DNA of 39,986 bases from Candidatus Taylorbacteria bacterium. Lineage in GTDB: Bacteria; Patescibacteriota; Minisyncoccia; Phycocordibacterales; HO2-43-120. Made by a program: the position numbers and the translations under genes. Position 1 is the stretch's first letter. Each line of letters begins with the position of its first letter. The notes beneath the pieces were generated by a model. It did no database searches, was not told the origin of the DNA, and saw only the letters and a program-made list of their open reading frames with translations. Positions 1 through 39,986 of the stretch are shown here, one piece after another. The stretch is taken from assembly GCA_039934295.1 (NCBI GenBank), contig JBDTMN010000011.1, forward strand, positions 1 to 39,986, written 5' to 3'.

Positions 1-50
1 AAACTTTAAGAATTTTTGATAAAGTAGGTTCTAGCAGTGTCATAAAGATA

Positions 51-221
51 CTCCATAATCAGACAAAAAGGTTTTGAAGAAGTAAGAATGTGGGACGCGC
101 GAAGCGCGTCCCAATGGGTTCCGGCTGGATTTCGCCCAGAATCCGCAGGGGAATTCGCCAAAAATGAATCCGAATTCGGCGCGCTAGCGCGCACCTGTTT
201 TTCGCCAAGGAGGAAGTTCGA
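51..221. repeat. Left arm of 171-bp inverted repeat (recombinase element)
   Basis: This segment is the reverse complement of 1669-1839 with one mismatch (position 215). It contains two perfect palindromic hairpins, one with a GAA triloop at 92-112 and a 14-bp palindrome at 179-192. Read on the minus strand it encodes the same C-terminal peptide as the recombinase gene (LLGEKQVRAS...), followed by a different tail that stops at position 6. The outermost 5 bp (CTCCA) equal the 3' end of the neighbouring tRNA-Thr. Bases 1-50 to its left show nothing I recognise. Confidence 0.95.
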
Positions 222-265
222 TATCCAATGCAATTTTTACTTTTCTTTACAAAAAGAATTTTTGC

Positions 266-271
266 TATACT
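266..271 (+). promoter_or_regulatory. -10 element of the recombinase promoter, leaderless spacing
   Basis: TATACT lies 8 nt before the ATG at 280, so the transcript would begin at or almost at the start codon. No convincing -35 is visible in the A/T-rich sequence upstream. It lies inside the segment bounded by the inverted repeats, so it would move with the gene on inversion. Confidence 0.5.
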
Positions 272-279
272 ACAATCAT

Positions 280-1899
280 ATGGAACAAAAATTCTTTTTG
301 TATGCTCGCAAGTCCACTGATGTGGAGGATAAGCAAGTTTTAAGTATTGAAGCGCAGTTGCAAGAGCTTCGTGATTTTGCCAAGCGAGAAAATATTGAAA
401 TCGTTTGCGAATTCATAGAAAAACAATCTGCTAAAATTCCTGGTCGTCCCATTTTCAATAATATGGTTGCGCAGATTGAAAAAGGAATCGCAAACGGCAT
501 TCTTGCTTGGCACCCAGATCGTCTTGCTCGCAATTCTATCGATGGAGGACGCATAATTTACCTTGTGGATGAAAAGAAATTGGAATCTCTAAAATTTATC
601 CAGTTTTGGTTTGAACCTACGCCACAAGGCAAATTTATGCTCTCCATCGCCTTTGGTCAGAGCAAGTATTATGTGGATTCTCTTTCTGAAAATACCAAAC
701 GCGGTTTGCGACAGAAAATTCGGCGCGGAGAATATCCGGGGCTTTCGCCTGTAGGATATATCAATGATAGTAGAACCAAAACTGTCGTGGTAGACAAAAA
801 ATCCGCGCCGATTATTCGTCGAGCTTTTGAGATGTATTCTGAGGGAAATATATCAATGGATAATATCGGCGTATATTTTGAAGCAAACCGCTTGTTTGGA
901 AAAAATGGAAAGAGAATCCACCGAACCCGAGCATACTATATTCTTGCCAATCCATTTTATTATGGACACTTTCGTTATATGGGAGAAATATATGAGGGTA
1001 AATACGAGCCAATAGTGTCAAAGCAACTTTTTGATAAGGCGCAAGAAGTGATGAAGCTAAAAAGTCGTCCAAGGCATAAAGATAAATTTGAACCGCAAGC
1101 ATTGTGCGGACTACTTTCTTGCGCAACATGCGGAATGATGATCACTGGCGAATACAGAATCAAAACACAGAAAAATGGCACGCAACATTTTTATACTTAC
1201 TATCACTGCACCAAGAAACGCAGAGATATGAAATGTCCCGAGCCATGTATTCGCCAGGAATCCTTGGACGAACAAATTTCATCACTTCTTCAAAAAGTTT
1301 CTATGCCAAAAGATTGGGCGGATTATTTGAACGAAAGACTTGAAAAAGACAAAATGGAATCCGCCCAATCTGTTTTTGCTTTTGTTGAAAAGAATCAAAA
1401 AAGGATAAAAGATATTACAGTGAAGCTCCAGCGACTTTTAGATGGATACTTGGAACAAGATATCGAAAAAGATATTTATCGTACTGAAAAAGCAAAATTA
1501 CTTTCCGAGAAAAAGTCGCTGGAGGAGGAAATATCGAAGAATCAACAAGAGCAAAAACGTTGGCTCGAACCGATGCAAAAATGGATAAATGACGCGCAGA
1601 ATATGGAAAAAATTGCATTGGATTCCGACCTTTTTAAGAAAAAGGTCGTTGCCAAAGAAATCTTTGGCTCGAACCTCCTCCTTGGCGAAAAACAGGTGCG
1701 CGCTAGCGCGCCGAATTCGGATTCATTTTTGGCGAATTCCCCTGCGGATTCTGGGCGAAATCCAGCCGGAACCCATTGGGACGCGCTTCGCGCGTCCCAC
1801 ATTCTTACTTCTTCAAAACCTTTTTGTCTGATTATGGAGCCGCCTCTCAGACTTGAACTGAGGACCTTCGCTTTACAAAAGCGTTGCTCTACCAACTGA
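280..1899 (+). CDS. Large serine recombinase (resolvase/invertase family)
   Basis: A 539-aa site-specific recombinase. The N-terminal resolvase domain (about residues 1-150) begins with YARKS, where Ser12 is the expected nucleophile, and contains the DRLAR arginine motif. A recombinase domain (about 160-260) follows, then a zinc ribbon (CATCGM ... HYHC ... CPEPC), a long coiled coil, and the FGSNL motif. The ATG at 280 is chosen because the open frame upstream to 88 only translates the inverted repeat. The last ~75 residues are encoded by the right inverted repeat and then by the antisense strand of tRNA-Thr; the TGA lies inside the tRNA gene. The family catalyses integration, excision or inversion; which one occurs here is inferred from the flanking inverted repeats and the tRNA junction. 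The true functional C-terminus may end before the repeat-encoded tail. Confidence 0.93.
   Translation: MEQKFFLYARKSTDVEDKQVLSIEAQLQELRDFAKRENIEIVCEFIEKQSAKIPGRPIFNNMVAQIEKGIANGILAWHPDRLARNSIDGGRIIYLVDEKKLESLKFIQFWFEPTPQGKFMLSIAFGQSKYYVDSLSENTKRGLRQKIRRGEYPGLSPVGYINDSRTKTVVVDKKSAPIIRRAFEMYSEGNISMDNIGVYFEANRLFGKNGKRIHRTRAYYILANPFYYGHFRYMGEIYEGKYEPIVSKQLFDKAQEVMKLKSRPRHKDKFEPQALCGLLSCATCGMMITGEYRIKTQKNGTQHFYTYYHCTKKRRDMKCPEPCIRQESLDEQISSLLQKVSMPKDWADYLNERLEKDKMESAQSVFAFVEKNQKRIKDITVKLQRLLDGYLEQDIEKDIYRTEKAKLLSEKKSLEEEISKNQQEQKRWLEPMQKWINDAQNMEKIALDSDLFKKKVVAKEIFGSNLLLGEKQVRASAPNSDSFLANSPADSGRNPAGTHWDALRASHILTSSKPFCLIMEPPLRLELRTFALQKRCSTN
1669..1839. repeat. Right arm of 171-bp inverted repeat
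   Basis: This is the partner of 51-221, 170 of 171 bases complementary. It encodes the C-terminal tail of the recombinase on the plus strand and overlaps the last five bases of the tRNA-Thr gene (CTCCA on the minus strand). The one mismatch lies close to its inner end, so the two copies are recent or kept identical by exchange. Confidence 0.95.
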
Positions 1900-1910
1900 G
1901 CTAAGGCGGC
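1835..1910 (-). tRNA. tRNA-Thr (anticodon UGU), CCA encoded
   Basis: A complete cloverleaf reads on the minus strand: a perfect 7-bp acceptor stem (GCCGCCT/AGGCGGC), a D-arm GCTC/GAGC, an anticodon loop TTTGTAA giving UGU, and a 5-bp T stem CTCAG/CTGAG with loop TTCAAGT. The discriminator is U and CCA is encoded. Position 27-43 is an A-A mismatch. Its 3' end is the junction with the recombinase element, so it is the likely integration target. Confidence 0.95.
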
Positions 1911-1930
1911 GATTATTCAACCGAAATGTC

Positions 1931-1995
1931 TAATTACTAATTTCTAATTACCGATGAAATGACGGACATATCTTATCATTGGAAATTAGAAATTA
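1931..1995. repeat. Heptad-repeat hairpin in spacer
   Basis: Three 7-bp words (CTAATTA, CTAATTT, CTAATTA) form the left arm. The 20-nt arms 1938-1957 and 1976-1995 are complementary at 18 positions. It lies between tRNA-Thr and the stop of the small membrane protein gene. It belongs to the general class of 7-8-bp-word hairpins found throughout this window. Confidence 0.8.
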
Positions 1996-2427
1996 TTTAA
2001 CATCATTTTCCTCACTTTGCTCTTTTTTCCTGCTTTTGCTATTTGATACTATCCCACCTTTTCCATCTTTTTTATATCCCTCCATACGCTTCAAGAAAAA
2101 AGAAACCCCGCTTTTGTGCTTTGTCCCTTTGCCTCTGAGCTTCACGATAATTCTTGTGAGCTTATCGTGCAGATAGTGCGCAAAAACCAGAAAGAAATGC
2201 TTGGCGCTTTCTTTGGTAATCGAAGTGAGCGCTCGTATGCCTCTTCTCCCGCCTCCCACGATGACTTCGGTGTGAATATCAATTTGCTCCTGAATTAAGG
2301 TGTCGCTTTTCGGCAAAACTCCTTTCGAGATGAAAGTGTGACCTTTCTTCAGTTCCCATATTTTATGAAGTATGAGCGCCGTGAGAACAAGGAGTGAGAC
2401 GCCGAAAGCTATGAGTGCAGAGAACAT
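1993..2427 (-). CDS. Small membrane protein of unknown function
   Basis: 144 aa. One N-terminal transmembrane helix (about residues 3-22) is followed by a long, strongly basic cytoplasmic region ending in a Lys/Glu/Ser-rich tail (KSRKKEQSEEND). The gene starts 8 bp after the tsf stop, so it is probably cotranscribed with rpsB-tsf. The ATG has no Shine-Dalgarno. I do not recognise a family, and position in the operon gives no functional clue beyond coexpression with translation genes. Confidence 0.7.
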   Translation of the reverse strand: MFSALIAFGVSLLVLTALILHKIWELKKGHTFISKGVLPKSDTLIQEQIDIHTEVIVGGGRRGIRALTSITKESAKHFFLVFAHYLHDKLTRIIVKLRGKGTKHKSGVSFFLKRMEGYKKDGKGGIVSNSKSRKKEQSEENDVK

Positions 2428-2435
2428 AAGTCCTA

Positions 2436-3023
2436 TTATTTATTAAGTACGGAGAAACGAGTGAACCGGGAGACTTCAATTTTTTCTCCGAATTTTTGAA
2501 TTGCTCCCTCGATGAGAGAACCGATGGTCATTTCGGGATTCTTGATAAACGGCTGATTGAGAAGCACTTTTTCTCCAAAAAATGAATTCAATTTCCCCTC
2601 CATGATTTTCTCTTTCATGTTTGCTGGTTTGCCCTCAATATCTTTCGCAAACACTTCGCGCGCTTTATTTTTGGCCTCTTCACTTACCTCATCGAATTTC
2701 ACGAATTCGGGATTTGATGCGGCAACGTGCATCGCTATATCATGAGCCAAAGCTATAAATTCCTGGTTTTTAGATACGAAATCCGTTTCGCATGAAAGTT
2801 CTATTAGCGTGCCCACATTTCCATTCCCATGAATATATGATGCAATAATGCCCGCCCCCAACATCCTATCGGCCTTTTTGGAAGCGATATCTCCTCCTTT
2901 TTTTCTCAATATGATCAGAGCCTTCTCCTTGTCGCCATTGGCTTCCTCGAGCGCCTTCTTGCACTGCATCACTGAAATGCCTGTTTCATCCCGAAGAGCT
3001 TTGATTTGGTCAGTTGTTATCAT
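2436..3023 (-). CDS. tsf: Elongation factor Ts
   Basis: 195-aa guanine-nucleotide exchange factor for EF-Tu. The N-terminal UBA-like domain (TTDQIKALRDETG ... MQCKKALEEANGD) and the core motif ELSCETDFVSKN are clear. The short form resembles Thermus-type EF-Ts (about 196 aa) rather than the ~280-aa E. coli protein. The ATG at 3023 is chosen because it aligns with the family start. An in-frame TTG at 3074 would add 17 residues without homology but has an AGGAG nine bases upstream. The gene follows rpsB in the usual order, separated by a repeat hairpin. Confidence 0.95.
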   Translation of the reverse strand: MITTDQIKALRDETGISVMQCKKALEEANGDKEKALIILRKKGGDIASKKADRMLGAGIIASYIHGNGNVGTLIELSCETDFVSKNQEFIALAHDIAMHVAASNPEFVKFDEVSEEAKNKAREVFAKDIEGKPANMKEKIMEGKLNSFFGEKVLLNQPFIKNPEMTIGSLIEGAIQKFGEKIEVSRFTRFSVLNK

Positions 3024-3125
3024 TAGTTTGTAAGTTAATAAGTCTCGCTCGAAAAACTCGCTCTTAATTTTCAAAGTTTTCTTCTCCTGAACTTACTAAC
3101 TTAAGCAAAGCGTAACTTATAAACT
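3010..3125. repeat. Octad-repeat hairpin spanning the tsf translation start
   Basis: Repeated words such as ACTTATAA, ACTTACTA and AGTTAATA recur at about 8-bp spacing. On the minus strand TAAGTTAGTAAGT and ACTTATTAACTTA are complementary at 12 of 13 positions and enclose a loop that contains AGGAG. The 3' arm ends directly at the tsf ATG, so the element looks inserted between an ancestral ribosome-binding site and the start codon. Confidence 0.65.
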
Positions 3126-3132
3126 TTTACAC

Positions 3133-3882
3133 TTATTTCTTGTACACCACATTCTGGACCGGCGCGGCAGCCGCGGATTCCCGCTCTTTCGCTCCTTCTT
3201 TATACGCTCTCACAATTTCTCCCACAAAAAAACGGATACTCGAAATGGAGCTGTCATTGCCTGGAATCGGAAAATCCACTTCTTTAAAGTTGCAGTCGGA
3301 GCCGGAAAGGCTCACAACCGGAATATTTTGCTTATGGGCTTCAGTCACGGCGATTTTTTCGCGCTTCTGATCTACTACGAATATCGCTGCCGGCCTGTCT
3401 TTCATTTTGCGGATGCCCGAGAAAAATCTTTCGAGTTTTTCCACTTCTCTGTCAATCAAAAGCCGTTCTTTCTTCGTATATTTTGCCAATTCCCCTTTCT
3501 CTCTTTGGGCAATCGTGTCTTCCATTTTTTGAACGCGTTTTTTTATTTCATTGAAATTGGTGAAAGTGCCTCCAATCCATCGGCCCGAAACATACGGCAT
3601 TCCTATCGAGTCGGCTCCGCTTCGCACAGCTTCTTGAGACTCATTTTTCCCTCCGACGAAAAGAATCTGCTTGCCATCTCTCGCAATGGACCGAACATAC
3701 TCGCAAGCAGAGGCGAGCATTCCGCTTGTTTTTTCAAGATCGAAGATTTCTACGTTATTTTTCGCACCAAAAATAAAAGGCACGGCCTGCGGATGCCTTC
3801 TTCGGGGACTCATTGCGAAATGCGCCCCTGCCTTAAACATGGCTTCAATTAAAGTTTTATCGAGGTTTTTCTTGGTTTCCAT
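3133..3882 (-). CDS. rpsB: 30S ribosomal protein S2
   Basis: 249 aa, full length for the family. The N-terminal region (LIEAMFKAGAHFAMSPRRRHPQ), FIFGAKNNVEIFDLEKT, the WIGGTFTNF motif and the VVSLSGSDCN / PIPGND segment are all present. S2 binds the head-body junction of the 30S subunit. The gene heads an operon with tsf. The ATG at 3882 lies 8 nt after a -10 element with a well-spaced -35, so the mRNA is probably leaderless; no SD is present. Confidence 0.97.
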   Translation of the reverse strand: METKKNLDKTLIEAMFKAGAHFAMSPRRRHPQAVPFIFGAKNNVEIFDLEKTSGMLASACEYVRSIARDGKQILFVGGKNESQEAVRSGADSIGMPYVSGRWIGGTFTNFNEIKKRVQKMEDTIAQREKGELAKYTKKERLLIDREVEKLERFFSGIRKMKDRPAAIFVVDQKREKIAVTEAHKQNIPVVSLSGSDCNFKEVDFPIPGNDSSISSIRFFVGEIVRAYKEGAKERESAAAAPVQNVVYKK

Positions 3883-3890
3883 AGTAGATG

Positions 3891-3919
3891 AGTGTAGCAG
3901 ATAAATTTGCGGGACGCAA
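3891..3919 (-). promoter_or_regulatory. rpsB promoter, leaderless spacing
   Basis: On the minus strand TTGCGT, a 17-nt spacer and TACACT are followed by 8 nt and the rpsB ATG. The predicted transcription start falls at or within one or two bases of the start codon. A short hairpin (ATTTGCG/CGCAAAT, 3904-3920) overlaps the -35/spacer region. Confidence 0.65.
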
Positions 3920-3924
3920 ATTAG

Positions 3925-4000
3925 ACATAACCTATTACAAATAACTGAATAACTTATTGCGGAGAGAGAATTCTCCGGCTATTCAGTTATTGGTTACGTG
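3925..4000. repeat. Heptad-repeat hairpin between prfA and rpsB
   Basis: Seven-base words run on both arms (ATAACCT, ATTACAA, ATAACTG left; GTTATTG, GTTACGT, GTCACTG right). The core arms 3941-3951 and 3980-3990 are perfectly complementary, and a short GGAGA/TCTCC stem lies inside. The right end touches the prfA stop codon. Confidence 0.75.
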
Positions 4001-4966
4001 TCACTGGTCAAGTCGCTCCGTGGCTTTCATCCGTAACGCCTCGATTAAGGGCTCTATCTCACCTTTAAAAATCCCCTCGATGTTGTGCCATGATTCCTTT
4101 AGTCTATGGTCGGTTACTCGATCTTGAAGAACGTTGTAGGTGCGGATTTTTTCTGAACGATCGGCAGTGCCTATTTGGTCTTTTCTTTTGCCCGCGTATT
4201 TCTTCGCCTCCTCTTCTTCCTTAAACCTCGAGAGCTTCGCCTGCAAAATGCTCATGGCTTTTTCCCTGTTCTTAAGCTGGCTTCGCTCGGAAGTGCATCG
4301 GACATCAATACCGGTCGGGACGTGGATAAGCCTGACGGCGGTTTCCACTTTGTTCACATTCTGTCCGCCTGCTCCGCCGGAGCGAGAAAATTCCATTTTT
4401 ATATCTGCCGGGTTGATTTCGAACGACATTTTCTTCTTCAGAGGCAAGACGGCCACAGAGGCGGTCGAAGTATGCACTCGTCCCATTTTTTCCGTCTCCG
4501 GCACTCTTTGAATCCTGTGCACTCCGGTTTCGAATCGAAAAAGACGATACACATCCTTTCCGTGTATTTCAAACACCACCTCCTTGAAGCCACGAAGCGC
4601 GGACTCCGACTGGCTTATCTTCAAGACTTCAAAACCGCGCTTTTGGGAAAAGCTCGTGTACATAGAAGCCAAACTTTGGGCAAAAAGAGCCGCCTCCTCT
4701 CCTCCTGCGCCCGCGCGGATTTCGAGAATAATTTCATTGGGAAATTCCTCTTCCTCTTTATCTTTGGCCAAAATATCTTCAATCTGACTCTCTACAGCTT
4801 CCTTTTGGGCATGAAGATTTTTTATTTCTTCTTCCGCCAGATTCTTCATGTGAGGATCGCTCGCGAGCATTTTTTGAAGTTCGACTTCCTGCTTCTCTAG
4901 CCCCTCTAGATTCTCTGCCAAAAAAGCGGTCTTATGGTTTTCTTTTAATTTTTTTATATCCATCAT
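4001..4966 (-). CDS. prfA: Peptide chain release factor 1
   Basis: 321 aa, about 40 residues shorter than E. coli RF1, mainly at the N-terminus. RF1 identity rests on the PxT codon-recognition tripeptide (RVPETEK, where RF2 would have SPF) and the catalytic GGQ in [11 protein letters not shown]. It releases peptides at UAA and UAG. TGA is also used as a stop in this window, including by this gene itself, so an RF2 must exist elsewhere. Two adjacent ATGs (4966 or 4963) are possible starts and neither has an SD. Confidence 0.96.
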
Positions 4967-5022
4967 GTTAGAGAAACGTAAAACCGACCGCCTTCGCGGG
5001 CGGGCGACTTTAGGTCAGGCAG

Positions 5023-5244
5023 TTACTTTTTAGAAGTGGGAGCTTTCTTTTGTTGTCTCGCTTTAAACTTTTCAACCCGGCCGGCGGTATCAAGAAGATT
5101 TTCCTTGCCCGTATAGAAAGGGTGGCAATTACTGCAGATTTCCACGGAGATTTTTTCTTGAGTAGAACCCACCGTGTAAACCGCGCCGCATGCGCAGGTT
5201 GCGGTGGCATCACTATAGTATTTTGGATGGATGTCAGTCTTCAT
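5023..5244 (-). CDS. rpmE: 50S ribosomal protein L31
   Basis: 73-aa zinc-binding L31 (C+ type): [10 protein letters not shown] at the start, CACG at residues 17-20 and [11 protein letters not shown] at 37-47 provide the four cysteine positions. The ATG at 5244 aligns with the family; the upstream in-frame codons to 5298 read through a leader hairpin and are excluded. It lies immediately upstream of prfA in transcription order, with a short GC-rich hairpin (near 4990-5010) between them. Confidence 0.96.
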
Positions 5245-5255
5245 ATAATTACGTT

Positions 5256-5278
5256 TGTTAAGATTTCTTATCTTAACA
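5256..5278 (-). promoter_or_regulatory. Leader hairpin upstream of rpmE
   Basis: A perfect 9-bp stem (TGTTAAGAT / ATCTTAACA) with a 5-nt loop ends 11 nt before the rpmE ATG. On the minus strand a -35-like TTGCAG is 17 nt from TAAGAT inside this palindrome, so it could be an operator over a -10 or an mRNA hairpin. No SD is present. Confidence 0.45.
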
Positions 5279-5310
5279 GACATTTTACTATTCTGCAACT
5301 ATTAGATTTT

Positions 5311-5393
5311 TTGTAACATGTAACTTGTAACGTAAGAGAGGAGGAAATCTTCCCTTTTCAGACGCTACATGTTACATGTTTTGTGTTACATAT
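5311..5393. repeat. Dispersed heptad-hairpin element, family A copy 1
   Basis: The left arm has three 7-bp words TGTAACN; the right arm has CTACATG, TTACATG, TTTTGTG, TTACATA. Arms 5316-5333 and 5362-5379 match at 16 of 18 positions. The same scaffold (GTAACGTAAGA, loop, CAGACGCTACA, TTTTG, GTTACAT) recurs at 35826-35912, so these are two copies of one element with diverged loops. Confidence 0.85.
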
Positions 5394-6743
5394 TTAAAGT
5401 CCCTGCAACGGATCAATCATCGTCTCCTGAATAAGCTGGGCTTTTGCCATCACCTGGTCTCCGTAAAATGCATTTTTGGGCAAACTCCAGTTGCCTCCGG
5501 CATAGTATCGCAACGCCGCCTCGCGCTCCGCGCTGTATCCTCCCGCAGATGCTCCTAAGTCCGCCACAAAAAGAGACGTCGCAACAATCGCATCTCTCGG
5601 CTCCCACGGATTGGGATTTGTTTTCCCGACAACGTCTCCAATTCTTGCCTGATACATTTCCCAAGTAGAAGGAATAAATTGCGAGGGCCCCATCGCTCCG
5701 CCGTATCCTCCTCCCATCGGACATGAAAGTGGCATCGAAGCGGGGTCGAGTCCGAGGGCAGATGTAATGCGTAAATAGGGAGCCTGGTCACGCTCCGGCT
5801 TCATGATAGATTGCCAGCCTTTCTCCGGCGGGTCTCCCGGCCGATTGCACGTCCCCACATTTTTTCCAAGATTAGATTCCTGGGTAAGAATCGCCAAAAT
5901 AAAAGCTGGACGAACTCCAGTAGATTTGGAGGCAGCATTTGCATACTCAAGCGCCTTCCCGAAGGGTATCGCCGCCGTGTCTCGAAGCGAGAAAAGCGCG
6001 CTCCGTATTGCCGCCGCTTTCGCCTGACGTTGCGAAAGAACAGTCGCATAGCTCTGTTGCTGTTGCTTGCTTAGGCCCAAGAGGCGCTTTTTTTCGGCTT
6101 CCGCGGTTTCGATTTTCCGTTTTTCATCTTCAATTGAGATTTTGGCATCAATCTCTTTCAGCCTTTTTTTATTAAGCGAATCTTTTTGAACTTCGTTCTC
6201 GCTTTTGTCATCGCGTATCACGCGGACGGTTGTTTGGAGCGATTCTTGGATTGAAGCATAAGAATCCACATCCGCGAAAAAATCCGAGAAGTCCGACTTG
6301 GCGAGCACCGCTTCCACGAGACTGAAAGAATCAATCTCGTTTGTTTTTCTGATAAGCTCGGCCAGTGATTCTTTGTTTTTATCTATCCGAGCATTGAGTG
6401 CCTCAATAGTTTCATCCTTCTTGGTAATGTCTTTACCGAGAGCCTCAATGGCGAGTTCCCTCGCACGGATATTAAGCTTTGCCTTTGCGATTTGAGCATT
6501 CAAAATAGCCACATCTCGTTCTAAGGACGCTCCTTTCTGGCGCTCCGAATCCAAAATCACGGTTTGCTCGTCAATCTCCTTCAGGACCTGCTCAAGTTCT
6601 GCCTCCAATTGCTTCTGCCTAGCCGTGATAGCCTCTTCACTCTGGGCGTAAACGTGCGGAAGATATTGATCCGAATAACTCAAAAGGACAAGTGAAAAAA
6701 CACTTAGAGCTAACATTTTTAAAATGGCGCGAAAAAATACCAT
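5394..6743 (-). CDS. Secreted coiled-coil lytic murein transglycosylase
   Basis: 449 aa. A signal peptide or N-terminal anchor (residues ~1-33, ending VYAQSEE) is followed by a long coiled coil (~35-260) like that of PcsB/CwlO-type peptidoglycan-hydrolase regulators. A C-terminal transglycosylase domain has the catalytic-Glu motif (LAILTQESNLG) and GGAMGPSQFIPSTWEMY. Enzymes of this fold cleave the glycan MurNAc-GlcNAc bond with formation of an anhydro product. The coiled coil suggests control by a membrane partner such as FtsEX, but none is encoded here. It is flanked by repeat hairpins on both sides and seems to be its own transcription unit. Confidence 0.88.
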   Translation of the reverse strand: MVFFRAILKMLALSVFSLVLLSYSDQYLPHVYAQSEEAITARQKQLEAELEQVLKEIDEQTVILDSERQKGASLERDVAILNAQIAKAKLNIRARELAIEALGKDITKKDETIEALNARIDKNKESLAELIRKTNEIDSFSLVEAVLAKSDFSDFFADVDSYASIQESLQTTVRVIRDDKSENEVQKDSLNKKRLKEIDAKISIEDEKRKIETAEAEKKRLLGLSKQQQQSYATVLSQRQAKAAAIRSALFSLRDTAAIPFGKALEYANAASKSTGVRPAFILAILTQESNLGKNVGTCNRPGDPPEKGWQSIMKPERDQAPYLRITSALGLDPASMPLSCPMGGGYGGAMGPSQFIPSTWEMYQARIGDVVGKTNPNPWEPRDAIVATSLFVADLGASAGGYSAEREAALRYYAGGNWSLPKNAFYGDQVMAKAQLIQETMIDPLQGL

Positions 6744-6759
6744 ACGTTATCCTATTATA

Positions 6760-6836
6760 CACCCCGTAGTAGATTTTAGTATCAAACTTCGTTCTGTCCG
6801 ACTTTGGCGGACGATACTAAAATCTACTACAGGGTG
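6760..6836. repeat. 24-bp inverted repeat upstream of the transglycosylase gene
   Basis: Arms 6760-6783 and 6813-6836 (CACCC...GTATC / GATAC...GGGTG) are complementary except for one base. An inner stem GTCCG/CGGAC occupies the loop. It lies 17 bp upstream of the ATG at 6743, between it and the rplY terminator, and could be a terminator remnant or an upstream structural element. The 7-bp periodicity of the other elements is not evident here. Confidence 0.75.
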
Positions 6837-6851
6837 CGAAAAGCAAGCCAC

Positions 6852-6878
6852 AAAAAAAGCCCGAAATAGGGCCTTTTA
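6852..6878 (-). terminator. Rho-independent terminator after rplY
   Basis: On the minus strand AAAGGCCC, a 6-nt loop and GGGCTTTTTTT form an 8-bp stem with a T tract. It follows the larger GC-rich hairpin at 6892-6924 and terminates rplY transcription. Confidence 0.75.
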
Positions 6879-6891
6879 GGAATTCTGAGAT

Positions 6892-6924
6892 GGGCCGAAC
6901 GGGAGGTGGCCTCCCGTTCGGCCC
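6892..6924. repeat. GC-rich perfect hairpin (15-bp stem, 3-nt loop)
   Basis: GGGCCGAACGGGAGG, TGG, CCTCCCGTTCGGCCC: a perfect 15-bp stem 5 bp after the rplY stop, with no T tract directly adjacent. Similar perfect hairpins with 3-nt loops occur at 23847-23873 and 29221-29251. Confidence 0.85.
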
Positions 6925-6929
6925 TTGAA

Positions 6930-7631
6930 TTATTTAGTGTCTTTAGTATCTTTCTTCGCTTCTTTCCCGCCTTCATTTGGCGCAGTAGCTACTTCGCCTT
7001 CTTCACCCTCTTTCTCTTCTTTACCCTTCTTCTCAGAAATTTCAATTTGTGACAAATCAACCGGAACTACTTCCTCTTCCTTCTCCTCCCGAGGTTGCGC
7101 GACTGATGCAATCACGTCATCGGGATTAATCACCAAGCTCACTCCGGTAGGCAATTGTAAATCTTTTGCCTGAATCCTGCTATCGAATGCCGAAAGCGAA
7201 GAAATGTTGACCAAAATAGTGTGGGGAAGGTCTTTTGGAATAGCTTCGATTTTAAGTTCATGAATAACCTTCACCAAAATTCCTCCCAAATCTTTCACCG
7301 CGGGAGAAACACCTTCAAAGACAAGAGGGACGCTCACTTGCAGTTTCTTGCCTTTCTCTACTACATAAAAATCCGCATGACGGAACACTCCAGACACGGG
7401 ATCCACATCCACGTCTTTAATCAGCGCGTCATGTTCGTCTTTGCCGTCCTTAAGGGAGATAATCGAAGATTCTCCTACCTGCTTCCAGACTTTCTTAAAT
7501 TCGGTGGCGGAAACCGACACAGAAGTTGATTTCTCTTTCGGCCCATAGTAAACAGCCGGCAATTTCCCCCCTTTTCGAAGCTTCGCCAGCTTTATTTTGC
7601 CATCGCGTTTTTCTAAATGTAACGTAAGCAT
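6930..7631 (-). CDS. rplY: 50S ribosomal protein L25 (CTC/TL5 type)
   Basis: 233 aa. The N-terminal 5S-rRNA-binding L25 domain (LPAVYYGPKEKS, about residues 1-95) and the TL5/CTC beta domain (DFYVVEKGKKLQVSVPLVFEG ... ALGGILV-like segment, INPDDVIASV) are followed by an acidic Lys/Glu-rich tail from ~185. The tail is low complexity (EEKEEE, KEGEEGE) and is longer than usual. It binds 5S rRNA in the 50S subunit. The ATG is 9 nt after a -10 element, so the mRNA is leaderless or nearly so. Confidence 0.95.
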   Translation of the reverse strand: MLTLHLEKRDGKIKLAKLRKGGKLPAVYYGPKEKSTSVSVSATEFKKVWKQVGESSIISLKDGKDEHDALIKDVDVDPVSGVFRHADFYVVEKGKKLQVSVPLVFEGVSPAVKDLGGILVKVIHELKIEAIPKDLPHTILVNISSLSAFDSRIQAKDLQLPTGVSLVINPDDVIASVAQPREEKEEEVVPVDLSQIEISEKKGKEEKEGEEGEVATAPNEGGKEAKKDTKDTK

Positions 7632-7640
7632 GTCTCTGGC

Positions 7641-7668
7641 ATTATACCCATTTCCGAAAATTCCGCAA
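7641..7668 (-). promoter_or_regulatory. rplY promoter, near-leaderless spacing
   Basis: On the minus strand TTGCGG, a 16-nt spacer and a consensus TATAAT are followed by 9 nt and the rplY ATG. The predicted start leaves only about 0-4 nt of leader, too short for a ribosome-binding site. Confidence 0.7.
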
Positions 7669-7694
7669 CACCATTTTTTATTCTTCTACCGATT

Positions 7695-7810
7695 GTCCAA
7701 AGCGTCTCTTTGGATTGTCTTTAGCTCACTAGCTCACTAGCTCACTAGCTCACTGCTATTATTGCACCTACCCAATTGTCCAAAGAGTTATCCAAAGAGA
7801 CGCTTTGGAC
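7695..7810. repeat. 20-bp perfect inverted repeat enclosing four 8-bp tandem repeats
   Basis: Arms 7695-7714 and 7791-7810 (GTCCAAAGCGTCTCTTTGGA and its complement) are perfect. The loop contains AGCTCACT four times in tandem (7723-7754). A TCCAAAGAG-like word recurs inside the right side. It lies in the 523-bp gene-free spacer between rplY and dnaE, which are divergent. Confidence 0.9.
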
Positions 7811-7976
7811 TTGATGAACGTAAATAGGTGGCAATACTCTCTGATTCTTGTATCGGGCCATAATAAGTTTGATAATAATCAATAGCATCTATTCACTTAT
7901 TCTCACGAATGTGCGAATAGATTGCAAAAATAAATAGTTAGAAAGTCTCAAAGAAATTCATTTTCATCTTTCTCAT

Positions 7977-8072
7977 GATAGTCATTCATTCCACCATTCG
8001 CGCGAATGGTGGAATAAGCTGAACATCATACTTTAGGACAGACAAGGTAAACTACTAAAGTCAGTGACTATC
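7977..8072. other. Possible structured RNA or DNA: three-way junction of nested inverted repeats
   Basis: An outer 8-bp stem (GATAGTCA 7977-7984 with TGACTATC 8065-8072) encloses a 28-bp perfect palindrome (7988-8015) and a second 7-bp stem (ACTTTAG 8030-8036 with CTAAAGT 8055-8061). Together these make a compact three-helix layout about 80 bp upstream of dnaE. I recognise no known ncRNA family (not tmRNA, RNase P or SRP RNA). The rest of the 7632-8154 spacer is AT-rich with no gene. Confidence 0.4.
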
Positions 8073-8141
8073 CGAAGTGAAACTCTTTCCAGATTCTAAA
8101 ATCTATATTCCATATTCTATTTAAGTTATTAGGTTTTGAGT

Positions 8142-8147
8142 TATACT
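8142..8147 (+). promoter_or_regulatory. dnaE -10 element, leaderless spacing
   Basis: TATACT ends 7 nt before the dnaE ATG at 8155. Only a weak -35 (TTTAAG, spacer 16) is visible. Confidence 0.5.
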
Positions 8148-8154
8148 ACCCCAT

Positions 8155-11100
8155 ATGTCAAAATTCATTCATCTCCATACCCATTCGCACTATTCCCTCC
8201 TCTCCGCTCTGCCGAAAATTCCGGAACTTGTGGCCGCGGCAAAAAGCGACGGCGCAAGCGCGCTCGCACTGACCGACAACGGCAACTTGCACGGAGCGAT
8301 AGAATTTTACAAAGAATGTAAGAAAGCTGGCATAAAGCCGATTTTGGGAATTGATGCCTATAAAGCTCTTCGTAGCCGTGGCGACAAGCAGGCAGGAATA
8401 GACAATGCGCGCTCAAGACTCATTCTTTTGGCAAAAGGCACAGAGGGCTACATGAATCTCATAAAATTGGTCACCGCCTCATACCTTGAAGGTTTCTACT
8501 ATAAGCCCAGAATCGATAACGAACTTTTGGAAAAATGGGGAAGCGACTTGGTCTGTATCTCTCCCGCATGGAGCGGAGAAATTTCAGGCCTTCTCAAAAA
8601 TAAAAATTACGAAGGAGCGGAGGAAAAAATTTCGTTTTACAAAAAATTGTTTGGTAAAGAGAATTTCTTTTTGGAAATAACACATCACCCCGAGATTGCG
8701 GGTCATATGGAGCTCATGAAGGAAATCGGGGTTCTCGCTCGCAAGACTGACACTCCCCTCGTGGCTTCGCAGGATGTTTTCTATCTGCATCCGGAAGACA
8801 AAAAAGCCTGGCGCACCCTCATGTCTGTTCAAAATGGAGGCGACATGGGCGAGAAGCGAGAGTTTGGAGGAAGCGACGAAAACTTTTCGTTCATTTCGGG
8901 AAAAGAAATGGAAAAAAATTTTAAAGATTCGCCGGATGCGCTCCTCAATATTGAAAAAGTGAGCGCGCTCTGCAATCTGAAGCTGCCCCTCGGCAAATGG
9001 CTTTTTCCTTCCTATATTCCCAAATCAGGATTATCAACTGACGAGGAGCTTCGAAGAATTGTGTACTTGGGAATAAAAAATCGTGGACTCCCCGAGTCGA
9101 AAGAAGTTCTCGACCGTATCGAATATGAGCTCGGCATTATTTTACAAAAGGGCTACGCCCCCTATTTTCTCGTGGTCGGAGACCTTCTTCGATTTGCCCA
9201 TGAGCAAAAAATTCTCACCACTATTCGAGGCTCGGTTGCAGGCTCCATCGTCACCTATCTCGCGTATATTACGAACGTAAATCCACTCGAATACAAGCTC
9301 CCCTTCGAGCGATTCTTAAATCCCGAGCGCCCGTCCGCGCCCGACATCGACATGGATTTTGCGGATAACCGACGCGATGAGGTCATTGAGTATGCAAAAA
9401 AGAAATACGGCTACGATAAAGTCGCCCAGATCGGAACCTTCGGAACAATGATGGCGCGAGGCGCCGTTCGCGACGTAACTCGCGCTCTGGGATATCCCTA
9501 TGCCTTGGGAGACACGCTCGCAAAAATGATCCCTATGGGCTCGCAAGGCTTCCCCATGACCCTCGACCGCGCGCTTGAAATCGTGCCTGAACTCACGCGA
9601 GAATATGAAAGAGATGCCAAGGCAAAAGAAATCATCGACATCGCAAAAAAAATCGAGGGATGCGCAAGACACATTTCCGTGCATGCCGCGGGCGTGGTCA
9701 TCTCGCCGATTCCGCTTACCGACGTGGTGCCTCTCCAGTACGACACCAAGGGAGAAAACAAAATCATCACCCAGTATGATATGTATTCCATCGATGAAGA
9801 CAACGCCGGGCTTTTGAAATTTGATTTTCTCGGCATAAAAAATCTCTCAATTCTCGCGGAAGCGGTGGAAAATGCAAATCAAAAATACGGCACAAGCATT
9901 GATATTGAAAAAATTCCGATTGATGACAAAAAAACATTCGAGTTACTGGCAAAAGGAGAGACCGCTGGACTTTTCCAGTTAAACGGAACAGGAATGACAG
10001 CGTACTTGAAGCAGTTGAAGCCGACTTCGATTTTGGACATCAATGCCATGGTCGCCCTCTATCGCCCGGGACCGATGGAGTCTATCCCCCAATATATCGA
10101 ACGGAAACACAATCCGATGTTGGTGACATACCTTGATCCTCGTCTCAAAGACATTTTGAGCCAGTCATATGGAGTGATTACTTACCAAGATGATGTTCTG
10201 ATGACCTCAATCAAACTTGGTGGCTTCACCTGGCTTGAAGCTGACAAACTCCGTAAAGCGATGGGCAAAAAAATTCCCCGAGAGATGGAAGCGCAGAAAG
10301 AAAAACTCCTTGAAGGGCTCGTGAAAAATGGCATGAGTCAGACAAAAGCCAATACATTATGGAAACTTATCGAACCCTTTGCGGCATATGGATTCGGAAA
10401 AGCTCACGCCGCAAGCTACGGTAGGGTGGCGTACCAAACTGCGTATATGAAAGCCAATTTCCCTGCTGTATATATGTCAAGCGTTCTCTCCGCCGACTCC
10501 GGCGATGTGGAAAAAATCGGGGAAATCATTGCCGAGTGCAAGCGCATGGAAATTCCTGTACTCCCGCCGGATATCAATGAAAGCGCGAGCCAATTTACCG
10601 TGGTCGGAGATTTGAAAGAGGGAGTCAGCGAAAAAATCCGCTTCGGGTTGACGACAATTAAAAATTTTGGAGAAGGAATCGCGGACATAATAATTGGCGA
10701 ACGGGGAAAAAACGGCAAATTCAAGTCACTCGCTGATTTTCTGGAAAGAATTAAAGACAGAAACCTAAACAAAAAATCGTTGGAGGCCTTGGTGAAATGC
10801 GGAGCGATGGACGCATTTGGAGAGAGGGGAGAGATGCTCGGAAATATTGAAGGATTGCTCTCGTACAACAAAGAAAACAAACTCGCGGACAATCATAACT
10901 CGCTTTTCGGGGATGCCGAGATTCACACGTCTTTTTTGAAATTGAATCCGATGCCACCGGCAGCACAAAATGAGAAACTCACCTGGGAAAAAGAGCTCCT
11001 CGGCCTTTACATCTCGGGACATCCATTGGACCACATGAAAGAGAAGCTCGAGAAACAAGGGAACTCAATTAAAAAAATCAAGGAGGGACTCAAGGAAGGA

Positions 11101-11343
11101 ATGGTCACCGTAGTTGCGGGCATTATTGAAGAAATTCGTCCCCTCCTCACCAAAAATGGAGAGCAAATGCTTTTTATCCGATTAGCGGATTATACCGGCT
11201 CGATTGAAACTGTTGTTTTTCCGCGGGTGTTTTCCGAATACAAAGCTCTTCTTCGACCCGAAGCCTGCGTTGCTTTCAAAGCAAAATTTTCCCTTCGAAA
11301 TGACACCCCCTCACTCATTGTTGAGAAAGTGAAAGCTCTATAA
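8155..11343 (+). CDS. dnaE: DNA polymerase III alpha subunit
   Basis: 1062 aa, about 100 shorter than E. coli DnaE. The N-terminal PHP domain begins HLHTHSHYSLL, the polymerase palm contains PDIDMDF (around residue 398), and helix-hairpin-helix and OB-fold regions (VTVVAGIIEEIRPLLTKNGEQM...GSIETVVFPRVF) end the protein. It is the catalytic subunit of the replicative polymerase. The gene is monocistronic: it is divergent from rplY and has a leaderless-type promoter with no SD. A separate promoter precedes the next gene. Confidence 0.97.
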   Translation: MSKFIHLHTHSHYSLLSALPKIPELVAAAKSDGASALALTDNGNLHGAIEFYKECKKAGIKPILGIDAYKALRSRGDKQAGIDNARSRLILLAKGTEGYMNLIKLVTASYLEGFYYKPRIDNELLEKWGSDLVCISPAWSGEISGLLKNKNYEGAEEKISFYKKLFGKENFFLEITHHPEIAGHMELMKEIGVLARKTDTPLVASQDVFYLHPEDKKAWRTLMSVQNGGDMGEKREFGGSDENFSFISGKEMEKNFKDSPDALLNIEKVSALCNLKLPLGKWLFPSYIPKSGLSTDEELRRIVYLGIKNRGLPESKEVLDRIEYELGIILQKGYAPYFLVVGDLLRFAHEQKILTTIRGSVAGSIVTYLAYITNVNPLEYKLPFERFLNPERPSAPDIDMDFADNRRDEVIEYAKKKYGYDKVAQIGTFGTMMARGAVRDVTRALGYPYALGDTLAKMIPMGSQGFPMTLDRALEIVPELTREYERDAKAKEIIDIAKKIEGCARHISVHAAGVVISPIPLTDVVPLQYDTKGENKIITQYDMYSIDEDNAGLLKFDFLGIKNLSILAEAVENANQKYGTSIDIEKIPIDDKKTFELLAKGETAGLFQLNGTGMTAYLKQLKPTSILDINAMVALYRPGPMESIPQYIERKHNPMLVTYLDPRLKDILSQSYGVITYQDDVLMTSIKLGGFTWLEADKLRKAMGKKIPREMEAQKEKLLEGLVKNGMSQTKANTLWKLIEPFAAYGFGKAHAASYGRVAYQTAYMKANFPAVYMSSVLSADSGDVEKIGEIIAECKRMEIPVLPPDINESASQFTVVGDLKEGVSEKIRFGLTTIKNFGEGIADIIIGERGKNGKFKSLADFLERIKDRNLNKKSLEALVKCGAMDAFGERGEMLGNIEGLLSYNKENKLADNHNSLFGDAEIHTSFLKLNPMPPAAQNEKLTWEKELLGLYISGHPLDHMKEKLEKQGNSIKKIKEGLKEGMVTVVAGIIEEIRPLLTKNGEQMLFIRLADYTGSIETVVFPRVFSEYKALLRPEACVAFKAKFSLRNDTPSLIVEKVKAL

Positions 11344-11349
11344 TTTTTC

Positions 11350-11377
11350 TTGACAAAAATAATTTTCAGTTTACAGT
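11350..11377 (+). promoter_or_regulatory. Promoter upstream of the 115-aa unknown gene
   Basis: A consensus TTGACA starts 7 nt after the dnaE stop, followed by a 16-nt spacer and TACAGT. The predicted leader to the ATG at 11435 is about 50 nt, with no SD. Confidence 0.55.
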
Positions 11378-11434
11378 ACTGAAAGCAACTCGCACACGGT
11401 TCATACACACAAAATCCAAAAAACCAGAAATCCT

Positions 11435-11782
11435 ATGAAAAAGAGAGAAATCGGTCTTGTCGTAATCGTCGGAAATAACTTTTTCCGAGTAACACCAACT
11501 GGGGATGATAAAAAATTTACCCTCGAGGTAATCGAAAGCCCGTCAGCCGACAATTACCCGAAACCTTCCGAGATCAGTACAGATGCATTCTGCATGAAGT
11601 TTCCGCCGTCACTCAAAGTTTTTGGACCTATTTACTTTGACATTCAGGGTGTGGCCGGCTCCGGATTGGTAGGTGTCCAGCAACTGACACACACGGATCC
11701 CGCCATGGGATGGCAGGTTTCTGACGGCGGCGCAATCTTTCGTGGAAACATCCGATCTTACCTCGCCACTTTTCCGCAATAA
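11435..11782 (+). CDS. Hypothetical protein, 115 aa
   Basis: A soluble protein with no signal peptide or membrane segment. It starts MKKREIGLVVIVGNNFFRV and ends IRSYLATFPQ, with a predominantly beta-strand look (alternating V/I/F) and one Cys. It has its own promoter and its own terminator, so it is a single-gene unit between dnaE and thrS. I do not recognise the family and no catalytic motif is visible. Confidence 0.65.
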   Translation: MKKREIGLVVIVGNNFFRVTPTGDDKKFTLEVIESPSADNYPKPSEISTDAFCMKFPPSLKVFGPIYFDIQGVAGSGLVGVQQLTHTDPAMGWQVSDGGAIFRGNIRSYLATFPQ

Positions 11783-11799
11783 GCGCTTCCATTCCTTCA

Positions 11800-11829
11800 A
11801 CACGGACACCTAATGCTCCGTGTTTTCTT
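11800..11829 (+). terminator. Rho-independent terminator
   Basis: ACACGGA (11800-11806) pairs with TCCGTGT (11817-11823), followed by TTTCTTT. It ends the 115-aa gene and runs directly into the -35 of thrS. Confidence 0.7.
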
Positions 11830-11858
11830 TTGCTAGAATCTCCTGAAACTGCTATCAT
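11830..11858 (+). promoter_or_regulatory. thrS promoter, leaderless spacing
   Basis: TTGCTA, 17-nt spacer, TATCAT, then 6 nt to the thrS ATG. There is no room for a leader, so no T-box or thrS operator can lie in the mRNA. Confidence 0.65.
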
Positions 11859-11864
11859 TTCAAC

Positions 11865-13673
11865 ATGAAATCGACTGAAAACCTGCCTAAATTAAGACAC
11901 TCTCTTGCTCACCTTCTTGCCGCGGCGGTTCTTGAGCTTTATCCGGATGCCTTAAATACCATCGGCCCAGCAATCGACAATGGTTTTTATTATGACTTTG
12001 AATTTAGCGCGCCAATATCTGACAAGAATCTCAAAAAAATTGAGAACAAAATGCGGGAGATTCTCAAGCACTGGGATGTTTTTGAGCATATTGATGCAAG
12101 TGTAAAAGAAGCTCAAACTATTTTTGCAAACAATCCTTATAAATCTGAATTGATTGAAGAAATAAACGCTAAGGGTGAAAAAATCACTCTCTATTATTCC
12201 GGCCCGAAAAAATCACTTCCCTCTCTCTCCGATTTAAAAGCTAACACCTTACACCTTACACCTAACACCTTCCTCGACCTATGTAGAGGCGGACACGTCG
12301 AAGATATCGAGGAGTTGAAAAAATCTGCATGGAAACTCTCTCACATTGCTGGAGCGTATTGGCGAGGCGACGAGAAAAATAAAATGCTCACCCGCATCTA
12401 TGGGCTTGCCTTTGAGAGTAAAGAAGAACTTGAGGCATACGAGAAGCAGACTGAGGAAGCAAAAAAACGCGACCATAAAAAACTCGGCCGAGAACTCGGC
12501 CTTTTCATATTTTCTGATCTTGTTGGTCCGGGCCTGCCAATTTATACATTTAAGGGAGCGGCAGTTAGAAGAGAGATTATCAATTTTTCAAATGAATTGC
12601 AGAAGGAAATCGGCTACCAAGAGGTCCACACGCCGAACATGAACAAAGCCGAGCTTTTTAAGGTATCTGGGCATTATGAGAAATTCCGAGAAGATATGTT
12701 TAAAGTGTCATCGCAATACACAAAAGAAGAATACTTCTTGAAGCCGATGAACTGTCCTCAGCACACGCAAATTTTTTCTTCGGAAAACCGAAGCTACAGA
12801 GATTTGCCGATTCGAATTTCTGATTTCGCAAATCTGTATCGCGACGAAAAGCCAGGACAGCTCTCTGGCCTTACGCGCCTTCGTTCCTTTTCACAGGATG
12901 ATGGACATTCCTTTTGCAGAGAAGACCAGATAAAGGAAGAATTTACGTCAGTGCTTGGAGCCATACAAAAAGCACTCAAGGTGTATGGCATGAGTTACAA
13001 AATCCGACTATCTCTTTGGGATGAGACAAAGAGAGAGAAATATTTGGGTGAACCCGCGGTTTGGGAAAAATCTCAAAAAATCCTCGAGGAAATTCTCAAA
13101 GAGAGAGGAGTTGATTATTTTGTCGGAATTGGAGAAGCAGCCATCTATGGTCCAAAAATGGATGTAATCACGACAGATTCAATTGGTCGTGAATGGCAAA
13201 TTTCTACAATACAGCTTGATTTCATCATGCCAGAACGCTTCGGATTAAAATATACAGATAAAGATGGCAAAGAAAAAACTCCAGTGATGATTCATCGCGC
13301 TCTTGTCGGCTCCCCTGAAAGATTTCTCGGTATCTTAATCGAGCATTATGCCGGTAACTTCCCTCTCTGGCTTTCTCCGGTGCAAGTTAAGATTATTCCG
13401 GTCCGGGAAAATCACAACACCTATGCAGAAGAAGTTTACGGTGAACTGCGCAAAAATAATATTCGAGTAGAAATTGATATTGATGATGAAAACCTTGGAA
13501 AAAAAGTGAGGAAAGCAAAAGTAGAAAAAATCCCCTACTTTATCATCATCGGTGACAAAGACCTCGAAGCAAGAAAGGTTACTCTCGAATCCCGCGACCA
13601 TGGCAATTTGGGCCAGCTCGACTCAAACGAAGTTCTCGTAAAATTACAGAAAGAAATTGAGGAGAAAAAGTAA
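11865..13673 (+). CDS. thrS: Threonyl-tRNA synthetase lacking the TGS domain
   Basis: 602 aa. The protein begins directly at the N2 editing domain: HSLAH (His12, His16) and DLCRGGH (Cys140, His144) supply the editing-site residues. The usual ~60-aa N-terminal TGS domain is missing. The class II catalytic core (about 215-500) has MNCPQH, the zinc-ligand Cys, and motif 3 around HRALVGSPERFLGILIEHYAG; the anticodon-binding domain ends the protein. An insertion of about 20 residues precedes DLCRGGH, and residues 126-135 of it are encoded by four 7-bp tandem repeats. It charges tRNA-Thr. It is probably cotranscribed with the DedA gene downstream. Confidence 0.96.
   Translation: MKSTENLPKLRHSLAHLLAAAVLELYPDALNTIGPAIDNGFYYDFEFSAPISDKNLKKIENKMREILKHWDVFEHIDASVKEAQTIFANNPYKSELIEEINAKGEKITLYYSGPKKSLPSLSDLKANTLHLTPNTFLDLCRGGHVEDIEELKKSAWKLSHIAGAYWRGDEKNKMLTRIYGLAFESKEELEAYEKQTEEAKKRDHKKLGRELGLFIFSDLVGPGLPIYTFKGAAVRREIINFSNELQKEIGYQEVHTPNMNKAELFKVSGHYEKFREDMFKVSSQYTKEEYFLKPMNCPQHTQIFSSENRSYRDLPIRISDFANLYRDEKPGQLSGLTRLRSFSQDDGHSFCREDQIKEEFTSVLGAIQKALKVYGMSYKIRLSLWDETKREKYLGEPAVWEKSQKILEEILKERGVDYFVGIGEAAIYGPKMDVITTDSIGREWQISTIQLDFIMPERFGLKYTDKDGKEKTPVMIHRALVGSPERFLGILIEHYAGNFPLWLSPVQVKIIPVRENHNTYAEEVYGELRKNNIRVEIDIDDENLGKKVRKAKVEKIPYFIIIGDKDLEARKVTLESRDHGNLGQLDSNEVLVKLQKEIEEKK
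12241..12268 (+). repeat. Four 7-bp tandem repeats inside the thrS coding sequence
   Basis: CTAACAC, CTTACAC, CTTACAC, CTAACAC run without gaps. Because 7 is not a multiple of 3, each copy is read in a different frame, giving ANTLHLTPNT. It lies in a lineage-specific insertion of the editing domain. Confidence 0.9.
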
Positions 13674-13680
13674 AATAATA

Positions 13681-14385
13681 GTGATAAATTCCACTTTCAA
13701 AAACATCCTCAAAATCCTAGCAATTCCGCTGATTCTTCTTTTTGCCTACCTCTCGATGGTCTTGTTATGGAAAGTGTTTCATTTTCCCTCCCCGGATGAA
13801 CTGACTGAAATCGCTCGACGGTATTTTGAGATGTATGGTTTATGGATTGTTTTTGTGAGCGCTCTCATCGAAGGATTCTTGATTATCGGCCAATATTTCC
13901 CGGGTGGATTCGTAATTTTTATCGGAGTAGTGGCGGCACGAGGTAATATATTTTCTGTAATTGAGGTCCTCGTAGTCGTAGGTATCGCCTTTTTCATCTC
14001 TTATTATTTAAATTACCTTATGGGGAGATACGGCTGGTATAAGATCTTTCTCAAATTTGGTTTAAGAAATCCTATCGAACGAGCAGAAGAAAAATTATCT
14101 AGGCATACCCTGACTGCAATTTTAGGTAGCTACTGGGAACCAAACCTTGCTTCCATTACAGCCACAGCTGCTGGAATTCTACGCATAAAGACGGAAAAGT
14201 TTCTCGTCGGTTCGCTCTTGGGAATTATTATCTGGAATACATTCTGGGGTATTGTTGTTTATTTTATAGGCGAAGCGCTTTTACACAATCAAACCCCGGT
14301 TTATCTTTCAATTATAAGTTTCTGGTGTTTTTTGATTCTTCTAAAAGTTTTTGTTATCGACAAGAAAAACAATACCCCCAATTAA
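13681..14385 (+). CDS. DedA-family membrane protein
   Basis: 234 aa from the GTG at 13681, 7 nt after the thrS stop; an in-frame TTG at 13657 would overlap thrS by 17 nt. About five hydrophobic segments are present, with the DedA/SNARE-associated signature region (FVSALIEGFLIIGQYFPGGFVIFIGVVAARG and a GRYGWYKIFLKFG segment, where the family has GR-x-x-G). Members act as lipid or envelope transporters, for example undecaprenyl-phosphate recycling; the substrate here cannot be told from sequence. Cotranscription with thrS is likely from the spacing. Confidence 0.8.
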   Translation: MINSTFKNILKILAIPLILLFAYLSMVLLWKVFHFPSPDELTEIARRYFEMYGLWIVFVSALIEGFLIIGQYFPGGFVIFIGVVAARGNIFSVIEVLVVVGIAFFISYYLNYLMGRYGWYKIFLKFGLRNPIERAEEKLSRHTLTAILGSYWEPNLASITATAAGILRIKTEKFLVGSLLGIIIWNTFWGIVVYFIGEALLHNQTPVYLSIISFWCFLILLKVFVIDKKNNTPN

Positions 14386-14417
14386 TTACCGAGCTCTCCG
14401 AGCTCTATTCAGCCCTC

Positions 14418-14442
14418 TGTGTCAACCTGCCACGTTGACACA
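14418..14442. terminator. Possible bidirectional hairpin between convergent genes
   Basis: TGTGTCAAC and GTTGACACA form a perfect 9-bp stem with a 7-nt loop, between the convergent DedA and uvrC genes. No strong T tract follows on either strand, so termination is inferred from position. Confidence 0.45.
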
Positions 14443-14489
14443 TCTTTAGGCGCGCCAAGCGCAAGTTCCACACCTCTGAATCCTATGTA

Positions 14490-15761
14490 TTAAAGAAAAC
14501 TTCCCCTTCGCATCTTGCGGTGATATTTAATGGCGAAACGGTGCGCTTCGCTGTTTAGGAGGAGAATTTCTTTTTTGTATTTTTGAATAATATTTTCTAG
14601 TCCGAGCATGGACTCCGGACGATGTTTTTCGTTTTTCGTGACAGCAATGACTGCAATATCAAATCCCCTGCCTGCTAAAAGCGCTTCGGCGGCTCTTTTT
14701 TGTGCAATTCCTCCATCCACGACTATTACATTGGGATAAGGCCATTCACTGTGATTAAGTCTTCGATTGAGAGTTTCTTCTAAAGCCGAAATATCGTTTA
14801 CACCCTTCTGGCCTCGAATTTTAAACAACCGATAGTCGGACTTTTTTATGTGGTTCTCTTCAAGCACAACCATCACCCCTCCCATGTTGCTTCCGCTCAT
14901 GTGAGCGATGTCGTAGCCTTCCATGCGAAAGACTCCTTCACCCTTCGGTTTTATCAAGGTCGGGCCTTGATATGAATCGAGTCGTTCCGCTTTTATGAGA
15001 GACACGTCCTGAATATGGGTTAGAGCAAAAATAGTTTTTTTTGTCGTTTGAGCTTTTTCAAATTCCAGGTTTTTTGCGTATTCTTTCATCTCTCGGTTCA
15101 ACTTTTTTAGGAGATCGCCCTTTTTTCCCTCAAAAAAAAGCTTGAGATTTTGAATAATCCGCCCGTACTCTTTCTTTGAGATTTCTCCGGTACAAACCCC
15201 CGGGCACAATCCTATCTGGCGATTGAAGCAAGGTTTACCTGTCACATTGCTTCCATTCGGAGAATCTGAAACAGGTGTGCACTTGTCCCTATATCCAAAA
15301 ATTCTACGAATAATTTTCATCCCCTCTTTTAAAACCCCGCCCTGCGGATAGGGGCCGAAAATATATTTGAATTTCCCCTTCGGAACTTGGTCTTCCAAGT
15401 CTTTGCCCCGCATCATGAGCACTCGCGGATATTCTTCATCAGTGAAAACAACGTAGTTGAAGCTCTTATCATCCTTTTCCAGCGTATTGTATTTCGGCTG
15501 ATACTTTTTTATGAGATTGGCTTCGAGAATAATCCCTTCGAGCACCGAGTCCGCCTGAATACATTCGACGGTAGTCGCCAAGGTTACCATGTCAATCAAA
15601 AACACTCCCCTCGTTTTTATGAGATCTTTCCCAAAGTAGCTCTTCACGCGGTCTCGAAGCGACGTTGCTCGCCCTATGTAAAGTATCGTCTCTCCTCGCT
15701 TGAAGAAATACACTCCCGGAGCATCGGGAATTTTCAATTTTGACAATTCTTGACCCTTCAT
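14490..15761 (-). CDS. uvrC: Excinuclease ABC subunit C, truncated form
   Basis: 423 aa against about 600 in E. coli. The N-terminal GIY-YIG nuclease (GVYFFKRGETILYIGRA ... RVKSYF, residues ~15-90), a cysteine cluster (CFNRQIGLCPGVC), a UVR-like segment (NLEFEKAQTTKKTI) and the RNase H-like second nuclease (GYDIAHMSG, VIVVDGG, NSEAHRFAIKYHR) are present. The C-terminal helix-hairpin-helix pair is absent; the protein stops just after the last nuclease motif. It makes both incisions in nucleotide excision repair. It starts 24 nt after the uvrA stop, so the two are probably one operon. Confidence 0.94.
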   Translation of the reverse strand: MKGQELSKLKIPDAPGVYFFKRGETILYIGRATSLRDRVKSYFGKDLIKTRGVFLIDMVTLATTVECIQADSVLEGIILEANLIKKYQPKYNTLEKDDKSFNYVVFTDEEYPRVLMMRGKDLEDQVPKGKFKYIFGPYPQGGVLKEGMKIIRRIFGYRDKCTPVSDSPNGSNVTGKPCFNRQIGLCPGVCTGEISKKEYGRIIQNLKLFFEGKKGDLLKKLNREMKEYAKNLEFEKAQTTKKTIFALTHIQDVSLIKAERLDSYQGPTLIKPKGEGVFRMEGYDIAHMSGSNMGGVMVVLEENHIKKSDYRLFKIRGQKGVNDISALEETLNRRLNHSEWPYPNVIVVDGGIAQKRAAEALLAGRGFDIAVIAVTKNEKHRPESMLGLENIIQKYKKEILLLNSEAHRFAIKYHRKMRRGSFL

Positions 15762-15785
15762 GATTGTAAATGATGTTCGAGCTTT

Positions 15786-18434
15786 TTATTCGCCTGCTCG
15801 CTGTTTCTTAAGCGCCTTTTTGAGATACTCTCCAGTGAAGCTTTTTTTATTATTTGCTATATCGTGCGGAGTCCCTTTCGCAATAATCTGGCCCCCGTTT
15901 TCTCCCCCCTCGGGACCAATATCCACGATGTAGTCGGCATTTTTGATAATATCTATGTTGTGTTCGATGACCATGACCGTGTTTCCTTTGTCCACAAGCT
16001 TTTGCAGGATTTCGATAAGTTTTTTCACGTCTTCATAGTGAAGGCCTATTGACGGCTCGTCCAAAAGGTAAATCGTTTTTTGGATATGCGGACGATAAAG
16101 CTCGGAAGAAATCTTTACCCGTTGCGCTTCCCCGCCGGAAAGCGTCGTCGCAGACTGGCCGAGCTCTAAATATCCGAGACCCACCTCATTCAGTGTGCGC
16201 AACCTGTCTCCGATTGCGGGAATGTCGTCAAAAAATGCGAGCGCCTCTTCAACGGTCATTTTTAAAACATCATAAATGCTTTTCTTCTTGTATTTCACTT
16301 CCAAAGTCTCTTTCATAAAACGCTTGCCGTTGCAGATATCGCACGGCACATAGACCGTCGGCAAAAAGTGCATTTCGACTGCAATCTCGCCGTTCCCTTG
16401 GCAGGCTTCGCATCGGCCCCCTTTTACATTGAAGGAAAATCGGTTGGCTTTCCAGCCGCGCGCGCGCGCTTCGGCGCTCGCGGCAAACATATCCCGAATA
16501 TGGGTAAACGCACCCGTGTAGGTGGCAGGATTCGAGCGCGGAGTTCTTCCTATCGGCGACTGGTCGATCAAAATCGACCTCCCCAGATATTCAGAGCCGG
16601 TAAACGAGCCGACATTGTAGAGTTCGTTCGAGCGATACCTTTTATTGAAACGGGCTTCGAGATTCCTGTTCACAATCTCATACATAAACGAAGACTTGCC
16701 GGACCCCGAAACGCCCGTAACCAGAACGAGATTTCCGAGCGGAATATCAACATTTAAGTTTTTGATGTTGAAGATATTTCCGCCGCGGATCATGAGCTTT
16801 CCCTTGTTGGCAGGTCGCACCTCGGCGGGCATATCAATAAGCTTGTCTCCCCGAAGATAGTCGAGGGTAATTGATTTGGAATCATTTTTTTTCGCCGTCA
16901 ACAGTTTTTCCATGTCCCCTGCGACCACGATCTCCCCTCCATGCACGCCCGCGCCGGGACCAATATCCACAAGGTAGTCGGAAGAATAAATCGTGTCTTC
17001 GTCATGTTCCACTACGATAATCGTGTTGCCGAGATCCCTCAAATGCAAAAGTGTCTTAACGAGACGCGCGTTGTCACGACTGTGAAGTCCAATAGTTGGC
17101 TCATCCAAAACATAGAGAGCGCCAACGAGGCCCGAGCCCAACTGGGAGGCAAGACGGATGCGCTGGGATTCTCCGCCCGAGAGCGTATGCGCTCTTCGGT
17201 CGAGAGAAAGGTACTCGATGCCGACATTTACCATAAACTCGAGCCTCGATTCGATTTCCTTCACGACGACTTTGGAAATGCTCCTTTCTTTTGCCGAAAG
17301 TTTGAGATTCTTGAAAAATTTCGCGCAGTCAGCAATTGACAGAGCGGTCACTTCGACAATATTTTTTCCCCGCTCCTCCGTAACACCTCGCGATGGAGCG
17401 TCTCCAATTCGCACATGCAGGGCCTCGTCTCGAAGCCTTGCTCCCGCACATTTTGGACATACTTCGCTTCCGAAAAAATGTCTTGTACCCAGCCCATTGC
17501 ACTCCGAACAAGCCCCGTATGGGGAATTGAAAGAGAAAAGCCGAGGCTCTATTTCGGGATAGGAAAAGCCGTCGTATGGACACATAAACTTGGAAGAAAT
17601 GAGTCGCTCTCCTTCCGGAGTTTCGATTTTAATTAGTCCGTTTGTCTCATGGAGAGCTCTCTCAATCGATTCCGACAATCTTTCGCGCCACGTTTCTTTC
17701 ACAATTTCACCTTCTTCTTTACTTTCTTTTGGAGACACCGCCTGAAATTCACTCAAAAAGAATTCGTCCACCAATACGTCGATATCGTGAACTTTGTTTT
17801 TAACGAGAATGATCTGCTCCCGAAGTTTCTTCCGTTCGCCGTCAACTTTAACTTCGGAATATCCGCGACCGAGCAAATCGTAGAGGAGCTGGTAGTATTC
17901 CCCTTTGCGTCCGAAAACGACGGGAGCGTAGATTTTGATTTTCTCTTTTCCGACTCCGACCCCTAGCACTATTTTCTCTGGACGCTCTTCACGAAGCGAT
18001 TTTACTGTTCGCAAAATGGTCTCCAGAATTTCCTCCTGCGATAATTTATTAATCTCCCTTCCGCAAATAGGGCAATGAGGGCGGCCGATTCTCGCAAAGA
18101 GAATGCGCATGTAGTCATAAATTTCGGTTATCGTGGCAACAGTAGAGCGAGGATTATTCGAACGAGACTTCTGATCGATGGAAATCGCTGGCGAAAGGCC
18201 CTCAATCTCATCTACGTCCGGCTTTTGCATCGTATTTAAAAACTGCCTCGCGTACGCGGACAATGATTCGACGTAGCGTCTCTGACCTTCGGCGAAAATG
18301 GTGTCAAATGCAAGCGAAGATTTCCCAGACCCTGAAAGGCCGGTAAAGACAATCATTTTATTGCGGGGCATCTCAACCGTTATGTTTTTCAGATTATGGG
18401 TGCGAGCGCCTCGAACTATAATTTTGTCATTCAT
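15786..18434 (-). CDS. uvrA: Excinuclease ABC subunit A
   Basis: 882 aa. Two ABC ATPase modules: the first Walker A is GLSGSGKSS, the second GVSGSGKSS, each followed by an LSGG(E) signature and a D-E box ([28 protein letters not shown]). Zinc-finger cysteines (CPICGRE, CPYDG...CSEC...CPKC, CEAC...CDIC) are present. UvrA recognises DNA damage and loads UvrB. The ATG at 18434 is chosen because [16 protein letters not shown] matches the family start; the open frame to 18473 is repeat-derived. No SD is present; an upstream repeat element abuts the start. Confidence 0.97.
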
Positions 18435-18436
18435 TT

Positions 18437-18553
18437 TATTGCATACCAATATACTAATAAATGCCAAATACACTAATGAATACGAATAGAAATGATTTAA
18501 TTATTAGTAGTCATTCGTATATTTCTTGATTGGTATATTCGTATTTAGTGTTA
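18437..18553. repeat. Dispersed repeat hairpin, family B copy 1
   Basis: About 115 bp of 8-9-bp words (ACCAATAT, ACTAATAA, AATACGAAT) whose two halves are imperfectly complementary. The plus strand of this segment closely matches the minus strand of 19466-19580, differing at only a handful of positions in the first 65 nt. It lies directly upstream of the uvrA ATG. Confidence 0.85.
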
Positions 18554-18564
18554 GTTCCTAACAC

Positions 18565-18594
18565 TAAAAATTGCCCTCGGGCTTGCCCTAGGGG
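18565..18594 (-). terminator. Terminator after the double-receiver regulator
   Basis: On the minus strand CCCTAGGGC, AA, GCCCGAGGG pair at 8 of 9 positions and are followed by CAATTTTT. It separates the response-regulator gene from uvrA. Confidence 0.65.
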
Positions 18595-18658
18595 TACCTA
18601 TTGACTATATCAGCATAGCATCATCGATGCAAATTGAAAGTAAAAACCGCTTCTCGTA

Positions 18659-19465
18659 TCAGGCTTTTTTCTTCCCCTCGAGAACATTTTTTATCTCTTC
18701 AATTATTTCATCCAGCGTCACTGTTGCTTTGATGAGAAAACGTTCTGCTCCCATATCTTTTGCCTTGTCGATATCCGCCTGCTGTCCGAAGTTGGAAAGC
18801 ATAATGACCGGAATGTGCTTGACGAGGTCATTCGCTTTAAGCCTTCTTAATATCTCATATCCGTCAATTCCCGAAAGAAGAATATCCAAAAGCACAATAT
18901 CCGGAATTTCCCTCTCGGCGGTCTTGAGCGCCAGTTCGCCGTTGATTTCATGTAAAAGTTTGCAACCCTGATTAGCAAGCTTCCTCGCGATAATGTCGCT
19001 CAAGAACGCATCATCCTCCACCCACATTATTTTCTTGTCTTTAAGAGAAGACGGGCCCGAAGTCGCTGATTTTTTTTCTTCTCTTTCAGGCGCACCTGTC
19101 TCTCCGAGTTGAAGCTTAATTTTTTGGAGCACTTCATCGGGATTGAACTCCGCTTTTATGAGATAGTCCTCTACGCCGAGAGCAAGCACGCGGTCAATCT
19201 CAACAGCCTGCCCTGAATTGGACACAACAATGACGGGAATACTAGAAATGGCCGGGTCTTTTAATTTCTGTTCCAGAATTTCAAACCCAGTCATCGAGGG
19301 AAGAATTAGGTCAAGAAGCACCAAGTCAGGTTTAAGTTCCTTAATCTGCTTGAAACCCAATGCGCCGTCTCGCGCCAAATACGCGTCATATCCGCCGTGC
19401 TTTAATTTTTGGAGGAGCACGTCTCCCAAAAATATGTCATCTTCAACAATAAGAATTTTTTTCAT
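18659..19465 (-). CDS. Double-receiver response regulator without output domain
   Basis: 268 aa made of two CheY-like receiver domains. Receiver 1 has the acidic pair ED(D), phospho-acceptor Asp52 (LVLLDLILPS), Ser/Thr in VSNSG and Lys104. Receiver 2 has VEDD, Asp194 (IVLLDILLSG), LSNFG and Lys in FLIKA. A ~25-residue linker joins them and no DNA-binding or enzymatic output follows. It is likely a phosphorelay or protein-interaction regulator paired with the histidine kinase encoded immediately upstream. Both sides of the gene carry inverted copies of the family B repeat. The ATG lies 7 nt after a TATATT. Confidence 0.93.
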   Translation of the reverse strand: MKKILIVEDDIFLGDVLLQKLKHGGYDAYLARDGALGFKQIKELKPDLVLLDLILPSMTGFEILEQKLKDPAISSIPVIVVSNSGQAVEIDRVLALGVEDYLIKAEFNPDEVLQKIKLQLGETGAPEREEKKSATSGPSSLKDKKIMWVEDDAFLSDIIARKLANQGCKLLHEINGELALKTAEREIPDIVLLDILLSGIDGYEILRRLKANDLVKHIPVIMLSNFGQQADIDKAKDMGAERFLIKATVTLDEIIEEIKNVLEGKKKA

Positions 19466-19580
19466 ACGAATGAATATACTAATATACCAATGATGAAATA
19501 TACAAATGAATACTACTAATTAAATCATCTCCTATTCGTATTCATTAGTATATTCGGCATTTATTAGCATATTGGTATGC
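19466..19580. repeat. Dispersed repeat hairpin, family B copy 2 (inverted)
   Basis: The minus strand reads the same element as 18437-18553. Words such as ATATACTA, ATATACCA, ATGAATACT recur at 8-9-bp spacing and the two halves fold back on each other. It fills the whole gap between the regulator start and the kinase stop and supplies the -10-like TATATT (19473-19478) of the regulator gene. Confidence 0.85.
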
Positions 19581-21476
19581 TTATTTAGCTATCGGCAATG
19601 TAAAATAAAACACCGTTCCGCGGTCAACCTCGCTTTCGAACCAGACCTTGCCACCGTGTTTTTCAATGAGATTTTTGACCACAAAAAGACCGAGTCCTGT
19701 CCCGTCCGTCTCAAGCTTCGAAGCATTCGTTCCGCGGAAAAATCGGGTAAAAATGCTTCCATACTGGTCCTTTGGAATACCGATTCCGTTATCGGTAATC
19801 GAAATCAAAACAAATTCACCTTCCTTCGAGAGATGGATTTTTATAAATCCTCCCTTCATTGTATATTTTATGGAATTTTCGAGCAAGTTCTGACATACCT
19901 GCCTGATTTTCTCCACATCCACGTATACGGGAGGAAGCTTTTCGGCAACGGGTTCAAGAGAAATTGTTATATCTCTTCTCATTGCCTCGTGGTGCATGTC
20001 AAAAAGCACAGAATCAAAAAGTTCCTGTATGTCGGCTGTGGCGAAATTGTACTGAAACTTCTGCGACTCCAACCTGTTTGCGTTCAGCAAGTCATTCACG
20101 AGCGCAATCATTCTTTCATTGCTGTCATAGCTTTTTTCAAGAAACGCCTTTTGATCGGGGGAGAGAGGCCCGAGATCCCCGCTTGCAATCATTCCCAATG
20201 TCCACTTCAAGCCGGAAAGAGGGGTGCGAAGCTGATGCGCGGCAACTGAGATGAATTCGCTTTTTCTCCTATCCAGCTGTTTTACTTCTGTAATATCCTC
20301 TATCCAGACCAAAAAATTCGCACGGGCGCCTTTCTCATCTAAAAGCGTTATGAAAGAAAGCTTGTAGATTTTGCCGTCAACATCAATCTCGGGCACGACA
20401 AAGGGCGCACCACGGTCGCTTTTCCCAAATGATTCCTCAACGGCATAGTTCTCAAACTTTCTTCCAAATGCCTCTTCGATAACTTCCTCATTGTTTTCCT
20501 CATTAGACAGTCCTAAAATTTCCCTGCATTTTCGATTTATAAATATGAGGTGCATATTGCTGTCGAGAAGCTTGGCTCCTTCAAACATGTTTTCGGTAAC
20601 AATGCTAAGTTTGTTCTTTTCGTCCTCGAGCTCTTTCGTCCTCTCCTGCACAATCAAATCCACCTTCTCTTTTTCTTTCAAAACATCTTGTGTCCTCTGA
20701 TTCACGGTTTCCTCAAGCTCCCCGTGACTGATAAAAGCCAGACGCTCACTTTCTAAAATCCCCGGTGGCATAACATCAAGAAATTTAGAAATAATCTTAT
20801 AGTTATAGTGATCGCTTACGATTCGAAATACTTCCGACGCAAGCGCCTTGGCATTTTTTTCACCTTCGGAGTCCAGTATCTCCAGATAAAAAGCGGTGTA
20901 CAAATTTTTAAATATCGAAATAATTGCCGAAAGTTCCTTCCGATCATTTTGTTTGACTCGGGAATTAAATTCGTCGTAGTCGAGCTCGTCATGTTCAATA
21001 ATAATGCCCGCATTACTGGAATCTCTTCCAAGAATCTGTTCTGCTTTTTTTCTGCCCGCATGTGAATCTACGGCGTGAAAAAAGTGTTGCAAAAAAATCT
21101 CATAAAAATAAAGAGATTGCTCCACTTCATCCAAGAATAAGAGCTCACATGCGAGAGGAAGCGATTTGATGTCGATATTTTTAACTATATCCTCACGTAA
21201 TTCCTCTTTAGAATAAACTCTTTTGACGATGAGGGGCTTATTCTCCACAATAAAATCTTCAAACAGAAAAAAAGTTCGCACGCTTACTAAGTCGCGCTCC
21301 AGCCCGTGCAGTCCGTCAATTTTCTTTTCGTCTTTGAGCAGGGGAGAAATGAGGTCTTTCTCGACCACTATGTCTCCGAGAAATGCAAAGAGCGAATGAA
21401 TTGACCTTAGTTCGCCTTCCAACTCGGTTTGAGAGCCCTTTCCAAATACTGATTTCACTCTTTCGAGAAATGCCAT
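19581..21476 (-). CDS. Cytoplasmic PAS-domain sensor histidine kinase
   Basis: 631 aa without signal peptide or membrane helices, so a soluble sensor. An N-terminal helical region (~1-250) of unknown fold is followed by a coiled coil (~252-292), a PAS domain (~293-398, NMFEGAKLLDSNMHLIFINRKCREILG), HisKA with His414 in AAHQLRTPL, and a HATPase domain with the N box (NLLENSIKYT), DNGIGIP and GTGLGL. It would autophosphorylate on His414 and pass phosphate to a receiver; the double-receiver gene downstream is the obvious partner. The signal is not known. The ATG is 9 nt after a TATAGT. Confidence 0.93.
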   Translation of the reverse strand: MAFLERVKSVFGKGSQTELEGELRSIHSLFAFLGDIVVEKDLISPLLKDEKKIDGLHGLERDLVSVRTFFLFEDFIVENKPLIVKRVYSKEELREDIVKNIDIKSLPLACELLFLDEVEQSLYFYEIFLQHFFHAVDSHAGRKKAEQILGRDSSNAGIIIEHDELDYDEFNSRVKQNDRKELSAIISIFKNLYTAFYLEILDSEGEKNAKALASEVFRIVSDHYNYKIISKFLDVMPPGILESERLAFISHGELEETVNQRTQDVLKEKEKVDLIVQERTKELEDEKNKLSIVTENMFEGAKLLDSNMHLIFINRKCREILGLSNEENNEEVIEEAFGRKFENYAVEESFGKSDRGAPFVVPEIDVDGKIYKLSFITLLDEKGARANFLVWIEDITEVKQLDRRKSEFISVAAHQLRTPLSGLKWTLGMIASGDLGPLSPDQKAFLEKSYDSNERMIALVNDLLNANRLESQKFQYNFATADIQELFDSVLFDMHHEAMRRDITISLEPVAEKLPPVYVDVEKIRQVCQNLLENSIKYTMKGGFIKIHLSKEGEFVLISITDNGIGIPKDQYGSIFTRFFRGTNASKLETDGTGLGLFVVKNLIEKHGGKVWFESEVDRGTVFYFTLPIAK

Positions 21477-21485
21477 AGTGCCGAT

Positions 21486-21514
21486 ACTATACCATTTTGA
21501 CTCTCAACACTCAA
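21486..21514 (-). promoter_or_regulatory. Histidine kinase promoter, near-leaderless spacing
   Basis: On the minus strand TTGAGT, a 17-nt spacer and TATAGT are followed by 9 nt and the kinase ATG. Confidence 0.6.
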
Positions 21515-21562
21515 TCGACTTTGCCGTCCCCGCAACGGTAGAAAACTAGATTATTTTCCTCT

Positions 21563-21608
21563 CCGCATACGTTATAATCTTGCTATATCAAGATTATAAC
21601 GTATGCGG
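21563..21608. repeat. 20-bp perfect inverted repeat with 6-nt loop
   Basis: CCGCATACGTTATAATCTTG (21563-21582) and its exact complement (21589-21608) flank CTATAT. It sits between uvrB and the kinase gene, 100 bp from the kinase promoter. A second short hairpin (CCGAAGC/GCTTCGG, 21687-21703) lies nearer uvrB. Neither has a clear T tract. The rest of 21477-21754 shows no gene. Confidence 0.85.
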
Positions 21609-21754
21609 GAAATTTCTCCTTTTACAGTAGGGCTACTCTAATTTGCGTTCCTTCCCCTAGCATTTTTTTAATACGGCACCTCCGTTCCGAAGCCAAGCTT
21701 CGGTCTCGTTGGAGAAGCAAAAGATTTTCCGTTAAAACTCTTTTTCGCGGAACT

Positions 21755-23809
21755 TCATCTCTTTTGAGACTTTTTGCTGTTTCCATCCAATTTCTTCTTT
21801 AACGCAATAATTTCATCGCGGAGCAATGCTGCCGACTCGAAATCAAGCTCCCGCACCGCTTCATTCATCTGCTTTTCCTTTTCGGAAATAAGTTTCTTCG
21901 GATCCTTATCGAAGATTGCTTTATCAATTTTCAAAAGTTCGCCAACGGCCTTTTCGTGCTCGCTTCGAAGTTCTTCCGTGATATCCTTTATATTTTTTTT
22001 GATAGTCTGAGGAGTAATTCCGTGCTCGGTATTGTATTTCACCTGCAATTTTCTTCTCCTGTCAGTTTCCCCCAAAGCTCTCTCCATCGATCCGGTTATT
22101 GAATCGGCATAGAGAATGACTCGTCCGTTTACATTCCGAGCCGCCCGTCCGATTGTTTGAATAAGTGCGGTTTCGGAGCGCAAAAAACCTTCCTTATCGG
22201 CATCAAGAATTCCAATAAATTCGACTTCCGGCAAATCAAGACCCTCGCGCAAAAGATTTACTCCCACAATACAGTCGAATTTACCCTTCCGAAATTCCGT
22301 GAGAATCTGAATGCGCTCCATAGTTTTTACATCGCTGTGAAGATACTCCGCTTTGATCTTTTTTTCCTTGAGGTACTCGGAAAGATCCTCCGCCATTTTT
22401 TTTGTGAGAGTTGTAGCAATCACCCTTCCCCCATTTTTTATTGTGAGTTCTGCTTCATGAATAAAGTCATATATTTGCCCCGGATATTCGCCTTTTTCAA
22501 TGATTGGCCTCACCGAAACTTCAGGGTCAATGAGGCCTGTAGGGCGGATTACTTGCTCAACAACAAGTTCGCTTTTTTCATATTCAAATTTTCCCGGCGT
22601 CGCCGATGTATAGATAAGCTGGCCAACATTCTCCATGAATTCCGCAAACTTTAAAGGACGATTGTCTTTCGCAGAAGGCAGACGAAAACCGTGCTCAACC
22701 AAGTTCTCCTTCCTCGACGCATCCCCGGCAAACATTCCATGAAGTTGCGGGACAGTAACGTGGGACTCGTCAATAATGGTGAGAAATTCCGGACCTCCGT
22801 CTCGATTGTGCGGAAAGTAAGAGAGTAAAGTGTCCGGAGCTACTCCGGGCATTTTTCCCGAAAAGTGCCTCGAGTAATTTTCAATTCCGTTGCAATAGCC
22901 GATCTCACGGATCATCGCGAGGTCATACGAGGTTCTTCTTTTGAGCCTCTCGGCCTCAAGAATCTTCCCTTTCGAAGCAAATTGCTTTAATTGTTCGTCA
23001 AGCTCGGCTTGAATGCCCCCGATGACATTTTTCAGGTTCGTCGGGTCAGTGATAAAATGTTTCGCGGGAAAAAGATAAAACATCTTCATCGTCTCAATGA
23101 TTTTTCTTGTTATGGCGTCAATCTTGGTAATCGAAACGATAACTGATTTTCCATTTTTGTCGGAAAATTCGATGCGATAAATTACCCTTTCATTTACGGG
23201 CATAATCTCGATAGTATTTCCAAGCGCCCGAAAATTCCCCGGGTTCAAGTCGGCAATCGTCCTATCAAAGTGAATGGTGATGAGTTTTCTTAAGAATTCT
23301 CCCCGAGTTATTTCCGAGCCACTCTCGATTTTCATATTCACTTTCTCGTATTCGTCCGGACTGCCAAGCCCATAAATGCAGGAAACAGTGGCCACAATAA
23401 TGACGTCTTCTCGGGAGAGCAGAGCCTGCGTAGAAGCGTGGCGCAAGCGGTCAATTTCTTCGTTAATCTGGGCTTCCTTTTCAATGTAGGTGTCGGTAAC
23501 GGGAAGATAGGCTTCCGGCTGGTAGTAATCGTAATAAGACACGAAATAGTGAACAGAGTTTTGTGGAAAAAATTCCTTGTACTCCTGCGCGAGCTGGGCG
23601 GCAAGCGTCTTATTGTGAGCAATAACCAAAGTCGGCTTCTGTATTTGCTGTACTACATTTGCAACTGAAAAAGTTTTCCCGGATCCCGTAACACCCAAAA
23701 GCGTTTGATGACGCATGCCTTTTTTCACTCCGAGGACGAGCTTTTCAATTGCCTTGGGTTGGTCGCCTGCGGGCTTGAACGGGCTTTTCAGTTTGAATAG
23801 TTTTTTCAT
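21755..23809 (-). CDS. uvrB: Excinuclease ABC subunit B
   Basis: 684 aa, full length. Walker A (LGVTGSGKT), the damage-verifying beta-hairpin (YYDYYQPEAYLPVTDTYIEK), helicase motifs (TIIDESHVTVPQ, IGRAARN) and a C-terminal UVR domain (KQMNEAVRELDFESAALLRDEI) that binds UvrC. The ATG at 23809 (MKKLFKLKSPFKPAGDQPKAI) is the family start; the open frame to 23878 only translates a hairpin. With uvrA and uvrC 3 kb downstream on the same strand, all three excision-repair subunits are in one neighbourhood but with the two-component pair between them. Confidence 0.97.
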   Translation of the reverse strand: MKKLFKLKSPFKPAGDQPKAIEKLVLGVKKGMRHQTLLGVTGSGKTFSVANVVQQIQKPTLVIAHNKTLAAQLAQEYKEFFPQNSVHYFVSYYDYYQPEAYLPVTDTYIEKEAQINEEIDRLRHASTQALLSREDVIIVATVSCIYGLGSPDEYEKVNMKIESGSEITRGEFLRKLITIHFDRTIADLNPGNFRALGNTIEIMPVNERVIYRIEFSDKNGKSVIVSITKIDAITRKIIETMKMFYLFPAKHFITDPTNLKNVIGGIQAELDEQLKQFASKGKILEAERLKRRTSYDLAMIREIGYCNGIENYSRHFSGKMPGVAPDTLLSYFPHNRDGGPEFLTIIDESHVTVPQLHGMFAGDASRKENLVEHGFRLPSAKDNRPLKFAEFMENVGQLIYTSATPGKFEYEKSELVVEQVIRPTGLIDPEVSVRPIIEKGEYPGQIYDFIHEAELTIKNGGRVIATTLTKKMAEDLSEYLKEKKIKAEYLHSDVKTMERIQILTEFRKGKFDCIVGVNLLREGLDLPEVEFIGILDADKEGFLRSETALIQTIGRAARNVNGRVILYADSITGSMERALGETDRRRKLQVKYNTEHGITPQTIKKNIKDITEELRSEHEKAVGELLKIDKAIFDKDPKKLISEKEKQMNEAVRELDFESAALLRDEIIALKKKLDGNSKKSQKR

Positions 23810-23815
23810 ATTTAA

Positions 23816-23844
23816 ACTATATCTTGAGAAGGCAGAAACGCCAA
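23816..23844 (-). promoter_or_regulatory. uvrB promoter, leaderless spacing
   Basis: On the minus strand TTGGCG, a 17-nt spacer and TATAGT are followed by 6 nt and the uvrB ATG. I see no LexA-type palindrome over it. Confidence 0.65.
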
Positions 23845-23846
23845 AT

Positions 23847-23873
23847 CCCCCCGAGGCCAGAGGCCTCGGGGGG
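23847..23873. terminator. GC-rich perfect hairpin (12-bp stem, AGA loop)
   Basis: CCCCCCGAGGCC, AGA, GGCCTCGGGGGG. It follows the surface-protein stop (23915) on the minus strand and just precedes the uvrB promoter, so it may insulate uvrB. No long T tract is present. Confidence 0.6.
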
Positions 23874-23914
23874 AGCAAATCTTAACTTTTTATCCAAGGG
23901 CCTCCCTATCGAGA

Positions 23915-25846
23915 CTACGCTTTTTTGGCTTTTTTGCGCTCGCTCTGCTCTGAGGACGATTTCGGCTGATTTCCGAGAATTTCGTAAATCTTGTTCTCGT
24001 CAACTGAAATCAATTCGTCGCTGTTTTGCTTTTTTGCCCTCAAGGCAGTAATTACGGAGCGAAGATAGTCGAGAGCCGTCTCAATAGTATTGTTCGAGGC
24101 AAGGGCAAGAGTCTTGACCGCATCTTGCGAGATAACAGCACTCTGTCCTCTCGCTTCGCTTTCAATCGCAATTTGAATTTTTTCGGTGAGAGCATTTCGT
24201 CGATTTTTTCTCACATTCCTCACAATTATAATTCCTCCAATCACCGTACACCAGATAAGTACCGCGAACATAAAGAGAACGATTCTCGGATACTCTTCGA
24301 GGCCGGTGTAGGGCACTTGAGTCAAAGCCACATTTGCGGCAGAAAGTGGCGCGGGTTGCACGGACTGGAAAAGAGTAACATCGGGTTCATTGAAGTTGCT
24401 CGAACTAGAGCTTCCGCCTGAAGACGAGACAGTGACATCTTCGCAGTCGGCTATATCGTCCCGACCATCATCGTCAGTTACCCTTACCTCTGCCCGCTTT
24501 GTACCGCGAGAAGAATAGGTTTTCGAAATTGTCCTTCCGCTTCCATTCAAATTATCCGTGCCGGACCAGTCAATTTCGTAAGGCGAGTTGCCTCCGGAAA
24601 TCTCGACGCGCCGAGTAACTCTATCCCCAACACGCACCGAATCATCGTCCACCGTACATCCAAGTCGAAGAGACGAAGACGAAGAGCTGTCTCTATCTAC
24701 AACTACGTCACCACAGCGAGCGGAACGGAACGTTCCATTATCATCTGTGACAGTGACCGTCGCATTTTTTGTTCCAGTCCTTGAGTAGTCCCACGTCACA
24801 GTTCTGCCTGTGCCATCGAGCCCGTCAGTCCCTGACCATTCAATTTCAAATGGGCTTCTTCCCCCGCTAATTGTAACTCGCCTCGTTACGGACTCATCAA
24901 TCGATATTCGTCGGTCATCAACGGAACAGCTAATAGAAAGCGAGCTTGAACTGTCATCGTTGCAATTCCCTGAGTCAATTCGCGTTGTGACTGTATTGCT
25001 TGTAAAAAATCGGGAATACGGGTCACTTGAAGATATGTGCGCAACATTGCGGATATCAAAAACCGAGCAAGACGAACTTACCACTCGCGCTCTCCATGAG
25101 ATCCATCCCGACTCGCCGGGAGACAAAGTGCCGGCATTCCAAACAAGTGTTCCGCTTGACGAACTGGAGTCCACACCCACATTCGAGGAATGCGATTCTG
25201 ATAGATAAGAAAGCGAGGAAGAAATAGTATCATCAATTTTTACTTGGGCGCAGTCCCCGTCTCCTCTGTTATTGAAATCAATCGTGTAAATCAAAATGTC
25301 TTCCGCTTCGGCTGAAGTTCTGTCAACAGACTTGGATAGAGAGAGTTCACAGCGTCCCACAGGTTGAGGCGTAGGAGTAGGAGTAGGAGGATATGGATAA
25401 GGATGAGGCGTTGGGCGGGGAGGAATAGGGCGGGGAATTGAAAGAGTAGTGAAGCTCCTTATATCTCCCTTTTTAGTATAATATGAGTTCTTCAATACGG
25501 CGCGGTAAAAATAGGTCGTATGTGGAGCAAGGTTATTTATGACCGCATCAAAATTCTTAGGAACGGTGATCGCTACAGGTGAAGTAGCACTGTGCATCGA
25601 ATTCTTCGTTCCCCATTCAAAGTACGCCACCGTGCCTGGAGCGCCTTGCGGGTTGCCGTAGCCCTCGATATGCGCGCTATTTGCTGTCACGTTCGATACT
25701 TCTCCCGTTCTCACAACCGGAAAAGCCGTGGGTCTATAGGAATCCTCATATACCGCTTCGGCGCGCGGCGCGCCAAAAACAAACACACAAAAAATACTTA
25801 GGCCAATAATCCCCGACTTAAAAATTTTGTTTAAGGTAATATTCAT
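23915..25846 (-). CDS. Exported multidomain surface protein with VPYTG sorting-like motif
   Basis: 643 aa. Signal peptide (~1-32, ending PRAEA), an FN3-like beta domain (~45-135), a Pro/Thr linker (~137-162), a DUF11-type repeat domain (~165-295), and two paralogous PKD-like domains separated by Ser-rich linkers (~305-395 and ~400-480; both contain RRV-ISGG-SP-EI-WSGTD). Then VPYTG at 511-515, a membrane helix (~521-543) and a basic stop (RNVRKNRR). Unusually, about 90 more cytoplasmic residues follow. The stalk-like architecture and the sortase gene directly upstream suggest it is the sortase's substrate or an adhesin. It starts 5 nt after the sortase stop, in one operon. Confidence 0.85.
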   Translation of the reverse strand: MNITLNKIFKSGIIGLSIFCVFVFGAPRAEAVYEDSYRPTAFPVVRTGEVSNVTANSAHIEGYGNPQGAPGTVAYFEWGTKNSMHSATSPVAITVPKNFDAVINNLAPHTTYFYRAVLKNSYYTKKGDIRSFTTLSIPRPIPPRPTPHPYPYPPTPTPTPQPVGRCELSLSKSVDRTSAEAEDILIYTIDFNNRGDGDCAQVKIDDTISSSLSYLSESHSSNVGVDSSSSSGTLVWNAGTLSPGESGWISWRARVVSSSCSVFDIRNVAHISSSDPYSRFFTSNTVTTRIDSGNCNDDSSSSLSISCSVDDRRISIDESVTRRVTISGGRSPFEIEWSGTDGLDGTGRTVTWDYSRTGTKNATVTVTDDNGTFRSARCGDVVVDRDSSSSSSLRLGCTVDDDSVRVGDRVTRRVEISGGNSPYEIDWSGTDNLNGSGRTISKTYSSRGTKRAEVRVTDDDGRDDIADCEDVTVSSSGGSSSSSNFNEPDVTLFQSVQPAPLSAANVALTQVPYTGLEEYPRIVLFMFAVLIWCTVIGGIIIVRNVRKNRRNALTEKIQIAIESEARGQSAVISQDAVKTLALASNNTIETALDYLRSVITALRAKKQNSDELISVDENKIYEILGNQPKSSSEQSERKKAKKA

Positions 25847-25851
25847 TGAAT

Positions 25852-26652
25852 TTAAATGATAGTTGCTAATTCCGCCACGACTACAAACCGATCCTCCTTT
25901 GCCCCGAAATTATTGCAGGTTACCAAGGTCAGCTTCTGAATATCCGATTTCAAATTTATTTCCACATCGCTGTCCTTGCTTAGAACCACGGAGCTCACCC
26001 GATAGACATATTTGTGACTCTTAGAGTACACGTCAATTTCATCTCCCACGGAAAGCGTGCCTATGTCATTTAATGCCCGATACGCCTTGTTGTATACGAT
26101 TTTTAAATGGCTCGAGTGTCCAAGCAACAGAATGTTTCCCGGTTCACCCGGTAATCCGGAGCCAGGATAGCGAACCACTCCGCTCTGTAAAGCTTCGTCC
26201 AATGCCCACACCGCTTTTCTTTCCGGATTTGAAATCGGTGAATCAACGCCAACTTTTGCTATGACAATGCGTGTCGGCGCCTCGCTCCCGATTGCATGAT
26301 TGACACTGCTTGCGGATTTGGAAGTGGGAACAGGCGTCTTCGTTTTAGAAACAGTCTGCGCTGTCGTCACAGGTCGCACAGTGTAGATTTTTTCCACAGT
26401 TTTGTCCAATTGGGCTGGAATCGAGATTGCATAAATTGCATTATCCGGAGCGCTCTTCGCATTATCGGCTGTTTGCAAATCTTGAGTTTGCGCCTGGCTG
26501 AGAGAAAGAACTGAAGCATGGAGCATGGGGAAAAATCCGAAAAACGCCCAAGTAATGAGAAAGACGAGAATACAGACAGCTAGCCACATAACCCACTGGA
26601 ACATTTTTCCTGATAATATGCTTTCTTCAATTATGGGTAGTTCTTTTTTCAT
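25852..26652 (-). CDS. Sortase
   Basis: 266 aa from the ATG at 26652 (a GTG two codons upstream is possible). One N-terminal membrane helix (~25-45), a Ser/Thr/Pro-rich stalk (~55-125), and a sortase beta-barrel. The catalytic triad is visible: His179 (LLLGHSSH), Cys246 in TLVTCNN, and Arg255 in DRFVVVAE. Sortases cleave a sorting motif and transfer the protein to an amine acceptor outside the membrane. The class (D/E-like by length and motif context) is not certain. It is cotranscribed with the VPYTG protein. Confidence 0.92.
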   Translation of the reverse strand: MKKELPIIEESILSGKMFQWVMWLAVCILVFLITWAFFGFFPMLHASVLSLSQAQTQDLQTADNAKSAPDNAIYAISIPAQLDKTVEKIYTVRPVTTAQTVSKTKTPVPTSKSASSVNHAIGSEAPTRIVIAKVGVDSPISNPERKAVWALDEALQSGVVRYPGSGLPGEPGNILLLGHSSHLKIVYNKAYRALNDIGTLSVGDEIDVYSKSHKYVYRVSSVVLSKDSDVEINLKSDIQKLTLVTCNNFGAKEDRFVVVAELATII

Positions 26653-26702
26653 ATGCACTTATTTAGCTTTAAAAGCCTTATTTATAGGCCTTATTCGTAT
26701 CA

Positions 26703-26731
26703 TTGACAATCTATATACGTTGTTCTATAAT
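26703..26731 (+). promoter_or_regulatory. Consensus promoter for the CARDB protein
   Basis: TTGACA, 17-nt spacer, TATAAT: a perfect sigma-70 match. The predicted start near 26738 gives a leader of about 115 nt that crosses the oppositely directed sortase promoter. An AAGGAG follows shortly but no ATG is close to it. Confidence 0.75.
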
Positions 26732-26778
26732 GGACTAATAAGGAGTGCTTAATTCCCCTTTATCCCTGTTAGTTATAT

Positions 26779-26807
26779 ATGATATAACATTATTGCTTTT
26801 CTGTCAA
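26779..26807 (-). promoter_or_regulatory. Promoter for the sortase operon
   Basis: On the minus strand TTGACA, 17-nt spacer, TATCAT. It fires leftward across the plus-strand promoter at 26703-26731, giving a leader of about 120 nt. Confidence 0.65.
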
Positions 26808-26853
26808 CTACCTCCCCTTTTGTCTAATAAACCCTAAAACCTTTTACAATACC

Positions 26854-28005
26854 ATGCAAGACGCACACATAAAAGAATTTCTAGATCCTAAAGAGCCCAA
26901 GCATGAAGAAAAGAAGGACCAGGCCGAACGAGCCCGCAACGCGGCAATTAAAACCTTTGCGGTTCTTGGACTTGCCGGCATTTTGGCTCTCGTTTCGTGG
27001 GGAGTCGTGAAATTCGCGCCCCAGGGAATCAAGTCTCTCACCTCCGCGACATTTTCGCTTACTTCTAAATTCATTCCGAACAAAAACAAACTTACGATTA
27101 CTTCGGATAAACAAAAAGTATCTTCGGGGGTAATGTTCATTTTAAGCTGGACAAATAGAAACGAAGAAAAAGGCACGTACTCGCTTACCTACCCCTGCGC
27201 GGACGATTTTCATCTTGAGGCGGTTGAAATCCAATCAAATAAAAAATTAACGATTCCCTGTAGCACTGATTTCGCTTTCGCTTCAGATGAAAATAAAATT
27301 ACCCTCATTCCGCTCCTAAATATAAATCAAAACGTGAATGTCCCCATCACTTTGAATTTCACAACCGATGGAAGCGAGAAAGTTACGAGCTCGTCGAGCG
27401 TCACCATGGCTTTCACAAAAGTGTCTCCTCCTCTTCAGCCCGCCATCGCCACTTCAACTTCGAACGCTTTGGCATTAAGTCCGATTTTAACTGATACCCC
27501 TCCGCCAGTGCTCGCGCCTTCTCCAACACCAACTCTTGTAGTCGCGCCAAGTCCTACTCCGCGTCCTACTCCTGTCGCGCGCCAACCTGTTTACACCTAC
27601 GTTCCGCAACCCGCTCCTCCGCGAGAAGACCCGTTCGGAAGACCTGACCTCTCGATTCGCATTTTGGCAACGGGAACCGTAAACTCGCGTAACCAATTTA
27701 TTGAACAGTCAGCAATTGACTCGAACGAAAGAGCGGCAGTGCGTTTTGAAGTGCAAAATATTGGCACGAAAGGCAGTGGCATATGGCGTTTCGAATCTGA
27801 ACTTCCAACGCAGAGATCCTATACCTTCCGCTCTGACCTCGAACCCACACTCTTTCCTGGCGACAAAATAGAATTCACCCTCGCTTTCGACGAATTTGAA
27901 AACACCTCCAACTTGCGATTCACTATCCAAGTTGACCCTTCCGACCAAATAGACGAACTCGATGAAAATAATAACGATGCAGGTGTGGGAATAAGAGTGA
28001 ACTAG
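26854..28005 (+). CDS. Membrane-anchored surface protein with CARDB domain
   Basis: 383 aa. A short charged cytoplasmic N-terminus (~1-30), one membrane helix (~33-53), a beta-rich extracellular region (~80-195), a Pro/Thr linker (~205-265, repeated PSPTP), and a C-terminal CARDB/CHU-type beta-sandwich (~268-383: PDLSIRI ... AVRFEVQNIGTKGSG ... VDPSDQIDELDENNND). CARDB domains occur in bacterial adhesion proteins. It is divergent from the sortase operon and shares its regulatory region. It lacks a sorting motif and is anchored by its N-terminal helix. No SD is present. Confidence 0.82.
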   Translation: MQDAHIKEFLDPKEPKHEEKKDQAERARNAAIKTFAVLGLAGILALVSWGVVKFAPQGIKSLTSATFSLTSKFIPNKNKLTITSDKQKVSSGVMFILSWTNRNEEKGTYSLTYPCADDFHLEAVEIQSNKKLTIPCSTDFAFASDENKITLIPLLNINQNVNVPITLNFTTDGSEKVTSSSSVTMAFTKVSPPLQPAIATSTSNALALSPILTDTPPPVLAPSPTPTLVVAPSPTPRPTPVARQPVYTYVPQPAPPREDPFGRPDLSIRILATGTVNSRNQFIEQSAIDSNERAAVRFEVQNIGTKGSGIWRFESELPTQRSYTFRSDLEPTLFPGDKIEFTLAFDEFENTSNLRFTIQVDPSDQIDELDENNNDAGVGIRVN

Positions 28006-28017
28006 CTTTTAGCTCCC

Positions 28018-28082
28018 AATTTTATTCGCAAATTCATATTTGCGAATAAAATTGAGGATGTCGACATTTCTTAATGTCGACA
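28018..28082. repeat. Two consecutive perfect hairpins
   Basis: A 17-bp stem (CAATTTTATTCGCAAAT and its complement, loop TCAT) is followed by a second hairpin made of two copies of the palindrome ATGTCGACAT. They directly follow the CARDB gene. Confidence 0.8.
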
Positions 28083-28108
28083 TAGACTAACTAGCTGTTA
28101 GTAATCTC

Positions 28109-28134
28109 AAAAAACGGCTTTCGCCGTTTTTTTT
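28109..28134 (+). terminator. Rho-independent terminator
   Basis: AAAAAACGGC, TTTC, GCCGTTTTTTTT: a classic terminator ending the CARDB transcript. The first cassette repeat begins at its T tract. Confidence 0.85.
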
Positions 28135-28185
28135 AGCCACCGGCAAGGACCGTCCTTGATATGCAAGAACCGCTCAACAGAGCGG
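28133..28185. repeat. 53-bp direct repeat, copy 1 (cassette boundary)
   Basis: Identical to 29104-29156 except for one base. It contains two hairpins, CAAGGAC/GTCCTTG and CCGCTC/GAGCGG. In this copy the T tract after the second stem is interrupted (CATTTTT). Confidence 0.93.
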
Positions 28186-28287
28186 CATTTTTCAACCTCT
28201 CCTCATTGATTGATTTAGTCACACATATTGCCATTAACCCATTCTGTGGGAAAACCGCCATATGTGTGTGCACATTACCGAAGACCC

Positions 28288-28316
28288 TTGACTTTTAGGT
28301 GTTCAATGTGTATAAC
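28288..28316 (+). promoter_or_regulatory. Promoter of the cassette gene
   Basis: TTGACT, 17-nt spacer, TATAAC. It gives a leader of about 155 nt containing a 10-bp hairpin (28360-28369 with 28396-28405). Upstream, at about 28213-28268, CACACATAT and ATATGTGTG form another inverted pair. Apart from this promoter, the hairpins and the boundary repeat, 28186-28478 holds no gene. Confidence 0.6.
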
Positions 28317-28478
28317 TTATAGGTTACCTCGTTCTTTCACAATCTACTTTCTAAAGATGGTCATAGCCAAAAGGTTCCGATTATTCGGTGCTTTCTGGCT
28401 ATGACTATACTAGTCTAGTTCCTGCTCGGATGAGGGCGACACGAAAACGGGCAAATTAGCCCAAGGAGAAAAACTGTT

Positions 28479-29084
28479 ATGGAAACGAAAATGGACTTCG
28501 CGTCCCAGAACCTAACCGCTGGTCAGCTCAACGCCATCGTCAAGATCCTCGGAGGTGAGGAAGGTGCTTTGAAGTTTTTGCGTGGTGAACATGTTGTTCA
28601 GCCCGCGGTCATTCCCGAACCCCCGCCCGAACCCGTGCTGAACTTCATCGTTCGCGTGAATAGGTCCGTCAAGCCAACCTTCAACCATGGGATATTCACG
28701 TCGCGCTGGTTGGATAAACCCGAGTTGGAGTGCTTGGGACCCGCTGAATACAACCTTCAAGACGGGGTTGTAGAGTGGCTCCACGACGACCAGAAGCGTA
28801 ACTCCGTTGACGGCAATACCATCTACAGTCACTTGAAGAAAAACGATGCTCTCGCCACCTGTCTGAACATGCAGGATGGGCTCGCCATTAAAGAGAGGGG
28901 TATCGCCGTGTTCCACAAGCTGTTCGCGGGCAAGGCGGTGTTCCTGTGGAAATCTGTCATAAGAGGCGATTGCGATTGGCGTGTCCCGTATCTCCACATC
29001 GAGGGCAACGAGGTTGTGTTGGGTGCGTTCAATTTGGACGACCACTGGTTCTCCTGCCACCCCGCTCTCCGTTTCAGCAAGTAG
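28479..29084 (+). CDS. Cassette protein of unknown function, 201 aa
   Basis: A soluble protein starting METKMDFASQNLTAGQLNAI and ending HPALRFSK. An N-terminal helical segment (NLTAGQLNAIVKILGGEEGA, FLRGE) is joined by a Pro/Glu linker (~44-52) to a mixed alpha/beta domain with several Trp and His residues. From memory, CPR genomes contain repeated small proteins with a similar N-terminal segment, but I cannot verify this. The gene is visibly GC-richer and uses different codons from its neighbours. It has a canonical AAGGAG ten bases before the ATG, rare in this window, and sits between direct repeats. An equally long antisense frame (28512-29117) is treated as a shadow because the SD and promoter point to this strand. 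Confidence 0.75.
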   Translation: METKMDFASQNLTAGQLNAIVKILGGEEGALKFLRGEHVVQPAVIPEPPPEPVLNFIVRVNRSVKPTFNHGIFTSRWLDKPELECLGPAEYNLQDGVVEWLHDDQKRNSVDGNTIYSHLKKNDALATCLNMQDGLAIKERGIAVFHKLFAGKAVFLWKSVIRGDCDWRVPYLHIEGNEVVLGAFNLDDHWFSCHPALRFSK

Positions 29085-29103
29085 CACTTTGGACTTTGGG
29101 CAC

Positions 29104-29156
29104 TTAGCCACCGGCAAGGACCGTCCTTGACATGCAAGAACCGCTCAACAGAGCGG
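29104..29156. repeat. 53-bp direct repeat, copy 2 (cassette boundary)
   Basis: The partner of 28133-28185. Here the second hairpin is followed by an uninterrupted T tract and works as the terminator of the cassette gene (29139-29163). Confidence 0.93.
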
Positions 29157-29163
29157 TTTTTTT
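29139..29163 (+). terminator. Terminator of the cassette gene
   Basis: AACCGCTC, AACA, GAGCGGTTTTTTT: part of direct-repeat copy 2. Confidence 0.85.
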
Positions 29164-29220
29164 ATTCTTAGAAAAAAGAATCCTTAATTTTCTAAACGCT
29201 AAACACTTCGGTCACAAAAG

Positions 29221-29251
29221 CCCCACTTGGAGGCAAGGCCTCCAAGTGGGG
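29221..29251. terminator. GC-rich perfect hairpin (14-bp stem, AAG loop)
   Basis: CCCCACTTGGAGGC, AAG, GCCTCCAAGTGGGG. It lies downstream of gyrB on the minus strand and downstream of the cassette on the plus strand, so it may serve both. There is no adjacent T tract. Confidence 0.6.
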
Positions 29252-29312
29252 GATACGTTTTAATTCCATGTGAAATATGTCGACGGTAAATCTTCCAATT
29301 CTCTTTTCATAA

Positions 29313-29347
29313 AGCTAAAAGCTAGTAGCTAATAGCTATAAGCTCTC
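29313..29347. repeat. Five-unit heptad array after gyrB
   Basis: AGCT recurs at exactly 7-bp spacing (29313, 29320, 29327, 29334, 29341) within words NAGCTNN. The array ends a few bases before the gyrB stop. No complementary second arm is present here. Confidence 0.85.
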
Positions 29348-29349
29348 TT

Positions 29350-32300
29350 CTAGATGTCCAAATTCGCCATCTTCGCATTCGACTGAATAAATGTTTTACG
29401 AGCAGGAACATCGGTTCCCATGAGCATATCGAATACTTTGTCGGCTTCGGCTGCGTCTTCAACAGTTACTTGCTTCAAGATTCTCTTTGACGCGTCCATG
29501 GTCGTTTCCTTGAGCTCTTCCGGATTCATCTCTCCCAAACCTTTGTATCTTTGGATAGAAATTTTTGGAACTCTTTTTTGCGAGCCTTCTTCCTCTGCTT
29601 CCTCTTTCGCCTCTTTGTTCGTGTTCTGATCTTCCTCCGCTGGGTTTTCGATGAGGTCTATGGCCTCGACATCCTTGCCCAGATATTTTATTTTCTCTTC
29701 CTCGGTGTAGACGTAGGTCACCTCTTTTCCTTTTTTGATTTTATAAAGTGGCGGCTGGGCAATGTAAATAAACCCTCCATCTAGTAGCGGTTTGAAGTAT
29801 CGGTAGAAAAGAGTGAGTAAGAGCGTGCGAATGTGCGCTCCATCCACATCGGCATCAGTCGCGATAATGATTTTGTGGTAGCGAAGTTTTGAGACGTCAA
29901 ACGTATCCCCTATCGCGGTTCCAATCGCGATGACCAAGTTCTTAATCTGCTCGCTTCCGAGCATTTTGTCGAGTCGCGCTCTCTCAATATTCAAAATTTT
30001 CCCACGAAGCGGCAAGACAGCCTGCGTCCTTCTGTCCCGTCCTGTTTTGGCACTATTGTGGACAAAAATCCCAGAGGCCAATGCAAAATTATGAGTTCCG
30101 GGTACTTCAATATCATACACATCAAATCTTTCAGACATTTTCTCAATTTTCTTGATTCTGTGATTAAAATGTGTTATAGCTTCTTCAAATTTATTTTTTT
30201 CTCCAGCAAAAAATCGGTCGCGAACGGTTTCCCATTTAATGAGAGACTTGTCGTTTGTTTCTTTTCTAATTGCGTTATAAGCATTAACGTCAATTTTGCC
30301 GTTTTTCAAATACAAATCGTGCAGGGTTTTAAGTGCCTTATTGAGATACGTTTGGTTATAAGAATTTTTTCTTTTAGAACGAAATTCGGGAGTCCATTGT
30401 TTTTTAGTTTCCTGGCTTCTCCAAGCAAGAAGGCTTTCATTGCTCCATTCTTTCCTTGCTTCTTCACGAAGCCAATCCTTTCGCTCTGGGTGTTTTTCGA
30501 AAGAATCAATTACTTTTTCAGATTGTTTCAGTCGATTTTCTGAAGACGACCAATGTGCCTTCTGATTTTCATTCAAAAGATTATTATTTGATTTTCTGTA
30601 CTCTTCATTAGAATGATAAAATTCCAGAAATTTCTCTGTCATGAATTTTTTATACTCAGGATTCTCCCATTGCTTCTTTGCATTTGCACTAAACAATTCC
30701 TTTTTCTCTAAGCTTTTATCTCTAGCTTTTATGCGAAAAGCGCCTGTTCGTTTGGCTTCCGCCGACTTAACTTTCACATCAGGACGATGAAGCGTGTGCT
30801 CCAAATGACTATAGTGAATAGCCATGTGTTGTTCATAGCTGACTCGTTGAATATTGCTTGGATTATTGTTTCTTTTATTGAAATCAACATGATGGCGATG
30901 ACTACCATTTTTGGAAGTGTAAACACCTTTTTTAAGATTGTACATATCAGCAAGTACATGTGTAGGAATCCATTTTTTCTCTTTTGGATCAAAAACCATT
31001 TCATAGCCGTCAAGGCTTGTACCTTCTCCTTTTACAGAAATTTTCCTATAAAGAGGAGCGATGCTGTCATTCGGGGTTAAAGCATGAGCCGGCTTATAAG
31101 AACCGCCGACTAATCTAAAAGGATGATCGGGTGTGCACGTAAGTTCTTCATCCGAGTCCAAAATTATTTTTATTACTTCTGCATTATGTTTTGTGAGTCT
31201 AGGATTTGTTATGGGCGCTAAACCAATATGGCCATCCTCACGCATCGTGTAGCAAAAATTTTGCTTACCCTGTTTATCTTCCTCAATCAACTCTTTTAGA
31301 GATAATGCTCGACCATCAGACAATGCAATTTCAGTTTTGTCAATCCAACATCCACCGGCGCTATCCCCCTCAACGATAAACAATTCAGCCTCCGATGCTT
31401 CTTTAGTTTGGCAATCAGCGAGTTTTCCTGGAAGTGTCATGCCCTCAAGCGCGCCCTTGCGAAGCACGGAATCCTTGGCGGCCTTTGCCGCTTTTCTTGC
31501 TTTCAAGGCCAGCACCACTTTGCCGATTACTGCCCGAGAATCGTCCGGGTTTTCCTCGAGGAACGCCGAAAATGCGTCGCCAAATACAGTAGACACTGCT
31601 CCCTGCGCCTCCACCGACCCCAACTTTGCCTTTGTCTGCCCTTCAAACTGAACTTCGCGCATCTTTACCGATACGACGGCGGTCAGGCCTTCGAGCACAT
31701 CCTCTCCCGTAAAATTGTCCTCCGATTCTTTGATGAGATTATTTTTTCTCGCGTAGGCATTCAGTGTTCTCGTGAGAGTCGTTTTGAAACCCGTTATATG
31801 AGTTCCTCCTTCAGAAGTGTAAATATTGTTTGCAAAAGGCAGAACCCTCGATGAAATATCGTCCACATATTGGAGAGCGATTTCAACCGATTCCACTCCT
31901 TCGACTTTCTTTTCAACATAAAAAATATTCTTGTGAACCGACGTCAAGGCTTGGTTTGTAAACCGAACCAAAGAAACAAGGCCTCCCTCGAAATAAAATG
32001 CCTCCGACGGAGCGTCGAGACCGAGCTCTTTGAGATAAAACACTTCTTCATTCTCGAAGTCCCCGTCAATTCCGCGAAAATCGATGACGCTTATCTTTAA
32101 ACCATGCACTAGGTATGCTTGCTGACGCATATGGGTAACCACTCGGGTGAAATCGAATTTAATTTCTCCATCCTTGGCGGAAAATATCTCCGAGTCGGGC
32201 TCAAATGTGGTGATCGTCCCGTGAAGTTTTGAAGAGCCGATTTTTTTTACCGCCGCTTTTCTTTTTCCTTTTGAATATTCTTGAACGTACTTCCCCCCGT

Positions 32301-32727
32301 CTCTGTGAACCTCCACCCTGCAGTAAATGGAAAGCGCATTCACTACCGAAGCGCCCACTCCGTGAAGCCCTCCCGACACTTTGTATCCTTCTCCGCCAAA
32401 TTTGCCTCCGGCGTGAAGCGTAGTCATGATTGTTTCCAATGCGGAAACTTTTGTTTGCTTATGCATGTCTACGGGAATTCCTCGTCCGTTGTCCGTTACC
32501 CGCACGCGGTTTTGAGGCAGAAGAACCACTTCGATGTCATTGGCAAAACCCCCCATCGCTTCGTCGCGGGAGTTATCAAAGATCTCCGTTATGAGATGAT
32601 GCAAGCCGTCCGGCCCCGTAGTTCCGATATACATTCCGGGCCTTTTGCGGACTGGCTCTAATCCTTCGAGAACGGTAATGGATTCAGCGCTGTATGTTGA
32701 TTTTTTCGGTTCTTTTTCTTTAGCCAT
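29350..32727 (-). CDS. gyrB: DNA gyrase subunit B with an in-frame intein
   Basis: 1125-residue precursor, 693 aa after splicing. The GHKL ATPase domain begins ITVLEGLEPVRKRPGMYIG, with DNSRDEA, DNGRGIPVD and GGLHGVGASVVNALS. The TOPRIM domain (AELFIVEGDSAGG ... IIIATDADVDGAHIRTLLL) is interrupted by the intein exactly between SAGG and SAKTGRDR. The C-terminal IQRYKGLGEMNPEEL motif is present. With GyrA it introduces negative supercoils. The ATG at 32727 is chosen over a TTG six bases upstream. A TATAAT (32758-32763) gives a ~24-nt leader without a well-placed SD. Confidence 0.96.
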   Translation of the reverse strand: MAKEKEPKKSTYSAESITVLEGLEPVRKRPGMYIGTTGPDGLHHLITEIFDNSRDEAMGGFANDIEVVLLPQNRVRVTDNGRGIPVDMHKQTKVSALETIMTTLHAGGKFGGEGYKVSGGLHGVGASVVNALSIYCRVEVHRDGGKYVQEYSKGKRKAAVKKIGSSKLHGTITTFEPDSEIFSAKDGEIKFDFTRVVTHMRQQAYLVHGLKISVIDFRGIDGDFENEEVFYLKELGLDAPSEAFYFEGGLVSLVRFTNQALTSVHKNIFYVEKKVEGVESVEIALQYVDDISSRVLPFANNIYTSEGGTHITGFKTTLTRTLNAYARKNNLIKESEDNFTGEDVLEGLTAVVSVKMREVQFEGQTKAKLGSVEAQGAVSTVFGDAFSAFLEENPDDSRAVIGKVVLALKARKAAKAAKDSVLRKGALEGMTLPGKLADCQTKEASEAELFIVEGDSAGGCWIDKTEIALSDGRALSLKELIEEDKQGKQNFCYTMREDGHIGLAPITNPRLTKHNAEVIKIILDSDEELTCTPDHPFRLVGGSYKPAHALTPNDSIAPLYRKISVKGEGTSLDGYEMVFDPKEKKWIPTHVLADMYNLKKGVYTSKNGSHRHHVDFNKRNNNPSNIQRVSYEQHMAIHYSHLEHTLHRPDVKVKSAEAKRTGAFRIKARDKSLEKKELFSANAKKQWENPEYKKFMTEKFLEFYHSNEEYRKSNNNLLNENQKAHWSSSENRLKQSEKVIDSFEKHPERKDWLREEARKEWSNESLLAWRSQETKKQWTPEFRSKRKNSYNQTYLNKALKTLHDLYLKNGKIDVNAYNAIRKETNDKSLIKWETVRDRFFAGEKNKFEEAITHFNHRIKKIEKMSERFDVYDIEVPGTHNFALASGIFVHNSAKTGRDRRTQAVLPLRGKILNIERARLDKMLGSEQIKNLVIAIGTAIGDTFDVSKLRYHKIIIATDADVDGAHIRTLLLTLFYRYFKPLLDGGFIYIAQPPLYKIKKGKEVTYVYTEEEKIKYLGKDVEAIDLIENPAEEDQNTNKEAKEEAEEEGSQKRVPKISIQRYKGLGEMNPEELKETTMDASKRILKQVTVEDAAEADKVFDMLMGTDVPARKTFIQSNAKMANLDI
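30055..31350 (-). other. GyrB intein (432 aa) with HNH homing endonuclease
   Basis: Starts with Cys (CWIDKTEIALSDGR) and ends with FALASGIFVHN before the +1 Ser of the extein. The splicing blocks are recognisable: block A at the Cys, block B-like CTPDHPFRL, block F (FDVYDIEVPGTHNFALASG), and the terminal HN pair. The insert holds an HNH-type nuclease (HRHHVDFNKRNNNPSNIQ) followed by DNA-binding repeat-like segments (KKQWENPEYKKFM, SSENRLKQSEK, KKQWTPEFRSKRK). All splicing residues appear intact, so protein splicing is expected. Confidence 0.93.
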
Positions 32728-32861
32728 AAACAAAAAAGCCCTATGCTTTCACCTCTAATTATAGCAAATTGACACCCTTTTTGAAAGCACTTTTTCCACA
32801 AAATATGGCTTAATATTAGCTCTAAATCAGGCTTTTAGGACACTAGTTGCCAGCATGAAGA

Positions 32862-34007
32862 TTATTTACTTCTTACGGATGCTCCAAGTTCAGATGCGGT
32901 CTTCGCGCGAATCCTGTCTTGAATCATATTTACCTCCTCATTGGTAAGGGTGCGTAGAGGTGAGCAATAGGTGATTCTAAATGTGTAGCTAATCATATCC
33001 TTTCCGAATTTTTCGGCATTCTCATATTTATCGATCAATTTAACTTCTTCCACAAGATCACCCGCGTATTCACGCACAATTTCATAATAGTTATTGAGGC
33101 CAACCGATGTGGAAACCACAAAAGAAATATCGCGATAGGTAGAGGGATATTTGCTCACTTCTTCATATTTTCTCCCAAGTTCAAGCTGTTTTTTTACTCG
33201 ATCATCCTCCGACCACAGTAATCGGATATCAGGAAGAGACATCGAGGCAATCGCCAATCTCTCCAAGCCGAATCCAAACGCCCAGCCGTTATAACCTTCG
33301 ATGCCGCAATTTGAAAGGACGCTTTTCCTTGCCATGCCACAACCGAGAATCTCGATCCACTGCCCATTGATCAGAGCCTCCATTTCAAAGGAGGGATCGG
33401 TGTAAGGAAAATTGTGGTCGTAAAAGCGAAACTCCACTTTGTCTCCAAAAATACTTTTAGCAATTTCTGAGAGAGCATTTTTCAAATCTTCCGGTTTAAT
33501 GACTTTCTTATCGTCAGGCGCGATATATAATCCGCCAAACTGATGAAATACATTCATGTGTCTATTGTCAATTTCATCTTTTCGATACACCTTGCCGAAA
33601 CAAATGGCGCCTAAAATCTCTTTGTTTTCGATTCTCTTTTTTATTTCAGGATGATTTAGATAGTAGTACCAAAAAACCGTGTCATGGGTACGGAGCACAT
33701 TTTCCTCATCGACATAATAGGTATCAGATTTGCTTCGCGCGGGGTGTCCCATCGGCATGTTGAAAAGATCAAACAAAACACGTGTAGAAACTATTTCCGG
33801 AATAGTGATGACGTCAAAACCAGAAAGACTCTTCGTCTTTGATGCACGATCCACTATCTCCTTGAGCGGACTGCCTTCACTTCTCGAAAGGTCAGGCATT
33901 GCCAAATATCGCCTTATTCTATTGGCTTCCGAATCAGCTCTTGAATCCAGAACCTTCAACAGTCTTTTCTCATCGTTTTTATCTATGATGAATTCTCTCG
34001 CGGTCAT
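32862..34007 (-). CDS. Phenylalanyl-tRNA synthetase, PheS core fused to FDX-ACB domain
   Basis: 381 aa. The class II catalytic core (~65-265) has motif 2 (FGKVYRKDEIDNRHMNVFHQF) and motif 3 (GWAFGFGLERLAI). The C-terminal ~95 residues (KYPSTYRDISFVV ... FGKDMISYTFRITYCSPLRTLTNEEVN) form a ferredoxin-fold anticodon-binding domain normally found at the end of PheT. The N-terminal coiled coil of bacterial PheS is absent. This is the layout of monomeric mitochondrial PheRS. It charges tRNA-Phe. Whether a PheT partner exists elsewhere cannot be seen. The ATG is 6 nt after a TATAAT. Confidence 0.92.
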   Translation of the reverse strand: MTAREFIIDKNDEKRLLKVLDSRADSEANRIRRYLAMPDLSRSEGSPLKEIVDRASKTKSLSGFDVITIPEIVSTRVLFDLFNMPMGHPARSKSDTYYVDEENVLRTHDTVFWYYYLNHPEIKKRIENKEILGAICFGKVYRKDEIDNRHMNVFHQFGGLYIAPDDKKVIKPEDLKNALSEIAKSIFGDKVEFRFYDHNFPYTDPSFEMEALINGQWIEILGCGMARKSVLSNCGIEGYNGWAFGFGLERLAIASMSLPDIRLLWSEDDRVKKQLELGRKYEEVSKYPSTYRDISFVVSTSVGLNNYYEIVREYAGDLVEEVKLIDKYENAEKFGKDMISYTFRITYCSPLRTLTNEEVNMIQDRIRAKTASELGASVRSK

Positions 34008-34013
34008 AGTGGA

Positions 34014-34041
34014 ATTATATAGAAAAATAGCGTTATCACAA
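34014..34041 (-). promoter_or_regulatory. PheRS promoter, leaderless spacing
   Basis: On the minus strand TTGTGA, a 16-nt spacer and a consensus TATAAT are followed by 6 nt and the ATG. Confidence 0.7.
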
Positions 34042-34054
34042 ATAGATGGAAAAA

Positions 34055-34141
34055 ACTATTTACTGATAACTGAATGGCTCATGGTAAGAGAAATTCTTTG
34101 CCTCTTTCTGGTTATTCAGTCATTCAGTTATTGGTCATATG
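34055..34141. repeat. Octad-repeat hairpin between PheRS and murJ
   Basis: The left arm has ATAACTG and AATGGCTC; the right arm has CAGTCATT, CAGTTATT, GGTCATAT. ATAACTGAAT on the left pairs with ATTCAGTTAT on the right. The words resemble those of the element at 3925-4000, which has the same ATTCAGTTATTGGT run. Confidence 0.7.
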
Positions 34142-35818
34142 TTATAACCGTGTTTCTGCCGGAATGATTTCGCTCTTCCAGATTTTTTTGTGGAGAGTGC
34201 TCCAGATTACGGATATCTCTTCATTTTTCATAAGTTTCAAAACCAAACAGCCAACAATAATACCGATGATTCCGGAGAAAAATCCCTGCAAAAATATTCC
34301 CGGAAGAGTTTCCAGATTCAAAACGTTGTCAAAAATATTCAGGAAATAATACGAGACGGCGCCCATAACGAGAGAGGCCGAAAGCGATTGAAAAAAGGTC
34401 TTGAGAAGCGCTCCCGACTTGAGATTAAAATCTCGTTTAAAGTACAGCCACAAGATGAGAGCGTTTGCAATCGAACCCATGGCAAAGCCCAGTGGCAGCA
34501 TGAGCACAATGGTTCCCGAGAGAGATTGCACTTTCAAAATGCTCTCGATAAAATTTCTCACAGATTCGAAATCCCTGTACATCTCCATAAAAAAGAAACT
34601 AAAAGCGACTACAAGACCGGCTGAAAAAAGATTGATAAAAAGCGGTTTCTTCGTTTGAGAAGCTGAATAGTATCCCCGAACAAAGAGAAGTGAGAGACTC
34701 TGGGCAAGCGCCGAGAGTGAAAAGATGGCAAAAGCGGCAGCGGTCAGCTTCGTGTCAGTCCAGTTGAACTCTCCAGAGCCCAAAATAGTCCTCACAATTT
34801 GAGCGCGTAGTACAATAAAAAGAACCGCAACAGGAATTGACCAAAAGATGATATGTCGCCCGGCGATTATGATTTGCTTCAAAAATTTATCCGTTTCGCC
34901 GTTGGTGTACAACCGGCTCAAGGTGGGAAAAGCGGCAAGAGAATAGCTTACGCCGATAATGGAAAGGGGAACGGACTGAAGATTGAACGAGAGATTGAAA
35001 ATAGCGATTGAACCTTCTCCCATCAAAGATGCGAAAGCGACCAGAAAGAGAAGTGAAATTTGCATTGAGGAAAGCGTGAGAGTTCGGGGAAAAGAGATGA
35101 GAACTACCTTTTTTATCTGGCTCCAATCGATGGCAAATGTAAATTTTGGAAAAATTCCCTCGCGAAAAATGACCAAAACCTGGAGAGCGAAATGCAAGAA
35201 AGACCCGACCACCACCCCAAATATCACTCCTTGAATACCCCACCTCGGCGCAAAAAAAACGATGCCCGCGATAATGCCGAGATTATAAAACAGGGGGGAA
35301 AGCGCGTAGGCAAGAAATCTCTTGTACACCTGCGTCAAGCTGGCAAAAAAATTCGACAGACCAAGAAAAATCGGGGAAACAAGAAGAATGCGGGTAAATG
35401 TTATGAGATCGAGCAAAGCCTTATGGTCGGTGATCCCGGGAAAAAGAATCGGAGCTAGGTAGGGAATTAGGAAAAATAGTAGTGCGCTTGTACCAATGAC
35501 AAACAAAGAGAAGAAGGAAAAAATGCTGTTTACGAACTTTTTTCCACCGTCCCCTTCCTTGTTCATTTTTTCAATGAGAAACGGCACAAGAACGCTCACG
35601 GACACCAGAGAACCCACTGTCACGAAAATAAAATCGGGAATGCGAAATGAAGCATAGTAGATATCCAGGCTTGAACCCGCTCCGAAATGATGCGCCAGAA
35701 GGCGATCGCGCACCAATGCGAGAAGTTGCGAGAGAAATGCAAACCCGCCCAAAAGAAACGCGGCCTCATGCAAGCCATGAATTTCTCTATTTAATAATTT
35801 TAAAATCTTTGAAACCAT
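34142..35818 (-). CDS. murJ: Lipid II flippase MurJ
   Basis: 558 aa with about 14 membrane helices and the MviN/MurJ N-terminal signature (FLLGGFAFLSQLLALVRDRLLAHHFGAG, DIYYASFRIPDF, GSLVSVSVLVPFL). It moves lipid-linked peptidoglycan precursor across the membrane, so the organism makes a cell wall, in line with the transglycosylase gene upstream. The start at 35818 lies 6 nt after a TATACA (35825-35830) supplied by the adjacent heptad element. The stop at 34142 abuts another repeat hairpin. Confidence 0.92.
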   Translation of the reverse strand: MVSKILKLLNREIHGLHEAAFLLGGFAFLSQLLALVRDRLLAHHFGAGSSLDIYYASFRIPDFIFVTVGSLVSVSVLVPFLIEKMNKEGDGGKKFVNSIFSFFSLFVIGTSALLFFLIPYLAPILFPGITDHKALLDLITFTRILLVSPIFLGLSNFFASLTQVYKRFLAYALSPLFYNLGIIAGIVFFAPRWGIQGVIFGVVVGSFLHFALQVLVIFREGIFPKFTFAIDWSQIKKVVLISFPRTLTLSSMQISLLFLVAFASLMGEGSIAIFNLSFNLQSVPLSIIGVSYSLAAFPTLSRLYTNGETDKFLKQIIIAGRHIIFWSIPVAVLFIVLRAQIVRTILGSGEFNWTDTKLTAAAFAIFSLSALAQSLSLLFVRGYYSASQTKKPLFINLFSAGLVVAFSFFFMEMYRDFESVRNFIESILKVQSLSGTIVLMLPLGFAMGSIANALILWLYFKRDFNLKSGALLKTFFQSLSASLVMGAVSYYFLNIFDNVLNLETLPGIFLQGFFSGIIGIIVGCLVLKLMKNEEISVIWSTLHKKIWKSEIIPAETRL

Positions 35819-35825
35819 CGGTCAT

Positions 35826-35912
35826 GTATAACTTGTAACATGTAACGTGTAACGTAAGAAAAAAGATCATCTTTATCAGACGCTACACGTTACACGTTTT
35901 GCGTTACATGTC
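35826..35912. repeat. Dispersed heptad-hairpin element, family A copy 2
   Basis: The left arm has TGTAACA, TGTAACG, TGTAACG; the right arm has CTACACG, TTACACG, TTTTGCG, TTACATG. It shares scaffold and end sequences with 5311-5393, with compensating word changes (ACATGT in copy 1, ACGTGT in copy 2) on both arms. It fills the gap between murJ and the O-antigen-ligase-like gene. Confidence 0.85.
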
Positions 35913-35915
35913 TAA

Positions 35916-38321
35916 CTATTCCCCTTCTTGGACCGGCAATTCCTTCCTATTTTCCGGTTCATTGTCTATCGGAGGCTTGGCATCCGTAAATGGCTCACGC
36001 CCAGCTCGCAAATTCGAAAGAATGAGTTCTACTTCTTTGTTATCGAGATTTAATTTTTGAATTTCTTCAAATTGAGCGAGAGCGTCATTTTTTTGTCCCA
36101 ACTTGTAGTAGCTAAGACCGAGAAAATATCGCGCATTCGAGTACGTGCCGTTTGCAAGCGAGACCGATTGCAGAAGCGCATCCCTGGCACCCGCATAGTC
36201 TTTACCTGAATACTTCAAAAATCCGAGTTGGAAAAAGACGACCGGATTTCCTGGGTCGAGTTTGCTTGCCGCCTCAACGGCAGAGAGTGCCCCGGGAAGA
36301 TTATTCTCCAGTATCTCAATTTGCGAAAGAAGATAGATAGCTTCGATATAATTATTTTTTAACTTGAGAGACTGCGCGATAAGATCCCGAGCCCCCTTCA
36401 TATTGTTATTCAGAGCCTCAAGCCGAGCTTCGAAAAGAACGAGGGAGGGATTCCTGGGATTCAACTTCGTAGCCTGCCCATACGCTTCCTTCGCCAACCC
36501 GTAGGCGTCTTTATTTCCGAGAGCAAACACTGATTCGTAGACCGACCCTAAAACCGCAAAGTTCTGATAATCCGTTTTGCCGAGTGCCACTCCTGCTTTC
36601 GCACTTTCAATCGCTTTTGGCAGTACGGTCTCAAATCGGCTCTTCAGAATTTCCGTTGACACGTCCTTTGTATTCAAAATCACATTGATATCGTAGGCAT
36701 ATAATTGTGTGAGAATTCGGTAATAGTCGTCGCTTTTGAAGATGTTGAGAGCCGAGAGAATGTCCGCTTCAGCCAGTTCGGAATTGCTACTCTTATTGAA
36801 CTCCGTAATTCCCTTTTGTACAAAGAAAATGCTCAAAAATCTCTGTCCGCCGATGTATCCGAGCGCCACTGTGCCAATCATGCCGATACCAAGTAGAAAT
36901 AAAGCCGAGATTTTTTTAAATCTTGAAAGTGTATAGACAGTGGTCTTTGTCCCGATATGTTTCGATTCCTGAAGAGTGGCGATAAAAACACCTGTAAACA
37001 AAAACGCAAATACATACAAAACAGTGCCGGGAATATACGCAACATGGAAGACCCAGAGAAAGAGTGCGCCGAAAAAAGAGAAAAGAATGGCGAACCGCGA
37101 AAAGGGGTCTTTCGGAGTATTCCTAAGCGCTTTCCACCCGAGCCAAAGAAAAGAAAAGAGGAAAAATATCCATGTGAGGCCACCCACGATCCCCGTCGTA
37201 ATGAAATACGTTGGAATGAGCCCGATTCCAATATTGAAATCCGCGTTCCAATACGGAGAAAGATTAAGGTTATCTGGCTTATACTTCTGCCACTCGCCTT
37301 GAAATTGATTAGGCCCAGCTCCAAAGTACGGCTTTGATGCCAGAGTATTCTTTCCTATTTCCCATGTGCTCACCCAATTGGGCCTGACTTCGAAATCGGA
37401 AATGTCGACGTATTTTTTAATGCCGGCACTGATATTTCCGCCCCAAAAAATAAAAATCAGAGAGATGACAAGGACAACCAGAGATGAGATAGCGAACATT
37501 CTTTTTGAAGGTGTAGTGGCATTTGCTTGCGATTCCGCTTCCGGAGAAGGTTTTTTTGCCCCAAACCACCACCAGTAGAGCGCGAGAAGAAGCGCGAATG
37601 CCCCGACCGCTATCCAGAGAGAAAGAAAATTCACAATGGCGAGAAAGGCGAGCGATAGCACAAGTACTTTGACCTCAATTAGTCTCAAAAAACGATTTTT
37701 TGGAAAACGACATTGAATTGCTACCAGAGAAGTAACCGCGGAAAGACCAAAAAATATGCCGAGCTCGTTCCATTTGCCGATAAGATTGGTAGCAGAATTT
37801 TGAAAAACTCCGAGAGAGAGGAAATCCGCTCCGAATATCAATCGAGCAACCTGAAACAGGACGACAAGAAAGAAAGAGGCGAGGAAAAGAAAATAAAATT
37901 TGAAAATTCTTTTTTTTGTGACAAGAAGTTGAAACGAAAGAAAGAGTAACAGAACCCCCATCAAAAGAGAAACAAACGTTCCTGTTTCAAATCCATCGCC
38001 CCAAAGAGAGGAGGAAATCGAACCCGAAAAAAGCGCGCTTGTAAGAGCCGTGAGTGGCAAAAGAATCAAAGCAAGAAAAAAAATGCTTTTTGGGTAGCGG
38101 AACTCGCCCCGCTTGATAACAGCAATTATCCAGAGAATCAATGAGACCAGGGTGAGCGAAACGAAAAGGACGTTTTTTGAAAATTCAATAGAGGTATTGG
38201 GAATGAAGAAAAGAGGAAGCAAAAAAACGAGACACGAGTAAACACAAAAAGACATCTTTTCAAAAAAAGAATTTTTTACCTGCACAACCGAGGGAGGAGT
38301 TTTTGTTTCGGTAGATTCCAT
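35916..38321 (-). CDS. O-antigen ligase-like membrane protein with C-terminal TPRs
   Basis: 801 aa. About 12 membrane helices (~25-520) with a Wzy/WaaL-type periplasmic loop (KPYFGAGPNQFQGEWQKYKP), then a soluble region with tetratricopeptide repeats (~600-780: LNPRNPSLVLFEARLEALNN, LDPGNPVVFFQLGFLKYSGKDYAGARDALLQS). The family joins or polymerises surface glycans; the TPRs suggest protein contacts. The substrate is unknown. The ATG at 38321 is chosen because the open frame to 38498 runs through a terminator and the previous gene. A TTGTTA-17-TATAAT promoter (38349-38377) gives a ~20-nt leader. Confidence 0.85.
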   Translation of the reverse strand: MESTETKTPPSVVQVKNSFFEKMSFCVYSCLVFLLPLFFIPNTSIEFSKNVLFVSLTLVSLILWIIAVIKRGEFRYPKSIFFLALILLPLTALTSALFSGSISSSLWGDGFETGTFVSLLMGVLLLFLSFQLLVTKKRIFKFYFLFLASFFLVVLFQVARLIFGADFLSLGVFQNSATNLIGKWNELGIFFGLSAVTSLVAIQCRFPKNRFLRLIEVKVLVLSLAFLAIVNFLSLWIAVGAFALLLALYWWWFGAKKPSPEAESQANATTPSKRMFAISSLVVLVISLIFIFWGGNISAGIKKYVDISDFEVRPNWVSTWEIGKNTLASKPYFGAGPNQFQGEWQKYKPDNLNLSPYWNADFNIGIGLIPTYFITTGIVGGLTWIFFLFSFLWLGWKALRNTPKDPFSRFAILFSFFGALFLWVFHVAYIPGTVLYVFAFLFTGVFIATLQESKHIGTKTTVYTLSRFKKISALFLLGIGMIGTVALGYIGGQRFLSIFFVQKGITEFNKSSNSELAEADILSALNIFKSDDYYRILTQLYAYDINVILNTKDVSTEILKSRFETVLPKAIESAKAGVALGKTDYQNFAVLGSVYESVFALGNKDAYGLAKEAYGQATKLNPRNPSLVLFEARLEALNNNMKGARDLIAQSLKLKNNYIEAIYLLSQIEILENNLPGALSAVEAASKLDPGNPVVFFQLGFLKYSGKDYAGARDALLQSVSLANGTYSNARYFLGLSYYKLGQKNDALAQFEEIQKLNLDNKEVELILSNLRAGREPFTDAKPPIDNEPENRKELPVQEGE

Positions 38322-38348
38322 ACTTTTGACCCGAATAATGTTAGCATC

Positions 38349-38377
38349 ATTATACAGAATCGGAGGACATTTAACAA
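38349..38377 (-). promoter_or_regulatory. Promoter of the O-antigen-ligase-like gene
   Basis: On the minus strand TTGTTA, 17-nt spacer, TATAAT, 27 nt before the ATG. Confidence 0.65.
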
Positions 38378-38395
38378 ACATCCAGCCCTGTGTAT

Positions 38396-38430
38396 AAAAA
38401 AGAGCCGCGAGGTTTGAACCTGCGGACTCT
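38396..38430 (-). terminator. Terminator of the 77-aa membrane protein gene
   Basis: On the minus strand AGAGTCCGC...GCGGCTCT with an inner AGGTT/AACCT stem, followed by TTTTTTAT. The inner part resembles a tRNA T-arm, but no tRNA is present. Confidence 0.7.
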
Positions 38431-38439
38431 TGTGAGGGG

Positions 38440-38673
38440 CTAGTCCTGAAAGGCCTCAAAAAAACGATGTGACCACTCTCTGAAGAGTGGGACCTCATCG
38501 TAGAGCCAACCCGCGATTAGAATCGCGAGAACCATGCCGAGAACCGTCACGGCGACGAACTTGGGCTCGAGGAGACTCTGCGCCCAAGTCACTTTTTTGG
38601 GTGAAGGAAAATCATTTTCACCACCCTGAAACGGATGGCCCTTTGGAGGCCCCGACTCTTTTTCTTTTTTCAT
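38440..38673 (-). CDS. Small single-pass membrane protein, 77 aa
   Basis: Starts MKKEKESGPPKGHPFQGGEN. A charged, Pro/Gly-rich N-terminus is followed by one membrane helix (~40-60, VAVTVLGMVLAILIAGWLY) and an aromatic C-terminus (FREWSHRFFEAFQD). The ATG at 38673 has AGGTG eight bases upstream; a GTG at 38694 is the alternative. It lies between two strong terminators and so is a single-gene unit. Function is not known. Confidence 0.7.
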   Translation of the reverse strand: MKKEKESGPPKGHPFQGGENDFPSPKKVTWAQSLLEPKFVAVTVLGMVLAILIAGWLYDEVPLFREWSHRFFEAFQD

Positions 38674-38751
38674 GTTTTGTACACCTACTTGCACCTTAAC
38701 ATTTTTGCATAAAAAGTCAATAGTTGACCTCGGGCCTTAGAAATGGTCAGA

Positions 38752-38791
38752 GGCGCCAAAAAACCCCTACTTCTAGGGGTTTTTTGGCGCC
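38752..38791. terminator. Bidirectional terminator, perfect 18-bp stem
   Basis: GGCGCCAAAAAACCCCTA, CTTC, and the exact complement. The A/T runs within the stem give a CCCCTA/TAGGGG core followed by T6 on both strands. It terminates transcription coming from the 16S gene. Between it and the 16S end (38792-39000) are only hairpins, for example GATTGAC-TTCG-GTCAATC, CTCTTTCG/CGAAAGAG and ATCATCCGC/GCGGATGAT; no 23S, 5S or tRNA gene is seen. Confidence 0.85.
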
Positions 38792-39044
38792 TCGAGAAAT
38801 CCTCGAGGAATATTATTCTTTGTTCTGTTCCGTTCGTCGGCCGATCATCCGCCATAAGCGGATGATTTAGGCCCTATTGGTCTTTCCCAACGTCAAACTA
38901 TTTTTAGGATACAAGTTGTTATCCCTCTTTCGCTTGTGACGAAAGAGATCGACTCCTTAAGCCCCTTCGATTGACCGAAGTCAATCAGAGGGCGGTTTCA
39001 AATTGAAATATTCCACGAGCAGCTTCCGCTACCCGTGCCTTGTT

Positions 39045-39462
39045 CATGTTTTCCACGTGTTTCCACGAGCATGGACTATATCTTCATCCCTCCCTGCTAG
39101 CAGGGAGGGAGCCAACGTTTTATAGTAACGTTTCTCGATTTTGAAAATCGAACAATTACTATCTTCACCGAGCACCATAATAATGGTGCTCGGATTCAGT
39201 CTCTACGGGGCTATACTAAATCAAAATTGAAAAATCAAAGTGTAAAATGACAGTGTAAAATTAAAAATTTAAAAACCTTTTATTTTACATTTTGAATTGT
39301 CATTTTTATTTTTGATATTTACATTTTACATTTCGTAAGCTTCCCTCGGTATTGCCCTCATTCCCTTATTTTATCACAAATAAAGAGGAGGGGTTCACCG
39401 ATTTCAGTTGGATTTTTCTGTCAAGTTTCCTTGACAGGTCGCAAGGTTTATTTTATAAACCA
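39045..39462 (-). other. Group I self-splicing intron in 16S (between 1498 and 1499, E. coli numbering)
   Basis: 418 nt with no ORF. P1: exon GUCGU pairs with internal guide GCGAC (39438-39442), with a U-G wobble at the splice site. P2: 8-bp stem with GAAA loop (39418-39437). P3: CCAAC (39407-39411) with GUUGG (39112-39116). P4: UCGGU with ACCGA. P5: CCCUC with GAGGG. P7: GACU (39198-39201) with AGUC (39074-39077). P8 is at 39086-39111 and J8/7 reads UGAAGAUAU. Extra P7.1/P7.2-like hairpins suggest a group IA relative. The last intron base is G. Confidence 0.9.
39223..39333. repeat. Heptad-repeat hairpin filling the P6 extension of the intron
   Basis: Almost pure A/T words of 7 bp on both arms (AATCAAA, ATTGAAA, GTGTAAA left; TTACATT, TTGAATT, GTCATTT, TACATTT right). 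It lies exactly between the P6 strands of the group I intron, a peripheral position where insertions are tolerated. Confidence 0.8.
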
Positions 39463-39564
39463 ACGACTTACTCCCTGTCATTGAGCTTACCTTAGGCCTC
39501 CTTGCGGGGGATTTCGGGTATTCCCAACTCCCTTGAGTTGACGGGCGGTGAGTACAAGACTTGA

Positions 39565-39604
<40 letters not shown>

Positions 39605-39780
39605 AATTCCGGCTTCAAGAGGTCGAGTTGCAGACCCCTATCCGAACTGGCGCCGACTTTCTTGCGATTAGCTTCAGGTTACCCTGTTGCAACGCGTTGT
39701 ATCGGCGATTGTATCACGTGTGTAGCCCAGGATATCAGAGGGACATGCTGACCTGGCGTCATCCTCGCCTTCCTCCCAGC

Positions 39781-39912
39781 TTTTTGTTCACGAATGAACA
39801 AAAAGAGTTATAAAGTAGAAAGTTATAAGGTTATAAAGTAAGATTGAATTCTAACTTTATAACTTGATAACTTTATGAACTTTATGAACTGCTTCTTGCT
39901 CGCGAGCAAAAA
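39781..39912 (-). other. 132-nt insertion at the tip of 16S helix 39 (IVS-like)
   Basis: The helix 39 stem CCCAGC (39775-39780) and GCTGGG (39913-39918) continues as an 11-bp stem (CCCAGCTTTTT / AAAAAGCTGGG). The insertion contains a perfect 10-bp hairpin (39781-39804), a 7-9-bp-word hairpin (39805-39890: GTTATAA, AGTTATAA, GGTTATAA against ACTTTATA, ACTTGATA), and the palindrome TTGCTCGCGAGCAA. There are no group I core motifs and no ORF. E. coli has only a short loop here. Confidence 0.8.
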
Positions 39913-39986
39913 GCTGGGCAGTCTCGGCTGACACTTGTAACAGCCAACGAGGGTTGCGTTCGTTACCCCACTTAAGGGAACAATTC

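Follow-up and report, generated by a model that had tools for sequence, protein, structure and literature searches.

A solitary DGR target gene with a conserved structured leader RNA in a Candidatus Taylorbacteria genome in which no mutator was detected

The window, a stretch of 39,986 nt, corresponds to contig JBDTMN010000011.1 (C11) of the Candidatus Taylorbacteria host genome G000 (Patescibacteria; 1.05 Mb, 25-contig draft, 99.1% complete). It contained a 201-aa gene located behind a 383-aa gene and flanked by two direct repeats (Table 1). The promoter-like element of the gene was read by eye, having been missed by a consensus scan because the scan demands T at position 6; many relatives of the gene had a similar TTGACA/TATAAT spacing in the equivalent place. 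The first-pass annotation had described a one-gene cassette with a canonical AAGGAG and with base composition and codon use deviating from the surroundings. The AAGGAG was present as described, and the compositional deviation was reproduced for GC (0.54 in the gene vs 0.44 in the window) and for GC3 (0.71 vs 0.46 in the upstream gene). The GC of the target was greater than that of its flanks in 38 of 38 relatives.

Table 1. Positions of the features of the locus in the window (all on the forward strand).
Feature	Position	Strand	Description or basis
Terminator of upstream 383-aa gene	28110..28134	+	AAAAACGGCTTTCGCCGTTTTTTTT; direct reading
Repeat copy 1	28133..28192	+	REP-like palindrome CAAGGACCGTCCTTGATATG and degraded terminator hairpin
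Promoter-like TTGACT-17-TATAAC	28288..28316	+	Read by eye
boxA-like GTTCTTTCACAA	28331..28342	+	Putative function
Conserved structured leader RNA	28356..28468	+	Long interrupted hairpin P1, hairpins P2 and P3; ends in Shine-Dalgarno
Shine-Dalgarno AAGGAG	28463..28468	+	Direct reading
DGR target (variable protein), 201 aa	28479..29084	+	69% identical to L069 target
Variable region (VR), last 40 codons and stop	28962..29084	+	Codon-by-codon alignment to L069 template repeat
Repeat copy 2	29104..29163	+	REP-like palindrome and intact terminator

Relatives of the gene were present in 10 of 380 genomes of the phylum, host included (two of the matches were N-terminal only, and one lay in a frame with stops). 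A scan with an N-terminal motif returned 38 loci, all of them from Patescibacteria where the title names the group. The window protein had no match in Pfam, no convincing match in NCBIfam or PHROGs, and no relative among viral contigs. Self-comparison of the relatives revealed template repeats (TR) downstream of many of them, followed by YADD reverse transcriptases (RT), and a TR or TR-RNA element lay beside the gene in at least 19 other relatives. That the gene is a DGR target had been missed by the first-pass annotation. One subfamily was conserved almost totally except at a set of C-terminal-proximal positions reading as NNY codons, and variation restricted in this way is the signature of a DGR variable region. 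In 18 TR/VR pairs, 219 of 397 mismatches fell at TR adenines, with adenines making up about 22% of TR letters; the comparison was ungapped and probably understates the true adenine bias.

The best relative (L069), on a Nomurabacteria contig, belonged to a complete DGR composed of target, TR and YADD reverse transcriptase. The L069 TR and its own VR were identical at 91 of 110 positions, and 16 of the 19 mismatches were at TR adenines. With the L069 TR, and not one of its own, as the template, the window gene differed at all 11 AAY codons, and 10 of these had become NNY. Amino-acid differences between the window gene and L069 were concentrated at AAY codons (10/11 vs 11/27 of the other VR codons; Fisher p = 0.005). 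Conserved tryptophans of the window VR were also changed (W-x-W-L to A-F-N-L); this change is not explained by DGR mutagenesis and counts against the explanation preferred below. Homology to a target belonging to a complete DGR, together with the VR signature, identifies the window gene on sequence grounds as a DGR target. Perfect stems within 130 nt behind the VR were found by a simple scan at 27 of 42 loci, L069 not being among them; in BPP-1 a DNA hairpin behind the VR is a target-recognition signal (PMC3240598). The AlphaFold2 model had pLDDT mostly >90 across the C-terminal half. Foldseek returned no significant match for the predicted structure, nor did viral structures. The 27 weak structural matches were mostly C-type lectins (best Z 4.4) and are suggestive of a C-type-lectin-like fold around the VR.

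The leader of the window gene folded at -47.3 kcal/mol (z = -5.3), and its structure had 28 base pairs. Hairpins P1, P2 and P3 were common to 24 leaders, with P3 directly upstream of the Shine-Dalgarno. In the alignment of these leaders 94.3% of cells paired and 15 pairs had double changes; the structure was drawn by hand from the same sequences, which favours the percentage paired and, to a lesser extent, the double changes. Shuffling gave 24.5 ± 3.2 doubly changed cells vs 78 observed; slid controls collapsed. The structured leader proposed earlier is thus real, its compensatory changes lying far above controls, and a chance hairpin is excluded by the covariation. Rfam 15 (cmscan, E up to 1) had no match at the leader. 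The model built from the 24 leaders (R1) scored 98.5 bits on the window leader, itself one of the 24, and had matches in 15 of 380 genomes of the phylum, the weaker ones often covering P1 only.

Approximately 11 of 14 further R1 loci preceded a gene that by eye looked like a DGR target, and one was cut by the end of its locus. The genes behind these loci had varied N-termini. An adjacent A-biased TR-like copy was present at 6 of the 14, with adenine mismatches of 17/35 in the weakest case and from 8/10 to 19/19 in the others. Specificity of the leader to one protein family is ruled out, the leader having been found before unrelated DGR targets. As judged from the model matches and the genes behind them, the leader marks unrelated DGR targets across Patescibacteria and has no Rfam counterpart. 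This RNA is the most interesting result of the analysis and reaches beyond the window. Of 39 leaders, 24 had a GTTCTTTGA-type word, in most cases 136-151 nt ahead of the start codon (counted without a control). The word lies upstream of P1 and looks like the boxA of rRNA. Its place at the 5' end of the RNA suggests that antitermination is possible. From its position, with P3 immediately 5' of the Shine-Dalgarno and with the boxA-like word, the leader may control expression of the target.

In complete CPR DGRs a second conserved structured element (R2, or TR-RNA) separated the target from the TR (L069 3786-3928, with equivalents in L026, L028 and L074-L105; about 143 nt). It had 37 pairs, 18 of them with double changes, and 47 doubly changed cells vs 14.1 ± 2.9 in shuffles. 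Rfam had no match at R2 of L026 and L028. The R2 covariance model had no match in the host genome, an RVT_1 search of the 25-contig draft had none, and no second VR-like sequence (TR) was found in it. Among 16 genomes of relatives, 10 had an RVT_1 match. The same-genus genome G001, apparently that of L090 (Ca. Taylorbacteria RIFCSPLOWO2_12_FULL_43_20; identical R2 hits), had both an R2 match and an RT. Six genomes contained a relative of the target but had no RVT_1 match (G266, G283, G022, G160, G382 and G388); all six are drafts, and some of their relatives were weak or N-terminal matches.

With neither RT, TR nor TR-RNA detected in the host genome, the target looks stranded and is probably frozen. 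Against this, the genome is a draft of 25 contigs, and a gap may hide an RT. The gene is of a known kind, a DGR target, in an unusual state in that no mutator was found. Very probably it is a lone DGR target that came in as a module, with a promoter and a structured leader of its own, and is now left stranded with no mutator. This reading draws on the family membership, the VR signature, a leader that is conserved and associated with DGR targets, and the failure to find RT, TR and TR-RNA. The earlier opinion that the layout is unlike that of an IS is shared here, the element not being an IS, and the module reading was borne out. A module of promoter, leader, Shine-Dalgarno and gene, with foreign composition and distant conservation, stood up to the analysis, whereas the repeat as a part of that module did not.

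The first-pass annotation had claimed 53-bp direct repeats 971 bp apart and identical at 52 of 53 positions, and recomputation agreed (start-to-start 971; one mismatch within the first 53 nt; 95% identity over 60 nt). Copy 1 begins immediately behind the terminator of the upstream gene. Two hairpins were present in each copy, as claimed; the assignment of the second as a terminator was good for copy 2, where it had an 11-bp stem and a T tail, and in copy 1 the terminator was weakened (6-bp stem, GCGGCATTTTT). With at most 3 mismatches allowed, the palindrome matched the window 6 times (both strands of 3 sites) vs 0.36 expected. With the same threshold, the core palindrome CAAGGACCGTCCTTGACATG had 21 forward and 19 reverse matches in the host genome, many of them the two strands of one palindrome, and its reversed control had 3 and 2. 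The 53-bp unit itself recurred on contigs C8, C17 and C5 at 84-90% identity. The palindrome count above expectation and the recurrence of the longer unit indicate that the repeats are not due to chance.

Of these copies of the longer repeat, the one on C8 followed an exported-protein gene, the one on C5 followed a pilin-like gene, and the one on C17 adjoined a Y1 transposase gene; palindromes without the longer unit stood alone at many sites. Contigs C5 and C17 may adjoin in the real genome, since both end in the repeat. The 53-bp repeat was not found in the same-genus genome G001. The search for other copies suggested by the first-pass annotation thus uncovered a terminator scattered behind unrelated genes, an outcome that the annotation had itself named as refuting its reading. 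Given these copies and the same-genus genome lacking the repeat, the 53-bp repeat is not an end specific to the module; it is a terminator joined to a REP-like palindrome, dispersed within this genome and specific to it. L069, the nearest relative with a complete DGR, lacked such repeats. On the reverse strand of C13 (L012, approximately 5050-5740) there was a single gene, GC-richer in appearance, with a hairpin leader and its own terminator and with a palindrome shortly behind; it was not recognisable as a DGR target.

Insertion or exchange of promoter-leader-gene-terminator units by recombination between the repeats, with copy 1 as the scar of an earlier unit, would make the locus part of a mobile cassette system. 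The two window copies shared 95% identity, above the 84-90% of the copies elsewhere in the genome, as such exchange would have it, and direct repeats flanked targets elsewhere. In the searched flanks of relatives they occurred at two other loci only, L106 and L101, to which a locus of G283 adds a third. L106 had a layout like that of the present locus, with repeats that are terminators unrelated to the window repeat. In L101 a 93-bp duplication (2523-2615 and 3838-3930) framed a solitary target and consisted of the 3' end of the upstream gene, by eye presumably secY, and its terminator. Contig C16 of G283 (L024) contained two tandem relatives of the target (proteins 32% identical) with the same 116-bp terminator repeat behind each (97.4% identical); approximately 408 kb of that genome held no further copy. 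These three loci keep the cassette-array idea of the first-pass annotation alive, but their repeats are mutually unrelated, so that homologous recombination or local duplication fits them as well as a dedicated system does. Exchange of cassettes is further opposed by the unrelated genes in front of the repeat in the host genome, by the lack of window-type flanking repeats among relatives with a complete DGR, and by local terminator duplication yielding the same picture; on balance it is rather doubtful. Integron gene cassettes are similar in layout only, being single promoter-gene units beside a repeat; with repeats behind unrelated genes, the locus differs from them in having no cassette-specific repeat.

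The gene could also be a live remote target whose diversification continues in trans, driven by a DGR core that the assembly lacks. Its ORF was intact, with a dN/dS of about 0.32 vs L069 outside the VR. In G359 a relative of the target was on contig C2 and the two RT genes were on C5. Variable proteins remote from the RT are known from cyanobacteria, where targets are dispersed as here and transposases are proposed as the dispersal agents (PMC7517822); those targets are tied to the DGR of their own genome, and here no DGR was found. The joint absence of RT, TR and TR-RNA from an assembly of this completeness makes continuing diversification unlikely.

Movement of the gene by the 53-bp repeats as a RAYT-mobilised element is very improbable. 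A Y1 transposase gene (PF01797, 37.5 bits) on C17 did lie between copies of the same palindrome at 19167 and 19911, but copy number was low, palindromes were solitary at many sites, and RAYTs are not known to carry passenger genes. The inverted orientation of the palindromes is hard to tell, the palindrome being nearly symmetric. On C17 of the host and in L010 alike, a Y1 transposase gene stood between two palindromes with pilin-like genes adjoining. The dispersed intergenic palindromes, and the one pair around a Y1 transposase gene, resemble REP/RAYT systems (PMC2817692). The locus differs from them in its few copies, in the fusion of palindrome and terminator, and in having no GTAG-type head, the defining REP feature (PMC2817692), in the sequences of the palindrome copies listed in the host genome. 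A search of one open-access library returned no relevant paper joining RAYT with CPR.

The left neighbours (p643, sortase and the 383-aa gene) were syntenic in G001, but there a different gene, not a target, follows the 383-aa gene, the best relative is in Nomurabacteria, and the GC excess over the flanks is general among relatives, so that an ordinary housekeeping gene, inherited vertically and beside the repeat by chance, can be dismissed almost completely. Because the target is absent from that place in G001, the gene was not inherited at its present position in the nearest genome compared. No clean empty site was found; gyrB, the right-hand neighbour, was not beside the 383-aa gene in G001. 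The gyrB ORF (29350-32733, 1127 aa) had an intein-like insertion at its GDSAGG motif.

For the stranded target preferred here, an RT in an ancestor or donor would have copied the template RNA with errors at adenines. The resulting cDNA would have overwritten the VR and given a surface of new specificity on the C-type-lectin-like fold. The VR of the host would no longer be rewritable, barring an overlooked RT. The flanking 53-bp repeats, as the genome's own dispersed palindrome and terminator, would end transcripts, and homology between the repeat copies would be the likeliest route by which the module landed between them.

Among the closest known systems are the Patescibacteria (CPR) DGRs, candidate clade 2 of Roux et al. 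2021 (PMC8144416), which share with the locus the target family and the C-terminal VR and, in relatives, the adenine-biased template and the YADD RT. Their targets are reported without a recognisable N-terminal domain, as here, and the role of these targets is an open question (PMC8144416). The locus differs in that the target is alone, no RT, TR or TR-RNA having been detected in the genome. The text of PMC8144416 makes no mention of leader, hairpin, untranslated, non-coding or orphan. In one open-access library, no relevant paper joined DGR with riboswitch, and among the ten best matches none joined DGR with structured RNA. A leader common to unrelated targets suggests common regulation and provides a sequence handle for finding targets without an RT; a search based on it could reach the remote and RT-less targets missed by RT-centred surveys. 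Targets without an RT would also allow asking whether selection keeps frozen variants. As a conjecture of low probability, Patescibacteria might trade terminator-bounded DGR-target modules, each made up of promoter, structured leader, target and terminator repeat, that settle in RT-less genomes as fixed repertoires of receptor variants, with the leader as the common control RNA of every DGR target in the group.

Two further RNA matches were observed. At 38749-38810 of the window R1 matched weakly (24.2 bits), probably through no more than a P1-like hairpin. On the minus strand of L022 (1130-1193), a DUF3800-II RNA (RF02961, 63.9 bits) was located just upstream of a relative of the target.
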